NCBI RefSeq assembly: GCF_029892095.1
Contig: NZ_JARZAE010000004.1
Span: forward strand, 124,001-188,000
Reading direction: 5' to 3'
DNA length: 64,000 bases
Source of the DNA: Kitasatospora sp. MAP12-44
GTDB lineage: Bacteria > Actinomycetota > Actinomycetes > Streptomycetales > Streptomycetaceae
Shown: one piece after another, positions 1 through 64,000 of the stretch
Layout of the letters: the number at the start of each line of letters is the position of its first letter
Position numbering within the stretch: the stretch's first letter is position 1
Made by a program: the position numbers and the translations under genes
Notes under the pieces: model-generated
What the model was told of the DNA's origin: nothing
Database searches by the model: none
What the model saw: only the letters and a program-made list of their open reading frames with translations

Positions 1-55
1 CGTATACCTCGTCGGGAGACGACGTCACGCCGATCCTGTGCAAGATGTCCACCAT
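1..55 (-). CDS. SRPBCC (AHSA1-like) protein, N-terminal fragment cut by window edge
   Basis: An ATG on the minus strand at 55 opens a frame reading MVDILHRIGVTSSPDEVY and running off the left edge. This opening resembles the start of AHSA1/START-like (SRPBCC) ligand-binding proteins, in which a short strand is followed by a 'SPDEVY' helix start. A GA-rich stretch with GAGGGA lies just upstream as ribosome binding site. It follows the ArsR gene by 33 bases in the same direction, so it is probably the third gene of a SRPBCC-ArsR-SRPBCC unit. Only 18 codons are visible, so the family call is inference. Confidence 0.55.
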   Translation of the reverse strand, partial: MVDILHRIGVTSSPDEVY

Positions 56-88
56 CTCGATCCCTCTCTCCCTCTCTCTCGTGAGGAC

Positions 89-427
89 TCAGTCCTCGCG
101 GCTGCGCTGGATCGCCTCCGCGATCCGCTTGATGCGGTGCAGTCGTGCGTCCCAGGCCGCCCCAACCGATGACAACTGCGCCACCGCGCGGGCGAGCTGG
201 GCCTCGTCCACGTCGTAGCGGCGCTCGCGCCCCGAGGGCGTGTCGTGGACCAGCCCGACCCGACCGAGGACGCCGAGGTGCTTGGCGACCGCCTGCCGGG
301 TGACCGGCAGCCGCTCGCTGAGCGTCGTCGCCGTCCCGCCACCGTCGGCCAGCAGCAGGTCGAGCATCCGCCTGCGTATGGGATCCCCCACCGCGGACCA
401 GAGCTCGTCGTCCACCGCTGCGCTCAC
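89..427 (-). CDS. ArsR-family HTH transcriptional regulator
   Basis: About 112 residues with a winged-helix fold: helices around LWSAVGDPIRRRMLDLLL, then the recognition region LSERLPVTRQAVAKHLGVL (about residues 35-55) and a wing ending RYDVDEAQLA. This is the HTH_20/ArsR type that is usually paired with SRPBCC proteins. The GTG start at 427 is chosen because it overlaps the TGA stop of the upstream SRPBCC gene (GTGA), the usual sign of translational coupling. No metal-binding cysteine pair is seen, so it is probably not a metal sensor. It is the likely ligand for the two palindromes at 912-971. Confidence 0.85.
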   Translation of the reverse strand: MSAAVDDELWSAVGDPIRRRMLDLLLADGGGTATTLSERLPVTRQAVAKHLGVLGRVGLVHDTPSGRERRYDVDEAQLARAVAQLSSVGAAWDARLHRIKRIAEAIQRSRED

Positions 428-888
428 CGGGTCGACACCACCTTGGCGGCGTAGCCGACCAGGCGCGGCAGGAAGTAGTCCCAACCCCGGGCGTGGTCCT
501 GGTACATCTCCTCGAGCACGGCGGCCTCCCAGCCGCCCTCCCGGTACCCCGCCTCGGAGAAGCGCAGCAGCGTGCCCGCACCGGACGGCTCCAGATCGAA
601 GGTCACCAGCAGCGAGTTACCCGCCCTCGCGGTCTCCCCCTCCTCGTAGACCCACCGGAATGAGAACCGCCGCGGCGGATCGGCCTCCACCACCGTGAGC
701 GGCGCGACCTTCATGTCCGGCGAGGCGCTGCTCCCGAAGCTGACGGATCCGGTAGCCCCCGGCACCGCCTTGAGTTCGACCTCGTCGGGCCACCACTCCC
801 GCAGGTGCTCCGGCGTGGTGATGACCTCGTAGACCACCTCGGGGGTGGCCTCGATGTGGATCTCCCGCTCGATGCTGCCGTACTCCAT
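424..888 (-). CDS. SRPBCC (AHSA1-like) domain protein
   Basis: 154 residues from MEYGSIEREIHIEATPEVVY, with the classic SRPBCC elements: the first strand plus 'TPEVVYEVITTPEHLREWW', 'RFSFRWVYEEGE' in the middle and the long C-terminal helix 'WDYFLPRLVGYAAKV'. These domains bind hydrophobic ligands or act as Hsp90 co-chaperone-like folds; the ligand is unknown. The ATG at 888 is preferred over an upstream one at 984 because homology begins there. First gene of the unit; its stop overlaps the ArsR start. The two GCAACCTTTGGTTGC palindromes lie 24 to 83 bases upstream. Confidence 0.85.
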   Translation of the reverse strand: MEYGSIEREIHIEATPEVVYEVITTPEHLREWWPDEVELKAVPGATGSVSFGSSASPDMKVAPLTVVEADPPRRFSFRWVYEEGETARAGNSLLVTFDLEPSGAGTLLRFSEAGYREGGWEAAVLEEMYQDHARGWDYFLPRLVGYAAKVVSTR

Positions 889-911
889 CACCGCTCCTCG
901 TCCACACTCAC

Positions 912-971
912 GCAACCTTTGGTTGCATGTAACGGTAGACCGAAGCCCGGCCATGTGCAACCTTTGGTTGC
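912..971. promoter_or_regulatory. Two identical palindromes, probable ArsR operator
   Basis: GCAACCTTTGGTTGC occurs at 912-926 and again at 957-971, exactly 45 bases apart. Each is a perfect 6-bp inverted repeat around TTT. They lie directly upstream of the SRPBCC-ArsR unit. Identical tandem palindromes in front of an autoregulated ArsR operon are what is expected for a dimeric winged-helix regulator; the 45-base spacing is about four helical turns. Confidence 0.7.
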
Positions 972-1015
972 TTGTACCTGGCAAGGCTGTCCCGGTGCGC
1001 GTGCGCGTGCGCTAC

Positions 1016-1255
<240 letters not shown>

Positions 1256-1323
1256 GGCCGTCACGGCGGGCGGCGCCGACAGCCGCATCGACGCCGCGTT
1301 CGCCGAGCCGGTCTGGCTGACTC

Positions 1324-2067
1324 CTACCGGCGAGGAGCGGAGGGGGTCCTGCGGGGAGGCGGGGGCGTGGCCGCCTGCCACATGGCGACGATGGCCTCCA
1401 GGGTGGTGCCGTTCTTCCACATGGCGAGCAGATCGCGGTCAACCAGGGTGATCCGGTGCTTGCGTCCGTAGTGCTCGGCGTCCTTGGTGTAGGCGCAGGA
1501 GGCGACGAAGACGGCGATGTCGGCGTGGTGCTCGGGGCGGGCGGTGCCTACGAAGGTCTGCATCTCCCCTGAGCGGACCTTGCGATGGGGTGCGTAGCGC
1601 TTGCACTGGATGACGATCTTGGCGCCGGTGGGAGTGTGGGCGATGACGTCGGCACCGAGGTCGCCGCGGCCGCCGACGGTGTGGACCCCGGTGAGGCCGT
1701 CGCGGCGGCACAGGGCGGCGACGTGGTGCTCGAACTCGGTGCCGGTCATCGCGTCGACCGCGGCCAGGGACTTCTCGCGGCGCAGCTGTTCCTGTTCCGT
1801 GGGCCATGCCTGGTGGCCGGCGGTCGCTGCGCGGTGCGCGGTGTAGAGGCGGGTGGCCCACCGGGTCGCGGCGGCGAGTAGGAGGACGAGGGCCGCGGTC
1901 CACCACAGGCCGGGGTCGGTGGCGACGGCGAGCAGCAGGACGGCCGCGATCACGGTGGCGGCGGCGCGGGCGGGGTGGCGGCGCACTGCCCGGTAGAGGA
2001 GCGCTTGGGCGGTCTTCTTGGGCTTCCTGGCCGTGCGGCGCCTGACGGTGCGCGAACGCGGTGGCAC
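1324..2067 (-). CDS. Membrane-anchored Mrr-type restriction endonuclease-like protein
   Basis: About 247 residues. A basic N-terminus is followed by two hydrophobic segments (about residues 36-49 and 55-67), then a C-terminal Mrr_cat domain: the GTEFEHHVAALCRRDG helix, GGRGDLGADVIAH with the catalytic Asp near residue 140, and IVIQCKRYA giving the Q-x-K motif near 154-156. Mrr domains cut (often modified) DNA. Two membrane helices plus a PD-(D/E)XK domain is a common actinobacterial layout of unknown role. The GTG at 2067 is chosen for its upstream GGGGGAGAGGG; a longer frame starts at 2163. No methylase or other restriction gene is adjacent, so it may be a solitary type IV-like or repair nuclease. 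Confidence 0.8.
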   Translation of the reverse strand: MPPRSRTVRRRTARKPKKTAQALLYRAVRRHPARAAATVIAAVLLLAVATDPGLWWTAALVLLLAAATRWATRLYTAHRAATAGHQAWPTEQEQLRREKSLAAVDAMTGTEFEHHVAALCRRDGLTGVHTVGGRGDLGADVIAHTPTGAKIVIQCKRYAPHRKVRSGEMQTFVGTARPEHHADIAVFVASCAYTKDAEHYGRKHRITLVDRDLLAMWKNGTTLEAIVAMWQAATPPPPRRTPSAPRR

Positions 2068-2202
2068 CCGCGCCCCCTCTCCCCCGGTGATCGGCCAGCG
2101 GTGCGCTGGACCGCCCCAGGTTCGGGTGCGCCGGCTGGGGCGTACAAGAGCGCACGGGAGCACAGGGCCGCAGCAGGACGGCCTAACGGCACAACCGGGC
2201 AG

Positions 2203-2238
2203 CCGCAGGTCTGTGCCCGATCGGGCACAGACCTGCGG
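2203..2238. promoter_or_regulatory. Perfect 36-bp palindrome with no loop
   Basis: CCGCAGGTCTGTGCCCGA at 2203-2220 is followed at once by its exact reverse complement at 2221-2238. It lies between the divergent endonuclease gene and the small ORF at 2343. There is no T-tract and no gene ends into it, which argues against a terminator; an operator or protein-binding site is more likely. Confidence 0.6.
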
Positions 2239-2249
2239 GGAACCTCATA

Positions 2250-2265
2250 TTCCGCTCAAGCGGAA
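2250..2265. promoter_or_regulatory. Inverted repeat TTCCGCT-CA-AGCGGAA
   Basis: A perfect 7-bp inverted repeat with a 2-base spacer, 78 bases before the ATG at 2343. A further half-like CCGCTCA follows at 2273. It resembles an HTH-type operator; no regulator gene is adjacent. Confidence 0.5.
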
Positions 2266-2342
2266 GCCAATCCCGCTCAGGTGGGTCGTACACTCGCGTC
2301 ATGCCTGCCAGACAGGTCGAAGGCGTCACCCGGGGGGTTGCC

Positions 2343-2534
2343 ATGAGCAAGATCCGTACAGCACTGCAGACGATCGGCCATGCGGTGGCCCAGGTCGCCA
2401 AGGCGCGCCCCGCCTCCCCGGACGCCAGGCCTGTCGCCCCGTCGCCGGAGGCGGCCTATGCGACGTTCCGGTCCGACCTCAACAGGATGTCGCGGGGTGG
2501 CGGCAACGGCCCCTTCATCGGCGGCGGCTTCTAG
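2343..2534 (+). CDS. Small hypothetical protein, Gly-rich C-terminus
   Basis: 63 residues beginning MSKIRTALQTIGHAVAQVAK, an amphipathic helix, then a Pro/Ala linker, a short FRSDLNRMSR helix and a tail GGGNGPFIGGGF. The ATG at 2343 has GGGGGGTTG just upstream; an in-frame ATG at 2301 would add 14 residues. I do not recognise a family. It stands alone downstream of two palindromes (2203-2265), which suggests it is a regulated gene. A helix followed by a Gly-rich tail could suit a secreted or membrane-active peptide, but no processing motif is seen. Confidence 0.5.
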   Translation: MSKIRTALQTIGHAVAQVAKARPASPDARPVAPSPEAAYATFRSDLNRMSRGGGNGPFIGGGF

Positions 2535-2926
2535 ACCCGGACAGGACCTGGGGCACCGGCGCCCCACCCGCTGGGAAGTGTGCGAGACGGGCGGGGTGCT
2601 GTAGACGTGGAGGCGGCTGCGGCCGGGCCGCCTCCACCGCTACGGTGAGCCGTCAGCCCGGGCGGACGCGGAGCGGGAACACGACCACCGGCAGCCGTGC
2701 ACAGCCCTGCGTCGGCCGGCGCCCACGCCCCCAAGCGCCGACCCGTTATGGAGCCGGCCCGTTATGGAGGGGACCGGCCCATTCGGGCCGGGCCAGGGCG
2801 GGGACAACGAACCCGAGGACAGCAAACCTGGCCTGACCCGGCCCGGCGCAGCGCTACCCCGATCCGGGGTTCCGTCATCAACGGACCGTCACACAACCGC
2901 CCGCCCACCCAGGCGCTCGCCGTCGG
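2535..2926. other. Intergenic region without recognised gene
   Basis: Nothing coding is supported. It holds a direct repeat CCGTTATGGAG at 2743 and 2759 and a GGCCC/GGGCC-rich palindromic stretch near 2774-2792. It lies between the end of the small ORF and the convergent ThpR gene, so the palindromic stretch may help termination. Confidence 0.5.
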
Positions 2927-3544
2927 CTACAGCTCGGTGAGAGCGCCGTCGCCCCCAGCCCGGACGGCGGCGGCCAATCGCCACGCCTCGATGTCGCGAT
3001 AGTGGATCGGCCCGGGGCCACGGCCGATGTTGCTGCCGACAAGGTGGAGACGTTCGGTCCACCAGGGCCGTCCCACGAACCCGGTGAGCCCGGCCGCGGC
3101 CTGCGGCACGCTGGTGGGATCGTCGCGGCGCGACCGTGCCAGGGTCAGATGGGGGCGCAGCGGGCGGTCCCTGAACTCGATCCCGCAGGACCTGACCAGG
3201 TCCCGGACGTCGGCGGCGAGCAGGTGCAGTCCCTCCAGGTCCCCCTCGATCCCGCTCCACAGCAGTCGTTGGTCGAAGTCGCCGCCGCCCCGCAATCTCA
3301 GGCGCAGGGCGGGGTGCGACGCGGTCCGACCGGCCAGCGCCGACCGCAGCAACGGCACTGCCGTGGACGGCAGTTCACCGAGGAAGGCCAGTGTGATGTG
3401 CCAGTCCTCGATCCGGTTCCACCGCAGCCGCGGGTACCTGGCGTAGGCAGGCTGCAGGGCGCGGGCCAGTTCGTCCTTGGCGTCGTCGGGCGGAGCCAGT
3501 GCCACGAAGAGGCGCAGGGTCGAGGGCTCGGAGTGATCGTCCAC
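2927..3544 (-). CDS. thpR: RNA 2',3'-cyclic phosphodiesterase (2'-5' RNA ligase family)
   Basis: About 205 residues of the 2H phosphoesterase fold. The two signature motifs are present: HITLAFLG (His near residue 49) and HLTLARS (His near 132), with the LRLFVALAPPDDAKDELA opening typical of ThpR. These enzymes hydrolyse 2',3'-cyclic phosphate ends of RNA in the cytoplasm. The GTG at 3544 is taken as start because homology begins there; a longer frame reaches 3634 but adds an Arg-rich, non-homologous stretch. Stands alone; no clear Shine-Dalgarno is visible. Confidence 0.88.
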   Translation of the reverse strand: MDDHSEPSTLRLFVALAPPDDAKDELARALQPAYARYPRLRWNRIEDWHITLAFLGELPSTAVPLLRSALAGRTASHPALRLRLRGGGDFDQRLLWSGIEGDLEGLHLLAADVRDLVRSCGIEFRDRPLRPHLTLARSRRDDPTSVPQAAAGLTGFVGRPWWTERLHLVGSNIGRGPGPIHYRDIEAWRLAAAVRAGGDGALTEL

Positions 3545-3611
3545 GAAGGGGGAGGTTAGCCGAGGACAGGTCGCCTGCGCTCGCCGGGGCCGACGCGCCG
3601 ATCGTCGCCCG

Positions 3612-3884
3612 CTACTCCGCTGCGGCCGCCGCAACCACGAACCAGTGGGCCGGCAGCGCGACCCGGGCGCCGTCCGGGCGGCGCCGGCTCATCGCGAGGT
3701 CGCACTCGCCCTGGTCGAGGATCTCCAACCCTGCGCCGCGCAGCAGCTCGGGCAGTTCCCCTGGAGCGACTTCGGCTGGGCGCAGTTGGTGCTTGCGCAC
3801 CTGTCGCAGCTTCTCCGGCCGGCCACCCGGCCGTTCGGCGACCTGTTGGAGCACCGCCTTGGCGGCGGCGGTCGGCTCGACCAC
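3612..3884 (-). CDS. Hypothetical protein, about 90 residues
   Basis: Starts at a GTG (3884) reading MVEPTAAAKAVLQQVAERPG and ends in an Ala-rich tail. It contains a predicted helix (GELPELLRGAGLEIL) and strand-like segments such as ARVALPAHWFVV. Codon use is strongly GC3-biased as in its neighbours, supporting a real gene. I do not recognise the family. It is divergent from the gene at 3962, with 77 bases between starts. Confidence 0.5.
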   Translation of the reverse strand: MVEPTAAAKAVLQQVAERPGGRPEKLRQVRKHQLRPAEVAPGELPELLRGAGLEILDQGECDLAMSRRRPDGARVALPAHWFVVAAAAAE

Positions 3885-3961
3885 GCCCCGGACGGCGGAT
3901 AATGGCCGAGCCGCAGACCGGATGCGTCGGCGGCACCGATCGATGGAGAGGCAGAGGACGG

Positions 3962-4336
3962 ATGACCCTGGAGAAGGGCCGGCGCGTGAGGCTGGCTGAG
4001 GACCTCGGGATCGGTGAGGCTGTCGCCGGGGAGCCCGAAGCCGTCGTCGGATTTCTCTCGCTGGGAGCCGGGATCGAGGGCACCGTCGAGCACGTGGACG
4101 GGGAGCTCGCGGAGAGCGAGGAGGTCCGCGAGTACCAGCGGCTCAGAGCGCTGTTCGAGGACTACGGGCACACCATGCCGGCGGCGAGCCGGGAGCGGCT
4201 GGAGACGGAGATCGCCGCGCTGGAGCCGGAGTGGGCCGCGTATCAGGAGCGCGGAAGGCGGGTGACGGTCCGGGTCCGGTGGGACAACGGCTTCGTCCTG
4301 GACGGGGCGCACCAGGACATCCTCACCCCACTGTGA
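3962..4336 (+). CDS. Hypothetical protein with central coiled-coil-like helix
   Basis: 124 residues, start MTLEKGRRVRLAEDLGIGE with GGAGAGGCAGAGGACGG upstream. The opening and the closing part (GRRVTVRVRWDNGFVLDG) look like an SH3-like beta-barrel; between them lies a charged helical region SEEVREYQRLRALFEDYG and a Glu-rich helix. This could be a small barrel protein with an inserted helical hairpin. No family recognised. Divergent from the small gene at 3612-3884. Confidence 0.6.
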   Translation: MTLEKGRRVRLAEDLGIGEAVAGEPEAVVGFLSLGAGIEGTVEHVDGELAESEEVREYQRLRALFEDYGHTMPAASRERLETEIAALEPEWAAYQERGRRVTVRVRWDNGFVLDGAHQDILTPL

Positions 4337-4548
4337 AGGAGGACGCCCTGGCGCCACGGCGGCCAGACCCGGCTGGTTCTCCCACCTGGCCGGCGCCCAG
4401 CCGGCAGGACGGGCGCCGACGAACCCGTTCCCGGAGAGGCACAGCACCCGCGCGTCCAGGCCGCCTCGGCTCGCGCGGCGCCGCTGCCTGTGATGCGCTC
4501 ACCCCGGCCGTCTGTGGGTGATGGACCGTAACCACCCCGAGTGAGCGG

Positions 4549-4878
4549 TCAGATCGTCCAGTCGATCGGGTAGTTGACGATGGGGATGAAGACGACGCCG
4601 GCCTTCTCGGTAATCGCCCGGGCGTCCACGGTCATCTCCGTGAGCCGGCTCATCTGCTCTGCGTGCTCGTCGGACTCCCAGATGCTGACGTTGACCAAGG
4701 AACCGTCGGGCGAGGTAGCCCAGTGGTAGCTGATCAGGCCGGGAAGTTCCTTGATGGCCGGAATCAGGAAGCCGCTGATCGCCGCGGTCGCCTCCTGGAC
4801 TTCCGGGAACCGGGCGGGATCGAAGTTGCCGCGTGAGACGCGGACGACCGCGGTCGGAGGGATCGGGCCGGTGGTCAC
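4549..4878 (-). CDS. Antibiotic biosynthesis monooxygenase (ABM)-like protein
   Basis: 109 residues of the dimeric alpha-beta barrel type: AVVRVSRGNFDP in the first strand, helix FPEVQEATAAISGFLIPAIK, then GLISYHWATSPDGSLVNVSIWES, DEHAEQMSRLTEM and a final strand. ABM domains include cofactor-free quinol monooxygenases and heme-degrading proteins; the substrate here is unknown. The GTG at 4878 follows AGGGGG at good spacing. It is divergent from the TetR gene at 4948 with 69 bases between, the usual layout of a regulator and its target. Confidence 0.8.
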   Translation of the reverse strand: MTTGPIPPTAVVRVSRGNFDPARFPEVQEATAAISGFLIPAIKELPGLISYHWATSPDGSLVNVSIWESDEHAEQMSRLTEMTVDARAITEKAGVVFIPIVNYPIDWTI

Positions 4879-4902
4879 AGTAAGCCCCCTGGGATACTTA
4901 CG

Positions 4903-4925
4903 ATATGATGGAGCATCAGAATATA
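4903..4925. promoter_or_regulatory. Palindrome between ABM and TetR genes, probable TetR operator
   Basis: TGATG-GAG-CATCA at 4906-4918 is a perfect inverted repeat and extends imperfectly to ATAT on both sides (about 4903-4925). This AT-rich patch lies in the 69-base divergent promoter region. It is the natural binding site for the TetR product at 4948-5562; that assignment is inference. Confidence 0.6.
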
Positions 4926-4947
4926 ATGTTCGCCGGGAGGATGTCCA

Positions 4948-5562
4948 GTGAGCCCTGTCGCACCGCGGCCTGCGGGGCGGCCGCGAGACCCCGAGCTGGA
5001 CCGGGCGATCCTGGCAGCGGCCGAGCAGCAGCTCCGCGAGGCCGGCTACGCCGGGATGTCCCTGGAGTCGGTAGCAGCCGCCGCCGGCACGACAGTCCCT
5101 ACCGTGCGCCGCAGGTTCCACGGCAAGGCCAGTGTGGCCGTCGCGGTCATCGACTCGCTGCGGGTCGAGAGCATGCCCGCCGAGTCAGGGCCGCCCCGCG
5201 GCCGCGCCCTCGCGGTCCTGCGGAACTTCCGTGCCAACCTGCTGCGCAGCAACTCCATGGCGGTGGTCGGCACGCTGCTGGCCGAAGAGCACCGCCATCC
5301 GGAATTGCTCGCCGCCTTCCGCCGCCGCTTGGTCGAACCGCGCCGAGAAGCGCTGCGCCAGGCCCTGGCCGAGGGCATCAGCTCCGGGCAACTGCCGGAC
5401 TCAGCAGACCCCGACGCCCTCGCCAGCATGCTGATCGGTTCGTTCTACGCACGGTATATCGCCACCTCCGACATCCCCGATGACTGGGCAGAACGGACCC
5501 TGCGACACGTGTGGCCAGACGCCCCGCAGCGCACAGCCGCGCTTCAAGTCCACCCCCGATAA
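4948..5562 (+). CDS. TetR-family transcriptional regulator
   Basis: 204 residues. The N-terminal HTH is clear: GRPRDPELDRAILAAAEQQL then AGMSLESVAAAAGTTVPTVRRRF (about residues 35-60), followed by the helical ligand domain with the C-terminal ADPDALASMLIGSFYARYI typical of TetR_C_16-like repressors. GTG start with GGGAGGATG upstream. Divergent from the ABM monooxygenase-like gene, which it most likely represses through the palindrome at 4903-4925. Confidence 0.9.
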   Translation: MSPVAPRPAGRPRDPELDRAILAAAEQQLREAGYAGMSLESVAAAAGTTVPTVRRRFHGKASVAVAVIDSLRVESMPAESGPPRGRALAVLRNFRANLLRSNSMAVVGTLLAEEHRHPELLAAFRRRLVEPRREALRQALAEGISSGQLPDSADPDALASMLIGSFYARYIATSDIPDDWAERTLRHVWPDAPQRTAALQVHPR

Positions 5563-5707
5563 CGGCACTTTGATCGTTCCAAGTCTCGTGTCACTGCTCT
5601 GTGCAGCGTCCTGACAGCGAGTCCGACTCTTCGCGATGTTCTGCTGTGCCAGTTCTGTGACGTGATTGCCACCAGACCGCGGCCTGAACACCGCTAGCGT
5701 CAGGCCC

Positions 5708-6232
5708 ATGATCGTATGGCTCAACGGCACCCACGGCGCAGGCAAGACGACGACCAGCACCCTCGTGCAGCAGTTGATCCCGGATTCACGGGTGTTCGAC
5801 GCCGAGAAGGTCGGCGAGACGCTCATGGACATCACGCCGGGGCTGCCCGAAACGGACAACTTCCAGCACTGGACGCCGTGGCGGCCACTCGTGGTCGAGA
5901 CCGCCCGCCGCGTGCTCGACTACACCGGCGGGACTCTGGTGATGCCGATGACTGTCCTGGTCGAGCAGTACTGGCGCGAGATCAGCACGGGCCTCGCCCA
6001 ACACGCCATTCCGGTACGGCACTTCGTCCTCCACGCCGACCAGGAGACCCTCCGCGGGCGCATCGCAGGGGACACTGTTGTCGGTCCCAACTCCTGGTTC
6101 CGCCTCAAGTACCTTGAGCCCTACGCCGAGGCGGCCCGCACGTGGCTGCACAGCGAGGCCGAAGTCGTCGACACCACGCACCTCACGCCCGCCCAGGCCG
6201 CCCTGCAGATCGTGGAGGCCATCAACGGCTGA
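5708..6232 (+). CDS. P-loop ATP-binding protein, TmrB/AAA_33-like
   Basis: 174 residues opening MIVWLNGTHGAGKTTTSTLV, with the Walker A GTHGAGKT at residues 7-14. A Walker B-like strand is seen in VVDTTHLTPAQ near the end, plus the nucleotide-kinase-like lid RGRIAGDTVVGPNSWFRLKYLEPY. Closest in style to TmrB (tunicamycin resistance) and small AAA_33 kinases that phosphorylate or bind antibiotics. The ATG at 5708 is where homology starts. Stands alone; the substrate cannot be told from sequence. Confidence 0.8.
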   Translation: MIVWLNGTHGAGKTTTSTLVQQLIPDSRVFDAEKVGETLMDITPGLPETDNFQHWTPWRPLVVETARRVLDYTGGTLVMPMTVLVEQYWREISTGLAQHAIPVRHFVLHADQETLRGRIAGDTVVGPNSWFRLKYLEPYAEAARTWLHSEAEVVDTTHLTPAQAALQIVEAING

Positions 6233-6384
6233 GGCTTGATCACGGCCCTCTTGGACATAGCGGCCCGGAATTGGACACCGAGACGCGGAACCTGGGTGCG
6301 CGACCCGGGCCAGGCTCACCAGGGGTGAACGGGGCCGTTATCCGGGCTCCAGGGGACGCCCACCCCGACGGACGCGGCCATGCT

Positions 6385-7014
6385 CTAGCGGAGGCGGGCC
6401 AGCACGTGGGCATCGAGGAAGCCCCGATCAGAGGCCGGGTCGTGAAGCAGCCGGGCGAACGTGACAAGCCCGGCTCCGGCCAGCAGCTCGGCGAACCGGT
6501 CCGCCGGCCAGCTATAGGCGGGCGTCACCTTGTGGTCGAAGCGGACCGGCTCGGGCGCGTCGGTCGCGAAGAACGAGACCAGGAGCAGGCCACCCGGTGC
6601 CAGGACACGCGCCTGCTCGGCCAGCAGCGCGGGTAGTTCCCCAGGAGGAGTGTGGATCATCGAGTAGTGGGCCAGCACGCCACCGAGCGCGCCGTCCTCA
6701 ACTGGAAGGGCCTCCATCCGCGCCTCGTCGAACTGCAGCGCCGGATGAGCCCGCCGGGCGTGGTCGACCATCGCTGGGGAGAGGTCGAGCCCGAAGGCAT
6801 CCAGCCCCAGGTCGTGCAGCATGGCCGTCAGATGCCCGGGCCCGCAGCCGACATCGGCCGCCCGCAGGTTCCCCGTCCCGCGCACCAACTCGGCAAAGGT
6901 ACCGATCATGTTCCGTGAGAACGGCCGCGTCTCCAGCCGATCAGCGAACATCGACGCATACAGCTCGACGACCCCGTCGTAGGCCGCCCTGGTCTCGTCC
7001 TGGTGTTCCACCAC
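6385..7014 (-). CDS. Class I SAM-dependent methyltransferase
   Basis: About 210 residues. Motif I is AADVGCGPGHLTAMLHDLG, followed by the motif II/III-type AFGLDLSPAMVDHARRAHP and VLAHYSMIHTPPGELPALLAE, then LAPGGLLLVSFF. This is a Methyltransf_11/25 fold. The start is uncertain: tandem GTG codons at 7014 and 7011 begin the homology and no strong ribosome site is seen; the open frame reaches 7176. The substrate is unknown. The gene follows the DUF4173 gene in the same direction. Confidence 0.85.
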   Translation of the reverse strand: MVEHQDETRAAYDGVVELYASMFADRLETRPFSRNMIGTFAELVRGTGNLRAADVGCGPGHLTAMLHDLGLDAFGLDLSPAMVDHARRAHPALQFDEARMEALPVEDGALGGVLAHYSMIHTPPGELPALLAEQARVLAPGGLLLVSFFATDAPEPVRFDHKVTPAYSWPADRFAELLAGAGLVTFARLLHDPASDRGFLDAHVLARLR

Positions 7015-7176
7015 GGGAAGAAAGCTAACACCGAAGCTCACACCCGCCGTTCGCAGCTCTTCTCCCGCCCCGTGCCGAATCCCGCGCCCGTCGCCGCGGA
7101 CGCTGACCACCACCCGGCTCCGCAACGAGGCCGGAAGGAATCGCGCGCTTCTACCGACGGATCTCCGGCGCGGCAC

Positions 7177-8730
7177 CTAGCAGGACATCGGCTCGCCGTC
7201 CTGCGGCGGGCGGGCGCGCAGGATGTCCCGCGCCCGGTCCTCCGCGACGCTGATCGCGTACCAGGGCGCCGGCGAAGCGGCCAGGTCCCGGCCGATCAGC
7301 TCCAGCGCGCAGGACCGCGTGCCGGACGGGAGCCGATCCAGCGCCGGGACCGCGTCGGCCGAGAGCCCGCGGACGTTGCGCAGATCAAGTTGCCCGGTCT
7401 GCTCGAAGCGGGCCACGTTCTGCTCGGCGACCACTGCGTCCGGACGCACCAGGCCGTACCCCGCCACCGCCACCACCGCGCTCAGCATCACCGCACGCGG
7501 CAGCCACTCGGCCGACCTCGTCAGGCCGGCCACCAGGACGACCAGGAACACCACGCCCAGCCATGCCTCCACCCCGAGCACGCAGAGCCGCAGCCGCGTC
7601 AGCCCGGAGGCGTCCACATAGAACTGCATCCGGCGGATCGCCGAACAGACCACCACGAGGGTGAGCCCACTGAACGTACTGAGCAGCACCTTCACCATCA
7701 GACGTTCCGCTGCGGTGGTGCGGGGCGCCCAACGCCTGGCCAGGGCGACCACGACCAGCGCGAGCAGCGTCACCCAGAGCAACTGCCAGAAACCCTGTCG
7801 GGCGTACACCGACGGGCTGACCCCGGTGTGGCGCACCAGCCCCTGGTAACCGACGAAGAACACGAACACCTGCACCCCGGCGAAGATCGCGAAGAGCAGG
7901 TTCAACGCGACCACCGGCACCGCCCACTCCAGTCGGCCGCGCTCGCGGCCCGGCCCGACCGGCAGACGGTCCCACCGGAACGGGGCCGACCCGGTGCGGG
8001 CCACCGAAAGGGCGACGGCCAGGCCCAGCACCAGCAGCGCCACCCGCAGCGGCACCTGACCGAGATCCACGCTCGGCGTCAGATCCCCCAGCAACTGGCC
8101 GACGGCCTCATCGGCCCCGGCGAACAGCGCGCCGAAGACCGCCACCAGGACGAGTGCGACCAAGGACGCTCGAAGCACCGGCAGCACCCGGTCCCGGCCC
8201 GGGTAGGACCGCCCCCGCACAGCCTTGAGCGCCCAGGACGGAGCTTGCAGCAGACCGGCCGCCAGGCCGAGCGGTGCCAACAGCACCCCCGCCCACCGGC
8301 GCCCGCCCTGCAGGGCCAACGCGCCCGCCGTGACAGCCAGCAGCACCGCCAGCAGCACTGGCCCACCGGCCGCCGACACGACCGGGACGACGAGCAGCAC
8401 CAGCGAAGCCAGCGCCCAGGTCACCGTCCACGCCCGGGGCCGCCGGCCACCTGCCCGGGCCCGGGCGGCCAGCCCGCCGCCGACCGCGCACACCAGCGCG
8501 CACAGCAGCAGGTTGACCCCCACCCCGTCCCCCAGCACCACCGTCGCCAGCACTCCGCAGACGGCCGCCGCGACCAGCATTCCGAGAGTCGGCGCCCGCA
8601 ACGTGCCGGGCTCGACGGCCTTCAGCCAGTCGGCTCTCCTACTCGCCTTCGGTGGGCCCACCGGCCACGCGGGCCGGTCCCAGGCCCACGGCCCGTCACC
8701 GGTCGGCAAGGGTGCAGACGAATCGGACAT
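7177..8730 (-). CDS. DUF4173/DUF4153-type multi-pass membrane protein
   Basis: 517 residues. After a hydrophilic Pro/Trp-rich N-terminus there are roughly ten to twelve hydrophobic segments. The central block with EWAVPVVALNLLFAIFAGVQ, FFVGYQGLVRHTGVSPSVYARQGFWQLL and LVVVCSAIRRMQFYVDASGLTRLR matches the core of the DUF4173 family. A cytosolic or extracellular C-terminal tail has LDLRNVRGLSADAVPALDRLP. The function is unknown; the family is often beside PadR/ArsR regulators. A 16-bp palindrome lies 120 bases upstream. Confidence 0.8.
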   Translation of the reverse strand: MSDSSAPLPTGDGPWAWDRPAWPVGPPKASRRADWLKAVEPGTLRAPTLGMLVAAAVCGVLATVVLGDGVGVNLLLCALVCAVGGGLAARARAGGRRPRAWTVTWALASLVLLVVPVVSAAGGPVLLAVLLAVTAGALALQGGRRWAGVLLAPLGLAAGLLQAPSWALKAVRGRSYPGRDRVLPVLRASLVALVLVAVFGALFAGADEAVGQLLGDLTPSVDLGQVPLRVALLVLGLAVALSVARTGSAPFRWDRLPVGPGRERGRLEWAVPVVALNLLFAIFAGVQVFVFFVGYQGLVRHTGVSPSVYARQGFWQLLWVTLLALVVVALARRWAPRTTAAERLMVKVLLSTFSGLTLVVVCSAIRRMQFYVDASGLTRLRLCVLGVEAWLGVVFLVVLVAGLTRSAEWLPRAVMLSAVVAVAGYGLVRPDAVVAEQNVARFEQTGQLDLRNVRGLSADAVPALDRLPSGTRSCALELIGRDLAASPAPWYAISVAEDRARDILRARPPQDGEPMSC

Positions 8731-8739
8731 GAGTCCCCC

Positions 8740-8760
8740 TCAGAAGTCATCAGAAGTCAT
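8740..8760. repeat. Short direct repeat TCAGAAGTCA
   Basis: TCAGAAGTCA is repeated back to back just upstream of the DUF4173 start (8740-8760). It may be a regulator half-site or part of the untranslated leader. Confidence 0.5.
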
Positions 8761-8851
8761 CGGACAGACGGAGTCCGCGCATGGCGAAGTCCGTCGTCAA
8801 GCGCCGAAGCGGCGCGCGCGACCACCGTGACTCTAGGTCAATCAAGACCAT

Positions 8852-8867
8852 TTTGAACAGGTTCAAA
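8852..8867. promoter_or_regulatory. Palindrome TTTGAACAGGTTCAAA
   Basis: A perfect 7-bp inverted repeat with a 2-base centre in an AT-rich patch, 122 bases upstream of the DUF4173 membrane-protein gene and downstream of the antiporter gene. It looks like a TetR/MarR/PadR-type operator. No regulator gene is adjacent, so the binder would be encoded elsewhere. Confidence 0.6.
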
Positions 8868-8953
8868 TCTAGCTCGGACGGCTGTGTCACCGACCTGTGA
8901 CACAGCCCGGCAACCGCCAGGCAAGCGCCAGGGACGGTGCGGGTGAGCGGTCG

Positions 8954-10297
8954 TCAGGCCGTCGCCCGGCGGGCAGACGGACCAGCGACGGCGACGGCCG
9001 ACGCCGCCGGTGGGGAAGGGCGGTCGGGCGGCTGGTCGGGCGGCTGGTCGGCGGGTGGGTCCGCCGGTGGGTCCGAGCCGGGCCCGCGGCCGGCCCGCTC
9101 GCTCGCGGCGGCGTAGCGCGCGGCCAGCGGCCCGTACGTCAGGCCGTGCAGGACCAGACTCATCAGCACGGTCATCGTCATCACCTGGCCGACCAGGTCG
9201 GCGGCGTGCGGTTCGAGGGGCGCGAGCGCGATGAAGGCGAGCAGGCCGAAGACGATGGACGCCGGACCGCGCGGCCCCAGCCAGGCCAGCAGCAGCCGGT
9301 CGGCGGGGGCCAGGCCGCTGCCCGTCAGGCTGAGCAGGACCGGGAGGATTCGCACCACGGTCAGCGACAGGGCGGCGTAGGCGACCACCCGGCCGTCGAA
9401 GTCGCCGGTGAACGCCTGGGTGACGAGCTGTCCGAAGACGAACCAGAGGGCCAGGGCGAGCAGCGCCCCGGTGTCCTCCACCAGGTGCAGGGTCTTGGGC
9501 GGTAGCGCCCGCGAGTACGGGGTGAAGCACAGGCCCGCCACGAACGCGGCGACGAAGCCGTTGCCGTCGAGTTCCAGCGCCAGCGCGTACGCCATCAACG
9601 GCAGCGCGAGGATCCCGAGCCGGGCCGCGGCGGGGCGGGTCCAGCCCGACCGCCAGGCGCGCCGCAGCAGCCAGCCGCCGGGCTTGCCGACCAGGACGCC
9701 CGCGATCACCGCCCACATCAGCATGCCGAGCGCCTCCCCCAGCGAGTCGGAGGCGGGCTCGGGGACGCCGCCGTGCGCCTCGGCGCCCGCCAGGCAGAGC
9801 AGGAAGACCGGCGCGACGACGCCGTCGTTCACCCCGCCCTCGACGGTGAGCACGCCGCGCAGCCAGGACGGCAGCCGGGCGTCGCGGATCAGCTGGTCGG
9901 CCGGGGCGAGGTCGACGGGCACGGTCACCGCGGCGAAGAGCGCGGCCAGCCACCAGTCGACGTCCGGGAACAGCAGACGTCCCGTCAGCACCCCGGCGGC
10001 CAGGGTCAGCGGCAGGGCGATCACCAGCAGTCGGGCCAGCAGCCCGCGCTGGCGCCGGACGACACCAGCCGGCACCTCGGTGGCGTCGACGAACAGCAGC
10101 ACCGCGAGGATGATCTCGACGGCGTGTTCGGCGTCGGAGGTGGTCAGGCTGATCCGTACCAGGGGGTGCGGCCCGACGGTCAGGGCCACGCCCGCGGCGG
10201 TCATCGCGACGGGCGCGGTGATGCTCCAGCGGGTCAGTCGGCCGGCCACCACGGCCCAGACGAACAGGGTCCCCATGCTGACCAGCAGCGCGATCAC
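8954..10297 (-). CDS. CPA1-type cation:proton antiporter
   Basis: 447 residues with about 11 to 12 membrane helices. The conserved core is TVPVDLAPADQLIRDARLPSWLRGVLTVEGGVNDGVVAPVF, which in CPA1 exchangers reads T-P-(T/V)-D-P and E-(S)-x-x-N-D; here E-G-G-V-N-D is kept. Downstream are GWTRPAAARLGILALPLMAY and the GLAPADRLLLAWLGPRG block. The tail is a Pro/Asp-rich repeat (PPAD/PPDQ units). GTG at 10297 is preferred, with GGAAGACAGG eight bases upstream. It probably exchanges Na+ or K+ for H+; specificity is not evident. Confidence 0.88.
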   Translation of the reverse strand: MIALLVSMGTLFVWAVVAGRLTRWSITAPVAMTAAGVALTVGPHPLVRISLTTSDAEHAVEIILAVLLFVDATEVPAGVVRRQRGLLARLLVIALPLTLAAGVLTGRLLFPDVDWWLAALFAAVTVPVDLAPADQLIRDARLPSWLRGVLTVEGGVNDGVVAPVFLLCLAGAEAHGGVPEPASDSLGEALGMLMWAVIAGVLVGKPGGWLLRRAWRSGWTRPAAARLGILALPLMAYALALELDGNGFVAAFVAGLCFTPYSRALPPKTLHLVEDTGALLALALWFVFGQLVTQAFTGDFDGRVVAYAALSLTVVRILPVLLSLTGSGLAPADRLLLAWLGPRGPASIVFGLLAFIALAPLEPHAADLVGQVMTMTVLMSLVLHGLTYGPLAARYAAASERAGRGPGSDPPADPPADQPPDQPPDRPSPPAASAVAVAGPSARRATA

Positions 10298-10533
10298 ACG
10301 CGTACCTGTCTTCCCCCGGTCGCGGCCGGACGGCAGTGGAGCGGACACGATGCTAACGACCCTGGCGGCTCTTGACCCCGAGGCGGGCCGCGCTGGAGGC
10401 GAACGCGGTGAAGTCGTCCCCGCGGGCGTGTGTCGATGGCGGGCCGAGCTGATCGCCAAGCTCCGTACGTGGTCGGGCACATGTCCGGTCGGGACGGCCC
10501 GAGTCGGCGGCAGCAGCTTCTAGGATCTGGGGT

Positions 10534-11271
10534 ATGGCAACAAGACTCGTGCAGATCAATATGAAGGCTCAGGACGACTCCGTGCTCGGCCGGTTCTGGG
10601 CGCAGGCACTCGGTTGGGGCGTCGACAGCGAGGGGCCCGGTGTGACCAACCTCGAACCCGTGGGCTTCGCCTACCCCGACCCCGCGGCCGTCTGCATCGA
10701 CATCGTCACCCGGCCGGAACCAAAAACGGTGAAGAACCGGGTGCACCTTGATCTGGCCACCACCTCGACCGCCCATCAGGCGGAGCTGGTCGCGCGCCTG
10801 AAGGATCTCGGCGCGACGCTCGCCGACGTGGGTCAGGGCGATGTCCCCTGGACGGTCATGGCCGACCCGGAGGGCAACGAGTTCTGCGTCCTGGAGCCCC
10901 GTCCGATCTACCAGGACACCGGGCCGATCGCCGCGGTGGTGGTCGACTGCACCGACCCACGAGCGATGGCCCGGTTCTGGGGCGAGGCGATGGACTGGAC
11001 GCTGCACGAGGTCACCGACGACTACGCGGGCATGCGCTCCGCCCAAGGCGTCGGCCCCTACCTGGAGTTCGTCCGCACCCCCGACACCAAGCGCGGGTGG
11101 AACCGCGTCCACCTCGACGTCCGCCCCTACCCCGGTGACGACCTGGCAGCAGAGGAAGCCCGACTGCGCGCCCTGGGCGCCACCGACCCCGGTATCGACC
11201 AGTCCGCAATCTCCTGGACAGTTCTGGCCGACCCGGAAGGCAACGAGTTCTGCCTCCTCACCCCGCGCTGA
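10534..11271 (+). CDS. Tandem VOC (glyoxalase-like) domain protein
   Basis: 245 residues made of two glyoxalase-like domains (about 5-118 and 127-244). Each ends with the same DPEGNEFC signature that supplies the metal-binding Glu and contains an RVHLDL/RVHLDV strand. Such double-VOC proteins form a complete metal or ligand site in one chain; the substrate is unknown. Start ATG at 10534. Convergent with the small secreted protein at 11690, with a strong hairpin between. Confidence 0.88.
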   Translation: MATRLVQINMKAQDDSVLGRFWAQALGWGVDSEGPGVTNLEPVGFAYPDPAAVCIDIVTRPEPKTVKNRVHLDLATTSTAHQAELVARLKDLGATLADVGQGDVPWTVMADPEGNEFCVLEPRPIYQDTGPIAAVVVDCTDPRAMARFWGEAMDWTLHEVTDDYAGMRSAQGVGPYLEFVRTPDTKRGWNRVHLDVRPYPGDDLAAEEARLRALGATDPGIDQSAISWTVLADPEGNEFCLLTPR

Positions 11272-11621
11272 CCTCGACCAACGGCTCCGGCCGATTTCAG
11301 GTCAGCGACGAAGCCCACGTGCGCAGCTCCGCCTGAGCGCCACCCCCGTGCTCGGATCGAGCACGGTACCCGACCATGCTCGCTGGGTGCCGCGCTCGGT
11401 TTCAGGCCGGCTTGCACCGCTCTGTGGAGACGGGAGCCCGGGGCGACTCGGCCGACCGGTCACCGTGCCTGGACAGGGACACCGGCCAGCGCCTGCGCCC
11501 GCCTCGCGAAGTCCTTCGCGGACACCGTGGTAAGGCGCTGCGAGGGAACCTCGCGCGGCGCCCCCGACAGCGTCATCCCCGGCCCACGAGCCGGAGCCGG
11601 GGCTTCGCAGCCCGACGCGAA

Positions 11622-11650
11622 CAGCTGCCCCCTTTGTCAGGGGGCAGCTG
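11622..11650. terminator. Hairpin between convergent genes
   Basis: CAGCTGCCCCCT (11622-11633), loop TTGTC, then AGGGGGCAGCTG (11639-11650): a perfect 12-bp stem. It sits between the stop of the VOC gene (11271) and the stop of the minus-strand gene at 11690. No T-run follows, as is common in high-GC actinomycetes. The rest of 11272-11690 holds no gene I can support. Confidence 0.7.
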
Positions 11651-11689
11651 GATCTCTGGTTCCCGGAGCTCAGCGCGGGGCGGTCTTTG

Positions 11690-12073
11690 TCACGTGTTGA
11701 TATCGAGCCTGCCGATGCAGAATGGCTCGCCTGCGGCCCATGTCGACCCGGGCGGCATCCCCGGTGCGTAAAAAGGTGCGGACCCACCAGCGCATTGGCC
11801 GTTCGCCCACGTAAAAGCTATCCAGTTGTTTCCGCTGTTGACCCACTGCACGTTAGTCGTGTACATATCGTGAGACCCCGTGAGACTGGGGAAGCACTCG
11901 TCGGTGCCGTCGTAGCGGTGAATGTCCACAGCGCCATTCGAGCAATTACTGGCATAAGCGGGGCGGAGGCTGGTGCTGGTACTGGCGTGTGCGGCTGCTG
12001 GCACAACCGCGAGTAGGAGTCCGCCGGCGACTGCCATGGCCAGTGCTGCAGCTTTCTTCGTCGCGCTGCTCAT
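11690..12073 (-). CDS. Small secreted protein
   Basis: 127 residues. A clear signal peptide, MSSATKKAAALAMAVAGG followed by hydrophobic residues and a cleavage-like PAAAHAS, is followed by about 95 residues with four Cys (NCSNGAV, DECFPS, GQCAGG, PFCIGR) that could make two disulphides. The Asp/Tyr/Trp-rich mature part suggests a compact beta fold. No family recognised; small inhibitor-like or surface proteins have this form. ATG at 12073 with AAGGAGATG upstream. Confidence 0.7.
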   Translation of the reverse strand: MSSATKKAAALAMAVAGGLLLAVVPAAAHASTSTSLRPAYASNCSNGAVDIHRYDGTDECFPSLTGSHDMYTTNVQWVNSGNNWIAFTWANGQCAGGSAPFYAPGMPPGSTWAAGEPFCIGRLDINT

Positions 12074-12455
12074 CTTCCATCTCCTTGGACTAGTCGGGTC
12101 AGCTGCCCCGGAATGGGCGACCACGACCGATTGAAGCCGGAAGCTCCATGCATTCTCTATATGGCTCTGACAAGATTTTCGTAGCGTCGGGACGTTTGGT
12201 CCTGGCAGGTTGCCGGAGCCGGGTGGACGCTGTGACTGTGTGACATCGATGTGAGTGTGCTGTTGCCTTGTCTTGCGGCGGTCGACGTGGTGGCCGTCGA
12301 GGTCGAGGGAGATTTGTTGTGCGTTACTGCGTGGCCGCGGGCGGCGCCGGCTCCAGGCGCTCGGGGTGGCCTGATAGCCGGGGCACGGATCGCATGATCA
12401 CGCGGTCCGCGGGCGCCAACGTCGCAGGCCCCCTCTGGTTCGCCCACGTCCCGAT
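12074..12455. other. Divergent intergenic region
   Basis: 382 bases between divergent genes with lower GC than its surroundings (TATATGG and TTTTCG patches near 12160-12180), consistent with the promoter of the secreted-protein gene. No gene or structured RNA recognised. Confidence 0.5.
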
Positions 12456-13157
12456 GTGGTGAGATGTGCGCTCACGGTCATGGGTCGTTGGTGGGGGTGC
12501 GATGTGCTGAGGAGTGGACGGCTGCTCGCGCTGGACGAGGACGCGGTGCAGCTCGCCGCCGCAGGCCTGGTTCGGCTGAGTGTGCAGGAGTGGCTGGACG
12601 GAGCGGCGGGGGCGGCGGCGTGGCGGATCCGCGCGGCTTCGTTCGCGCACGCGTGGCTGGCGTTCGGTGAGCTGTCGGCGCCGGGCCTGCGGGTGCCGGC
12701 CGAGCCCGTCCTGCGGTCACTCGTTCACCGGGCCGCAGAGCTGCTCCTGCAGGTCCGCGGCGGGGACGGTCCGGCCGCGCTGGAATGGCTGGGCGTGCGG
12801 TCGGCCGAAGTCGGCGAGCAGGCCCACCGGGCACACGTGGCACACCCGGCCGAGTCCACGGCCCTCACCCTGGTCTGGCACGGCGTCCAGGCTCTCACCG
12901 CGGAAGGCGGGTGCAGCCACGGCCGGCGCATCGACGACAGGTGTGAGGCGTACATCCGTGAGCGGCACCGCCGCCAGGACACCCTCGCCCTGATGCTGGC
13001 CTGCGCCCGACTGGCCGCCGCCGCCCTGGTCGAGCTCAGCGACCAGGATCCGGGCCAGGCGGGCGAGCGGCTCGAGGAGCACGCGGCCCGGTCCATGCCG
13101 CTCGACGGCCCCGCGCCACTGTGGGTACCGGGACGCCCCCGGCAGCCGGCCTGCTGA
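12456..13157 (+). CDS. Hypothetical helical protein
   Basis: Up to 233 residues, GTG start at 12456; in-frame ATG at 12480 is an alternative. Almost entirely predicted alpha-helical and Ala/Leu-rich, with SVQEWLDGAAGAAAWRIRAA, a middle helix LRSLVHRAAELLLQVRGGDG and a Cys-containing segment GCSHGRRIDDRCEAYIRERH. No signal peptide or membrane helix. I do not recognise the family. It stands alone. Confidence 0.6.
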   Translation: MVRCALTVMGRWWGCDVLRSGRLLALDEDAVQLAAAGLVRLSVQEWLDGAAGAAAWRIRAASFAHAWLAFGELSAPGLRVPAEPVLRSLVHRAAELLLQVRGGDGPAALEWLGVRSAEVGEQAHRAHVAHPAESTALTLVWHGVQALTAEGGCSHGRRIDDRCEAYIRERHRRQDTLALMLACARLAAAALVELSDQDPGQAGERLEEHAARSMPLDGPAPLWVPGRPRQPAC

Positions 13158-13346
13158 GCACCGGCCGGCCTGCGCGCTGTGATGGCGGGACCAGGCTGCT
13201 CCTGTCAGCACCGTCCGGGGGGCGCGGGCGGCGGCGTGCCGCGCCCCGGTGGAGGCGCTCGGCCGGATCAACGAACGGCGGCGCGGGAGGGCACGGCCGG
13301 ACGCTGGTGCGCCGGCTCCTGCCACCGCGCTCGCTCCGCCGAGGTG

Positions 13347-14330
13347 TCAGGCGGCGAAGCCGTCGACCTCCTCGGCGATGTCGTCCCCGGTCAGGGGATG
13401 CTGCATGTCGCTGAGCAGTCGCGCCAGGGCGGGGAGGGCGTGCTCCTGGGCGGCGAGGGCCACGCTCACGTAGTCCCGGTCCGGGACGAGGACGATGGCG
13501 GCCCGGTAGCCCGGCAGTCGCCCGTTGAGATACATCTGGCCCGACGGTCCAAGGGCCCAGCCGAGCCCGTAGGCCATGGGGTCGTCGGACCGGGTGCGCG
13601 GACGGCGGATCTCGTCCAGCAGGGCCCGGTCGGCGAGCAGGCTCTCGCCGACGGCAAGCAGCTCCGAGACCGAGGACCACAGGCCGCCGCTGGGCCGACG
13701 GGTGCGCGGGTACCCGCTCAGCGGGACTTCGGTCGTGCCGTCCCACCCGGCGACGGCCACCGCCGGGGTCTCGAAACCCGTCCGCGCGAGGTCCCAGGGG
13801 GCGAGCAGCTCTCGGCCCAACGCGCTCTCGTACGTCGTGCCGCCCACGGCTGCCAGGACCGCGCCGGCCAGGAAGTAGTTGCCGTTGTAGTAGGACCACC
13901 GCCGGCCGGGCTCCCGCTCGTTCCCGGCGCGGACCACCAGCCGGGCGGCCTCCAGGAGCGCTTCGTCGCCGTCCCCGAGAGCCGCCACCGTCGCCGCGTC
14001 CACCGATTCACGCAGACCGGAGACCTGCCCCAGGATCTGTTCGACGGTCAGGCCTTTGTCGGCCCGCCAGTCGGCCGCGAGGCCGGGCAGCAGTTCGACG
14101 ACGGGGGTGGCCAGTGGGACGCGCTTGTCCCGCAGCGTGCGGAGCAGCGCCGTGGCGGTGAAGACCTTCGTCAGCGACGCGATCCGGAAGCACGAGTCGT
14201 CTGTCACCGTGTCCGGCCCCTGGGCGGCCGTCGTGCGCACACCCGCCAGCGACGAGCCCGCCACGACGGCCGGGGCATCACGAAGGGTTATCTGTTCTGC
14301 CATCAGCTGCTGAGGATTCACAACGCGCAT
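13347..14330 (-). CDS. Beta-lactamase-like serine hydrolase (class C/esterase family)
   Basis: 327 residues. The nucleophile motif S-x-x-K is SLTK (residues 52-55), the Y-x-N motif is YYN (147-149), and the C-terminal region has the equivalent strand near YLNGRLPGYRAAIVLV. No signal peptide is evident, so it is likely a cytoplasmic esterase, peptidase or D-aminoacylase rather than a secreted beta-lactamase. It begins 25 bases after the oxidoreductase stop, so the two form an operon. Alternative start at 14303. Confidence 0.85.
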   Translation of the reverse strand: MRVVNPQQLMAEQITLRDAPAVVAGSSLAGVRTTAAQGPDTVTDDSCFRIASLTKVFTATALLRTLRDKRVPLATPVVELLPGLAADWRADKGLTVEQILGQVSGLRESVDAATVAALGDGDEALLEAARLVVRAGNEREPGRRWSYYNGNYFLAGAVLAAVGGTTYESALGRELLAPWDLARTGFETPAVAVAGWDGTTEVPLSGYPRTRRPSGGLWSSVSELLAVGESLLADRALLDEIRRPRTRSDDPMAYGLGWALGPSGQMYLNGRLPGYRAAIVLVPDRDYVSVALAAQEHALPALARLLSDMQHPLTGDDIAEEVDGFAA

Positions 14331-14354
14331 GGTAGCGAGGCTGTTCGGGCCGCA

Positions 14355-15977
14355 TCACCGGCCGAGCGCTGCCATCGCGGCGTTGTGTCCGGGGATGCCG
14401 CTGACGCCGCCGCCGCGCACCGCTCCCGCGCCGCAGAGCAGGACGTTGGCGCGGGTGGTGGCCACGCCCCAGCGCGCGCCCGGGCCGTCGTCCGCCGCAG
14501 CCTCCTCGGCGAAGGGGAAGGCCAGGTCGCGGTGGAAGATGTTGCCGCCGGGCAGGCCCAGGTCCTGCTCCAGGTCGAGTGGGCTGCGGGCCTCGATGCA
14601 GGGCCGACCCTCGGCGTCCAGTGCCAGGCAGTCCGCCAGCGGCTCGTCCAGGACGCCGTCGAGCTGGGCGACGACGGCGGCGAGCGCCGTGGCCCGCACC
14701 GCGTCGTGGTCCGAGCCGGCGAACAGCCGGGCCGGCAGGTGGAGTCCGAAGAGGGTCAGGGTCTGGTACCCCTGCTCGCGCAACTCGGGGCCGAGGATCG
14801 ACGGATCGGTGAGCGAGTGGCAGTAGATCTCCGAGGGTGCGACCGAGGGCACCGAACCGTTCGCCGCCTCCCGATAGGCGGTCTCCAACTCCCGGTAGGA
14901 CTCCGCGATATGGAAGGTCCCCGCGAAGGCGGAACGCGGGTCGACCGTACGGTCGCGGAGCCGGGGCAGCCGGGTGAGCAGCATGTTCACCTTGAGCTGC
15001 GAGCCCTCCGGCGCCGGTCCGGACGGTGCGTCGCCGAGCAGCCGGGCCAGGGTGGTCGGTGCGGCGTTGCACAGGATCTGGTCGGCGGCGACGGTGTGCT
15101 CCGTCCCGCCCACGCTCTGGAACACCACTTCGGCGCGGACCCCGTCCGACTGAATGGACGTCACCTCACACTCCGTCAGGATCTCGACGCCTGATGCCCG
15201 CGCGGTCGCGGCCAGGGCGTCGGTGAGCGCGCCCATCCCGCCGACCGGAACGTCCCAGTCGCCGGTGCCGTTGCCGATGACGTGGTAGAGGAAGCAGCGG
15301 TTCTGGCGCAGCGAGGGGTCATGGGCGTGGGTGAAGGTCCCGATCAGGGCGTCGGTCAGCACCACGCCCCGCACCAGGTCGTCCGCGAAGGCGGCCTCGA
15401 CCGCCTCGCCGAGCGGACGTTCGAACAGGGCCTCCCAGGTCGCGTCGTCACCAACCCGCCGGCGCAGCTCGGTTCGGGTGGGCAGTGGCTCGGTCAGGGT
15501 CGGGAAGACCGCTTCGGCCACGCCGGCGGTGCGTCCGTAGAACTCCCGCCAGGCGTCGAACTCCCGGTCCGAGCCGGTCAGCTGACGGAAGGCGGCAGCG
15601 GTGGCCGCTTCGTCGCCGTTGTCGACCAGCAGTCCGGTCGGCCGGCCGTCGCGCAGGGTGGGCGTGTAGGAGGAGATCCGGCGCCGGCGCAGCTCCACCC
15701 CGAGCCCCAGCTCGGCCATGATCTTCCGGGGCAGCAGGCTGACCAGGTAGGAGTACCGCGACAGCCGGGCGTCCACGCCGGTGAACGCCCGGGCGGAGAC
15801 GGCCGCGCCACCGGTGTGCCCGAGCCGTTCCAGCAGCAGCACGCTGCGTCCGGCCCGCGCCAGGTAGGCGGCGCCGACGAGTCCGTTGTGCCCACCTCCG
15901 ACGACGACCGCGTCGTAGCGGGTACGGGCGGGGGCGGCGGGGGCAGGGGCAGGGGCAGCGGCGCGGTGATCGGTCAT
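14355..15977 (-). CDS. FAD-dependent oxidoreductase, CrtI/PYROXD2-like
   Basis: 540 residues. An Ala/Pro-rich leader is followed by the dinucleotide-binding motif YDAVVVGGGHNGLVGAAYLA (residues 21-40) and the amine-oxidase/phytoene-desaturase layout: GHTGGAAVSARAFTG, a central DVPVGGMGALTDALA motif and a C-terminal FAD motif VLLCGAGAVRGGGVSGIPGHNAA. This is the PYROXD2/CrtI-type family; the substrate is unclear and no other carotenoid gene is present. ATG at 15977 with AGGACGGGGG upstream. A low-complexity CCGGCT-rich repeat lies at about 16060-16100. Operon with the serine hydrolase. Confidence 0.85.
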   Translation of the reverse strand: MTDHRAAAPAPAPAAPARTRYDAVVVGGGHNGLVGAAYLARAGRSVLLLERLGHTGGAAVSARAFTGVDARLSRYSYLVSLLPRKIMAELGLGVELRRRRISSYTPTLRDGRPTGLLVDNGDEAATAAAFRQLTGSDREFDAWREFYGRTAGVAEAVFPTLTEPLPTRTELRRRVGDDATWEALFERPLGEAVEAAFADDLVRGVVLTDALIGTFTHAHDPSLRQNRCFLYHVIGNGTGDWDVPVGGMGALTDALAATARASGVEILTECEVTSIQSDGVRAEVVFQSVGGTEHTVAADQILCNAAPTTLARLLGDAPSGPAPEGSQLKVNMLLTRLPRLRDRTVDPRSAFAGTFHIAESYRELETAYREAANGSVPSVAPSEIYCHSLTDPSILGPELREQGYQTLTLFGLHLPARLFAGSDHDAVRATALAAVVAQLDGVLDEPLADCLALDAEGRPCIEARSPLDLEQDLGLPGGNIFHRDLAFPFAEEAAADDGPGARWGVATTRANVLLCGAGAVRGGGVSGIPGHNAAMAALGR

Positions 15978-16191
15978 GACCCCCGTCCTACCAGCCCGCG
16001 CCTCGGACGGCGAGAGGGTCCGCAGAGATCCGGCCGCCGCCCCCCAGCAGGGGCCCGGGCTCCGGCGGGGGCTCGGGCTCCGGCTCCGGCTGGGGCTGTC
16101 GCTCGTTCGAGCGCGTTCTCTTGGAATCCGGTGCCGGCGCCTGCCCCGGCCGGTAGCGTCCGGAACCCCTCGACGAGAAGGGTCCGACCAC

Positions 16192-16929
16192 ATGACCACC
16201 GACTTCACCAGCGCCGACACCATGATCACCAACGGCCGGGGCGAGATCCTGCTCCAGCTGCGGGACGACATCGAAGGCATCTGCTGGCCCGGCTACTGGC
16301 ACACCCCCGGCGGGGGGCGGGAGCCCGGTGAGAGCCCGTACGAGACCGCCCGGCGCGAGCTGCTGGAAGAGGCCGGGATCGACGTGCCGGGGCTGCTGCC
16401 ACTGGACGTGGTGCCGTACGGCGACCACGACACCGTCGCGGAACGGTACTTCCACGCGATCTGGGACGGCGACCCGCAAGAGCTGGTGTGCGGGGAGGGA
16501 CAGGAGCTGCGGTTCGTCCCCCTGGCCGAGGTGCAGGGCATGAAGGTGCCCCCGCACATCAAGGACTACATCCGGCAGCTGGAGGGGCACCTGCGGGTCG
16601 GCAAGCCGCGGGTGTGGGCCGAGATCGACCGCGTCCACCGTGAATTCGCCGCACACTGCGAGGCCACCGGTCAGCCCCTGCTGCCGATGATGATGCTCAA
16701 GGTCCAGGAGGAGGCCGGCGAGGCGGCGCAGGCGCTTCTGGGCGTTCTCGGCGCCAATCCCCGCAAGGGACACAGCCACTCCATGGAGCAGTTCCAGGGT
16801 GAACTGTGCGACGTCATCACGGCTGCGATGGGCGCGCTGCGGGCAACGACCCCGGACGCAGCATCGGTGCTGTCCGACTACACAGCGGCTTGGAGCGCGA
16901 AGGCGAAGGCGAAGGAAGGAAAGCAGTGA
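16192..16929 (+). CDS. Nudix hydrolase fused to MazG-like pyrophosphohydrolase
   Basis: 245 residues with two domains. Residues 10-130 are a Nudix fold with the full Nudix box GGGREPGESPYETARRELLE EAGI split here only for quoting. Residues about 160-240 carry a MazG-type motif, KVQEEAGEAAQALLG followed by GELCDVITAAMGAL, which binds Mg2+ in dNTP pyrophosphatases. Both domains hydrolyse nucleoside diphosphate linkages, so the protein is likely a nucleotide house-cleaning or sugar-nucleotide enzyme. Its TGA overlaps the GTG of the next gene, a second Nudix, so the two are co-translated. Confidence 0.85.
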   Translation: MTTDFTSADTMITNGRGEILLQLRDDIEGICWPGYWHTPGGGREPGESPYETARRELLEEAGIDVPGLLPLDVVPYGDHDTVAERYFHAIWDGDPQELVCGEGQELRFVPLAEVQGMKVPPHIKDYIRQLEGHLRVGKPRVWAEIDRVHREFAAHCEATGQPLLPMMMLKVQEEAGEAAQALLGVLGANPRKGHSHSMEQFQGELCDVITAAMGALRATTPDAASVLSDYTAAWSAKAKAKEGKQ

Positions 16930-17411
16930 TCCGCAACCCTGAGCACGACTGGCTGTACGAGGGCTACCCGTGCGCTTTTGGGTGGGCGTGCACCTACACC
17001 ACCGACACCGCCGGGCGCCCGATCATGCTCAAGTCGCGCCACAAGCGCTGGCAGCTGCTCGCGGGCGGCATGATCGACGCCGATGAACTGCCGTGGGAGG
17101 CCGCGATCCGGGAGACGATGGAGGAGACCGGTCGCATCCTCACCGGTGATCCGAAGCTCCTGGCCGCCGTCTTCCGTCTGCCTACTGCGGAGTTCCCCAC
17201 CCGCTTCGGTTACATCTTCGACGGCGGGGTGATGACGGACGCCGAGATCGAGGCGATCGCCCTGGACCCGAGGGAGCACACCGACTACGCGGTGAAGAGC
17301 ATCGCGGAGTGGCAGCGAATCGTACCGACCTCGCAGTACGACCTCGTGTGCTCCCTGGAGGCCGCGCGCCGGACCGGCGTCGCCGCGTACATCACTACCG
17401 CCGTCGACTGA
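16926..17411 (+). CDS. Nudix hydrolase
   Basis: 161 residues from the GTG at 16926, which overlaps the preceding stop by four bases (GTGA). The Nudix box reads GGMIDADELPWEAAIRETME then ETGRI. The N-terminus HDWLYEGYPCAFGWACTYTT is unlike the first Nudix gene, so it is not a tandem duplication. Substrate unknown; coupling to the Nudix-MazG fusion suggests both act in one nucleotide pathway. Confidence 0.85.
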   Translation: MIRNPEHDWLYEGYPCAFGWACTYTTDTAGRPIMLKSRHKRWQLLAGGMIDADELPWEAAIRETMEETGRILTGDPKLLAAVFRLPTAEFPTRFGYIFDGGVMTDAEIEAIALDPREHTDYAVKSIAEWQRIVPTSQYDLVCSLEAARRTGVAAYITTAVD

Positions 17412-17676
17412 CCCGTAGCATCTGCACCTCGTCGGCCTGATCCTCCGGAACAGCCACGGTGTCGCAGGGGGCAGGGGCTCACCAGGTCGAGTCCCTGTCA
17501 TCGCTGAGGCGGACAGGGGGAAGCCGCTGCGGTTCCTTCGCACCAACAGGTCGCCCTCCATCAGGAGGGCGATCAGCTCACCCGGCGATGCCTCGTCATC
17601 TGCGGATCGACACTGCTGTGCTCTGGCCATGCGAAGCGGAGGTGCGGGCTGGGGCAGACGATGGGTCACACGTGGG
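17412..17676. other. Intergenic region upstream of tRNA-like sequence
   Basis: No coding frame supported. It contains CAGGGG...CCCTG complementarity around 17470-17500 with GGTCGAGTCC inside, faintly like another T-arm, but no cloverleaf can be built. Confidence 0.35.
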
Positions 17677-17768
17677 CGGAGAAGGCAGGATTCGAACCTG
17701 CGTGGGCCTCAAGGACCCGACCGGGACCAGAACCCCGGCCCCCGATCAACCACTCCGGGCACCTCTCC
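17677..17768 (-). tRNA. Type II (Ser-like) tRNA or tRNA-like gene, anticodon not assignable
   Basis: Read on the minus strand from 17768: acceptor GGAGAGG pairs with CTTCTCC (one G-U), TG at 8-9, D-stem CCCG/CGGG with a GG-containing loop, a T-arm GCAGG-TTCGAAT-CCTGC, and a 19-base variable region that can form a stem GGGTC/GGCCC. The discriminator is G. A long variable arm with G73 suits tRNA-Ser. The anticodon arm is irregular: CCGGG/CCCGG pairs perfectly only if the loop is 8 bases (GTTCTGGT); a 7-base loop needs a mismatch. No encoded CCA follows (GCC). So this is either an unusual tRNA or a decayed one. Confidence 0.6.
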
Positions 17769-17927
17769 CCGGAACCGACCGCCCGCTCGCCGCGGTCCGT
17801 CCCTGCGCCACCGACTATCCGGTACAGCCCTGACCCGCTGCTGACCGCTGCCTGACCGTCACGGGCCTCGCGCCCCCGCTCGCCGATCTGCCTACTGGAC
17901 AGGGTTTGCCCCAGGCTCTCGCGGGCA

Positions 17928-17943
17928 AGCCGTACTCACGGCT
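17928..17943 (-). mobile_element. Right-end hairpin of IS605-type element
   Basis: AGCCGTACTCACGGCT: a 6-bp stem with a 4-base loop, downstream of the tnpB remnant. Subterminal hairpins of this form mark the right end of IS200/IS605 elements and, in TnpB systems, fall in the omega-RNA scaffold region. Confidence 0.5.
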
Positions 17944-18055
17944 GGCTGCCGCAGGTCGCCTGCGTCCTGCACCGCTAGGCGTGTCGCCTGACGGTGCTGG
18001 GGGCTGTTGACTCTGCCCCGCTGCCACACAGCGTCGGCCCGGTGGGCGATGTTGC

Positions 18056-18092
18056 GGGAGCCTCCCCCAGCCTTCGGCCGGGAGGTGCCCCC
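18056..18092. repeat. Palindromic repeat unit inserted in tnpB remnant
   Basis: A 37-base imperfect palindrome with core CAGCCTTCGGCCGGGAGG. Repeats of this form (CCTCCCCCAGCC...GGGAGGTGCCCC) are familiar as dispersed intergenic palindromes in Streptomyces genomes. Here it coincides with the point where TnpB homology ends. Confidence 0.6.
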
Positions 18093-19003
18093 TGCGGTCG
18101 TGACGATGGTCTTGGAGACGCAGTGATTGGTGTCGGTGGCGAAGCGGGACTCGCGCCGGCGCAGCGCCTTCAGTCGGCGTTTGGCGGATTTGGTGCGCTT
18201 GGCCTGCAGGTTGGCGACGGTGGCGCGCATCCGCTTGCGGTACCGGTCCACCCGGCGCCCGGACATGATCCGACCGTCGCTGGTGGTCGCGATGTTGACG
18301 ATCCCCAGGTCCACGCCGATCCAACCGGTCGGCTCGAACACCGGGGGCTCAAGCAGCTCGACGGTGGCGTACACGAACCACTGGCCGTCCCGCAGCACCA
18401 GATCCGACTCGCCCTTACGCGAGGCGAGGAGCTCCAACGCCTGCGGCGAGCACACGAACGGGATGCCCTTGATCCGCCCGGCGACCGTCCAGATGGACAC
18501 GGTCCGATCGTCCAGGTTCCACGTCAGCATCCGGTCGTCGAACGGCTGCGCCGCGTCCTCGCGAAAGCCGATCGGCTTGGACTCCGCTTTGCGCCGGGCC
18601 TTGCCCGCCAGCCGGCCGCTGCGGATGTTCCCCGCGAGCGTCGCGTACGCGTCGCACACCTTCTTGACGGTACGGACCGCCGCCTGCGCACCGAGGTCGA
18701 ACTCGGCCTTCAGCCGGTAGTACACCTCATCCTGCAGGTCGTTGCGCCGGACCTTCCCGGTCCGGAACGCGATCTCCGAGGCGAGGCGCGCGCCCCGGTT
18801 GCAGGCGCGCAGCGTCGCCGCCATCGCATCCGCGTCGTACGCGGACCTAGGCAGCAGCTTCACCTGTGCCACGATCTTCACGCCGAAGACACTAGTAGAC
18901 CCAAACGGGCCAGCGCAAAACCACGTCCGCACCCCACCGCACTGCGGTCCGCCTGGCGGCGAAACGCCGCAACTCGCCCTGCTACGCAGGCAATCCAATT
19001 CCT

Positions 19004-19023
19004 CCCTGGCCCGAAGGCCAGGG
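19004..19023. mobile_element. Left-end hairpin of IS605-type element
   Basis: CCCTGGCC-CGAA-GGCCAGGG, a perfect 8-bp stem followed by GCTTCCTTGGAGG, about 125 bases upstream of the tnpB start. This matches the style of IS605-family subterminal hairpins. With the hairpin at 17928 it brackets an element of about 1.1 kb. From 19041 to 19472 I see no gene. Confidence 0.55.
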
Positions 19024-19472
19024 CTTCCTTGGAGGTAATCCGGTGAAGAACGGAGTTGAACGTCCTCAATTTCGGCCCAGTCAACACCCCGGCAGTTGGG
19101 CCCGGACCACGACAACGGCGACCCCCGCGAGACGTGCCATCCGCAGGCGAATCGGCAGGCACTTTTGCGGCAGCCGCACCTAGCCGGCACCGACCCTGCT
19201 CATCCCGCCCGCTTGCTCGCCCGCCCGCAGCGCTGCCAGGACTCCGGCGACCATCGCGGCACGCCGGACGGCGCGAGCCTGCGAGCGACTCCCAATCCCG
19301 CGGGCTCGGCCCGCGCTCTGTCGCAGCCCTTCGCCATGCCATGACGACGCATCCGCATGGCCGACCACGCATGTCTCAGAACGCCTACCGGACCGTTGCA
19401 CCTCGGTCCCGGCGATCACTCCTCGGCTCGCATCGTGCGAGCCGCCTCATCACCGATCATAGGAGCACCATC

Positions 19473-20096
19473 GTGTCCCATCGCAGGAGCCGGACGGCTG
19501 TCTCGGTCGCTATCGCGCTCGCCGTCCTGCCCGTCTCCCTCACGCTCGGAGCTCAGACCGCCTCGGCCAGCGTGGGCAGCAGCATCAGTGCCATCGCCGC
19601 GGCCAACCTCGCCGATGGCCCAAGCAGCGTGAACAGTGCCGGCGGCGTTGGCTACTACACAAGCGCCAACGAGAAGTAGTGCGCAGACTTCGCCAAGTGG
19701 GTCTGGAACCAGGACGGTGTCAACGTCAACGGGCTTACCAACGGCGCAGGAAGCTTCGGTCAGTACAACGGCGGGCTGCAGGGAACCCCGCACGTCGGCG
19801 ACGCCGCGGTCTTCAACTACAACGGCAACGGCTACGCCGATCACGTCTCTATCGTCACTGGCATCAACTCGGACGGCAGCGTCAGCACCATTGGCGGTGA
19901 CCAGGGCGCGGGCTGGCGGTGTCCGACGGAGCAGGTGGTCTGGATGCCGCGCCCTGCGGCGACCAGGACGGTGGCGGGCGTCCCGCCGGCGCAGCTGCTG
20001 GAGAACTCTCGCAGCAGTGCGCCGTCTCAAACGAGATCGCTGCGGCTCACGGGCTGGACGACGACGCCGGGCGACGGTTCGAAGGGCTTCTGCTGA
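19473..20096 (+). pseudogene. Secreted CHAP-domain amidase gene with premature stop
   Basis: A GTG at 19473 with AGGAGC upstream opens a signal peptide (VSHRRSRTAVSVAIALAVLP ... ASAS) and then SISAIAAANLADGPSSVNS and GGVGYYTSANEK, ending at TAG 19677-19679. The same frame continues CADFAKWVWNQDGVNVNG and HVGDAAVFNYNGNGYADHVS, which is a CHAP domain with its Cys and His. In CHAP proteins the residue before CADFAKW is Trp, so TGG has become TAG. After GDQGAG (about 19912) the frame stays open to 20096 but no longer resembles CHAP, so the 3' end also looks replaced. CHAP enzymes cut peptidoglycan. Confidence 0.8.
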
Positions 20097-20103
20097 TCGA
20101 CGG

Positions 20104-21159
20104 TTACTCCTGAGGCGAGAGGTCTTCCCCCGGCGCACGCGCCGGGCGGCGGCGACGGGGGATCAGCAGTGCGCCGAGGACCAGCAGCGCGCCGAGGATG
20201 CCGGCAATGATCGGGAGTGTTGTGCCGACCAGCTGGATCGAGTCGCGCCCGTCCTTCGCGTCGCTCACGGCGTCGGACACGGCCTTCGGGGTCTGCCGGT
20301 AGTCGACGTCGATGACCGGGAGCAGCGGGACGAGGGAGCCGTCGGGGGCGGTGACCGCGGCCACGCGCTGCTGGGAGCGCTGGACGTCGAGCACCGCACC
20401 GGTCTCCGGCTCCACCCAGAAGGTGTCGCTGCCCTGCAGGGTGTACGAGAGCGGGGCCGGATCGCCGAGTGTGGGGAGCAGCGCCGTCAGTTTCTGCTGC
20501 TGATCGGGTGTCAGCGGGCCGAACTGGACGAGCAGCTTCAGCTCGCTCTGCGGCAGTGCCTTGGGCAGACCGGCCAGCACCTGCTTGTCGGTGATCCGGG
20601 TGGGGGCGGTGTTCGCCTGGTACACGTAGGTCTGCAGGCCGGACCGCTGCTCCGAGCGCGTGTAGGTCACTGGGGCGGTGGTCGCCGTCTCCGGCACCCA
20701 GCCGGTGTAGGCCTGCTTCTTGGCGCCGAACGGGAAGCTGATCGTCAGGCCGGAAGCGTCGACCACCGACCAGTTGCTCGGGTGGTGCGTCGAGGGCTCC
20801 AGGTTGCGGCGGTCCACCGCGTACTGCCAGGTGGTCTGCTCGACCGTGGTGCCCGCCGCGCTGGTCGTCCGCGCGTCGCTGACCAGCGCGGTGTTCCCCG
20901 AGGTCTTCAGCACCTTGACCTGCCGGTCGATGGCGAGCGGGACGTCATGCTTGAGCGCGGTCGCCAGACTGCCCTGGGCCAGCGCCTGGCCGTCGAGCAG
21001 CGTCTTGAACGTGCCGGCCAGCGGGCGCTGCGCGTCGACGTTGTCAGGCAGCCGGGCCACGTAGGTCGGAGTGATCCAGAACGCGGTCAGGAACGCGCCC
21101 GCGATCAGCAGCGCGCCGACCACCAGGGCGCAGGTACGGAGGATATTCGGTCGTTGCAT
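20104..21159 (-). CDS. DUF3068 (PorA family) membrane protein
   Basis: 351 residues. An N-terminal anchor (ILRTCALVVGALLIAGAFLT) is followed by a large exported domain and a C-terminal membrane helix (LPIIAGILGALLVLGALLI) with an RRRR tail. The exported part has the DUF3068 features ARLPDNVDAQRPLAGTF, VEQTTWQYAVDRRNLEPS and YTGWVPETATTAPVTYTRSE. The family is widespread in actinobacteria and annotated as PorA-like; its role is uncertain. ATG 21159 with GGAGG upstream. Confidence 0.85.
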   Translation of the reverse strand: MQRPNILRTCALVVGALLIAGAFLTAFWITPTYVARLPDNVDAQRPLAGTFKTLLDGQALAQGSLATALKHDVPLAIDRQVKVLKTSGNTALVSDARTTSAAGTTVEQTTWQYAVDRRNLEPSTHHPSNWSVVDASGLTISFPFGAKKQAYTGWVPETATTAPVTYTRSEQRSGLQTYVYQANTAPTRITDKQVLAGLPKALPQSELKLLVQFGPLTPDQQQKLTALLPTLGDPAPLSYTLQGSDTFWVEPETGAVLDVQRSQQRVAAVTAPDGSLVPLLPVIDVDYRQTPKAVSDAVSDAKDGRDSIQLVGTTLPIIAGILGALLVLGALLIPRRRRPARAPGEDLSPQE

Positions 21160-21345
21160 GCCAGCCACGATCCTCCGCGCCGCGTTCCGCGGCGGGCAGC
21201 ACCGGGGACACGACGGCCGAGCGGACCCACGGTTCACCCGTCCGGCGGAGCAGGCCCGGCGCCCGCAGCGCGACGACGTCAACACCGCCGTCGCGCACGG
21301 GCCGGCTCCGGGTGGGAAGAGGCGATAGCAGCCGCCGGACTCGGC

Positions 21346-22314
21346 TCAGCCCAGCGTGTCCATCAGGGCGGTGACATAGGCATCCAGCCGCTCCTCCACG
21401 GCTCGCGTCGTCAGCTCAGTTCTCCCTGCCTCCCGCCATGGCCGCGCCACCTGCCGCACTTCTTCTGAGCACGCCAGCCCGTCCCGCACCCGCCAGTACA
21501 GTCGCTCGCTCGCGGCCGCGGCCAGCACCCCGCCGGCCTTCTCGTACGCCTCGGCGAACCGCAGGCCCCACGCCGGTCCGTGCAGCAGCGCGAGATTGGT
21601 GGAGCAGTGCGCGACATCGAGATCCGCCGGGCCCCAGGAGGCCGCTGCCCAGTCGACGACGCCGGTGATCCGGGCACCGGCCGGAGTTGAGGGCGGCACG
21701 TCGAACAGCACGTTGCCGGGCTGGAAGTCCCGGTGCAGGAATCGCCCTTCATAGGGCGGCGCGGGCCTGCGGATCACGTCGATCGCCGCGGCCCATGCCG
21801 CCGCGTCGGCGCCCTTGGGCGTCACAACGGTGTCGGCGGTCGTCAACGCCACATACTCCCGGGGCCGGGGCTGCTCGGAGGGTCGCAGCGCGTGGATCGC
21901 CACGAGTTGACGGGCCAGCAGAGGTACGCGCGTCTCCAATCCCTCATCGTCGAGGACCGTCCGGCCCGCCAGATGTGTCATGAGGAGCGACGGATACTCG
22001 CAATGCGCGGCGGTCGGATCAACCGCGACGAGTCCGGGAGCCGGCACGCCGGTCCCTGCAAGCAGGGTCAGGGCGCCGGCCTCCCGGTTCAGCCACTCCT
22101 CGGCGTGCTCCAGACGGAACGGGTCGACGAAGGTCCGCAGCACCAGGTCACGGGTACCGCCGTCCCGCGTGCCGATGGTCAGCCTGCGCATGTCGGCAGT
22201 GATGCCGCCGTGCAGCGCCTCGATTCCGACGATCCGTTCGCCGACCTCCAGGTGCCGGCTCACCCAAGCCAGTGTCAACGGTCGGACAGCTGCCGCCTCA
22301 TCATGGTTGGCCAC
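21346..22314 (-). CDS. Aminoglycoside phosphotransferase (APH)-like kinase
   Basis: 322 residues of the APH/choline-kinase fold. The catalytic loop is FLHRDFQPGNVLFDV (His-Arg-Asp...Asn) and the metal-binding motif GVVDWAAASWGPADLDVAH. The N-lobe contains DLVLRTFV and the hinge region PSLLMTHLAGRTVL. Proteins like this phosphorylate diverse small molecules; the substrate is not evident. It lies 58 bases downstream of the MerR-methyltransferase gene in the same direction, suggesting co-transcription. Confidence 0.87.
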   Translation of the reverse strand: MANHDEAAAVRPLTLAWVSRHLEVGERIVGIEALHGGITADMRRLTIGTRDGGTRDLVLRTFVDPFRLEHAEEWLNREAGALTLLAGTGVPAPGLVAVDPTAAHCEYPSLLMTHLAGRTVLDDEGLETRVPLLARQLVAIHALRPSEQPRPREYVALTTADTVVTPKGADAAAWAAAIDVIRRPAPPYEGRFLHRDFQPGNVLFDVPPSTPAGARITGVVDWAAASWGPADLDVAHCSTNLALLHGPAWGLRFAEAYEKAGGVLAAAASERLYWRVRDGLACSEEVRQVARPWREAGRTELTTRAVEERLDAYVTALMDTLG

Positions 22315-22372
22315 CGTGCCATCTCATCACCCGCACGGCGGCACGTGCAAAAGCCTTGTCGGAGGCGATGGT

Positions 22373-23488
22373 TCAGGCTATGAGCAGGCGAAGGCCGAGA
22401 TCTGCCGCGCCGAGGGCGGCGAGGTCGCTGTTGCGCTCGGCCCACCGGCCGGAGTCGAGGTCGTCGCTGAGGCTTTGTACCGCCCGCTGCTCGGTCTGCG
22501 GCCCGACCCTCGTCCACACCGACATCGCACGGCGCACGTGATCCTCCAGATACGCCCCCGGTCGGCGCCAGTACGCCTCGAACAGGCCGTCAGCGCAGTC
22601 CCACGGGATGGGCACCGGCTCGGCGCGGGCGCCGATCGCGTCGACCATCCCGGCAAGCGAGGGAAATTCTGCGAGGACGGCGGCGAACTCGGGCAGGTAG
22701 TCGCGGGTGAGCCAGAACCGGTCCTGCCATCCGGGCTCGTCGGTGTCGAACGTGAGCACCACCACGCGGCGGGCCACGCGCCGCATCTCGCGCAACCCCG
22801 CTATCGGGTCCCCCCAGTGGTGCACGGTGGAGACGGCCATCGCGACGTCGAAGGAGTGGTCCTCGAACGGCAGGCTCTCCGCGGCGGCGGCCACGCATGG
22901 CGCCGAGCCCGGGGGCCGCTGTCCGCGCATGACCGCCGATGGCTCCACCGCGGTGACGTCGCGATCAGCAGGCTCGTAGGAGCCGGTGCCGGCCCCGACG
23001 TTCAGCACCGTCTGCGCGTCCCCGAGCGCGTCCCAGATCTGCGCGGCGATCCGCGGCTCGGTACGCCGCGTCGCGGTGTAGGCCCCGCCGATCGCGTCGT
23101 ACAGCCGTGCACCGAGCATCTCCAGTTGTTCTTCCGGTGTCACCTTCAGTCCCTTCGCTCGTGCCTCAAGTTCCCTGTCAATGCCCGCGACCATGGCATC
23201 GGCGCGATCACGCTGCTCCAGCAGCAGGCCCCGCAGCCGGCGCAGGTGCGCGACCGCGTCGGTGAACGGGTCGCCGACCAGTTCCGCGACCTCCCGCAGC
23301 CCGAAGCCCAACCGCCGATAGGCCAGCACCTCCCGCAGCCGCTCCACGTCGCCCGCCGAATAGGCGCGGTACCCGGCCACGGTCCGCGCCGACGGCCGAA
23401 CGAGCTTGATCTGGTCATAGTGATGCAGCGTGCGGACGCTCACTCCGGCCAACTCGGCCACGCGTCCCACGGTCCAGTAGTCCTCCAC
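22373..23488 (-). CDS. MerR-type HTH fused to SAM-dependent methyltransferase
   Basis: 371 residues. Residues 1-75 are a MerR DNA-binding domain (YWTVGRVAELAGVSVRTLHH, then GYRAYSAGDVERLREVLAYR). A coiled-coil dimer helix follows (LRRLRGLLLEQRDRADAMVA). From about 140 the chain is a class I methyltransferase: TVLNVGAGTGSYEP, VTAVEPSAVM, SFDVAMAVSTVHHW, ARRVVVLTFD. The GTG at 23488 is the homology start. A regulator whose effector domain is a methyltransferase could couple enzyme activity to DNA binding; such fusions are known in actinobacteria. Likely operon with the APH-like kinase. Confidence 0.85.
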   Translation of the reverse strand: MEDYWTVGRVAELAGVSVRTLHHYDQIKLVRPSARTVAGYRAYSAGDVERLREVLAYRRLGFGLREVAELVGDPFTDAVAHLRRLRGLLLEQRDRADAMVAGIDRELEARAKGLKVTPEEQLEMLGARLYDAIGGAYTATRRTEPRIAAQIWDALGDAQTVLNVGAGTGSYEPADRDVTAVEPSAVMRGQRPPGSAPCVAAAAESLPFEDHSFDVAMAVSTVHHWGDPIAGLREMRRVARRVVVLTFDTDEPGWQDRFWLTRDYLPEFAAVLAEFPSLAGMVDAIGARAEPVPIPWDCADGLFEAYWRRPGAYLEDHVRRAMSVWTRVGPQTEQRAVQSLSDDLDSGRWAERNSDLAALGAADLGLRLLIA

Positions 23489-23656
23489 GGCACCGACTAT
23501 GCAGCCTGACGCCACGTGAGGGTCAAGAGCCTCACTCACGGCAGCAAGAGGCGGACGTCGGCTCGACACCGGTCAGGGCACAGCCGACCGTCCAGAGGTG
23601 CGCCGCGGGCATCGCGCGGAGTGGCCCTGTGTCTCATCCGACCAAGTCGGCACGGG

Positions 23657-24331
23657 TCAGCGCAGGGTGGAACGCGCGACGCGGAAGCCCACGTCGTCGA
23701 CCTGGAAGCTGGGGTGGCTGCGGCGTCGCGCGGAGGCCCGGCAGCTCCAGTGCTCGTCGAACCAGCCGCCGCCACGCAGCACCCGGTAGGCGCCGTAGAC
23801 CTCGGCGTCGTAGACGTCCCAGCACCAGTTCCAGACGTTGCCGATCATGTCGTAGAGGCCCCACGGGTTGGGCCGCTTGCCACCCACGTCGTGGATCCGA
23901 CCGTGCGAGTTGCCGCGGTACCAGGCGATCTCGTCAAGCGGCCCGTAGTGCGGTCCCGCGGTGCCGGCACGGCAGGCGTGCTCCCACTCCGCCTCGGTCG
24001 GCAGCCGGTAGCCGTCCGCGGACACGTCCCACTCGATGCCTTCGCCGTCGGCATGGAGTCGGTAGGCGGGAGCGAACCCGTCGCGTCGGGACAGGGCATT
24101 GCAGAACCGGACCGAGTCCCACCAGGAAACGCCCTCGACCGGCAACCGGTCCCCCTGGGCGGTGCTCGGCCGCTGCTGGGTGATCTGTTCGTACAACGCC
24201 TGAGTGACCGGGAACGCTGCGAGTTCGTACGGCGCAAGCTCGACCGACCAGCTGCGCTGCGTCCGCCGGTCCGACAGCGCCACCTGCCCCGGCGGGACAG
24301 CGACCATCTCGTTTCCCGCGCTCGCGTCCAT
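23657..24331 (-). CDS. SUMF1/formylglycine-generating-enzyme-like protein
   Basis: 224 residues. Diagnostic motifs in order: FPVTQALYEQ, LPVEGVSWWDSVRFCNALSR, GYRLPTEAEWEHACRAG, NPWGLYDMIGNVWNWCWD, YRVLRGGGWFDEHWSCRAS and the closing VGFRVARS. It is shorter than classical FGE and lacks an obvious adjacent sulfatase; family members also act as ergothioneine EgtB-like or regulatory domains. No EgtB DinB domain is present. ATG 24331; stands alone. Confidence 0.85.
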   Translation of the reverse strand: MDASAGNEMVAVPPGQVALSDRRTQRSWSVELAPYELAAFPVTQALYEQITQQRPSTAQGDRLPVEGVSWWDSVRFCNALSRRDGFAPAYRLHADGEGIEWDVSADGYRLPTEAEWEHACRAGTAGPHYGPLDEIAWYRGNSHGRIHDVGGKRPNPWGLYDMIGNVWNWCWDVYDAEVYGAYRVLRGGGWFDEHWSCRASARRRSHPSFQVDDVGFRVARSTLR

Positions 24332-24862
24332 AGGTAGGGGACCCTACCGGCACGCCCCTGGGGCAATGTTGTCAAGGGAATCCGCTCTCCGCACACATCA
24401 CCCTCACGCGCTCCGGGTGCTCCCCGATCGCCGCCCCGATGACCGGGATACCGGGGGGCATCCGGCCACACCGCACGACATAGCGCATGCGAACGATCCC
24501 TATGGGTCCCGGCCTTCAGCTGGAGTCGGGCGGATCGTCGGCAGATCGAACCGGTTCAGTCCGACGAAGAGCCGATCTCCCCTGCGGGGGTTGATGTGAG
24601 CTTCGCCACGTAGCCGGGAATTGCGTACCCATGTTCGGTTGCGGCATGGTGAAACTTCTGTCAGGCCCCGCGTACGGCCCGCATGTTGGGCGTCAACTGA
24701 ATACCGATGGTCCGTACGCCGCCCGAACTCCTTGCCCGCACCGGCTCGTCCGGCACTCGGGCAGCGGGCCAGTGCCTCCCGTGACCAGCGCAGGTGGAGG
24801 CCAGTGAACAGGGCATGTTGCGTCCTCACGGTCACGCGGGGTCGACGCTGGAAGGAAACCAT
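24332..24862. other. Long untranslated or intergenic region before lysozyme-like gene
   Basis: 531 bases without a supportable gene. It has a palindrome GAACCGGTTC at 24548-24557 and a small hairpin CCCC-TGC-GGGG near 24580. A long leader before a cell-wall hydrolase raises the question of a c-di-AMP (ydaO) riboswitch, but its conserved core is not seen. Confidence 0.45.
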
Positions 24863-25558
24863 GTGACTCGGATCTCGGTCCGGGGAGTTGCTGTGGCCTC
24901 TGCCACCGCTGTCACCGCCGTCGGTGCCGTCGTGGGTGTGGCGTCGAGCAGCGAGGGCGCTACGCCCCAGTCGGTCGACGTCGCGGGAGCCACCCTCCTC
25001 GCGGACGTGCCGTCAGCCGCCCAGGCACAGACCATCAGCGACAACTTCGCTGTCCAGTCCTCGGCTCAGCAGCAGTCGGCCGACCTCGCCGCACAGAAGG
25101 CCGCGCAGGAGACCGCCCGGCTGAAGGCCGCCGCCGACGCGCAGGCCAAGGCCAACGCCGATGCGCAGGCCAAGGCCGACGCCGCCGCCGCACAGCAGGC
25201 TGCCGCCCGCGCCGCGGCCAAGTCGCAGCTCGCCGCCACGGACTCCGCGCCGCCCGTCGGCTCGTACGCCGGGGGCTCGCCGCAGTCGATCGCGGCCGGG
25301 ATGATGGACAGCACCCAGTTCCAGTGCTTCAGCAACATCGTCACGCGCGAGAGCGGCTGGAACATCACCGCCCGCAACCCCTCCTCCGGCGCGTACGGCC
25401 TGGTGCAGGCGCTGCCCGGTTCCAAGATGGCCTCGGTCGGATCGGACTGGCAGACCAACCCCGCGACCCAGATCAAGTGGGGCCTGGGCTACATGAACAC
25501 CACCTACGGCAGTCCGTGTGACGCCTGGTCGTTCTGGCAGGTCCACCACGCGTACTAG
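24863..25558 (+). CDS. Secreted transglycosylase SLT/lysozyme-like protein
   Basis: 231 residues from a GTG with GGAAGGAAA upstream. A signal-like region (SVRGVAVASATAVTAVGAVV) is followed by an Ala/Gln/Lys coiled coil with repeated DAQAKA units (about residues 70-125), and a C-terminal catalytic-like domain: CFSNIVTRESGWNITARNPS with the Glu, GAYGLVQALPGSKM, then WGLGYMNTTYGSPCDAWSFW. This is the aggregation-promoting-factor/SLT-type fold acting on peptidoglycan. A 12-bp hairpin at 25563-25593 follows the stop. Confidence 0.87.
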   Translation: MTRISVRGVAVASATAVTAVGAVVGVASSSEGATPQSVDVAGATLLADVPSAAQAQTISDNFAVQSSAQQQSADLAAQKAAQETARLKAAADAQAKANADAQAKADAAAAQQAAARAAAKSQLAATDSAPPVGSYAGGSPQSIAAGMMDSTQFQCFSNIVTRESGWNITARNPSSGAYGLVQALPGSKMASVGSDWQTNPATQIKWGLGYMNTTYGSPCDAWSFWQVHHAY

Positions 25559-25562
25559 CCAA

Positions 25563-25593
25563 GCGCTCAGCGGTCGGAGTCACCGCTGAGCGC
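25563..25593 (+). terminator. Hairpin terminator overlapping convergent gene end
   Basis: GCGCTCAGCGGT, 7-base loop, ACCGCTGAGCGC: perfect 12-bp stem five bases after the stop of the lysozyme-like gene. The stem also covers the last codons of the minus-strand TPR frame ending at 25567. Confidence 0.7.
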
Positions 25594-26140
25594 GCGGCGG
25601 ATCGCAGTTGCCTGCTGATGGCGGCCGAGCCCGTCGAGTACCACTGCCTCCATCCGCAGGCACCGCCGCAACTGACCCTCGAAGGCCTCCGGCAGCTCGG
25701 CGGCCAGGCGGCGGTAGATCGCGATGGCCTCCTCCAGCTCCCGTAGCGCGCCTTGCAGACCCTGCGGCCGGCGGCCTCGAACGGAAGCGGAGAGGGAGAG
25801 GCAGCGCGCGAGTTCGGGCTCGTACGCGGCGCGGTCGCCCGCTACCAACCGACGGTAGGAAGTGACCGCCTGCTCGGTGGCGGCCAGGGCCTCCTCGTAG
25901 CGTCCCATGCCCGCCTGATAGAAGCCCAGGTTGCCCACGGACGTCGCGAGGTCGGCCGCGAACGCAGTGGGGTCGGCCCGCGCCAGGCGCCGCCGGACGG
26001 ACAGCGCCTCCTGCTCCGCGGCCACCGCCTCCGCTCCGTGTCCCAGCATCGCGTGGTAGGCGCCGAGATTCGACAGTGCCCGCGCGAGGTCGGGTTCGTG
26101 GGCAGCAGCGTTGCCTGCGGCCAGACGGCGGCAGATCGTT
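25567..26140 (-). pseudogene. TPR-repeat protein, 5'-truncated
   Basis: The frame contains tandem tetratricopeptide-like units with the pattern (D)LA..LSNLG.Y...LG...EA...EQA...RR: examples are LGHGAEAVAAEQEALSVRRR, VGNLGFYQAGMGRYEEALAA and ELEEAIAIYRRLAAELPEAF. Upstream of the only ATG (26049) the same pattern continues (RRLAAGNAAAHEPDLARALS) until a TGA near 26145, so the front of a longer protein has been lost. Large TPR signalling or NB-ARC-type proteins end this way. A 160-residue product from 26049 remains possible. Confidence 0.6.
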
Positions 26141-26268
26141 CTCCGCGGTCAGCACAGCAGAGCCCCGCTGGACGCGAGCGGCCGCGCGGTCCCTAGGGAA
26201 CCCCCCGAGGCGCAGATGGGGGACGTTCCTGATGGTCAACGGGTGGATCGGCTTGGAGCATAGGGATC

Positions 26269-27585
26269 ATGACGACGCATCGACCGAAGCCCAGCTGCGG
26301 CCCTTCCACCTCCCGCCGCCGTTCCACCGTCCTTCGTCTGGCCACCGCCGGCGCCGTCCTCGCACTCGGTGCGGTGACCGCCGTCGGGCCGGCGAGCGCC
26401 GCAGCGCCCTCCGCGGCCTCCCAGCCGTCGTCCCCACCCTCGCCGGCTGCGGCCGCGCGGCACGGCGGCCGACTGCACCTGCCGGCCCCCACCGGCCGCC
26501 ACCCCGTCGGGGAGGTCGCTCTGCACCTGGTCGACCACACGCGTGCCGACCCGTGGCAGCCCGCGCAGCAGCAGCGCGAGCTGATGGTCAGCGTCTTCTA
26601 CCCCGCGAGCCGCCCGACCGGCCGGCCCGCCCCCTACATGCTGCCCGCCGCAGCCGCGCACTTCGACCAGGTGACCGCCGACGACTACCTCGGGCTGCAC
26701 GTGCCCGCCGGCCAGGACTGGGGCGGTACCGCGACGCACGTGCTGCAGGGCGTACCGGTCGCCGACCGGCAGGGCGGGCACCCGGTCCTGATCTACTCTC
26801 CCGGCCTCGGCGAGCCGCGGACCTGGGGCACCACCCTGGTCGCCGACCTCGCCAGCCGCGGCTACGTGGTGGTCACCGTCGACAGCACCTACGAGGCGCC
26901 CGAGGTGCAGTTCCCCAACGGCTCGCTGGCCACCATGGTCCCGCCGGGCGATCCGGACGCCTTCCTGCGCAAGGCGCTGGCCGTGCGCGCCACTGACACC
27001 AGCTTCGTGCTGGACCAACTCGCCGTACTCGACAGCGGCCGGGACCCGGACGCCGACGGGCAACCGCTGCCCGCCGGCCTGGCAGGTGCGCTGGACCTGT
27101 CCGCGGTGGGCATGTTCGGTCACTCGCTGGGCGGCAGCGCCGCCGCCGTCGCCATGGACGCCGACCACCGGATCCGCGCCGGCGTCGACATGGACGGCAA
27201 TCTGACCAACTTCGACAACTCGCTGATGCCGGTGGCCCGGCACGGCCTGGACCGGCCGTTCCTGCTCCTCGGCAAGGACCTCGGCACCATCGACACCGGC
27301 CCGGGCTGGCAGGCCTTCCGCGCCAACACCCCCGGCTGGTCACGCGAGTTGAAGCTGCGCGGCGCCGAGCACGCCTCGTTCACCGACGCGGAGGCGCTGA
27401 TCCCGCAACTGGGCCTGACCCCCGCCGACCGCGCCGACGACATCGGCACCATCGACCCGCGGACCGCGATCCGCACCAACGAGGCCTACCTCGCCGCCTA
27501 CTTCGACCACTGGCTGCGCGGCGGCCCCGGGAAGCTGCTGGACGGGCCGTCCGCGCACTACCCCGACATGGAGTTCGTCAACTGA
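26269..27585 (+). CDS. Secreted PAF-acetylhydrolase-like lipase/esterase
   Basis: 438 residues. An Arg-rich N-terminus and hydrophobic segment (VLRLATAGAVLALGAVTAVG) make a Tat-like or Sec signal peptide, then a Ser/Pro-rich linker. The alpha/beta-hydrolase domain has LMVSVFYPASRP, HPVLIYSPGLGEPRTWGTTL (oxyanion loop), YVVVTVDSTYEAPEVQFP and the nucleophile elbow GMFGHSLGG, with a late His in AEHASFTD. This layout fits the platelet-activating-factor acetylhydrolase family. Confidence 0.85.
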   Translation: MTTHRPKPSCGPSTSRRRSTVLRLATAGAVLALGAVTAVGPASAAAPSAASQPSSPPSPAAAARHGGRLHLPAPTGRHPVGEVALHLVDHTRADPWQPAQQQRELMVSVFYPASRPTGRPAPYMLPAAAAHFDQVTADDYLGLHVPAGQDWGGTATHVLQGVPVADRQGGHPVLIYSPGLGEPRTWGTTLVADLASRGYVVVTVDSTYEAPEVQFPNGSLATMVPPGDPDAFLRKALAVRATDTSFVLDQLAVLDSGRDPDADGQPLPAGLAGALDLSAVGMFGHSLGGSAAAVAMDADHRIRAGVDMDGNLTNFDNSLMPVARHGLDRPFLLLGKDLGTIDTGPGWQAFRANTPGWSRELKLRGAEHASFTDAEALIPQLGLTPADRADDIGTIDPRTAIRTNEAYLAAYFDHWLRGGPGKLLDGPSAHYPDMEFVN

Positions 27586-27629
27586 CCGGCTCCCCTCTCA
27601 GTCCGGTTCGCAGGGCTCGGTGGTCGTGG

Positions 27630-28628
27630 TCAGAACTGCTGGAACGCTGCGGCCACGGCCGCGCGGTCGGCGCCCGCGCGCAGGTGGGCCAGCAGGAGCA
27701 GGCGGGCCTTGAGGGGGTCCAGGTGGCCGGCGCTGATCAGTCCGCGACTGAGGAGGTCCTGCTCGGAGCCGGGGAAGGCGTAGGTCTCGGTGAGGACGGG
27801 GCCGGCGCCGGTGCGGGAGGCGAGGATCACCGGGACGGTGGCTGCGAGCCTCTCCAGCGGCTCGACCCAGCCGGCCGGGAGGTGGCCGGCGCCGAAGGCC
27901 GCCACCACCACGCCCGCGAACCGGCCTTCCAGGCTCTCGAGCAGCGTGCCGTCGTCGCCGAGGCTCGCCGAAATCAGCGCTACCTTCCCGTCGTTGGTGA
28001 ACGGCAGGCCCACGGGGAGCGCCCCGCGCAGGCTCGTGAGCAGGAGGCGCAGGCGTCCCTCGGCGAGGTAGCCGAGGGGGCCGGCGTTCGGGGAGGCGAA
28101 GGCGGCGATGCTGGTGCTGTGGACCTTGCGGACCAGGTGGGCGGCGTGCACGGTGTCGGCGAAGACGACCACGCAGCCGAGCCCGGCGGCGTCGGGGCTT
28201 GCGGCGGTCTGCACGGCGGCCAGCAGGTTGGCCGGCCCGTCCGCCCCGGCGAGGGACGGGTTTCGCATGGCTCCGGTGACGACGACCGGAGCCTGGCCGG
28301 TGTACAGCAGGTCCAGGAGGAACGCGGTCTCCTCCAGGGTGTCGGTGCCCTGGGTGATGACGAAGCCGTCGATCCCGTCGGCCGAGCGCTCGTTGAGCAG
28401 CTGGGCCAGCTCCGCGATGTCGTCGATCAGGAGCGAGGCGCCGGGCTTCTGCCGGAAGTCCAGCACATCTACTCGCGCCCATCGGTCCAGCCCCGGCACT
28501 GCCGCCACCAGGTCGGCCGCCGTCAACCGGGGTACCACTCCCCCGCCGGCGCCCGCAGGGGAGGTCATGGCGATGGTCCCGCCGAGCGTCACCACGAGGA
28601 CGGTCGGCAGCGGAGCGTCAGAAGGCAC
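27630..28628 (-). CDS. L-asparaginase, type I/II
   Basis: 332 residues. Both active-site signatures are present: VTLGGTIAMTS near the N-terminus (catalytic Thr) and FVITQGTDTLEETAFLLD (Thr-Asp pair). GAMRNPSLAGADGPANLL and the C-terminal VILASRTGAGPVLTETYAFP also fit. It hydrolyses L-asparagine to aspartate and ammonia. GTG 28628 with AAAGGG upstream; the open frame extends further but without homology. No signal peptide, so cytoplasmic. Confidence 0.92.
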   Translation of the reverse strand: MPSDAPLPTVLVVTLGGTIAMTSPAGAGGGVVPRLTAADLVAAVPGLDRWARVDVLDFRQKPGASLLIDDIAELAQLLNERSADGIDGFVITQGTDTLEETAFLLDLLYTGQAPVVVTGAMRNPSLAGADGPANLLAAVQTAASPDAAGLGCVVVFADTVHAAHLVRKVHSTSIAAFASPNAGPLGYLAEGRLRLLLTSLRGALPVGLPFTNDGKVALISASLGDDGTLLESLEGRFAGVVVAAFGAGHLPAGWVEPLERLAATVPVILASRTGAGPVLTETYAFPGSEQDLLSRGLISAGHLDPLKARLLLLAHLRAGADRAAVAAAFQQF

Positions 28629-28833
28629 GGTCGGGACCCTTTCGAGTGCGGAACCTGGCACAGGGTCACGTCCGTGACGACGGCTGTCCAGGTTGCCGTA
28701 CCGAGCATAGGACCGAGCATAGGTCTGCTGCTGGACGGTAACCTGGTCGGCCACCGGCTGGGCCACGGGCCAACCGGTGACCGTCCAGCACCTGGTCCTC
28801 CTTCTCAGGGATGCCGCCGCCCGCCCGCGGCGT

Positions 28834-30204
28834 TCACTTGGCGAGCAGGTCGACGTTGCCGTCGAACTGCCAGAGCGGGTTCGGCACCGGCTTTCCCCCA
28901 CTGACGATCAGGAAGTAGCCGTTCACCTCCACCGGGCCGTCCCCGTCGGCGGTGTACCGCCCGTTCGCGGAGACATCGAGCTGGTAGATGGCCTGGGCGG
29001 AGGCGTTGTAACCGGGGACGTTCCAGGTGACCGTGCAGCGCCAGTCGTTGCCCGATCCCTCCTGGGCGCCGAGTCCTTCGCTCTTGTCGCAGGCCGCCGA
29101 GGTCTGCAACTGCGCTTCGGTGACCGGTGGCTGGCGCATCTGCGCCTGCTGGAACCGGTAGAGGTGGGCGAACGCCGTGGCCACCGACTGCTGCACCTTG
29201 GCCTGGTCGATGCCGGAACCGCTCGCCCCGGTCGTCACCGCGAAAACCGCGACCGTCGCGGCCAGCACGCCGGCCAGCGGGATGACACCCAGGGTCAGCA
29301 CCCTGCGTCCGGCGCCGTCGTTGTTGAGATTGGTGAAGTCCCGGCGGCGGAAGAGCAGGTAGGCCAGCGCCGTCGCGACGACCGCCCACACCAGGCTGAC
29401 CCCGACACCGATCAGCAGGGGCCCGAGTTGCCGGGGATCGGCGAAGAGGCCGTTCCAGGAGATGAAGGCGTAACCCGGCAGGGCCAGGCGCACCGGGACC
29501 GGCAGCGGCAGCATCTGCGCCACCTGCATCCCGAGGGCGGCGAGCATGGGCAGCAGCAGGCCCATCGGGGATCGGCCCAGGGCGACGGACCCGAGCAGCC
29601 CGAGGCCCGCCAGGGCGAGTGTCGGCGCCAGCACGCTGACCCAGGCCAGCAGGACGTTTACGGCCGCGTCCCCGCCGGATATCAGGTGGCCGTCCAGCCC
29701 GACGAGCGGCTGGTTCCCCTCCGCGAGCAGTCCGCCGAAGACGCTGGAGACGGCCAGGCCGGTCACCAGCAGCCCGATCACGGTGACGCTGGCGATCGCC
29801 TTGGCGACGAAGATGCGCCGGTGCGAGCGGACCGCGATGAGCAGATGGCGCCAGGTGCCCAGCCGGTCCTCGGAGGCGAACACGTCGCCGGCGACCATGG
29901 ACGTGACCAGCGGCAGCGCCCACGTGCCGGCGAAGCCGAGCACCACCAGCGACCCGGCCCAGCCGGTGGCGTGCATCCACCGGCCGAACAGGGTGTCCGA
30001 CGGCAGCGTGCTCTGCTGGTCGATCGCGAAGACCATCAGGCCCGGACCGAGCCAGCACAGCCCGATCAGCAGGCGGACCCGCCAGGCGGAGAACTGCTTG
30101 ATCAACTCGAAGCGCAGGATGCGGGCCACCGGGACCGGGCGCGTGCCCGCTGTCCCGGCCCCGGCTGCCCCGGCGGCGGGGGCGGGGGCGACGGTCGTGG
30201 TCAT
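28834..30204 (-). CDS. ABC transporter permease with C-terminal exported domain
   Basis: 456 residues. An Ala/Pro N-terminus, then about six hydrophobic segments (LLIGLCWLGPGLMVFAI, WALPLVTSMVAGDVFASE with the typical ABC-2 EDRLGTWRHLL, VIGLLVTGLAVSSVFGGLL, and others). After a last helix (GVIPLAGVLAATVAVFAVTT) a 130-residue soluble domain has Cys pair SAACDKSEG and WRCTVTWNVPGYNASAQA. Overlaps the ATPase gene by four bases (ATGA). An ABC-2-type exporter half; the exported domain resembles DUF4333-like actinobacterial folds, which is a guess. Confidence 0.82.
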   Translation of the reverse strand: MTTTVAPAPAAGAAGAGTAGTRPVPVARILRFELIKQFSAWRVRLLIGLCWLGPGLMVFAIDQQSTLPSDTLFGRWMHATGWAGSLVVLGFAGTWALPLVTSMVAGDVFASEDRLGTWRHLLIAVRSHRRIFVAKAIASVTVIGLLVTGLAVSSVFGGLLAEGNQPLVGLDGHLISGGDAAVNVLLAWVSVLAPTLALAGLGLLGSVALGRSPMGLLLPMLAALGMQVAQMLPLPVPVRLALPGYAFISWNGLFADPRQLGPLLIGVGVSLVWAVVATALAYLLFRRRDFTNLNNDGAGRRVLTLGVIPLAGVLAATVAVFAVTTGASGSGIDQAKVQQSVATAFAHLYRFQQAQMRQPPVTEAQLQTSAACDKSEGLGAQEGSGNDWRCTVTWNVPGYNASAQAIYQLDVSANGRYTADGDGPVEVNGYFLIVSGGKPVPNPLWQFDGNVDLLAK

Positions 30205-31163
30205 CGGTCGGCCTCCTGCTCGATCAGGGCGAGGAACGCGGCTTCCAGCGGTGAGACGACGGGCGCCAACTCGCGCACCGCGATGTCGTCGCGCACCAGT
30301 CGGGCCACGAGTGCGTCCATGGCTGCCACCCGTGCGCGGACGACGATCAGGTCGGTGTCCGGTCGCACCGGGGCGTCGTCGCCGTCGCCGTCGATGATGC
30401 GGATACCGGGCGCTCCGGCCGCGACCACGCGAGCGGCGGACGGATCCGACGCGCGCAGCCGGTAGTCGAGTTCGCGGTTGTCATCGGAGAGCTTTGATAT
30501 CGGTCCGGAGAAGACCACGCGCCCGGTGGCCAGGATGGTGACTTCGGAACACAGCGCCTCCAGATCGTCCATCCGATGGCTGGACATCACGACCGTGACG
30601 CCTTCGGCGGCCAGCCGGCTGAGCACACCGTGCACGTGCTTCTTGCCGACCGGGTCCAGGCCGTTGGACGGCTCGTCGAGCACCAGCAGCCGTGGCTTGG
30701 TCAGCAGCGCCGCGGCCAGCCCCAACCGCTGGCGCATGCCCAGGGAGAAGCCGCGGACCTTGGCGTCGGCGGCGTCGGTGAGCCCGACCTGCTCCAATGC
30801 CTCCTCGACACCCGTGGCGGGCGCGTCGTCAGGGCGCAGCGCGAGGAGCGTTGCAAGGTTCTGCTTCGCGGTGAGCGTGGGGTAGAGGCCGGGCCCGTCG
30901 ACGAACCCGGAGACACCGTCAGGCGCGGCAGGCGCGCGTCCCAGCGGAGTGCCGAGGATCTCCAGACTCCCTTCGTCGGCGACGGCCAGGCCCAGCAGCA
31001 GGCCGAGGAGCGTGGTCTTGCCGGCCCCGTTCGGGCCGACCAGGCCGTGGATCTGACCCTGCGTCATGCTCACATCGATATGGTCGAGGGCGACGACATC
31101 ACCGAAGACTTTGGTGATGCCGCGGCCTCGAACCGCGACGGGTGTGTCCATCCGTTCATCCAT
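30201..31163 (-). CDS. ABC transporter ATP-binding protein
   Basis: 320 residues with all ABC motifs: Walker A GLVGPNGAGKTTLLGLLLG, signature GFSLGMRQRLGLAAALL, Walker B RLLVLDEPSNGLDP, and H-loop VVMSSHRMDDLEAL. The C-terminal 90 residues form the regulatory domain typical of drug/ABC-2 exporters. It is the first gene of the pair; its stop overlaps the permease start. Substrate unknown. Confidence 0.93.
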   Translation of the reverse strand: MDERMDTPVAVRGRGITKVFGDVVALDHIDVSMTQGQIHGLVGPNGAGKTTLLGLLLGLAVADEGSLEILGTPLGRAPAAPDGVSGFVDGPGLYPTLTAKQNLATLLALRPDDAPATGVEEALEQVGLTDAADAKVRGFSLGMRQRLGLAAALLTKPRLLVLDEPSNGLDPVGKKHVHGVLSRLAAEGVTVVMSSHRMDDLEALCSEVTILATGRVVFSGPISKLSDDNRELDYRLRASDPSAARVVAAGAPGIRIIDGDGDDAPVRPDTDLIVVRARVAAMDALVARLVRDDIAVRELAPVVSPLEAAFLALIEQEADR

Positions 31164-31188
31164 CCCTCAGCTGGCACTCAGCTGATCC

Positions 31189-31212
31189 TGAAGAACCCGA
31201 TCCTGAAGAAGC
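31189..31212. repeat. Direct repeat GATCCTGAAGAA
   Basis: Two copies about 15 bases apart, just upstream of the ABC ATPase gene, in a region otherwise without features. Confidence 0.5.
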
Positions 31213-31267
31213 TGAGCCTGGTGCATGACGCGCAACCTCGAGGGCATCCGCCCCGGCCCGCGAACGC

Positions 31268-31305
31268 GGCGCCGGGTGGTGCACCGCAGTGCACCACCCG
31301 GCGCC
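31268..31305 (-). terminator. Strong hairpin, 17-bp stem
   Basis: GGCGCCGGGTGGTGCAC, loop CGCA, and the exact complement. It lies about 90 bases downstream (minus strand) of the stop of the phosphoesterase gene at 31397 and upstream of the ABC pair, so it should insulate the two units. Confidence 0.75.
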
Positions 31306-31312
31306 CCTGTCG

Positions 31313-31348
31313 CGATGCGGATCAGCCGCGATCAGCTGATCCGCATCG
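31313..31348 (-). terminator. Second hairpin, 14-bp stem
   Basis: CGATGCGGATCAGC, 8-base loop, GCTGATCCGCATCG. It comes first after the phosphoesterase stop and stands in tandem with the hairpin at 31268-31305. Confidence 0.65.
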
Positions 31349-31359
31349 GACTCGGCGAA

Positions 31360-31399
31360 CTCGTCCGACTCGTCTGACTCGTCCGACTGGTCAGACTCA
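31360..31399. repeat. Degenerate 9-bp tandem repeat (GACTCGTCC)
   Basis: Four to five head-to-tail copies of GACTCGTC(C/T), the last diverging to GACTGGTCA and GACTCAGCT at the stop codon of the phosphoesterase gene. Confidence 0.65.
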
Positions 31400-34144
31400 G
31401 CTGACGTTCATCGCGGTGTCGTCGAGGACGAACGAGGTCTGGTACTGGTTGTCCTCGGCGCCGGTGAACTTCAACGTCACCTGCTGGCCGGCGTACGCGC
31501 CGAGGCTGAAGGTGTGCTGCGCGTATCCGGTGTTGTGGTTGAGGTTGGAGTAGGTGGCCAAGGTGCCCAGGACGGTGCCGGCGCTGTTGAGCACCTGCAC
31601 CTTGAGGGTGTCGTAGGCGGTGGTCTTCGAGGTCTCGGCCGTGTTGATGTGCAGCCAGAAGCTGAAGTTGTAGTTGGTGCAGCCGCTGGGCAGGGTGACG
31701 GTCTGGGCCAGGGTGTCGGTGGTGGTCTTGCCCCAGCCGTCGAGCCAGGCGTCATAGGTGCCGCTGCGCGGCGGTTCGAGGGTGCTGCTGTTGATCACTT
31801 GGACCGGGCTGTGCGTCGAAGTGACCGTCCACGGAGCGGGGTTGGAGCTGCCGTTCTCGAAGCCCGCGTTGCCGAGCAGCTGCTGCGCCTGGCAGCCCGT
31901 GCCGGTGGGGGTGGCCGTCGCCTCGTTGCTCGCCGCCCCCTCGCCCACACCGTTCACCGCGGTGACGGTGTAGTAGTAGGCCTGACCGGCGGTCAGCCCC
32001 GTGTCCGTGCACGAGGTCACCGCGCCCAGGCCGCTGCAGCCGCCGCCGGTCAGCAGCGTCTCGCCGCCGCTGGCGGTGCCGCGGTACACCTTGTACGAGG
32101 TGACGTTCTCTCCGCCGGTGTTGGCCGGCGGCGTCCAGCTCAGCGCGGCCTGCCCGGTGCCGGGTGTCGCCGTCAGGCCGGTGGGCGCGCCCGGTACCGT
32201 CGCGGCGATCGGCGAGGCGGTGATGGTCACCGTCGAGGATGCGGAGTTCGCCGGCGAGGCGCTGTCGGTGACGGTCAGCGTCGCGGTGTAGGTACCCGCG
32301 GTGCTGTAGGTGTGGCTCGGGTTCTGGGTCGTGCTGGAGGCCCCGTCACCGAAGTTCCAGCTGTAGCTGTACGCCGGGGTGCCACCGGTGCCGGTGCCGG
32401 TGAAGCCGACGCTCAGCGGCACCTGACCGGAGGTCGGCGTGGCCGAGGCGGTGGCCGCCAGCGGGTTGCCGACGGCGCTGACCGTGGTCGTCACCTGTGA
32501 CGTCGCGGTGTTGGCCGGCGAGGCGCTGTCGGTGACGGTCAGCGTCGCGGTGAAGGTACCCGCGGTGCTGTAGGTGTGGCTCGGGTTCTGGGTCGTGCTG
32601 GAGGTCCCGTCACCGAAGTTCCAGCTGTACGTGTACGGGGCCGTACCGCCGGTGGCCGAGCCGGTGAAGGTCTCCGTCAGCGGCGCGTTGCCGGTGCTCG
32701 GTGACCCCTTGGCGCTCGCGGACAGCGGGGTCGAGCCCTGGACCCAGAAGTCCTCGAGCGGGTCGCCGAGCGCGGCCTGGTCCGCGGTCGTCATCGGGAA
32801 CGTGGACGAGCCGAGGTTGTCGTTCGGGTCGATGACGCCGGAGTGCACGTTCTCCATCGTGCGCTCCATCGCCGCGAGCACGTTGCCCGTGGTGTACGCC
32901 ACGTGCGAGACGTAGCCCTGCTTGACGTAGGTCGGCGACCCGATGACGAGCAGCGGCACGCGGTAGGTGTTGCTGACGTGGTCCGGGCCGTTGTTGCCGT
33001 TCTGGGTGTCGTCCTCGGTGACGACGATCAGGGTGTTGTTCTTGTAGGTCGGGTTGCTCATGATCGAGTTGACGATGTTGTTCGTCGCGGTGTCGTTACC
33101 GGAGATGTCCTGGTAGGTGCCGGGGTGGTCGTTGAACAGCTCGACGTAGTTGTAGGCCGGCATCCCGTTGGTGTTGATGAAGTTGAGGTAGTCGTTGGCG
33201 ACCGTGCTGTCGGGAATGCTCTGGTTCTGGCAGGTGTACTCGTTGGTGTGCAGCTCTTCGGGTATGTTCGTGCCCGGGCGGTTGGGCGGCAGGACTTCGA
33301 CCTTGCCATCGGCCGGGTTCTTCCAGTAGCCGCTGCCGCTGTTGAGCATCCAGTAGATGTCACCGTTCATGATGAACGTGTACGGGCTGGTGCCACTGCT
33401 GGTGCCGGACGGAGCCGTGCAGGCGTTGGTGCCCTCGTCCGTGGGACCCTGGGAGCTCTGCAGGAAGCGGTCGAACTGGGTGCCGTTCGAGGGGTACGAC
33501 TGCTGCTGGCTGCTGGACGAGGACTGCCCCGAGAACAGGAACCAGTGGTTGGGGCCGGACGGCGGCTGAACGCCGGTGCTGTACGAGTCGGACAGCGAGT
33601 AGGTCTTGGCCAGCTGGTGCAGGGCCGGCACGGAGCTGATGTGGTTGGTGCTCTGCACCTGGCCGTTGCAGCTGGGGCTGATCGTGGTCGCGCAGTCGCC
33701 GAGGTAGTCGTCGAAGGTGTGGTTCTCCCGGTAGATGACCACGAAGTGCTGGAACGGCGGGAAGTACGGCGCCAGCGGGTTCACCGCCGTGGCGGGCTTC
33801 CCCACGACCGTCTGCTTGTCACCGACCTTCTGCATGACGGTCTTGTTGGTGATCTTGAGGTTCTTCGGCTGCGGGAACTTGGCGAACTCCACGCCGGGCG
33901 CGGCGAACACCGCGCCGGAGCAGTCGAAGTCGTCCGGCTTGTAGGTCTGCGGACGCTGACCGACCGGCAGGTTCTTGGCGTTCGCCGGGCTCGTCGCCGG
34001 GTTCCACCCCTTCAGCGTGCACGAGCCGACACCGGTTGTGGGGCGCTTGGCGGCGGCCCCCTCGGCGGTGGCCAACGAGGCCCCCGCCAACGTGACGACG
34101 GCGAGCAGAGCCACACTCGCCGATCTCTTCTTCCACTTTCTCAT
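31397..34144 (-). CDS. Secreted phosphoesterase/phospholipase C-like protein with PKD, FN3 and C-terminal beta domain
   Basis: 915 residues. Signal peptide [20 protein letters not shown] to about 37. Residues about 110-460 are a PF04185-type phosphoesterase: [17 protein letters not shown] (metal-binding Glu-Asn), [32 protein letters not shown]. Two PKD domains follow (each with YSWNFGDG and SHTYSTAGT), nearly identical to each other, then a FN3 domain ([20 protein letters not shown]) and a C-terminal jelly-roll-like domain ([18 protein letters not shown]). An extracellular or wall-bound phosphate-releasing enzyme with adhesive modules. Followed by tandem hairpins. Confidence 0.88.
32250..32630. 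repeat. Near-identical PKD-coding repeats, 264-bp period
   Basis: A segment of about 115 bases starting at 32250 is repeated almost base for base from 32514. It encodes the end of each PKD domain. High DNA identity points to recent duplication or gene conversion within the gene. Confidence 0.8.
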
Positions 34145-34340
34145 CGAACCCCTCCGTACATGACGTGGCACGGTCAGATGACTACGGTCCGTATGGTCGC
34201 GGCGAAACGGACGCCGAGCAAGTAGATGCGCGTAGATTTCTCAAGAACCGAGGGTTTTCGTCTCGCGTTCGTCCCCCGTTGCCGGAAGGTTCGACGGTTC
34301 TTGGACAGGTCGGCCTGGCTCTCGGCCGGACACCGGGTCG

Positions 34341-34395
34341 CCGCGAACCTCCGCCCCCGGAACCCAAAACGGTTCCCGGGGGCGGAGGTTCGCGG
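34341..34395 (-). terminator. Very strong hairpin terminator
   Basis: Arms of about 24 bases (CCGCGAACCTCCGCCCCCGG AACC and its complement with one bulged base) around a short AAAAC loop. It lies 40 bases downstream of the stop of the phosphoesterase gene at 34436 on the minus strand. Confidence 0.8.
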
Positions 34396-34406
34396 CATCA
34401 GGCGCA

Positions 34407-34440
34407 GGAGGTCAGGGTCAGAACCAGGGTCAGGGTCAGG
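34407..34440. repeat. GGTCAG tandem-like repeat
   Basis: Four spaced copies of GGTCAG(G/A) between the stop of the phosphoesterase gene and its terminator. Low-complexity; no function seen. Confidence 0.5.
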
Positions 34441-36559
34441 AGCTGAGCGCCTGGGCCTGCTGGATCAGCTTGCGGGCCTGGCTGATCAGGTCGTCCGCCT
34501 GGTCGTGGCGGATGTTCTGGTGGCCGAAGGCCGCCTGGTCCAGGATCTGCGCGATCTGGCCGGCCAGCTGGTCCCGCTGGGCGCCGAGCGAGGTCAGCTT
34601 CGCGGTACCGGTCAGGTACTGCTGGTCGCCGGGGCTGTGGGAGACCACGTTCGCGGTCGAGGCCTTCAGCGTGGCGGCGGCGAAGGCGCCGACACCCGCG
34701 TCCAGCTGCTTGTACGCCACCGAGAGCTGCTGGTAGTCGTACGTGTGGTCCTTGAGCGAGTGCGACAGGTCCTGGCGGTCGGCGAACTCGGTCAGCACCC
34801 GGCCGTCGTGGACGTACGGGTCGGACAGGCCGAGCAGCGACAGCATGGTGGGCCGGATGTCGGTGTGGTCGGACCACACCGCGTTGGTCACGCCCAGGTG
34901 GCGCACGCCGGGGCCGACCAGGCCGAGCCAGGTGGTGTTGATGTCGGGCGAGAAGTCGCCGTGGTTCCAGGCGTAGGCCGGGCCGAGCGCCACGCAGGTC
35001 GGCGAGCAGCTGCTGCCACCGGAGTAGACGAAGTAGTTCGGGTCGGCGAAGGAGGTGAAGGTCGGCGTCCGCAGCGGGTCACCGGTCTGCATGTGCAGGA
35101 TCTTCTGCTCCGCCTGGTCGGCCAGGTACTTGGAGACCGTATCGGTGTTCCCGGTGATCGGGTTGACCGCGGTCACCTTGGACCAGGCCTGCTCGAACGA
35201 GCGCACCGTCGGGTCGGTCGGGGCCGGCCGGCCGTTCAGGTAGAAGTTCGGCGCGGAGTCCGCATGCACCGCGAACGGGGTGGTCACCCCCTGCTGGGTG
35301 GCCAGCAGGCCCTTGGCGTTCGCGTTGATCTCGCCGATCTGCTGGTACGTGCAGGGGATGGTGACCCCGTCGCAGTTCGCCGGGCTCGGCGCGCCGCCGA
35401 CGAAGTGGTCGTTCTCATCCGAGGTGACGACGAAGAGCGTGTTGTTCTTGTTGATGCCGTCGTTCTGCAGACGGTTGAAGAAGGTGCCGAACGCGTTGTC
35501 GTAGGACTTCAGCTGCGCCGTGTAGTTGGCGTCGCCGGGGCCCATCGCGCCGTAGCCCGCGCCGTGCTGGTCGTGTGCGTCGGACAGGTACGCGTAGGTG
35601 ACCGGGACGCCGGACTCCTGCATCTGCGCGACGTAGCCGAGCGAGTTGTCAGCGGTCATGCCGTCGAAGCCGGGGAAACCCGGGTTGCCCTTCGAGTCGG
35701 TGATCGGCGTGCCGGCGGTGCTGCGCACCACGCCGTCCGCGCTGATCGCCGGGTCGACGCTCTTGGCGCCGTACAGCGCCTGGAAGTTGTTGTAGCCGCC
35801 CGGCTCGTCCGGCAGCAGGTCGGGGCTGGTGGTGCTCTTCGCGCAGAGCTTGGAGTTCTGCGCGCAGTGGATGCCCAGGCCCTCGTAGTCGGCCGCCGCC
35901 TTCGCCGGGTCGGCCTTCGCCTCGGCCGCCTGCGCCGAGTTCGCGCCGAACACCTTGTTGACGTCGACCGTGGTGTTCTCCAGCACGGTGTTCGCCGCGG
36001 CGACCGAACCGAAGTCGCAGCCCGCCTTCGTGTAGGCGGCCCACGGCGCCGGAGCGATCTTGCCGTCCGCGCCGACCATGGTCGGCGACGAGTCGGACGG
36101 GGTCGGTACCGAGGAGTCGGCCACGCCGTCGGTCCAGTACGCGAAGCTGCTGGCCGAGTTGGTGGTGCCGTCCGGGTTGTAGTACCGGTACGAGTTCGCG
36201 ACCGCCTGGCCCTGCCGGTCGCCGTACAGGCCGGTCAGCGACGTCAGGATGTCGTCGGCCGTGTGCGCGATCAGCGGGGTGTGGTGGTTGTCGTCGAGCG
36301 TCCCGTTGCTCTCCAGGAAGTTGAGCAGGTGCGGCATCTGCTCAAGGTCGGAGGGGACGTTCGGGTTGTCCCGGGTGAAGTGCACGTTGTCGAACTGAAG
36401 GTAGATCACGTGCTGGACCTTGCGGCCGTCCGCCGAGATCTGACATGTCGTCTGCGACGGCTTGTGGTGGGACGGTTCGGCCGACGAGGCGCCGGCCGAG
36501 ACCATTCCCAGTCCAAGCCCGGCCGCCAGCGACAGTGCCAGCACCTTGCTCTTGCGCAT
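34436..36559 (-). CDS. Secreted phosphoesterase/alkaline-phosphatase-superfamily protein
   Basis: 707 residues. Signal peptide MRKSKVLALSLAAGLGLGMV with an Ala-rich cleavage region. The core carries VQHVIYLQFDNVHFTRDNP, TPLIAHTADDILTSLTGLYGD, VPVTYAYLSDAHDQHG, TLFVVTSDENDHFVGG and WLGLVGPGVRHLG followed by WSDHTDIRPTMLSLLGL, the spaced Asp/His set of alkaline-phosphatase-superfamily enzymes. A helical C-terminus (LAGQIAQILDQAAF) follows. ATG 36559 with AGAGAGGGAGCAGG. It and the PKD phosphoesterase next to it are both secreted, suggesting a phosphate-scavenging pair. No Pho-box was identified. Confidence 0.85.
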   Translation of the reverse strand: MRKSKVLALSLAAGLGLGMVSAGASSAEPSHHKPSQTTCQISADGRKVQHVIYLQFDNVHFTRDNPNVPSDLEQMPHLLNFLESNGTLDDNHHTPLIAHTADDILTSLTGLYGDRQGQAVANSYRYYNPDGTTNSASSFAYWTDGVADSSVPTPSDSSPTMVGADGKIAPAPWAAYTKAGCDFGSVAAANTVLENTTVDVNKVFGANSAQAAEAKADPAKAAADYEGLGIHCAQNSKLCAKSTTSPDLLPDEPGGYNNFQALYGAKSVDPAISADGVVRSTAGTPITDSKGNPGFPGFDGMTADNSLGYVAQMQESGVPVTYAYLSDAHDQHGAGYGAMGPGDANYTAQLKSYDNAFGTFFNRLQNDGINKNNTLFVVTSDENDHFVGGAPSPANCDGVTIPCTYQQIGEINANAKGLLATQQGVTTPFAVHADSAPNFYLNGRPAPTDPTVRSFEQAWSKVTAVNPITGNTDTVSKYLADQAEQKILHMQTGDPLRTPTFTSFADPNYFVYSGGSSCSPTCVALGPAYAWNHGDFSPDINTTWLGLVGPGVRHLGVTNAVWSDHTDIRPTMLSLLGLSDPYVHDGRVLTEFADRQDLSHSLKDHTYDYQQLSVAYKQLDAGVGAFAAATLKASTANVVSHSPGDQQYLTGTAKLTSLGAQRDQLAGQIAQILDQAAFGHQNIRHDQADDLISQARKLIQQAQALSS

Positions 36560-36757
36560 CCTGCTCCCTCTCTGGACGCGATCGCGCGCCCGCCACCGGA
36601 CGCGCGTAGATCGCCGATCGGGGAGCACTGCGGTGCCCCCCGGCGTGCGAGCCACAGGCTGCCACAACCGAACCGAACGCAACAGGAGGCGTGAGCAGTT
36701 GGACGGTGAAGTCGCAGTGAACTCAGCAGAGCCGGCGGGCGGGAGCCGCCGTTCACA

Positions 36758-37513
36758 TCACCAGGGCACCATGCCCGCGTCCTCGAAGAACTGGCCGGTC
36801 GGGCCGTCGTCGGGCAGGGTCGCCAGCTTGATGGCGATCGCCGCACCCTGTTCGGGGGTGCGTACGCCGCGGAAGCCGTTGAGGTCGGTCGCGACATAGC
36901 CGGGACAGCCGAGGTTGATCAGGATGTTCGTGCCCCTCAACTCCCGGACGTACTGCAGGGTGACGGCGTTCAGGAAGGTCTTCGACGGCGAGTACGCCGC
37001 GGCCACCGGACCTGCCGTCTGCTCAACAGCGGCTCCCGACTGCCGGGTGAGGGAGCCGACACCGCTGGACATGTTGACGATCCGTGGCGAGGCAGAGCGG
37101 CGCAGCAGCGGCAGCATCGCGTTGGTGACGCGGATGACGCCGATCACGTTGGTCTCCACGACCGTCCGGATGGTGGCGGGATCGACCCGGGTGGGCTCCT
37201 GCGGCATGCCCCCGGTGATGGCGGCGTTGTTGACGAGCACGTCGAGGCGCCCGGCCTGGTCCTCGATCAGCCGTGCGGCGGCGGTCGCGCTCGCGTCGTC
37301 GGTGACGTCCAGGGGTACGCCGAACGCGTCGACGCCGGCCGCGCGCAGCCTCTCCACGGCGGCCTTGCGGCGCTGGTCGTCGCGGGCGCCGACGCCGACC
37401 CTCCAGCCGAGGGCGCCCAGGCCCGCGGCGATTTCGTAGCCGATTCCCTTGTTCGCGCCGGTGACCAGCGCAGTCGTTCGTTCGCTCATGTTCTTGCTCA
37501 TGCTCGTGCTCAT
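36758..37513 (-). CDS. Short-chain dehydrogenase/reductase (carbonyl-reductase-like)
   Basis: About 251 residues. NAD(P)-binding TALVTGANKGIGYEIAAGL, VLVNNAAITG, catalytic Ser in RIVNMSSGVGSL, and YSPSK giving Tyr-x-x-x-Lys. Three in-frame ATGs (37513, 37501, 37489) within MSTSMSKNMSERT leave the start uncertain; 37489 is where homology begins. Divergent from a LysR regulator with an inverted repeat between, so it is the likely target. Confidence 0.88.
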   Translation of the reverse strand: MSTSMSKNMSERTTALVTGANKGIGYEIAAGLGALGWRVGVGARDDQRRKAAVERLRAAGVDAFGVPLDVTDDASATAAARLIEDQAGRLDVLVNNAAITGGMPQEPTRVDPATIRTVVETNVIGVIRVTNAMLPLLRRSASPRIVNMSSGVGSLTRQSGAAVEQTAGPVAAAYSPSKTFLNAVTLQYVRELRGTNILINLGCPGYVATDLNGFRGVRTPEQGAAIAIKLATLPDDGPTGQFFEDAGMVPW

Positions 37514-37571
37514 GGGGACCATGCTGCGCTCGGACCCCGGCGGGGGTCCAACACCGATGTGGTGGGCAACG

Positions 37572-37586
37572 ATACCGTCCGGGTAT
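37572..37586. promoter_or_regulatory. LysR-type box ATACC-N5-GGTAT
   Basis: ATACC-GTCCG-GGTAT, a 15-base dyad with the T-N11-A form of LysR binding sites, in the 102-base gap between the divergent SDR and LysR starts. Confidence 0.65.
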
Positions 37587-37615
37587 TGATCCTTGATCAG
37601 GGGTAGCGTGGCGGC

Positions 37616-38470
37616 ATGGAGACCCGGGAGCTGCGATATTTCGTCGCCGTCGCTGAAGAGCTGCACTTCGGGCGCGCCGCGCAGCGGCTCGGGATCGCGC
37701 AGCCGCCCTTGTCACGGGCCATCCAGCAGCTCGAACGCCGACTCGGAGCAGCGCTGCTGGATCGGACCAGTCGCACCGTCACGCTGACCGAGGCCGGTTC
37801 GGTGCTGCTGGTCGAGGGCCGGGCCGCCCTCGACGCGGTGGACGCCGCCGAGCGTCGCACCCGCCGCGCCGCCCTCTCCGCGACCGGCCGTCCCGGCCTG
37901 GCCCTGGTCACGAAGGCCAGCGCGTCCAGGGAACTGCTGGCGAAACTCCTCGCCGCGTACGCCGCCGAACCCGGCGCGGTCCCCGTCGAAGTCCTCCTGT
38001 GCGGCCCGGCCGAGCAGGAGCGGCTCCTGCGCGAGGGCCGGGCCGACGTGGCGCTGCTGCACCGACCGTTCGACTCGACGGCCGGGTTCCACACCGAAGA
38101 GCTCAGCACGGAGGGCCAGGTCGTGGTCCTGCCCGCCGGACATCCGCTCACCGCCCGGGCCCATGTGCAGATGGCCGATATCACCGGGCTGCCGGGCCTG
38201 CCGCTGCCCCGCTGGCCCTGCCCCGACGGCAACTACCCGCCCGGCCCGGGCCCGCAAGTCCGCGACCACGCACAGTTGTTGCAGCTCGTCGCACTCGGCC
38301 GTGCCTGCGCGGTCTCACCGGAGTCGTGCCGAGCCCAACTGCATGCCGACCTCGCCGCCGTCCCCGTGCTGGACGCGCCGACAGTCACCACCGTGATCGC
38401 CTGGCCACCGCACAGCCGCTCCAGAGCCGTCGCCGACCTCGTCCGGACTGCGACGGCTCTGGTGCTCTGA
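37616..38470 (+). CDS. LysR-family transcriptional regulator
   Basis: 284 residues. The N-terminal HTH is canonical: ELRYFVAVAEELHFGRAAQR then LGIAQPPLSRAIQQLERRLG and LDRTSRTVTLTEAG. The effector domain is a periplasmic-binding-like fold with GLALVTKASA and RADVALLHRPF. Divergent from the SDR gene, probably controlling it. The stop codon lies inside the first unit of a 15-bp tandem repeat. Confidence 0.9.
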   Translation: METRELRYFVAVAEELHFGRAAQRLGIAQPPLSRAIQQLERRLGAALLDRTSRTVTLTEAGSVLLVEGRAALDAVDAAERRTRRAALSATGRPGLALVTKASASRELLAKLLAAYAAEPGAVPVEVLLCGPAEQERLLREGRADVALLHRPFDSTAGFHTEELSTEGQVVVLPAGHPLTARAHVQMADITGLPGLPLPRWPCPDGNYPPGPGPQVRDHAQLLQLVALGRACAVSPESCRAQLHADLAAVPVLDAPTVTTVIAWPPHSRSRAVADLVRTATALVL

Positions 38471-38505
38471 CCACGGGTGCTCTGACCGCGGGTGCTCTGA
38501 CCGCG
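38461..38505. repeat. Three 15-bp tandem repeats spanning LysR stop codon
   Basis: GGTGCTCTGACCACG, GGTGCTCTGACCGCG, GGTGCTCTGACCGCG head to tail. The first copy contains the LysR TGA, so the repeat has grown from the 3' end of the gene. Confidence 0.85.
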
Positions 38506-38562
38506 CAGGTTCGCCGGGCTAATCCAGTCGAACAGGTCCAGCAGTCCGAGTAGCCTCGCCCC

Positions 38563-38913
38563 ATGGTGGATCAAGGGCGGTACGTCCTGTATCGGGAAGA
38601 GTCGAAGGTACTGGCAGCGATCGGGGCGCATGTCGACGCCCAGGTCGGCCGTGTCACGGTGCGACTGCCCAAGGCCGTGGCCGAGGCCGCGGTGGCCGCT
38701 TGGGAGCGCGACGATCCGGACGGTGACCTCGGTGAGGAGACCCGTGAGCAGTCCGCGCTGCGGGGCCAGGCCGGTGATCTGGCACTGATCGGCCTTGCGA
38801 TCTCGGACCGCGGCCGCTGGGAGGGCGAGGAGGTCGTGGTCGAGCTGCACGTCCACTCCGCGGGGGCAGCCTGGCTCCAGGCTGCTGAGCTGGGACTGGC
38901 GGGCCGGGCCTGA
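38563..38913 (+). CDS. Hypothetical protein, about 116 residues
   Basis: Begins MVDQGRYVLYREESKVLAAI; contains VGRVTVRLPKAVAEAAVAAW, an acidic linker DDPDGDLGEE and a C-terminal GEEVVVELHVHSAGAAWLQA. Alternating strands and helices suggest a compact domain. I do not recognise it. It lies between the LysR gene and a universal stress protein gene in the same direction, flanked on both sides by short tandem repeats. Confidence 0.6.
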   Translation: MVDQGRYVLYREESKVLAAIGAHVDAQVGRVTVRLPKAVAEAAVAAWERDDPDGDLGEETREQSALRGQAGDLALIGLAISDRGRWEGEEVVVELHVHSAGAAWLQAAELGLAGRA

Positions 38914-38942
38914 GTGCTCGGAGTGCGGCCGCGCGCGGGTCT

Positions 38943-38984
38943 GGACCGCGTGGTGCGGACCGCGTGCTGCGGACCGCGTGGTGA
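38943..38984. repeat. Three 14-bp tandem repeats GGACCGCGTG(G/C)TG(C/A)
   Basis: Three head-to-tail copies in the 92-base gap before the universal stress protein gene. They differ at one or two bases. Confidence 0.8.
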
Positions 38985-39005
38985 ACCCGCCGCGGGAGCG
39001 GGAGA

Positions 39006-39476
39006 ATGGGGCTCATGTCGGCTTCTGAGAACCCTTTCGAACTCGGTACGGACGGCCCGGCGACCATCGTGGCCGCTATCGATGGATCGCTGACCTCGCT
39101 GCGTGCCGCCGCCTACGCGGGTGGGTTGGCCCGGCGCCAGGGCAGTCGGCTGCTGGCGATCTACGTCGAGAGCGTCGGCGCGGTCGGCGCGCTGGCCAGC
39201 GTCAGCGCAGCAGGCGCCGCGGCGGCGCGGGCGGGTACGGAGGCGACCGCCGGGGATCTGCGTCGGCTGGTCGATCTGGCGCGGCAGCGCGGGGTGGAGC
39301 TCACCCTGACCACCCGCACCGGCGACCCGTACACCGAGATCACCAGGTTCGCCGAGGAGGTGCGGGCGGACGCCCTGGTGGTCGGTGCCTCCGAGCACCT
39401 GGGGCACCGGCTGGTGGGCTCGCTGGCGGTGCGGCTGGTGCGCGCCGGGCGCTGGCCGGTGACTGTGGTGCCCTGA
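39006..39476 (+). CDS. Universal stress protein (UspA family)
   Basis: 156 residues (or 153 from the ATG at 39015). Single Usp domain: ATIVAAIDGSLTSLRAAAYA, LLAIYVESVG, then TRTGDPYTEITRFAEEVRAD, LVVGASEHLGHRLVGSLAVR and VTVVP. The ATP-binding G-2x-G-9x-G(S/T) motif is altered (GASEHLGHRLVGSLA keeps GxxxGxxxGS-like spacing), so ATP binding is uncertain. Soluble. Confidence 0.85.
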   Translation: MGLMSASENPFELGTDGPATIVAAIDGSLTSLRAAAYAGGLARRQGSRLLAIYVESVGAVGALASVSAAGAAAARAGTEATAGDLRRLVDLARQRGVELTLTTRTGDPYTEITRFAEEVRADALVVGASEHLGHRLVGSLAVRLVRAGRWPVTVVP

Positions 39477-39624
39477 TGTCTTGATGTCCTGCGCCCGGAG
39501 TGTGACTGGAGCACTGCTGGCCGCACACCGGCGGTGTGCCGGTCCCCACTGGGCGAGGCGGTCCGACCCTGGTGGCCCGGGTCAGGACCGGCGGGTCAGG
39601 ACCGGCGGTGCCGGCCGGAGCCGG

Positions 39625-39770
39625 TCACCACGGGGGGGTGGGCGGCTCGTCGGTGAGCGCCACCGGCACCCAGCGATGCCCGTCCCACTCCTGGAGCAGC
39701 CGCGGGGCGCCCGGATCGACGTGCGCGACGGTGAGGGTGACGACGCGTCGAGTACCGGGCGGGACTGCGC
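39625..39770 (-). pseudogene. DUF6087-like protein, C-terminal fragment
   Basis: On the minus strand the frame reads VPPGTRRVVTLTVAHVDPG, APRLLQEWDGHRWVPVALTD and ends PPTPPW before the TGA at 39625. This strongly resembles the C-terminal half of the small Streptomyces DUF6087 proteins (pattern PRxxQEWDGxxWVP). Upstream in the same frame the sequence is Trp/Cys-rich nonsense with no start codon, so the front has been lost. It sits in a 633-base stretch (39477-40109) otherwise without a gene. Confidence 0.5.
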
Positions 39771-40109
39771 ACGGCTGGCAACACCAGGTGAGGCGCCACC
39801 AGGTCGAGTTTCTTCCGCGCCGTCACAAACCATGGTCCGCGTGGTCGCCCGGGCGGCAGGCTGCAGCCATGGACGCGCAGCACAAGGCCACGATCCGGGC
39901 AGCCGCACAGCGGCTCCCTGTGAACGCCTTCCGCGCGCACCACTTCGCCGGGCTGGGCTGTCGCGCCTGCTGACCGGCATTCCGCCGCCGCATTTCTCCG
40001 CGTCCGCCGTGTGGCGTGTGGCGTGTAGCAGCCTCGCGCGTCCTGCGGTCGACCCCGTCCCCCGTCCCTCGTTCCTCGTTCGCGTCCGTCCGGAAGGAAC
40101 CACACGTCC

Positions 40110-40271
40110 ATGTCCGCGCTCCGGGGCGTCTCCGCCCCGAACCGAAGACTCTTCCTGCAGACCCTGCTTCTCCCGCCGCTGCGGGAGTCCGGGCCGCCGG
40201 CGATCGAAGCCGACCGCCGGAACGCGGCGCGGCTGCTGCCCTCGGCGACCCCGGCGGAGGTCCCGAGATGA
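40110..40271 (+). CDS. Short ORF (53 residues) translationally coupled to flavin reductase
   Basis: An ATG at 40110 preceded by GGAAGGAAC at proper spacing encodes MSALRGVSAPNRRLFLQTLL and then LPPLRESGPPAIEADRRNAA and an Arg-ending tail. Its TGA overlaps the ATG of the flavin reductase gene (ATGA at 40268-40271). The good ribosome site and the four-base overlap argue that it is translated and feeds ribosomes to the reductase. It has no recognised domain; it may be a partner peptide or a coupling leader. Confidence 0.55.
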   Translation: MSALRGVSAPNRRLFLQTLLLPPLRESGPPAIEADRRNAARLLPSATPAEVPR

Positions 40272-40768
40272 CCGCGCTCGTGCACGACACGACATCCCTG
40301 CGCGCGGTGTACGGCGCGTTCCCCACCGGCGTCACGGCGCTCGCCGCCCTCGTCAACGGACGCCCGGTCGGGATGGCCGCCAGCTCGTTCGCGGCGGTGT
40401 CCCTCACACCGCCGCTGGTCTCGATGTGCATGGCGCACACCTCGGGGACCTGGCCGGTCCTTCGTCGCGCCGAGCGTCTGGGCATCAGCGTGCTCGGGGC
40501 GGAGCACGGGGCGCTCTGCCGACGGCTCGCCGGTCCCGGCGACGAACGGTTCACCGGCGTCGCGTGGCGGGCGACACCGGACGGCGCCGTGCTGCTGGAC
40601 GGCGCCGGCGCCTGGTTCGAGTGCTCGGTCGACCAGGAGGTCCGCGCCGGGGACCACGACATCCTCGTGCTCCGCGTCCACGAGTTGCACGCCGACCCGG
40701 CCGTCGAGCCCCTCGTCTTCCACGCCAGTACGTTCCGCTCGCTCGGGCCCGCCCCCCGCGAGCCCTGA
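40268..40768 (+). CDS. Flavin reductase family protein (FMN-binding split barrel)
   Basis: 166 residues. Opening LRAVYGAFPTGVTALAALVN, then GMAASSFAAVSLTPPLVSMCMAHTSGTWP and LGISVLGAEHGALCRRLAGP, ending with DHDILVLRVHELHADPA, as in NAD(P)H:FMN/FAD reductases that feed two-component monooxygenases. Start overlaps the upstream short ORF. A TetX-like flavin monooxygenase is encoded nearby on the other strand, but that class carries its own FAD and does not need a reductase partner. Confidence 0.87.
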   Translation: MTALVHDTTSLRAVYGAFPTGVTALAALVNGRPVGMAASSFAAVSLTPPLVSMCMAHTSGTWPVLRRAERLGISVLGAEHGALCRRLAGPGDERFTGVAWRATPDGAVLLDGAGAWFECSVDQEVRAGDHDILVLRVHELHADPAVEPLVFHASTFRSLGPAPREP

Positions 40769-40884
40769 CGGCCGCCGATGCACCGCCCCCTCACGGCCGT
40801 CAGCATCGACGACAACTCCGCCACCCACCACGTCCCCGGTCCAGTCAGAGCTGGCCGGGGACGGGAAACCAACCGCACACCGGC

Positions 40885-41994
40885 TCAGGAGGCCGTCGCG
40901 GGAACGAGGTGGTCGAGTCCCTGCGCACTGCCCGTCGCGGCCTCGATCGAGCGCGGCAGCATGAGGCTCTCGTAGGCGCGGACGGCGTCGTCGACGGTGG
41001 ATTCGGCGACGAGGGCGTGGGCGAGGTCGGAGCCGTCGAGCATGGCGAGATTGGCGCCCAGCCCGACCGGGGGCATCAGGTGCGCGGCATCGCCGACCAG
41101 CGTGACGCCGGGAACGTGCTCCCAGGTGTGCGGGGCGGGCAGGACGAACAGGGACCGGTTGATGAACTCGCTGTCGCTGTTGCTGAGGAGGTAGCGCAGG
41201 CTCTCGTCCCAGTCGTCGAACATCCTCAGCAGGTGCGTCCGCACGGCCTGTTGGTCGCCGAGGTCGACACCGGCGGCCACGTGCCAGTCCTGCGGTTCGC
41301 GAAGCGCGATGTAGGCGCGGATGTGGCCGTTGCTGTTGCGCTGGGCGACCAGGGACCTGCCGACGCCCTTCACCAGCATCGATCCGTTGCCGACCAGCCG
41401 CGCGAGGTCGGGATGGCGGGTGTCGCAGTGGTCGAATCCGGCCTCGACGAAGGTGACGCCGCTGTAGCGGGGTGCGGCGTGCGACAGGGCCGGGCGGACG
41501 CGTGACCAGGCGCCGTCGGCGCCGACCACCAGGTCGAATTCCTCGGCGGTGCCGTCACCCAAGAGCAGCCGGCAGGTGCCGTCCGCCAACGGGGTGACCC
41601 CGCTGACGGCGCGGTCCCACTGCACCGTGCCCTCGGTCAGCGAGTCCAGGAGCAGGCCCCGCAGTTGGCCTCGGTCGATCTCCGGCCGGCCGCCGGCGGC
41701 GGAAGGCCCCTGCTGCGCCAGGAGGGCGGCGGTGGCGAAGTCGAGCACGCGCCACTCCTCTCCTTCGGGGCGGGCGAGGGCGTGGAATCGGTCGAGGAGC
41801 CCCGCCGCCCGCAGGGCGGCCTGACCGGTGTCGGCGTGCAGATCGAGGGTGCCGCCCTGCGGGCGGGCGTCGGCGGAGGCCTCGCGTTCGAAGACGGTGA
41901 CGGTGCGGCCGTGCTGCTGCAGGACTCGGGCGCAGGTGAGGCCGCCGAGGCCGGCGCCGACAATCGCGATGCGGGGATCACGAGCAGAGTTCAT
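40885..41994 (-). CDS. TetX-like FAD-dependent monooxygenase
   Basis: 369 residues. FAD-binding RIAIVGAGLGGLTCARVLQQ (GxGxxG at 13-18), GGTLDLHADTGQAALRAAGLL, RPEIDRGQLRGLLLDSL, DLVVGADGAWSRVRPAL, and the second FAD motif TLVGDAAHLMPPVGLGANLA near residue 290. The LDLH...GQ.A...AGLL block, the EI(N/D)R..LR.(I/L)LL(N/D)SL block and F.DWDE are specific to the Tet(X)/tetracycline-destructase group rather than generic UbiH enzymes. It may hydroxylate tetracyclines or another aromatic polyketide. Divergent from a TetR gene. Confidence 0.85.
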   Translation of the reverse strand: MNSARDPRIAIVGAGLGGLTCARVLQQHGRTVTVFEREASADARPQGGTLDLHADTGQAALRAAGLLDRFHALARPEGEEWRVLDFATAALLAQQGPSAAGGRPEIDRGQLRGLLLDSLTEGTVQWDRAVSGVTPLADGTCRLLLGDGTAEEFDLVVGADGAWSRVRPALSHAAPRYSGVTFVEAGFDHCDTRHPDLARLVGNGSMLVKGVGRSLVAQRNSNGHIRAYIALREPQDWHVAAGVDLGDQQAVRTHLLRMFDDWDESLRYLLSNSDSEFINRSLFVLPAPHTWEHVPGVTLVGDAAHLMPPVGLGANLAMLDGSDLAHALVAESTVDDAVRAYESLMLPRSIEAATGSAQGLDHLVPATAS

Positions 41995-42123
41995 GGGGGT
42001 GTCCCTCGAGTGGTGGATGTGGATGAGCCGCCGGGAGGCCGGCATCACCACAAAAGCACACTCGCTAAATAAGCGCAATGACTAAACTTTCGCATCGGAT
42101 GCACTTCAGGGTATGGTGGGCGA
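41995..42123. promoter_or_regulatory. Divergent promoter/operator of TetX-like and TetR genes
   Basis: 129 bases, unusually AT-rich around 42055-42090, with an inverted repeat CGCT-AAATA-AGCG at 42063-42075. It must carry both promoters and is the natural operator of the TetR product. Confidence 0.55.
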
Positions 42124-42717
42124 GTGACCGAACCGCCCGGGCGCCGCGAGCGCAAGAAGGCCCAGACCCGCCAGTCCCTGGCCGACGCCGCACTTGAGCT
42201 CTTCCTCGAGCGCGGCTACGAGCAGGTGGGCGTCAAGGACGTCGCCGACTCCGCCGACGTCTCGGTGACCACCCTGTTCAAGCACTTCTCCGGCAAGGAA
42301 GCCCTGGTCTTCGACCAGGACGACGACCTGGAAGCGGCACTCGTCGCCGCCGTGCGCGAGCGCACCCCGGGCCAGTCGATCCCGCAGGCGTTGCGCGAGC
42401 ACATCCTGCTGAAGCAGACCCAGTTCGCCGTCCACGCCACGGACCCGCGGTTCGCCGACTTCACGCGCCTGGTGCAGGAGACCCCCGCGCTGCGCGACTA
42501 CGCCCACCGCATGTGGACGCGCCACGAAGCGGCCCTGACGAGGGCCATCGCCGAGGCTGTCGGCGCCCCCGAGGACGACGTCAGCTGCGCCGCCCTGGCT
42601 CGTTTCGCCCTTGAGGCCCGCAGCCTCATCGTGCGGCACACCGAACCGCGCCGCGCCGCCGACGAGGCCTTCGCGCTGCTCGAACACGGCTGGGCAGCCT
42701 CCCATCCGGACAGCTGA
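42124..42717 (+). CDS. TetR-family transcriptional regulator
   Basis: 197 residues. HTH: RRERKKAQTRQSLADAALEL, FLERGYEQVGVKDVADSADV, SVTTLFKHFSGKEALVF. The C-terminal domain is all-helical (TetR_C_17-like). GTG at 42124. Divergent from the TetX-like gene, which it probably represses; an inducer such as a tetracycline-type compound is an obvious guess. Confidence 0.9.
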   Translation: MTEPPGRRERKKAQTRQSLADAALELFLERGYEQVGVKDVADSADVSVTTLFKHFSGKEALVFDQDDDLEAALVAAVRERTPGQSIPQALREHILLKQTQFAVHATDPRFADFTRLVQETPALRDYAHRMWTRHEAALTRAIAEAVGAPEDDVSCAALARFALEARSLIVRHTEPRRAADEAFALLEHGWAASHPDS

Positions 42718-43159
42718 CCCGGTCTGCGAGGAGCCCCGGTGTGCGCGGATGCGGTGTGTGCTCTCGGGAACATCAGCATGACTGTGAGCGGCGCCGTCAG
42801 GGTCTGCCCCGCTCGGCGATGGATCCGGTGACCGCGGCGAGGTGGTGGGAGGTCTCCCAGGCACGGCGCCGGCTTGGGCCGCCGGCACTGTTCACCAGCC
42901 GATGGCTCGGATGCGGATTTCCTCGTCGCCCCAGGACAGACCGGTGCGAGTGCTGCGCCAGACGTCGGCTCGGGTGAGTTGGCGGCACAACCGCAGCGCG
43001 TCGACACCTGCCATGCCGACGGCTGGCACGACGTGCCAGTGGCGTCCGCTGGTGTAGCGCAGGTTGGCCGGTGCGGCCCGCATGCGGCCGCGGGCCGGCG
43101 GGTCGGGGTGGGTGACGCCGTAGTCGCCGAAGTCGGGCGGCCGGCCTTCGACCACGAAG
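42718..43159. other. Boundary of the Tn3 remnant with minus-strand fragments
   Basis: No intact gene. On the minus strand a frame ending at 42892 (MRAAPANLRYTSGRHWHVVP ... SWGDEEIRIRAIGW) and another ending near 42797 (AWETSHHLAAVTGSIAERGR) look protein-like but have no recognisable family or good starts; they may be the ends of genes cut by the transposon. No Tn3 38-bp terminal repeat could be identified. Confidence 0.4.
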
Positions 43160-44676
43160 GTGTTCTCCGATGAGGAACTTGAGGCTCTGCGGTCGTTCCC
43201 GCCGATCGGCGAGGACGAGCTGATCCGCTTCTTCACCCTCACGCCGGCCGATGAGGCGTTCCTGCGGAAGTTCCTGCGTCCGCAGACGGTCCTGGGTGCC
43301 GCCGTACAGCTGTGCACGTTGCCGTGGCTGGGGTTCGTCCCGGATGAAGTGACTGCGGCTCCGCTGGCCGCGCTGCCCGCCGAGCGCCGCCGCTACCTGG
43401 CCCAGATCGGCCGCCGTCTGACGGCCCAAGCGCTGGTGCGCAGGGAGCCGAACCGGCGCCATCCGATCCTTCTGACGCTGCTGGCGCAGTCCGCGGTCGA
43501 CGTCCTGGACTCCGTGGTGCAGCTGTTCGACCAGACGCTGTCGGGATCGGAGTCGCGGGCGAGGATCAAGCTGCGCGACGAGCTCGCCGAGCGCGCCAAG
43601 TTGTCGGAGGACCGGCTCGCGCTGCTGGAGGAGATCCTGCCGGTGCTCGCGGACGCGGGGATCCCGGACGAGGCGGTCGGGACGCTGCTGCGCGGCAAGA
43701 TCGGCATGTCCCGGCTGCGGACCGCGTACGCCGGGGCCACCGCGCGCCTGTCGCGCGATCACGGGCACCTGCGGCTGCTGGAGGGCTCCTACACCTACAT
43801 CCGCCAGTTCGCGCCCAAGGTCCTCGAAGCGGTGCGGCTCGCCGGCGGTACCGAGGCGAAGCCGCTGATCGAGGCCGTCGGCATCCTGCGGGAGCTGAAC
43901 GCGACCGGCGCCCGCAACGTCCCCGACACGGCGCCGACGCTGTTCGTGCCCGCCCAGTGGCAGCTGCACCGCGCCGAGTTCTGCCGCCTGGTCGGCAAGA
44001 GCCCGGACGCCTCCGAGGCCCTGGCGCTCGTGATGGACGAGCTGGATGCAGCTCTTGGCGACCTGGAAGGGGTTCTCAAGCGCGGCGACGGGCCAATCTC
44101 GACCTGGTCGCCGCCCACTGGGACGACCTGCTGCGGCTCGCGGGCTCGCTCAAGTACGGGCACGCCACCGCCTCCCTGGTCGTCGGCAAGCTGTCCGCAT
44201 CCTCCCGGCAGAACGCGCTCGCCGCGGCCCTCAAGGAGTACGGGGCCATTCGTCGCACGGTCTACGCAGCGAAGTACCTGTCGGACGAGGCATACCGGCG
44301 CAAGATCGCCCGACAGCTCAACAAGGGCGAGTCCCTCCACTCCCTGCGCCGCCAGCTTCATTACGCCCGCGAGGGCAAGGTCACCCGGCGCCAGCCCGAT
44401 CAGCAGAACGAGCAGGCGTGGTGCCTGACCGTCGTGACGAACGCCGTGACCAGCTGGCACACCGAGTACATGGGCCTGGCGGTGGGCGAGCTGCGCGGTG
44501 CTGGCCGGGAGGTGGACGCCGAGGTGCTGGCGCACATCTCCCCGGCCCGCAGCTCGGCGGTGAACTACTACGGCTCAATCACCGTCGACTACGAACGCGA
44601 ACTCGCCCAGCTCGACGAGGAGGGCCACCGCCCGCTGCGGACGGTGGCCACCGACGAACCCGGAGCCGGGCTGTAG
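43160..44676 (+). pseudogene. tnpA: Tn3-family transposase with large internal deletion and frameshift
   Basis: The 5' part (43160 to about 44090) encodes a Tn3 N-terminal DUF4158 domain: FSDEELEALRSFPPIGEDEL, LRPQTVLGAAVQLCTLPWLG and following helices. The 3' part, in the +1 frame from about 44090, encodes the C-terminal catalytic end: ANLDLVAAHWDDLLRLAGSL, NKGESLHSLRRQLHYAREGK (catalytic Glu), EQAWCLTVVTNAVTSWHTEY, SSAVNYYGSITVDYERELAQ. Tn3 transposases are about 1000 residues; here roughly 500 remain and the central region with the first catalytic Asp residues is gone. Confidence 0.88.
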
Positions 44677-44768
44677 CAGCGACCGGCCCCGGGACGCGTA
44701 CCGTGGGCTCGCCCGCTCAGCGATGGCCAGTCCTCGGGGTACCGTCAACGAGGGGCGTGGGATCGGTG

Positions 44769-45281
44769 TCAGGCGATCGTGAACTGCTGGTTGGGGGCGC
44801 CTGTGCAGGTCCACTGGTCGATGCCGGCCCCGTCGTTGACGCCGGCGTCCCAGACGTCCAGGCACTTGCCCGCGAAGGTGTGGATCTGGACCTGGTTGTT
44901 GTTGGCCGGCACGATCGTGAACTGCTGGTTGGGGGCGCCCGTGCAGGTGTACTGGTCGATGCCGGCCCCGTCGTTGACGCCGGCGCCCCAGACGTCCAGG
45001 CACTTGCCCGCGAAGGTGCGGATCTGGACCTGGTTGTTGTTGGCCGGCACGATCGTGAACTGCTGGTTGACGGCGCCCGTGCAGGTCCACTGGTCGATGC
45101 CGGCCCCGTCGTTGACGCCGGCGCCCCAGACGTCCAGGCACTTGCCCGCGAAGGTGCGGATCTGGTTGGTTCCGATGGAGTCCGCGGGCGCCGCCATGGC
45201 GGCCGGCGCCACAGAGACGACCGAGGCTGTGAAGGCCAGGGCGGCCAGGGCGCGAAGCGCGGTCTTGGTGGCAGAGTGCAT
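44769..45281 (-). CDS. Secreted ricin-type beta-trefoil lectin of three near-identical repeats
   Basis: 170 residues. Signal peptide MHSATKTALRALAALAFTAS to about residue 31, then three 46-residue units of pattern IRTFAGKCLDVWGAGVNDGA GIDQWTCTGA-NQQFTIVPANNNQVQ. Each has the QxW-like W-T-C and a Cys pair of the RICIN fold. ATG 45281 with AAGGAGAAG. The product would be a pure lectin with no catalytic domain, secreted to bind sugars. The repeats differ at only a few residues. It stands alone between the Tn3 remnant and the PadR gene. Confidence 0.88.
   Translation of the reverse strand: MHSATKTALRALAALAFTASVVSVAPAAMAAPADSIGTNQIRTFAGKCLDVWGAGVNDGAGIDQWTCTGAVNQQFTIVPANNNQVQIRTFAGKCLDVWGAGVNDGAGIDQYTCTGAPNQQFTIVPANNNQVQIHTFAGKCLDVWDAGVNDGAGIDQWTCTGAPNQQFTIA
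44779..45192. repeat. Three 138-bp tandem repeats in lectin gene
   Basis: The same sequence recurs with starts at 44779, 44917 and 45055, exactly 138 bases apart and nearly identical, encoding the three lectin units. Confidence 0.92.
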
Positions 45282-45525
45282 GATCTTCTCCTTGGTTCCT
45301 GGGAGGGAGTGCGTGCTGACACGGCCCCTGACGGTCCATCAGTGGCCACTCAATGGGCATGCGCATGCCAATAGCTGGAACAGCCCGGCGGGATGGGGCC
45401 CGGCGGGATGCGACCAACTATGCCGACCGTTCTGGTGACACACCGTTGAAAGCCCGGTGTGAGCGGCATGCCAGGAGCGTAGCTAACCCATCGACGTATC
45501 TCAATGGTCAATGTAAGATTGGCTT

Positions 45526-45873
45526 ATGGCAGCCCGTCACCTACAGGAGCCGACCCGGCTCGTGCTCACCGCCCTGGCCGACGCCCCCAGACACGGCTAC
45601 GCGATCCTCCAGGAAGTCCTGGCCATCTCCGGCGGCCGCACCAAACTGCTCACCGGCACCCTCTACACCGCCCTGGACCGCCTCCTCCAACAGGAACTCA
45701 TCCAGGTCGACCACGAGGAGGTCGTCGCCGGAAAACTGCGCCGCTACTTCGCCCTGACCGACCAGGGACGCGACGTCCTCACCGCGGAAGCGCAGCACCT
45801 GCGCGCCGGGGTGGCCGAGGCCGAACGCCGCCTCGCCCTCGGCCGGCCCCAGCCGAACGGAGGCACGGCATGA
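45526..45873 (+). CDS. PadR-family transcriptional regulator
   Basis: 115 residues. Winged helix: EPTRLVLTALADAPRHGYAI, LQEVLAISGGRTKLLTGTLY, TALDRLLQQELIQVDHEEVV, GKLRRYFALTDQGRDVLTAE. The HGY-I and GTLY motifs are typical PadR. ATGA overlap with the next gene, so it is co-translated with a membrane protein it probably regulates. PadR regulators often respond to phenolics or drugs. Confidence 0.92.
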   Translation: MAARHLQEPTRLVLTALADAPRHGYAILQEVLAISGGRTKLLTGTLYTALDRLLQQELIQVDHEEVVAGKLRRYFALTDQGRDVLTAEAQHLRAGVAEAERRLALGRPQPNGGTA

Positions 45874-46940
45874 CCGCCCCGCCCATGACCACACCCGAGA
45901 CCCTTTTACCGCCCGCGCGGCGCTCCCTTGCAGCGAGGCTCCCGCTGCTCGGCCTCTACCCGGCCAAGTACCGTGCCGCGTACGGCGAGGAGATCGCCGC
46001 CGTCTTCGCCGAGACCGTCCAGGACTCAGGGCCACGTACGGCCCTGCGTGAGTGGGCCGCGCTCGCCGCCCACGCAGGGCGGCTGCGCACCCGGCTCAGC
46101 TCCTCCGACCCCGCCGGCCGGATCACGGCCGGCGCCGCACCGTTCATCCTCGCGGGCGGGGCAGGCCTGAGCGTGCTCCAGCTGCTGGTCGGACTCTTCC
46201 TGCCCGACCCCCTCAAGCACGTACAACAGGTGTGGCACCCCGGCACCTGGACCTCCCTGGTCGTGGCACAGACCGGCCCCTGGATCCTCGCCCTGATCTT
46301 GGCCTCCCTGGGCCGGTGGACACCGGCCCGACTGCTGGTCCTGCTGGGAATCCTCGGACGGATAGGCGCCATGCTGGCGTTCGCCACCCCCGATGACCCG
46401 CTCGCCGACGTCCTCCCCTACGACCTGCTGCTGCCGTTCGGGATCGTGCCCGGCACGGTACTGCTGATCGCCCCGGCCGACGCCGTCGACATCTCCCCAC
46501 ACGGTCGGGGCGAGACCGTGCTCACTGCCCTCGCCCTCGCGGTCCCGATGAGCGTGCTAGCCATCTTTTGGTTCCGGCCGGATCTCAGCCCCGCCACCGC
46601 TCCCTTCTCGAGCACCGAAGTGGACCTGCTCGACGTAACCGTGGCCTGGCCCGCCGCCGTCATGAGCCTCGCCATGCTCCTCCACCTCGGCGCCCGGCGG
46701 CCCGACCGCCTGCGCGCCACGGGCATCGCTCTGGCAGTCCTCCCCTGGACGGCCGTGCTCCCCCCGGCCTCGTACTACCTGCTCCCCCCGCCCGGCCTCT
46801 GGGTGCAGGTGATCTCCTACTACTTCCTGCGCAACACCGGCGTCGTCCTCGCCTTCCTCGCCACCGCCACCCTCCTCGCCTACCTCCGTCACACCCTCCT
46901 CCACCGCTCCCTCCCCACCGACCCACCCGAGACAACGTGA
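45870..46940 (+). CDS. Multi-pass membrane protein coupled to PadR
   Basis: 356 residues. A soluble N-terminal segment LLGLYPAKYRAAYGEEIAAV (a helix common in PadR-linked membrane proteins) is followed by about eight hydrophobic helices (for example FILAGGAGLSVLQLLVGLFL, VLTALALAVPMSVLAIFW, and a C-terminal VVLAFLATATLLAYL). No transporter signature. It forms a two-gene operon with the PadR gene, a widespread regulator/effector pair of unknown function. Confidence 0.8.
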   Translation: MTAPPMTTPETLLPPARRSLAARLPLLGLYPAKYRAAYGEEIAAVFAETVQDSGPRTALREWAALAAHAGRLRTRLSSSDPAGRITAGAAPFILAGGAGLSVLQLLVGLFLPDPLKHVQQVWHPGTWTSLVVAQTGPWILALILASLGRWTPARLLVLLGILGRIGAMLAFATPDDPLADVLPYDLLLPFGIVPGTVLLIAPADAVDISPHGRGETVLTALALAVPMSVLAIFWFRPDLSPATAPFSSTEVDLLDVTVAWPAAVMSLAMLLHLGARRPDRLRATGIALAVLPWTAVLPPASYYLLPPPGLWVQVISYYFLRNTGVVLAFLATATLLAYLRHTLLHRSLPTDPPETT

Positions 46941-47056
46941 ACACCACTGCCCCGGCGCCTCGTCAACGGGCACCCGCCACGAAAGCCGCCACACACGGAG
47001 GCTCCCGGCCTTTCAGGATCACCCTCTGGCCTCCCCGTCTGCGGCGTGATGGCGGA
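46941..47056. other. Short intergenic region before res-like sites
   Basis: Nothing coding is supported. A CCTTTCAGG-like and GGCGTGATGGCGG stretch leads into the first inverted repeat at 47057. Confidence 0.4.
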
Positions 47057-47156
47057 TGTTTCAGAGGTGGTCGCCTGTGAAACACCGTCACGGCCGTGGC
47101 CAGCCAGGGCTTTTCATGTTTCATGAGTCGTTGCAAACGACTGGACGACTGAAACA
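47057..47156. promoter_or_regulatory. Two res-like inverted-repeat sites upstream of resolvase
   Basis: TGTTTCA (47057-47063) and TGAAACA (47078-47084) bound a 28-base site; the same arms, TGTTTCA (47117-47123) and TGAAACA (47150-47156), bound a 40-base site. In serine resolvase systems site I is 28 bp with inverted 7-12-bp arms and accessory sites are longer, and res lies next to the resolvase gene. The match in arm sequence, order and length is good; binding is inferred. Confidence 0.65.
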
Positions 47157-47178
47157 TACACATGAAGCAGTCGGGGGC

Positions 47179-48036
47179 GTGAGCGACGACTTCAAGCGCG
47201 TGGAATCACACGACTGCCCGATGTCCACCTGTGGCGCCCCGGCCGGCTCGCCGTGCCGTACCGGCAGCGGCAAGGTGGCCGTCCAGTACCACACCGCCCG
47301 CTTCAGGCTCGTGCCCTCGCTGGCCAAGGCACTCAACGTGCCCACCCCGGCCGTACGCAGGCCAGGCTCGGCATGGGTGGAGCTGCCGCGGCCGGTGAAC
47401 GCGGGCGCCGAGCCAACCGGGCACGTCCGCCTCGGATACGCCCGTGCATCGACCGCGCGGCAGTCCCTGGACTCGCAGCTCGACTCCCTAGCCGAGGCCG
47501 GGGCGACCCGGATCTTCGCGGAGAAGATCTCCACGCGCTCCACCAAGCGGCCCGAACTGGACGCGGCCGTCGCCCTCGCCGGCGAACTGCGCGCCTCCGG
47601 TGTGCACGTCACCCTCGTCGTCCACGAGCACAAGCGGCTCGGCCGCGGCATCGAACTCGCCGCGCTCGCCGAGGACCTCAAGGCCCGCAATGTCGGCCTG
47701 GAGTTCCTCACCGGGGAGCTGAAGGGCTCGCACGACCCATCCGGGGTGGTGTTCACCGTACTGGCCGCGCTGTCCGGCATGGAACGCGAGTACATCCGCG
47801 ACCGCACCCTCGAAGGCCACGAATCCGCCCGCCGGCGCGGCAAGACCATCGGCGGCGCGCATGTCACCGACGAGGCCATGCTGTCCATGGCCCTCCACCT
47901 GCGCGAGCAGCAGATGAGCCTGCGCGACATCGCTTCCCGGCTCGTCATCACCACTGGCAAGAAGAAGGGCCAACACCCGTCAGCTGCCACCGTCATGCGG
48001 ATGCTGCGCGAACACGACGAGGCCACCAGGATGTGA
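47179..48036 (+). CDS. Serine resolvase with N-terminal zinc-finger-like domain
   Basis: 285 residues from the GTG at 47179. Residues 13-45 form a small Cys/His cluster, CPMSTCGAPAGSPCRTGSGK followed by YHTARF (C13, C18, C26, H38). The catalytic domain has GYARASTARQSLDSQLDSLA with the nucleophilic Ser near 91, EKISTRSTKRPELDAAVALA, VVHEHKRLGRGIEL and FTVLAALSGMEREYIRDRTL. A C-terminal HTH (MSLRDIASRLVITTGKKKGQ) would read the res half-sites. Longer than TnpR because of the zinc domain. Confidence 0.88.
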   Translation: MSDDFKRVESHDCPMSTCGAPAGSPCRTGSGKVAVQYHTARFRLVPSLAKALNVPTPAVRRPGSAWVELPRPVNAGAEPTGHVRLGYARASTARQSLDSQLDSLAEAGATRIFAEKISTRSTKRPELDAAVALAGELRASGVHVTLVVHEHKRLGRGIELAALAEDLKARNVGLEFLTGELKGSHDPSGVVFTVLAALSGMEREYIRDRTLEGHESARRRGKTIGGAHVTDEAMLSMALHLREQQMSLRDIASRLVITTGKKKGQHPSAATVMRMLREHDEATRM

Positions 48037-48172
48037 ACCGAGCCCCTGAACTAGGCGATTGCCGCACAGCCAACCAATTCCACGCCAAATGGCCAGGTCA
48101 GCGCCTACTTCGTTGTTTTTTCGGCGAGTACTACCGGGACCCCCGAACGGGCCGGGACAGTTGCCCGGCCGC

Positions 48173-48222
48173 GGGATGGCCCGTGTGCCGGCCGGGCGCC
48201 CGGCCGGCACACGGGCCATCCC
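48173..48222. terminator. Perfect 50-bp palindrome between convergent genes
   Basis: GGGATGGCCCGTGTGCCGGC CGGGC is followed at once by its exact complement, 25-bp arms with no spacer. It lies between the resolvase stop (48036) and the lectin stop (48229), with a T-run at 48112-48118 on the resolvase side. A bidirectional terminator is the simplest reading; the perfect symmetry with no loop is unusual. Confidence 0.65.
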
Positions 48223-48228
48223 CGAAGA

Positions 48229-48810
48229 TCAGGCGTTGTTGATCTGCCACCACTGCTGGGACTGGAAGTTCTTCTGCCACAGCTGTGCCTGGGCACCGTT
48301 GCCGGGCACGTTAGCGTCGCGGTCCACCACGGTGTTCAGGTTGTTGTTGAACCGCTCGTTGTAGATCGCCAGGTCGCCAGAGCGCATGAACCACTGCTGC
48401 TGGGTGCTGCCGTTGCACTGCCACAGCTGGAGCCGGGTGCCGTTGGCGCCGCCGCCGTTGGTGTCCGCGTCCAGACACATCCCCGGGAAGCGCACGCTCT
48501 CGATGCTGTAGTTGTCCCAGGAGATCCACTCCTGCTGGGTGGAGCCATTGCAACCCCAGGCCTGCACCTTGGTGCCGTTGCCCCCGTTGGTGGCGTCCGC
48601 GTCCAGGCACTGGCCGGGCGTGACCCGGTAGAGGCTGTTGATCCGGACGTAGGTGCCGGTGGCTGCCCCGGATCGGTGCGCGGCATTCTGACCGAGCGTC
48701 AGTCGGCCCGTGACGCCGGCGGGCGTGGCTGCCTGGGCACTGGTGGCCAGCAGCGGTGCGGCGAGCGCGGCAGCGGTGGCGAGCGCCGCGACAGTGGTGC
48801 GAATACGCAT
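48229..48810 (-). CDS. Secreted ricin-type beta-trefoil (RICIN) lectin
   Basis: 193 residues. Signal peptide MRIRTTVAALATAAALAAPL followed by ATSAQA, then one complete trefoil: GQCLDADATNGGNGTKVQAW GC, the QQEW motif, GMCLDADTNGGGANGTRLQL, CNGSTQQQWF, and a third lobe NNLNTVVDRDANVPGNGAQA ending FQSQQWWQIN. ATG 48810 with GGGGGAACC. Unlike the repeat lectin at 44769 its three lobes have diverged in the normal way. It binds carbohydrate; no catalytic part. Confidence 0.88.
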   Translation of the reverse strand: MRIRTTVAALATAAALAAPLLATSAQAATPAGVTGRLTLGQNAAHRSGAATGTYVRINSLYRVTPGQCLDADATNGGNGTKVQAWGCNGSTQQEWISWDNYSIESVRFPGMCLDADTNGGGANGTRLQLWQCNGSTQQQWFMRSGDLAIYNERFNNNLNTVVDRDANVPGNGAQAQLWQKNFQSQQWWQINNA

Positions 48811-49018
48811 GGTTCCCCCTTGGTGCATGAGACCGCGACCGGGCCGCGTGGCCCGGTGGTGCGGGCGAGCGACACCCAACGTAGGCGGGTGTTCGCGACG
48901 CCGGAATCCTTTGACCGCATGGGTCAATTGGCAGCGAACCACCCTCTCTGGCAAAGTGAGACAAGTCAGGCATACTGGATGATTCATTGAGTCGAGGGCG
49001 GAGAAGGAGTAGTCCCAG

Positions 49019-49423
49019 GTGGCCAGCACCGACGACCACGGGGTCCCGAATCCGCAGGTGGAACCACGTTCGACGAACCGCCGGTTCTCGGCGGCGTACA
49101 AGCAGAGGATCCTGGCCGAGTACGAGCGGCTGGACAAGCAGGGCAAGGGCGCGCTGTTGCGCCGGGAGGGCCTGTACTCGTCGCTGATCGCGGCGTGGAA
49201 GTCGCAGCGCGACACCGGGGCCGCGACGGCACTGGCCGCACCGGCGGGCAGGCCGAAGGCCGACCCCCGCGACAAGGAGATCGCCAAGCTCAGGAATGAA
49301 GTTGCCCGACTGGAGAAGGAGTTGGGCAACGCCCGCACCGTGATCGAGGTGCAGGGAAAACTCTCCGCGCTGCTGGACCAGCTCGCCACGGGCAGCGCGA
49401 CGGACAACGGCGAGACGAAGTAG
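49019..49423 (+). CDS. IS3-family transposase OrfA
   Basis: 134 residues, GTG start with GAGAAGGAG. HTH_Tnp_1 pattern [20 protein letters not shown] then [20 protein letters not shown], and a C-terminal leucine-zipper-like helix [20 protein letters not shown]. OrfA proteins bind the IS ends and dimerise. OrfB starts two bases after its stop, so the two are coupled rather than fused by the usual -1 frameshift. Confidence 0.88.
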
Positions 49424-49425
49424 CC

Positions 49426-50505
49426 ATGGCCGGGCGCCGTCTGACAGGGACGGCCGGAACGGTTTTCGAGGACGCTCGCACGTCTGCCCTGGAGAAGCTG
49501 TCCGGCGTGGTCGGGCGGGTGCGGGCCTGCGCGGCGCTGGGCGTCAACCGGGCGACCTGGTATCGCCATCATCGCAAATCACCGCCTCTGCCGAGGCCCG
49601 CGCGCGAGCGCCGGCCGCATCCGAAGGCGCTGTCGCCCGCCGAGCGGGAGACGGTGGTGGCCAAGCTCAACGGCGAGCGGTTCAAGGACACGGCACCGGC
49701 CGAGGTCTACGCAACGCTGCTGGACGAGGGCGTGTACCTGTGCTCGGAGTCGACGATGTACCGGATCCTTCGTGAGCGCGGCGAGGTCCGTGAGCGGCGT
49801 CGGCAGGCCACTCACCCGCCGCGCAAGAAACCCGAGTTGATGGCCTGCGCGCCGAACCGGGTGTGGTCGTGGGACGTGACCAAGCTGCGAGGTCCGGACA
49901 AGCGGGTCTTCTATTTCCTCTACACGATGATCGACATCTACTCCCGCTACACGGTGGGCTGGATGGTCACCACGTGCGAGAGCGAGGACCTCGCGAGGCA
50001 CTTCATCGAGGACACCGTCGGCAAACAGGGCGTTGACAGGGGTGAGTTGACGATCCATTCGGACCGGGGAGCGATCCAGACCGCCAAGTCCGTCGCGGTC
50101 CTGATGGCCGACCTGGGTGTCACGAAGTCGCACTCCAGGCCGAAGGTCTCCAACGACAACCCTTACTCGGAGGCCCAGTACAAGACGATCAAGTATCGGC
50201 CCAACTACCCGGACCGGTTCCTTTCCCTGCCCCACGCCCGTCAGTGGTGCGCTGAGTTCTTCGACTGGTACCACCTCGACCACCGGCACAGCGGCATCGG
50301 CTATCACACTCCCTACGACGTCCACCACGGCGAAGCCGACCTCGTCCGCGAACTCCGGGCCAAGGTCCTCACCGACGCCTACAACCAGCACCCCGAGCGG
50401 TTCGTCCGCAAGCACCCCGAACCACCGGCCATACCCGAGCATGCCTGGATCAACAGGCCCGCCGACGACGAGACCGACGAGAAGGAGTTGCAGACCCAAA
50501 GTTAG
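49426..50505 (+). CDS. IS3-family transposase OrfB (DDE integrase)
   Basis: 359 residues. An HTH_21 segment (EVYATLLDEGVYLCSESTMY RILRERG) precedes the rve integrase core. The DDE triad is intact: Asp in WSWDVTKLRG (about 150), Asp in IHSDRGAIQT (about 213) and Glu in DNPYSEAQYKTIKY (about 249), giving the D-35-E spacing of IS3. The element (roughly 48990-50520) therefore looks active, though I could not identify its terminal inverted repeats. Confidence 0.9.
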   Translation: MAGRRLTGTAGTVFEDARTSALEKLSGVVGRVRACAALGVNRATWYRHHRKSPPLPRPARERRPHPKALSPAERETVVAKLNGERFKDTAPAEVYATLLDEGVYLCSESTMYRILRERGEVRERRRQATHPPRKKPELMACAPNRVWSWDVTKLRGPDKRVFYFLYTMIDIYSRYTVGWMVTTCESEDLARHFIEDTVGKQGVDRGELTIHSDRGAIQTAKSVAVLMADLGVTKSHSRPKVSNDNPYSEAQYKTIKYRPNYPDRFLSLPHARQWCAEFFDWYHLDHRHSGIGYHTPYDVHHGEADLVRELRAKVLTDAYNQHPERFVRKHPEPPAIPEHAWINRPADDETDEKELQTQS

Positions 50506-50645
50506 GCACGATCACCTGCCTTGATCACGTTGACAGGTTCCGCCATTCCGAATTCACGCCGTTCCCGGACTCACGGGCGACGAGATCCACGGCACGCCGG
50601 CGTTCCGTTCACTTGTTTCTGCTTAGGGCCTGTTCTGAGTTCAGA

Positions 50646-51236
50646 TCATGTGGCGGGCCGTAGGCTGCGGAGCCAGATGACGGCGCCGCGTAGGTGGAGT
50701 CCGGCGAGGTAGCTGTCGGGGGTCTTGTCATAGCGGGTGGCCAGACCGCGCCACTCCTTGATCTTGTTGATACAGCGCTCGACGGTGTTGCGGTCCTTGT
50801 AGAGGTCGGCGTCGTGCGTGACGGGACGGCCGCCGCGCGAGCCCTTCTTCCTGCGGTTGGCGGCCTGGTCGACCTTCTCCGGGATGACGGCCTTGATCCG
50901 GCGTCGGCGCAGGTAGGCGCGGTTGGCGCGGGAGGAGTACGCCTTGTCGCCAGCGATCGCGTCCGGGCGGGTGCGGGGCCGGCCCACCGGAACGCGGACC
51001 TTGATCCGCTCGATGACCGGGATGAAGCGGGGGCTGTCGGCGGCCTGCCCAGGCGTGAGCACGAAGGACAGCGGCCGACATTGGCGTTCGGCCGCGAGGT
51101 GGGTCTTGGTGGTCAGCCCGCCGCGCGAGCGTCCCAGCTCGGCCGCGCGGAGCCGGGCCTTGCGGCGACGGCGGACACGACGGCGTTCCTCGCGAGTCGC
51201 GTCGTCCGTCTCGCCGGCCGGGCCGGGCGCCGCCAC
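50646..51236 (-). CDS. IS5-family transposase, C-terminal frame
   Basis: 196 residues in the other frame: GRSRGGLTTKTHLAAERQCR, FIPVIERIKV, DAIAGDKAYSSRANRAYLRR (second Asp), RNTVERCINKIKEWRGLATR (catalytic Glu). Expressed as a fusion with the 51236-51652 frame by ribosomal frameshifting. Stop lies just inside the left terminal repeat. Confidence 0.88.
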   Translation of the reverse strand: MAAPGPAGETDDATREERRRVRRRRKARLRAAELGRSRGGLTTKTHLAAERQCRPLSFVLTPGQAADSPRFIPVIERIKVRVPVGRPRTRPDAIAGDKAYSSRANRAYLRRRRIKAVIPEKVDQAANRRKKGSRGGRPVTHDADLYKDRNTVERCINKIKEWRGLATRYDKTPDSYLAGLHLRGAVIWLRSLRPAT

Positions 51237-51652
51237 TACTGGATCGGTTTGCCCCTTTTGTGGAGCCCCTTTTCCTTCGTGGCGGCCTTCTCCAGATCCT
51301 GCAGCAACTCCGGGTCGACGACCATCCCGGCCGCGTGGTGGTGCGCGCGGGCGACCGTGGAGTCCACGCTGACCAGGCTGAGATCGACCTGTCCACGGGC
51401 TGCGGCCTCGGCGATCATCCCCTCCATCAGCGCCTGGAAGGTCCCCGTGGTCGCCCAGATCTGGAACCGGCCGTAGACGGTCGACCAGGATCCGTAGCGC
51501 TCAGGGACGTCCCGCCATGGACTCCCGGTCCGAAACCTCCACATCACCGCATCGAGCTGTCGGCGCAGGTCGGGGATCGGCCCACGCTCGCCCAGCGGCA
51601 GGAGCGGCTCCACCAACTCCCATTCGGCATCGCTCAGATCACCACGCGTCAC
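51236..51652 (-). CDS. IS5-family transposase, N-terminal frame
   Basis: 138 residues from a GTG at 51652: DLSDAEWELVEPLLPLGERG, QLDAVMWRFRTGSPWRDVPE, and the first catalytic Asp in LVSVDSTVARAHHHAAG. It ends at 51236 beside A-rich slippery runs (AAAAGG in GGAAAAGGGG and CACAAAAGGGG), where -1/+1 frameshifting would join it to the second frame, as in many IS5 elements. Confidence 0.88.
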   Translation of the reverse strand: MTRGDLSDAEWELVEPLLPLGERGPIPDLRRQLDAVMWRFRTGSPWRDVPERYGSWSTVYGRFQIWATTGTFQALMEGMIAEAAARGQVDLSLVSVDSTVARAHHHAAGMVVDPELLQDLEKAATKEKGLHKRGKPIQ

Positions 51653-51727
51653 ACCGCCGTTCTACCGGGCCGAGACCGTCCGGCGTCGGCGAACCACCAA
51701 ACCGTGATCTGAACTCAGAACAGGCCC

Positions 51728-52037
51728 TAGACCGACCGGCAATAGGCAGCGGTGTGCGGCGAGGTGGCCGGTCGAGTGCAGTGCGGGCACGGGTCCACGT
51801 GATCATGGAGTCCTACCTTTCAGGCGTGGGTTCGTACTGGTCACTCGTAAGATCGGTGGGCCCAGGGGCTCTGGGTATGGCTGTCATGGAGGAGCCGATC
51901 GGATGGCTCAGAGAACATGGCCGCCCGGAGCCCCGCGACGACTCGACCGCCAATTGGGATGTGCGACTTGATCGCTCTGTAGGACTACGTCGGCGAGGTC
52001 GTCTGCTGGATCGATTGGCAACGACAAGCTGACGGAG
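51728..52037 (+). ncRNA. Candidate bridge-RNA region of IS110 element
   Basis: 310 bases without a gene between the IS5 right end and the IS110 recombinase start. In the IS110 group the non-coding segment upstream of the recombinase encodes the structured bridge RNA that pairs with target and donor DNA. This stretch has the right position and length. Local pairing such as GGGCCC around 51868 and complementary GATCG/CGATC segments is visible, but I cannot fold it by eye. The left end of the IS is not defined. Confidence 0.4.
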
Positions 52038-53234
52038 GTGGCCGTGCCCCGGATCTGGGCCGGAGTGGACATCGGCAAGGAGCATCACCACTGCGTGGTG
52101 CTCAACGATCGGGGCGAGCGTCTGCTCTCCCGCCGGGTCCTGAATGACGAAGGGGTCCTGCTGGAACTGATCCGCGACGTCCTGGACATCGACCAGGACG
52201 TGCTGTGGGCAGTGGACATCAACCACGGTGGTGCAGCCCTGTTGATCGGCCTGCTGCTCAACCACGACCTGCCCATGGCCTACCTCACCGGCCTGGCGGT
52301 CCACCGAGCCTCGGGCACCTACCGCGGCGAAGCCAAGACGGATGCGAAGGACGCATTCGTCATCGCCGACCAGGCCCGCATGCGCCGTGATCTGGGCCGG
52401 CTGCGGCCTGGCGACGAGATAGCTGTCGACTTGCGCATTCTCACCACCCGCCGCACCGATCTGGTCAGCGACCGCACCCGCCAGATCAACCGGCTCCGCG
52501 CCCAACTGCTGGAGTTCTTCCCAGCGTTGGAACGCGCACTGGACCTTACCAACAAGGGTCCTGTCGTTCTCCTGACGGGCTACCAGACCCCGGCCGCCAT
52601 CCGCCGAAGCGGCGCGAAGCGCATCGAGACCTGGCTGCGCAACCGCAAGGTCCGAAGCGCAGAGATCCTGGCGAAGACCGCCGTGGAAGCGGCGCAATCT
52701 CAGCAGAGCGCGCTGCCCGGCGAGAAGCTCGCCGCCGCCATGGTGATCCGCATGGCCAAGGCGGTGATGGCCCTCGACGAGGAGATCGCCGAGCTCGACG
52801 CACTCATCGAGGCCCGGTTTCGCGAGCATCCGCATGCCGAGGTGATCCGCAGCCTGCCGGGGATGGGCAGCCAGCTCGGGGCCGAGTTCATCGCCGCCAC
52901 CGGCGGTGACATGGGTGCCTTCGCCAGCGCGGACCGCCTGGCCGGCTACGGCGGCGTCGCCCCGGCTCCCCGGGACTCCGGCCGCATCAGCGGCAACCTT
53001 CACCGCCCTCGGCGCTACCACCGGGGCCTGCTGCGGGTCTTCTACCTCTCCGCGATGGCCAGCCTCAGATCCTGCCCCGCGTCCCGGACCTACTACGACC
53101 GCAAGCGCGCCGAGGGTAAGGGGCACAAGCAGGTCCTGATCGCGCTCGCGCGCCGAAGAGTGAACGTGCTGTGGGCGATGATCCGCGACGGAGCGTGCTA
53201 CCAGGCAGCACCACCAGTCACGGCGGCGGGTTGA
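52038..53234 (+). CDS. IS110-family recombinase/transposase
   Basis: 398 residues. N-terminal DEDD RuvC-like domain: IWAGVDIGKEHHHCVVLN (Asp), VLWAVDINHGG (Asp), YRGEAKTDAKDAFVIADQAR (Asp-Asp). A helical linker follows, then the C-terminal Transposase_20 domain: IRSLPGMGSQLGAEFIAATG, FASADRLAGYGGVAPAPRDS with the catalytic Ser. GTG start with GGAGG upstream. All key residues are present, so it may be active. The element is RNA-guided in known relatives (IS621). Confidence 0.92.
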   Translation: MAVPRIWAGVDIGKEHHHCVVLNDRGERLLSRRVLNDEGVLLELIRDVLDIDQDVLWAVDINHGGAALLIGLLLNHDLPMAYLTGLAVHRASGTYRGEAKTDAKDAFVIADQARMRRDLGRLRPGDEIAVDLRILTTRRTDLVSDRTRQINRLRAQLLEFFPALERALDLTNKGPVVLLTGYQTPAAIRRSGAKRIETWLRNRKVRSAEILAKTAVEAAQSQQSALPGEKLAAAMVIRMAKAVMALDEEIAELDALIEARFREHPHAEVIRSLPGMGSQLGAEFIAATGGDMGAFASADRLAGYGGVAPAPRDSGRISGNLHRPRRYHRGLLRVFYLSAMASLRSCPASRTYYDRKRAEGKGHKQVLIALARRRVNVLWAMIRDGACYQAAPPVTAAG

Positions 53235-53282
53235 CAACGGCATTGGGATGTTCTCTACGCTCAGTGATCACGAAGGACGGCC

Positions 53283-54053
53283 GTGCCCGCGCTGCCATTT
53301 TGCCTGCTCGAACCCCTCTGGGACCAGTTCGCCGCTCTCCTGCCCGTCCGGGGAGAGTTCGTCGTGGACCATCCGCTCGGCTGTCATCGCCGCCGGATCT
53401 CCGACCGGACGGTCTTCGAGCACATCGTGCTCGCGCTGGTCCACGGCTCCGGCTACGAGCGCATCTCCACCCCCGGCTGTTCCGACCGCACGATCAGACG
53501 CCGTGTCAACGAGTGGGCCGAGCTGGGGATATCCGAGAAGGTGCACGCCCTCGCGCTCGCGGCGTACGACCGGATGATCGGCCTCGGGCTGGGCGAGATC
53601 TCGGTCGACGGCTGCATCACCAAGGCCCCGGCCGGCGGCGAGAAGGCCGGACGGTCGCCAGTGGACCGGGGCGACTCGCCCCTGCTCGGCCCCACGCTGG
53701 ACGCGGCGAAAGCTCAGGTCGGCACGATGCCCGAGACGGTCAACGTCAACCTCGACCGCGGCTACGACAGCGCCAAGTCGCGCACGCTGATAGCCCAGTT
53801 GGGATATACGGCAGAGATCGCACGCAAGGGCGTTCCCGCCCCGATCCAGGCCGGCAAGCGCTGGGTGGTCGAGCGCACGCACTCGTGGATGAACGACTTC
53901 GGCAAGCTGCGTCGCTGCACGGAGCGCAGTGGCAGCGTCGTGGACTTCTACCTCTACCTCGCCGCCACCCTCGTCACGCTCCGCATGCTGATCCGCCGAG
54001 CAACGAGCCGCTACCGCTGGGACGGCCGCCCCACCACCCGACGCCTCAAGTGA
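53283..54053 (+). pseudogene. IS5-family transposase with in-frame core deletion
   Basis: 256 residues, GTG start. N-terminal DUF4096-type HTH: LEPLWDQFAALLPVRGEFVV ... RISDRTVFEHIVLALVHGSG. The core begins EISVDGCITKAPAGGEKAGR SPVDRG but jumps straight to DSPLLGPTLDAAK. In family members about 25 residues (a KxGLKRS..., ...GxxxAGANRH-like strand pair) lie between SPVDRG and DSPLL. The rest, NLDRGYDSAKSRTLI and RKGVPAPIQAGKRWVVERTH, is intact. Loss of core strands should abolish activity while leaving the frame open. Confidence 0.7.
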
Positions 54054-54165
54054 TCCATTTGCCGGCCGGTCTTACTTGCAGTGTCGGTTTGTAGGCCGAC
54101 ACCGGGTCTGACCGTCTGTTTGTGGATGTCGGGAGGGCGCGTCTCACCCAGTAGGGTCCACCGGC
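54054..54165. other. Short region between IS5 remnant and integrase remnant
   Basis: 112 bases with no gene. GCCGGCCGGTC and GTCGG...CCGAC complementary pieces near 54062-54100 may be an IS end, but terminal repeats could not be confirmed. Confidence 0.35.
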
Positions 54166-55424
54166 ATGCAACAAGTGTTCTACTCATCAGCAGGTTGGGA
54201 AACCTGGGGGCTGGAGTTCAAGCCGGTCATACCGGAGGGCATGTCGTTGATCTTCGACGATGACCTGCTCTTCGAGGACGCGGACGGCCTGAGGTGCTCG
54301 GCGGTGGTGAACGGTGGGCCTGCGAGCTGCCGACCCACAAGGTCCCGGCGGACAACTCCTGGCCCTCGTACGTCCGGGTTGTCCGGGAGTGGATGGAATT
54401 CGGCGCCGAGTACGGCGTGAGTCTGCTGGATAGCCGGGACCGGCTGAAGGCACTGCTCGGCGCGTACTCGGTCCACCGCTCGCGCGGCCCGTTGAAAGAC
54501 CGGTTCAAGGCATCGACGTGGAACCACCACATGGCCATCCTCGGCAGGTTCTACTCCTGGGCGACCGACAACGGCCATGCCACGGCGGTGCCGTTCACCT
54601 ACCGTTACGCCACCGGGGTGTTCGGCGGCCAGATCCGCGAGATGACGGTGAACCAGGCCCGTCGGCGGCAGCCGAAGGAGCACGTGACGATCAAGTACCT
54701 GGAGGAGGACTTCGCCGAGCTCTTCTTCAAGGGTCTGGCCCGGCTGCAGCCGGACGGCAGCCCCGAGCGGGGCTACCGGGGCCGGGAGATGGCGCGCAAC
54801 GCGGCGGTGGGCCGGTTCATGTTCGCGTCCGGGCCGAGGAACCAGGAGTTCAGCTATCTGCTGGCCGCCGAAGTGCCCGCGCTGCCCGCGCGCCGGACAC
54901 CGATGCCGCTCCCCTTCTCGCTGCCGTGGGGCATCACCAAGGGCGGCAAGTTCCGGCACACGTGGATCGACTACGACACGTTGGCCGAGCTGCACAACTA
55001 CCTGGCGTTCGAGCGGGCGAGCGCGGTGCGGGGCTCATCGTGGATGCCGCCGAGCCGCTGGGGCGAGCCGCTGATGGTGACCGAGGCCGACGCCTTAGGC
55101 GGCCGGGTCAACGGCTCCCGGCTGCGCTGGGAGGACCTGGGGCCCGGCGAGCGCCGCCGCCTGGTGGCACCCGGCGGCGGGTCGATGCTGTGTGATGCGG
55201 ACGCCGCGCTCGCGCTCTACCTGACCGGCCACGAACCGCTGCTGGTCCTGCGTGACCTGCTCGGCCACTCCAGCGCCTTGACCACGGAGAAGTACCTGCA
55301 CCGGCTCGACACCACCCGGATCTTCGCCGAACTGCCCCCGGCCGCAGCCGGACACTCGAAGGCCGACATGCGGGCCGCCGAGCACGAAGCGGCTGCCGAG
55401 TTCGACGACGAGGACGACATCTGA
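54166..55424 (+). pseudogene. Tyrosine site-specific recombinase, frameshifted and missing catalytic box
   Basis: The first frame reads MQQVFYSSAGWETWGLEFKP ... FDDDLLFEDADGLRCSAVVN and shifts near 54315 to WACELPTHKVPADNSWPSYV, the core-binding domain of a Streptomyces integrase. A one-base loss explains it. Further on, EMARNAAVGRFMFASGPRNQ EFSYLL (box I Arg), GITKGGKFRHTW (Lys) and LLVLRDLLGHSSALTTEKYL (Tyr) are present, but between VAPGGGSML and DADAALALYL about 60 residues including the HxxRH box are absent. So two independent lesions. A shorter ORF from 54294 stays open. Confidence 0.8.
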
Positions 55425-56012
55425 TGCCCGCAACCATGGTCGAGACACCGCTGGGCATCGAGGCGTCCTTCAGCGACGGGACCACCTGCAGCCGCTTCGT
55501 CAGCAGCCAGGTGCACCAGAAGGCCGTCACCCGAAATCCCGCTCTTGCCCGTGAGCTGCTGCTCGGTCTGGTGGACCTGGTCCATCCGCACGGAGAGCTC
55601 GACTCGGAGGGGGCTGTTGCGCACTACCTGTCGTCCATCAGAGCGCTGACCAACGGTCTGGCGGAGCAAGGCTTCCTGGGGACCTGCGCCGACCTGACGC
55701 GCGGAACGCTCGCCGGCTTGTGGATAGGGGCGCACGGGCGCCGCCCGGGGATCGAGGAGCGGGCCGCGCGCGATGCTCAGGCGCGCCGACGACCTGCACA
55801 AACTGCTGCGGCCGGAAGTACGGGAGTTGGTCGACGGGCGGATCTTCAACAAGGACTACGAGCACGGCACGTTCGAGTCGTACAGCCGCGCTGCGGAAGC
55901 CGCCGAGCCCGCCGAAGACCAGCTGAACCGCAGCATGAGGGCGGGGGCCATGGTGGCGATGGCGCAGTGGACGGGCAGTTCACCGGTCACGTTCTGGCGG
56001 ATGGGGATGTAA
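55424..56012 (+). pseudogene. Integrase-associated protein, frameshifted remnant
   Basis: ATG at 55424 overlaps the integrase stop (TGATG). The first frame gives VETPLGIEASFSDGTTCSRF, VTRNPALARELLLGLVDLVH, ALTNGLAEQGFLG and then breaks up after about 55750; a second frame continues ADDLHKLLRPEVRELVDGRI, FNKDYEHGTFESYS and ends at 56012. The two halves look like one protein with a frameshift and probably a central deletion. Genes in this position downstream of actinobacterial integrases are often second recombinases; this one has no visible catalytic box. Confidence 0.55.
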
Positions 56013-56224
56013 TCCAGCACTACGTTCTGAGACCGCGGACCGACCCAACTACTCCGGCAAGCCGGCGGTGACCTCAGGCTTGCCTGCTCGCCGGGATCCG
56101 TGGCCGCGCGCATCGTCTTCCCCCCGGACCACGCCTCGGACCTGGACCTTTCCAGGGCGGTTCGGTGCCATGCCGCCCGTGTCCCGGAGCCCGGGTGTTG
56201 CGGACCGGCGGAACCCGGATTAGA

Positions 56225-56242
56225 TTACGTACCGGAACGTAA
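56225..56242. promoter_or_regulatory. Palindromic operator TTACGT-N6-ACGTAA
   Basis: TTACGTACCGGAACGTAA, symmetric at 16 of 18 bases, sits directly upstream of AGGAGG and the aldo/keto reductase start. It is the likely binding site of the TetR encoded as second gene of the operon. Confidence 0.65.
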
Positions 56243-56253
56243 AGGAGGTGGCG

Positions 56254-57240
56254 ATGCGCCACACCACACTCGGATCACTCCAAGTCTCGGCGCAGGGACT
56301 GGGCTGTATGAGCATGAGCGAGTACTACGGCCGGTCCGACTGGGACCAGGCCCTCTCGGCCGTCCACCGCGCACTGGATCTGGGTGTCACCCTGCTCGAC
56401 ACCGCCGACATCTACGGCGCCGGCCACAATGAGGTCCTGCTCGGCCGCGCGATCGCGGACCGGCGCGAGGGCGTCGTGGTAGCCACCAAGTTCGGCATCG
56501 ACCGCTCGGCGGGCGATCACCGTCGCCGTGTGCGCGGGGAGCCGGACTACGTGCGCCGCAGCTGCGACGCCTCGCTACTGCGCCTGGGCGTCGACCACAT
56601 CGACCTGTACTACCTGCACCGGCCACCGCAGGACGTCGAGCTCGCCGAGACCGTACAGGCGATGTCGGAGCTGGTGGCCGCAGGCAAGGTGCGCCACCTC
56701 GGGCTGTGCGAGGTCGACGCGGACCAGCTGCGGCAGGCGCACGCCGTGCACCCGATCGCCGCAGTGCAGAGCGAGTACTCCCTGTGGAGCCGGGAGGTCG
56801 AAGCCGTCGTACCGGCCATGGCCGAGCTCGGCGTCGGCCTGGTGCCGTACGCGCCGCTGGGGCGCGGTTTCCTGACCGGAGAGGTGGATCCGGGCTCGCT
56901 GGGAGAGAACGACTCCCGACGCGCCCATCCCCGGTTCCAGGGCGATCACGCCGCCGCCAACCGGCGGCTGGCCGAGACGGTGGGCGCGCTGGCGGCGCAG
57001 CTGGGTGTGACCGGCGCGCAGCTCGCGCTGGCCTGGGTGTACGCCCGCGGTCGGCAGCTGGGGATCTGCGTGGCACCCATTCCCGGCACCAGCAGCCCGC
57101 AGCACGTGGCCGAGAACGTGGCCGCGCTCACGATCTCGCTGGACGACGCGGTGCTGGCGCGGCTCGATCCGCTCGCCCGGGAAGTGTCCGGCGAGCGGCA
57201 CGGCCCGCTCCAGGCCGTCCAACCCCCGGCTCAGCCGTGA
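56254..57240 (+). CDS. Aldo/keto reductase
   Basis: 328 residues. AKR signatures: [20 protein letters not shown] (catalytic Asp, Tyr), [10 protein letters not shown] (Lys), [20 protein letters not shown] (His), [17 protein letters not shown] and a C-terminal [23 protein letters not shown] site. The ATG at 56254 is chosen because AGGAGG lies at proper spacing; a GTG at 56248 is too close. First gene of a four-gene operon; its TGA overlaps the next GTG. Confidence 0.93.
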
Positions 57241-57869
57241 ACGGCCCGCAGACCCGCGGCCGGGGACGGCCTCGCGAGCCCGAGCACGAGGAGCTGGTGC
57301 TCACCGCCGCCACGCAACTGCTCCTGGAAGGCGGCGTCGCCGCGTGCACGGTCGAGGCGGTGAGCCGCCGCAGCGGCGTGAGCAAGCCCACGATCTACCG
57401 GCGCTGGCCGCACCGCACCGCGCTGGCGATCGAGGCCTTCGCCGCGCACATCGGCCGTCTGGTGCCGCTGGTCGAGACCGGGGACAGTGCGCACGACCTG
57501 GTCCAGGCCGTAGCCCGTCTGGCTGAGTACTACCAGGGTCGCGACGGCGTCGTCTTCGCCCAGCTGGTCGCCGCCGCCGTGCTGGAACCCGGCACCGCCG
57601 ACCTGCTCAACTCCCGGTTCTTCGCGCCGCGCCGCGCGGCGCTGCGCGAGCTGTGGGAACGCGGGGTCGCGCGCGGCGAGCTCGACCCGCACGTCGAGCC
57701 CGACGCGGCGATCGATCTGCTGTTCGGCCCGGCAGCGTTCCGCCTGATGCTCGGCCACCAGCCCGTCGACGTGGACTCCTGCGTGCACCTGGCCCGCACC
57801 GCCCTGCAGGGCCTGATCCTCACCCGACCGACCACACCGTCCCCCGCACCGAAGGCAACCGGAGGTTAG
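57237..57869 (+). CDS. TetR-family transcriptional regulator
   Basis: 210 residues, GTG overlapping the preceding stop. [59 protein letters not shown]. The C-terminal domain ([40 protein letters not shown]) is TetR_C_11-like. Being the second gene of the operon it should be autoregulated through the palindrome at 56225. Confidence 0.92.
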
Positions 57870-57872
57870 ACC

Positions 57873-58649
57873 ATGCTGCCCATCACCGACACTCCTCAGC
57901 AGCCCCAGGCGAAGCACCCCGGGCGCACCCTCGTGGCCTCGCACTCGTTCAGTTTCGCCCGCCGCGAATGGATCGAGGCCAGCGCTCCGCTGTCGGAGCA
58001 GTTCCGGGTCGTCGCCGTGGACGCGCCCGGCCACGGCGAGGCGCGGGAGATCCCCGGCTACACGATGGCCGAGATGGCCGCCGCGTTCGCCGCCACGATC
58101 AACGAGCTCGGCCTAACCGACTACGTGCTGGTCGGCCACTCGATGACCGGAAAGGTCATGCAGATCCTCGCCAGCCGGGCCGGCACCGGGCTGGGGCTCA
58201 AGCATCCCCCGGCGAAGCTCGTGCTGATCACCCCCACCCCGCTCGGGCAGGAGGTCGGCGGCGAGGACCTGCCGCGCGAACTGTTCGAGAGCCGCAGGGG
58301 CCACGCTGACGCGGAGAAGTTCGTGCTGGACCGCACCGCGGTACCGCTGGCGCCGAAGGTGTTCGACCGCACCTGCGAGGACTACGCGCGGATGAACCGC
58401 AAGGCCTGGGACGCCTGGCTGCACAAGGGGATCTATGAGGACTGGACCGAGCGCGCCGCGCCGATCGACGTCGAGACCCTGCTGATCGTCGCCGACAGCG
58501 ACCCGGTCTGGGGCCTGGAGATGCAGAAGAAGCTGACGGTGCCCCACCTGTCCAACGTCACGATCGCCTCGGTCGACTCCGGACACCAGGTGCCGCTGGA
58601 GGCGCCGCAGGCCCTGTCCGACCTCATCACCGCCTTCGCCGCGTCATGA
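57873..58649 (+). CDS. Alpha/beta hydrolase
   Basis: 258 residues. Ser nucleophile elbow VLVGHSMTGKVMQILA, oxyanion-type SHSFSFARREW near the N-terminus, VVAVDAPGHGEAREIPGYTM, late Asp in TLLIVADSDPVWG and His in VDSGHQVPLEAP, completing the Ser-Asp-His triad. Start ATG three bases after the TetR stop, with GGAGG upstream. Overlaps the following gene by four bases (ATGA). Probably hydrolyses an ester or lactone made by the pathway. Confidence 0.9.
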   Translation: MLPITDTPQQPQAKHPGRTLVASHSFSFARREWIEASAPLSEQFRVVAVDAPGHGEAREIPGYTMAEMAAAFAATINELGLTDYVLVGHSMTGKVMQILASRAGTGLGLKHPPAKLVLITPTPLGQEVGGEDLPRELFESRRGHADAEKFVLDRTAVPLAPKVFDRTCEDYARMNRKAWDAWLHKGIYEDWTERAAPIDVETLLIVADSDPVWGLEMQKKLTVPHLSNVTIASVDSGHQVPLEAPQALSDLITAFAAS

Positions 58650-59281
58650 CCGGCGCCGCTCAGCCATCGACCGCAGACCGGGACTGGGGCGGGCGACTGC
58701 CCCTGGCCTCCCGCGGTCCGCTCACCGAGGACCAGCTCGCCGCGCAACGACGTATACAGGCCGAGGTAGTGCCGTGGGCCCGGGAGGCGGGGACCGCTGC
58801 GGCCACGGCCGAAGGAGATCCGATCGGCCCATTCAACGCGTTCGTGCACCGTCCCGCCGCTGGCATGGCCTTCCTGGACTGGGTCCTCGCCGACCAGGCC
58901 CACTCGTCCCTGACCGCGCCCCTGCGTGAGATCGTCATCCTCACCGTCGGGGCGGTGTGGAACTGCGAGTACGAGATCTACGTCCACACCGCGATGGCCC
59001 GGCACACCGGCGTCGCGGAGCCGGTGATCGAGGCCGTCCTCGCCGGGCGCTCAAGTGTCGACTTCTCGTCCACCGAGGCAACCGTCCACCGCTTCACCGA
59101 CGAACTGGCACGCACGCGGTCCGTCTGCGACGACACGTACCGCCTCGCGGTCGAGGCGGTAGGGCAGACCGGCGTCCTGGACATGGTCAACCTGATCGGC
59201 GCATACCTCGCGACTTCGGCCCTGCTCAACGCCTTCCGGGTACCCGCACCACGTCCAGCCGAGCCGGCTAGTAAAACCTGA
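58646..59281 (+). CDS. Carboxymuconolactone decarboxylase (CMD/AhpD-like) family protein
   Basis: 211 residues. The core ALREIVILTV-like stretch LREIVILTVGAVWNCEYEIY VHTAMARHTGVAEPVIEAVL carries the Glu-x-x-x-x-His proton-relay pattern, with a single Cys instead of the AhpD CxxC, so it is a CMD-type rather than a peroxidase. A second half VHRFTDELARTRSVCDDTYR is helical. Last gene of the operon; function in the pathway unknown. Confidence 0.87.
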   Translation: MTGAAQPSTADRDWGGRLPLASRGPLTEDQLAAQRRIQAEVVPWAREAGTAAATAEGDPIGPFNAFVHRPAAGMAFLDWVLADQAHSSLTAPLREIVILTVGAVWNCEYEIYVHTAMARHTGVAEPVIEAVLAGRSSVDFSSTEATVHRFTDELARTRSVCDDTYRLAVEAVGQTGVLDMVNLIGAYLATSALLNAFRVPAPRPAEPASKT

Positions 59282-59446
59282 CTTCCCGTCACCAGCGATG
59301 TGATCTCAGTCACGCGATCGGGTACTGCAAGAGACAGCCAGGCAATTTCAGAGCGACACGTCCATCGGCTCCGGCGGATCTACAAAGCGACGCGACCAGC
59401 GTGGGACACAGACTTTGTAGAAACAACGGTGCGGTACGGCGACCGG

Positions 59447-60448
59447 CTACCCCGGGCCGGTGGCCAGCGAGTCGCCCAGCGAGGAGCGCTGGTAGAGCAC
59501 CGCCCGGCCGTTGCGGGTGCGCTCCAGCAGCCCGGCGGCCGCCAGTGCTCCGAGGTGGCGGCTCACCGCGCCGGGCGTGACCCCGAGCCGTTGCGCCAGC
59601 GCGGTGGTGGTCGCCGGCGTGCCGAGCAGGCCGAGCAGGCGGGCCCGGGGCGCACCGATCAGCTCCGCGAGGGCGGTGGAGGCGGCGACCGCGCAGGTGG
59701 CCAGGCCTTCGGCCATGGTGCCGCGGCCCCGGGCCGGGTAGACGACCACCGGGGCACCGCTCGGCGAGATCTCGGTGCGCGCCGCGCGGGCGAAGAGCGT
59801 GGGTACCAGCACCAGTCCGCGCCCGGCCACCGGCTCCCGCCGGGCCGGTTCGGGCGCTGGGGACCGGTCATTGAGGATCCGCAGTGCGCCGTCGGCCCAG
59901 GAGACCCGCGGGTCCAGATCGGCGAACAGCCCGGCCACCCCGGATTCGGCGAGCCGGCGGCCCCGGTAGGCGAGATCGGCTTCCAGGACGGTCCGCGCCC
60001 GCGGCCACCAGGCGGGCTCCAGGCAGCGCGCCCAGTACGTGCCGAGCGCGGTGACCACCCGGACGCGCAGCGCGAGCGGATCGTCGGACAATCGGTCGAG
60101 CAGCTGCGGCAGCGGGCTGCCGTCGCACGCGTAGGCCGTGCGGATGTCGGCGAGCAGCTGGCCCGGGGGCGTCGCGGCGAGCAGCGTCAACTCGTCCCGG
60201 ATGCACGGCCGGCAGCTACGCGGGCGCGGGGTCAGCGCGTCCGGGCAGAAGCCCCGGGGCGTCACCAGGGCATCCAGCAGTTCGGTGTCCAGTCCGGCGT
60301 ATCCGCGCGCCCAGGACAGCATCCAGCCGCGCTGCTCGGGGAATTCGCCGGGCTGACCGCGTAATCGCAGGCTGCGTACCGTCTCGTGCAGTGGGGAGTA
60401 CCCGCACCAGGTGGCGGCGAGGTCGTCGACGCCCAGGAGATAGGTCAT
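59447..60448 (-). CDS. DUF5937-type ArsR-family regulator
   Basis: 333 residues, unusually long for ArsR. The N-terminal 230 residues form a DUF5937-like domain (DDLAATWCGYSPLHETVRSL, WARCLEPAWWPRARTVLEAD, LVLVPTLFA). The C-terminal 90 residues are the winged helix: LLGLLGTPATTTALAQRLGV, TPGAVSRHLGALAAAGLLER, GRAVLYQRSSLGDSL. This arrangement is typical of Streptomyces regulators with an attached sensing domain. Convergent with the CMD gene and divergent from the esterase at 60826, its possible target. Confidence 0.88.
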   Translation of the reverse strand: MTYLLGVDDLAATWCGYSPLHETVRSLRLRGQPGEFPEQRGWMLSWARGYAGLDTELLDALVTPRGFCPDALTPRPRSCRPCIRDELTLLAATPPGQLLADIRTAYACDGSPLPQLLDRLSDDPLALRVRVVTALGTYWARCLEPAWWPRARTVLEADLAYRGRRLAESGVAGLFADLDPRVSWADGALRILNDRSPAPEPARREPVAGRGLVLVPTLFARAARTEISPSGAPVVVYPARGRGTMAEGLATCAVAASTALAELIGAPRARLLGLLGTPATTTALAQRLGVTPGAVSRHLGALAAAGLLERTRNGRAVLYQRSSLGDSLATGPG

Positions 60449-60825
60449 CACCGAACAAACGCTAACTGATCATCTCTGATTTACATCTTCATCTGGGTGG
60501 CAGTCTGATCGTCATACTGATGGCAGTCCGGCACGAGCGGGGTGACGGACGCCCGGATCACAGGGAATCCACAAGATTCGGCCCTAACGTCGCGCGGGAT
60601 CCGCCGGATCACCCGACACCGGCAGCCAACCGAGCCCACGCTCTGCCCGCACACATCCCATGGCGATGTGGCCGCGCTCTGCCCGAAAGTGAGCACCGAT
60701 CCGATGCCCAGGACCAGAACCCACCGGACCCTCACTCCTCGCGCGGTGGCAGCCCGATGCGCCGGCCTGCCGGTGCCCGGCTTGAACGGCCCGAACGGCT
60801 TGAACGGCCTGAACGGCTTCCGGGC
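60449..60825. other. Intergenic region upstream of membrane esterase
   Basis: 377 bases between divergent genes. Contains TGATCATCTCTGAT and ATCATCACC near the ArsR start, candidates for a regulator site, and near its end a 9-base tandem repeat (see next entry). In-frame upstream codons of the esterase could extend it to an ATG at 60757. Confidence 0.45.
60781..60818. repeat. Four 9-bp tandem repeats (N)TGAACGGC-like
   Basis: TTGAACGGC, CCGAACGGC, TTGAACGGC, CTGAACGGC head to tail. If translation starts at 60757 they encode alternating LERPER; otherwise they lie just before the start codon. Confidence 0.75.
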
Positions 60826-62085
60826 ATGAACGTCTCCTTGCTCGACGGCTGGTTTCCCTGGGCCCTTCAACTCGCCGCCGCCGCTGCCTTCCTCCTCGCG
60901 CTCGGCCGGCGGGACCGGCGCTGGCGGCTGCAGCGGGCACCGATCGCTCTCGCCGTCGCGGCGCTTGTCACCACGGTCGGTGCGGTCACGGTGCCGGGCC
61001 TGGCCGGGATCAACGACCCGATCCCGTTCGGCCTGTGGCTGTGGACCGGCGTGGCGATCGCGTCGTTCAGCGTGCTGGGCTTCGGCTGGCGCAGCGCCCG
61101 CTGGTGGCGGCGGCTGCTGGCGCCGGTGGCCGCACTGCTGGCCCTGGTGGCCGCCGCCAACGCGCTCAACATCTCAACCGGCTACTACCCGACGCTGGAC
61201 GACGCGATCGGTGAGCTGAGCGGTGCCCCGCTGCCGGGCCAGATCACCCTCGCCCAGCTCGGTTCGATCCACGGCAGGACCACGACCGGCCGAATCGTCC
61301 AGGTGGACATCCCGGACACCGCCAGCGGCTTCACCCACCGGCAGGAGCTGGTCTACCTGCCGCCCGCCTGGTTCCGCAGTGTGCACCGGCCCAAGCTGCC
61401 GGTCCTGGAGATGATCGGCGCCGAGTTCGCGGCGCCCGACAACTGGATCCGCGCCGGTGACGCGGTGAAGACGGCGGACGCCTACGCGGCCGAACACCAC
61501 GGCTTCGCCCCCGTGCTGGTGTTCGCGGACGCGACGGGCGGCTTCAAGGTGGACACCGAGTGCGTCGACGGTCCGCACGGCAACTCCGAGGACCATCTGG
61601 TCAAGGACATCCCGCCGTACATCGAGAAGACCTTCAACACCGCCACCGACCCGCACAAGTGGGGCGTGGCCGGCTGGTCGATGGGCGGCACCTGTGCGAT
61701 CGACCTGACCGTCGAACACCCCAACGTGTTCACCCACTTCGGGGACTTCTCCGGCGACCACGGTCCGTACATCGGCGACAAGGAGAGCACCATCCAGCAG
61801 CTCTACGGCGGAAACGCGACGGCTTGGGCGGCACACGACCCGGCGACCGTGCTCGCGCACCACGCCAAGTACAAGGGCGTCTCAGGCTGGTTCGAGGACG
61901 GCGACCAGGAGCACAGCCAGACAACGGCGGCCAAGGAGCTGAGCGCGGCGGCCAGGAAGGACGGCATCCGCACGGTCGTCACCAGCTGCTCCGGCGCGCA
62001 CACCTGGCAGACCGGCGCGGCCTCCTTCGCCCAGGCGCTGCCCTGGCTGTCACAGCAGCTCAGTCTGCAAGGCACCCACCCGTAG
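60826..62085 (+). CDS. Membrane-anchored esterase (antigen-85-like family)
   Basis: About 419 residues. Three or four N-terminal membrane helices (WFPWALQLAAAAAFLLAL, APIALAVAALVTTVGAVTV, GLWLWTGVAIASFSVLGFGW, LLAPVAALLALVAAANA) precede an extracellular alpha/beta hydrolase domain: QELVYLPPAWF, FAPVLVFADATGGFKVDTEC, GVAGWSMGGTCAIDLTVEHP (Ser), FEDGDQEHSQ (Asp), CSGAHTWQTG (His). This is the PF00756 esterase family with an actinobacterial membrane N-terminus. Start ATG 60826 by homology. Confidence 0.85.
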   Translation: MNVSLLDGWFPWALQLAAAAAFLLALGRRDRRWRLQRAPIALAVAALVTTVGAVTVPGLAGINDPIPFGLWLWTGVAIASFSVLGFGWRSARWWRRLLAPVAALLALVAAANALNISTGYYPTLDDAIGELSGAPLPGQITLAQLGSIHGRTTTGRIVQVDIPDTASGFTHRQELVYLPPAWFRSVHRPKLPVLEMIGAEFAAPDNWIRAGDAVKTADAYAAEHHGFAPVLVFADATGGFKVDTECVDGPHGNSEDHLVKDIPPYIEKTFNTATDPHKWGVAGWSMGGTCAIDLTVEHPNVFTHFGDFSGDHGPYIGDKESTIQQLYGGNATAWAAHDPATVLAHHAKYKGVSGWFEDGDQEHSQTTAAKELSAAARKDGIRTVVTSCSGAHTWQTGAASFAQALPWLSQQLSLQGTHP

Positions 62086-62216
62086 GCCGCCGAACCGATC
62101 CCGGGTGGAGCCGCTTCGCCCTCAGCAGTGGGTCGCCTGTCAGCAAGCAAGCAGCCGCGAGGTCGGGTCGACGTCCTCCGTCTACAGCCGACCGCCACAG
62201 GAACGGACGGCTGGTA

Positions 62217-63164
62217 TCAGCTACCGGAAAGGCGAGCGACGATCGGAGCCATCTCGTCCACCGCGGAGGCCGGAATCGTCACCCGCGAAGCCCCCCAACG
62301 TTCGCGGCGGGCAAGCAGCAGCTCAGCCACGTGCTCGGCCGTCCCCACGAGGAGGCTGGGGATCGCATCAAGCTGATCTTCGCGAATTCCTCGAGCGGCG
62401 CTCAGCGCGGCTGTCACCGCCTTGGGCCGCGGCAGGACCCTGCATTCGTGAACCGCAACGTCGATCTCGGGCACAGCAGGGCGATCAGCCGCAGCTGCGC
62501 GCACCCAGCCCACCCGGTCGTCGATCTCGGTGTCCCAGTAGGAGGACCGGCGGCCATCGGCACCGGTTGTCGGTGCGATGCTCACGGTGTCCGCCCGCTT
62601 CGCCGCGAGCTCGATCACGCGCCGCCGTGAGCCACCGATCAGCAGGGGGATGGGCTGCACCGGGGACGGTACACACATCACGTCGGACACCGAGAAGTAC
62701 TGCCCCTGATAGCTGACCGAGCCGCCGGCGAGGAGCCCGGAGAGGAGTTCGACGTACTCCGCGAACCGCTCGAAGCGTCGCGTGCGGCTGCTGAACGGTG
62801 TCCCGGTTCGGGTGTAGTCGCTCACCAACCAACCGGCGCCGAGACCGATTTCAACCCGCCCGCCGCTCAGCAGGTCCAGGGTCGCGAACTCCTTCGCAAG
62901 GACGACCGGGCTGCGCAGGTCATGGCACATGACGTAGGTTCCGAGCCGAAGCCTGGTGGTGACCGCGGCAGCCGTGGCCAGCGCCGTGAACGGTGCCATC
63001 TCCTGCTGGACGTGATCGGTGACCGCCAGGAGGTCGTAGCCCAGATCCTCGGCCTTGCGGGCGAGTTCTGGCCATTCCTGCGCGGTCTCAACGCCGCCCG
63101 TTGCCACACAGAATCGGAACGGGGCAGGGGCAGGGGCATGCCTATGTTCGCCGGGCACCATCAC
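62217..63164 (-). CDS. LLM-class F420-dependent oxidoreductase
   Basis: 315 residues. Luciferase-like motifs: FCVATGGVETAQEWPELARK, LLAVTDHVQQEMAPFTALAT, LRLGTYVMCHDLRSPVVLAK, VEIGLGAGWLVSDYTRTGTP, VQPIPLLIGGSRRRVIELAA. The start is in GTGATGG overlapping the stop of the PhyH gene, so the two are coupled. These enzymes oxidise diverse substrates with F420 (or FMN); the family name used here is MSMEG_2516/TIGR03621-like, which is inference. Confidence 0.9.
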   Translation of the reverse strand: MMVPGEHRHAPAPAPFRFCVATGGVETAQEWPELARKAEDLGYDLLAVTDHVQQEMAPFTALATAAAVTTRLRLGTYVMCHDLRSPVVLAKEFATLDLLSGGRVEIGLGAGWLVSDYTRTGTPFSSRTRRFERFAEYVELLSGLLAGGSVSYQGQYFSVSDVMCVPSPVQPIPLLIGGSRRRVIELAAKRADTVSIAPTTGADGRRSSYWDTEIDDRVGWVRAAAADRPAVPEIDVAVHECRVLPRPKAVTAALSAARGIREDQLDAIPSLLVGTAEHVAELLLARRERWGASRVTIPASAVDEMAPIVARLSGS

Positions 63165-64000
63165 GAACGTTCCGTACCGGGTTCGGGCATCTCGGCGAGG
63201 GTGACGCCGAACCTGCGGATGACCTCGGCCGCCTGCGGAAGGTAGCTCTTCGGGAAGCGGACGTCGTGCATGAGCTCATGCCGCCGGACCTCGCGCTGAA
63301 TTTCATCCGGCGACAGATTCAGCGTGCGCAGATAATCCACGCGGCCCAGGAAGTACTCGATGAACCGGTCGATCTGCACCTGGTCATCGCGTGACGCACT
63401 CCAGAATATGCCGTACTTGCGGCGGCGCGGGGCCTTGTGTGAGCCGTCCGTCGGTGTCCCCCGGTGCATCAGCCTTCCGTCGAACACGATGAGGTCGCCC
63501 GCCTTGGAATCGACCGAGACGATTTCGGGGTAGCTGCGCGCGAGTTCGTCGTCATCGGGGAGCAGACCGCCGGCTGCCCATGCGTGCGACCCCGGCCGCA
63601 CGTCCAGCCCTCCGCCGGATCCGGGGATGTTGTCCTGGAGATAGACCACACATTGCAGATGCCGGAAGTCCGGGCTGTAGAGATGGCTCGCATCGGCCAG
63701 AAATCTTGGTGAGAATCCGTTGTCGATGTGCCAGTCCGTGAACCGGTTGAGTCGTGCCACATAATTCGGATAGAGCACCAGGGTCCCGCCGAGCCATCCG
63801 GTCAGCGCCGCCATCAGGCGCTCCTCGAAAATGAAGGCCAGCTCGGGCATCTGCAGCAGCGCCGTGGCCTCGATCTCGTTCTCAGCATCGGCATCGGGCA
63901 GCAGGTGGTCATCGCAGACCGCGCGGGCCCGCTCGACATCCTCTGCCGACAGGGCATGGCGAATGAGGGCGTAACCGTCCTTCTCCAGCAATGGGATCGC
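63161..64000 (-). CDS. Phytanoyl-CoA dioxygenase (PhyH) family protein, continues past window
   Basis: At least 279 residues. Non-heme iron triad: DWHIDNGFSPRF (His-x-Asp) and RLMHRGTPTD (distal His), with a nearby Arg for 2-oxoglutarate, plus CVVYLQDNIPGSGGGLDVRP and GDLIVFDGRLM. The frame is open to the right edge (IPLLEKDGYALI), with only a TTG at 63991, so the true start probably lies outside. Coupled to the F420 oxidoreductase, suggesting that both act on one small molecule, for example in secondary metabolism. Confidence 0.9.
   Translation of the reverse strand, partial: AIPLLEKDGYALIRHALSAEDVERARAVCDDHLLPDADAENEIEATALLQMPELAFIFEERLMAALTGWLGGTLVLYPNYVARLNRFTDWHIDNGFSPRFLADASHLYSPDFRHLQCVVYLQDNIPGSGGGLDVRPGSHAWAAGGLLPDDDELARSYPEIVSVDSKAGDLIVFDGRLMHRGTPTDGSHKAPRRRKYGIFWSASRDDQVQIDRFIEYFLGRVDYLRTLNLSPDEIQREVRRHELMHDVRFPKSYLPQAAEVIRRFGVTLAEMPEPGTERS

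Follow-up and report, generated by a model that had tools for sequence, protein, structure and literature searches.

Does the gene-free region that precedes an IS110 recombinase gene in Kitasatospora sp. MAP12-44 encode a bridge RNA and, if so, to which sites would its guides lead the element? The candidate was put forward in an earlier note on a 64,000-nucleotide stretch of this genome (hereafter the window; the genome comprises 9.04 Mb in four contigs), which placed it in the 310 bases (51728-52037) upstream of what seemed an intact recombinase. The proposal is supported by a conserved structure and by four guides that match the junctions of the insertion, and neither of the two outcomes that the note named as refuting came about. 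Very probably, the window holds an IS110-group element that is complete, belongs to an IS900-like lineage, carries its own bridge RNA and is aimed by its guides at the hairpin tips of other transposons. At the level of sequence, we show the ends of the element, its GT core, an RNA of three hairpins and the four matching guides. Published accounts of related elements, cited here from excerpts, serve for comparison throughout.

The recombinase

The open reading frame at 52038-53234 (+) encodes 398 amino acids, against about 326 for the recombinase of IS621, and follows a non-coding region. Its matches to PF01548 (E 4e-48) and PF02371 (E 9e-17) bear out the intact IS110 recombinase of the earlier note, with a GTG at 52044 as the likelier start codon because the GGAG ahead of 52038 lies too close to that position. 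Four acidic residues, D11, D60, D102 and D105, are invariant in all 20 aligned sequences (window included), and so is S314, which aligns with the IS621 serine preceding a glycine and counted as S241. The catalytic set announced as DEDD plus serine is thus right in its four acidic residues and its serine, and needs amending at the second position to give D11-D60-D102-D105. This D60 takes the place of E60 in IS621, an assignment made by position rather than by residue-level structural alignment, and one position of the DEDD motif may be D or E according to excerpts of two reports (PMC8141618, PMC1525189).

An AlphaFold model of the protein (mean pLDDT 86.6, with low confidence at residues 312-321 around the serine) matched the fold of ISCro4 with a Z score of 21.3 and that of IS621 with 21.2 (residues 4-393, rmsd 4.9, 21% identity in the structural alignment), the next family in the fold listing being TIGR-TasR (Z 16.2). 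Sequence and predicted fold together point to a likeness with IS621 and ISCro4.

Ends, core and surroundings of the element

The limits of the element were obtained from empty sites: when 70 genomes of the genus were searched at the DNA level, some proved to have the left flank (to 51814) contiguous with the right flank (from 53250). Three such sites (L120, L121 and L122) read GATCATGGARTTCTCTACG where the window sequence is interrupted. In the window, the left junction reads GATCATGGAGT/CCTACC and the right junction GGGATGT/TCTCTACG. Target and donor have nothing but GT in common where they cross over, which makes GT the core and gives an element of 1440 bp at 51812-53251 (+), counted from the base that follows the left core up to and including the right core. 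The left core (51810-51811) joins left target to right donor and agrees with the right target and right donor guides described below; the right core (53250-53251) joins left donor to right target, as read from both the empty sites and the guides. Between the left core and the recombinase frame there are 226 non-coding bases (left end, LE, 51812-52037), and the right end (RE, 53235-53251) measures 17 bp and contains the left donor. Of the 310 bases originally proposed, these 226 belong to the IS110 element, while the remaining 84 (51728-51811) are the edge of an interrupted host insertion sequence (IS) plus the core. Membership of the IS1111 group was considered and rejected on account of the 17-bp RE and the location of the RNA in LE. 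The elements of that group, with their seekRNA, are likewise RNA-guided DEDD recombinase systems (PMC11187229, PMC11208160, in excerpt), but have their RNA in the right end and long subterminal repeats (PMC11187229).

Several insertion sequences are crowded at about 49-54 kb of the window. A separate IS5-family element (50626-51727, minus strand, PF13340 on one ORF), whose termini occur four more times elsewhere in this genome, had been taken to mark the insertion context; its end instead meets the left tip of the host IS at a TA and lies 84 bases short of the IS110 boundary. It carries two adjoining minus-strand ORFs of 138 and 196 amino acids. On the other side, a 376-residue ORF at 54294-55424 gave no Pfam match, and its C-terminal part (LLGHSSALTTEKYLHRLD) bears what we take to be a tyrosine recombinase motif.

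A conserved RNA in the left end

The conserved structured part of the RNA occupies 51834-52008 (+) and was delimited by covariation and by two covariance models, R1 and the held-out R2. In the window it folds into a 5' stem-loop, a stem whose internal loop (the target-binding loop) is flanked by the target guides, and a stem with the donor guides (the donor-binding loop). We would guess, from a -10-like box only, a transcript start near 51826. Among 40 sequences, pairing is kept in 95.5% of 1674 cells of the 42-pair structure, and two-sided changes are seen at 19 of the 42 base pairs. The covariation score was 0.237, in comparison with 0.135 ± 0.005 for shuffled alignments (none of 500 reached it) and at most 0.078 when the structure was slid. 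Model R2, built from 25 sequences without the window and without relatives more than about 75% identical to it in the recombinase, matches 51834-52008 (+) at 185 bits, with no other match in the 64 kb up to an E value of 10. Against these figures stands the minimum free energy, which was uninformative (z -1.1; 27 of 200 shuffles folded equally well). No Rfam family reached its gathering cut-off in the window.

Across the phylum, with matches accepted up to E 1e-5 and strict filters that lose weak ones, the RNA model detected 7 of 198 sampled genomes (the present one included), in 4 of 148 genera. Most of the 79 named relatives found by protein belong to Streptomyces. By homology and anatomy, as judged from these comparisons, the RNA is a bridge RNA; it stood up to the available sequence tests and belongs to a kind already known. 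The architecture follows that of IS621, where excerpts of the original reports (PMC11208160, PMC11208158) describe a bridge RNA in LE, a recombinase of the same fold (Z 21 to ours), a 5' stem-loop followed by two internal loops, guides in the order left target, right target, left donor and right donor, a dinucleotide core and a promoter at the circle junction.

Four guides and their matches in the window

The left target guide (LTG) UCAUGGAGG lies at 51884-51892 (+; TCATGGAGG as DNA at 51884) and agrees at eight of nine positions with the target TCATGGAGT at 51803-51811, the mismatch, which counts against it, falling on the second core base. The right target guide (RTG) AGAGAAC at 51910-51916 (+) is the complement of GTTCTCT at 53250-53256 at all seven positions. 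The left donor guide (LDG) AUUGGGAUGU at 51953-51962 (+; ATTGGGATGT as DNA at 51953) is identical over ten of ten bases to left donor plus core at 53242-53251, that is, to the right end plus core. Finally, the right donor guide (RDG) GUAGGAC at 51979-51985 (+; GTAGGAC as DNA at 51979) is the complement, 7/7, of core plus right donor, GTCCTAC, at 51810-51816. The order LTG-RTG-LDG-RDG and the strand logic of the pairing are those published for IS621 (PMC11208160). An A at 51917 (+), directly after the RTG, is complementary to the donor T immediately left of the core and is our candidate for a target-loop handshake base, in parallel with the handshake pairing of IS621.

As for chance, 20000 left ends simulated with a first-order Markov model included none with all four guides at the observed match levels; singly, such matches arose in 2.9% (LTG), 1.0% (RTG), 0.015% (LDG) and 1.5% (RDG) of them. 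The comparison that had been suggested, guides against junctions deduced from empty sites, thus gave matches for all four. The native core of the window is GT and that of IS621 is CT, with GT tolerated there (PMC11208160, PMC11208158, in excerpt); the two targets differ.

Guides follow sites in the relatives

A set of 102 left ends (window included) was assembled, of which 67 were parsed and 35 were not. Thirteen of the latter merely had no right-guide anchor and were read later, 11 of them with a right end; the remaining 22, most of them truncated, were left out, and seven among these (L032-L034, L037, L039, L040 and L093) are distant relatives with a different left end. The RTG matched its own insertion site at 6.97 of 8 positions on average, in comparison with 3.98 ± 0.27 after permutation (30 unique pairs; none of 5000 permutations reached it). 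For the LTG in fixed register the figures were 3.61 of 7 and 2.39 ± 0.19 (51 unique pairs; 0/5000), and when a shift of 0-6 bases was allowed the best 6-base match averaged 5.20, against 3.86 when permuted (59 unique pairs). On the unfavourable side, 22 of 51 LTG matches of at least 5/6 need a shift of 1-4 bases. The GG/GT core mismatch between LTG and target seen in the window recurs in 10 of 51 pairs. Regarding the donor, the RDG matched 7/7 in 58 of the 67 parsed left ends, six in seven and five in two, and its position is the best place in the loop region.

The core itself is GT or GC in the parsed left ends, and RTG and RDG share it in all 66 where both are readable. The different readings of the core agree in 62 of 67; one has no RDG reading and four (L041, L051, L073 and L077) are discordant, with a left core unlike the guides and a right core that, where known (L051, L073 and L077), agrees with them. 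From their sequences, these copies look as if each left half retained its own core, a pattern that fits cleavage 3' of the core as described for IS621 in part of PMC11208158. Two elements exceed the others in length, L077 with 1826 bp and L085 with 1653 bp, and may be composite copies. In the 11 later-read left ends with a right end the core is TC, and the guide fits at 8/9 positions in eight cases, 7/9 in one and 6/9 in two. The GC and TC cores of these relatives differ from those of IS621, which nearly always end in T (PMC11208160, PMC11208158, in excerpt). Eight further loci were also searched: L161 fits at 9/9, L168 at 8/9 and L167 at 7/9 guide positions, and L162 at 8/9 with an RTG picked by eye (2/9 with the automatic anchor), L163-L166 being unparsed or devoid of a right end.

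In 48/48 parsed left ends, with three pair types, and in 11/11 further ones, the base that follows the RTG complements the donor base to the left of the core; in L168 it does not. A second, reciprocal handshake position is complementary in only 32 of 64; this and the exception of L168 count against the bridge RNA reading.

That guides track sites and donor ends throughout tens of relatives also bears on a quite different role for the structured left end, that of a leader or small RNA which only regulates the recombinase gene, the guide matches being incidental. Such a role has a precedent within the family, as two small RNAs regulate the transposase of ISPpu9 (PMC8450116, in excerpt), but leader control predicts no tracking of this sort, and we consider that explanation very improbable indeed.

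A putative promoter at the circle junction and a proposed cycle

A -10-like box, TACCTT, lies at 51814-51819 (+) in LE, and a -35-like box, TTGACA, at 53231-53236 (+) in RE; only in the excised circle are they 17 bases apart. When 38 distinct junctions were compared, the pattern TAC[CGT]TT was present in all except one, and TTGACA stood complete (6/6) at a spacing of 17 or 18 in 35, with 5/6 in two more. With the genomic flank substituted for RE, the best -35 match fell to 1-4 of 6 (36 readable junctions). The putative promoter TTGACA-17-TACCTT would then form in the excised circle only, an arrangement like that reported for IS621.

The cycle that we propose would start with excision of the element as a circle, in which the joined RE and LE would put TTGACA 17 bases from TACCTT and drive transcription of the RNA. 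The recombinase would bind this bridge RNA, whose second loop would pair with the circle junction ATTGGGAT-GT-CCTAC and whose first loop would pair with the target TCATGGA-GT-TCTCT, and strands would be cut beside the core and then exchanged.

The window copy might belong to such a system and yet be dead, that is, no longer mobile. There is a single copy in its own genome, which gives no sign of recent movement, the exact free target is absent from that genome (three places come within one mismatch), and the LTG carries its core mismatch. Nonetheless, the reading frame is intact with its catalytic residues, as are the guides, the two ends and the promoter-like boxes, and the mismatch is common in relatives; a dead copy seems to us unlikely, at a level that deserves to be kept in mind.

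The target, a hairpin of other transposons

The site to which the bridge RNA of the window would direct the element lies in the host IS that it interrupts. The left end of this IS, 51729-51809 (+), has a terminal repeat AGACCGACCGGCAA at 51729 and the 5' arm of a hairpin at about 51783-51806, and matches the uninterrupted copies at L120-L122. The remainder of this IS (53252-54075, +) comprises the 3' arm at about 53265-53290 with a GTG start, the transposase ORF (53283-54053, +, 256 amino acids) and a right terminal repeat near 54060, located by eye. Compared with the uninterrupted copy L141 (283 amino acids), this transposase is 27 residues shorter in the middle of the protein, and the host IS is therefore probably defective besides the IS110 insertion.

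The sequence that would serve as target in recombination is TCATGGAGTTCTCT. Its uninterrupted form, TCAYGGARTTCTCTACG, has 28 exact copies in 13 of 70 genomes of the genus, and the reversed control none in the same 70 genomes. The sequence on the two sides sufficed for folding in 15 distinct copies, and in every one the target lies at the tip of a long hairpin (folds of 99 bases, -40.8 to -63.5 kcal/mol, taken without a shuffled control); the core is placed at the margin of this tip, which is 7 bases long. In seven of the 15 (L133, L135, L137, L138, L139, L141 and L143), a GTG in the 3' arm opens the first long ORF downstream. The hairpin (51783-51809 and 53265-53290 in the window; L132-L159) combines a nearly invariant tip, CAYGGARTTCTCTACG, with variable arms, and is common to two IS groups. 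A search of seven hairpin loci against Rfam, with E values up to 1, returned one sub-threshold miRNA match only.

A transposase of one of two types is found at 21 of the 28 target loci, directly downstream of the site in 19; of the other seven, five lie at contig ends and two (L136 and L144) have no such transposase. The first type carries DUF4096 and is annotated as IS5 family; the second carries DDE_Tnp_1_assoc and is presumably ISAs1-like. The two gave no mutual alignment by blastp, and both carry the broad DDE_Tnp_1 domain, for which reason we regard them as distinct IS groups rather than as wholly unrelated enzymes. Since this hairpin, at whose tip the target lies, holds the transposase start codon in at least two distinct IS groups, elements of this guide lineage would be aimed at other transposons. 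The guide set and the homing on a hairpin common to distinct IS groups are apparently the new parts of the system, going by sequence comparison; the element or close kin may already figure in the supplementary tables of PMC11208160, which hold thousands of elements.

The choice of site follows the guide. The motif GATCAYGGART is present on the left of 13 of the 14 parsed elements with the left guide TCATGGAG (and of L115, a further copy with the same guide), and of none of the 53 with other guides. On the right, readable in eight of the 14, six continue with TCTCTAC and two (L063 and L064) do not; these are aberrant sites and count against the rule. In this regard, the recombinase could itself recognise hairpins, leaving only fine specificity to the guide. 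IS110 elements such as ISPa11, ISPpu9 and ISPpu10 do enter palindromes, namely those of REP sequences (PMC1525189, in excerpt), and the core lies at the edge of the tip here, but relatives with other guides occupy other sites, and this makes hairpin recognition an improbable main determinant in comparison with aiming by the guides. Moreover, unlike the REP palindromes, the hairpin of the window belongs to other transposons and contains their transposase start.

In some insertion sequences, such as IS10 and IS50, hairpins over the transposase start block the translation of read-through messages, and by analogy the target hairpin may do the same for the host IS.

Gene starts and the IS900 lineage

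In relatives from other branches, many targets look on the minus strand like a Shine-Dalgarno (SD) sequence plus ATG, with right guides such as AAAGGAC and AAGGAGC. The window target is also start-like on that strand (AGAGAACTCCATG), yet it lies inside an IS hairpin with an ORF of 55 codons. Among the 53 parsed left ends with other guides, CATG occurs in the left flank of 22; the right end is available for 40 of the 53, and of these 24 resemble an SD sequence and 16 combine this with CATG. An ATG lies near the core in 37 of 61 distinct left flanks, and 25 of the 37 (68%) open an ORF of at least 100 codons, in comparison with 46% of 247 control ATGs, a modest excess given here without a significance test. 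In L049-L053 and other gene-start relatives the left guide is the same and CATG lies 1-4 bases farther from the core. It looks, from these sequences, as if left pairing tolerated bulges in the gene-start relatives; a left guide tolerating 1-4 unpaired target bases would explain the variable spacing between CATG and core.

IS900 reportedly targets translation initiation signals, to judge by the title of a 1997 paper by Doran. Its target motif is given as CATGNNNNNNTCTCCTT in the excerpted PMC8141618. The relative L168, from Mycobacterium intracellulare, has a right guide, AAGGAGA, that matches both its own flank TCTCCTT and the IS900 motif. The same source describes for IS900, from Mycobacterium avium subsp. 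paratuberculosis, further features akin to those of the window element: a length of 1451 bp, a target of the CATGNNNNNNTCTCCTT class, a left-end motif beginning ACCTTTC and a long antisense ORF, 'hed' (PMC8141618). With IS900 compared by its published description, the window element differs in its guides, AGAGAAC and TCATGGAG, and in having an IS hairpin as its site. In the open-licence literature we found no paper joining IS900 or a Mycobacterium IS110 element with bridge RNA or seekRNA, nor one on bridge RNA together with a start codon or ribosome binding site.

An ORF resembling 'hed' runs in the window from 53243 to 51813 (minus strand, 476 codons), its ATG six bases after the AGAGAAC of the target. 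Antisense ORFs of at least 300 codons are present in 20 of 40 distinct elements and absent in the other 20. A synonymous shuffle of 42 ORFs gave 50 antisense stops in the real sequences and 50.0 in the shuffled ones, a test unable to judge the matter because in-register antisense stops depend only on codon counts. We do not count it as a gene.

Implications

The window provides a fully specified set from a high-GC actinomycete lineage, with its four guides, core, target, donor and promoter boxes, and the relatives add about 30 natural pairs of right guide and target open to direct testing. Their GC and TC cores, together with D60, widen the range known from IS621. As a broader view, which we hold tentatively and at slightly less than even odds, a bridge RNA lineage would have moved from gene starts of the IS900 type to the nearly invariant tip of a hairpin over the transposase start of distinct IS groups, bringing about RNA-guided entry into transposons and perhaps their silencing, with a gene-start left guide that tolerates 1-4 unpaired bases. 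The comparison offers a guide-based account of why IS900-type elements prefer translation starts, as has long been known, and points to RNA-guided transposons that may live on other transposons.
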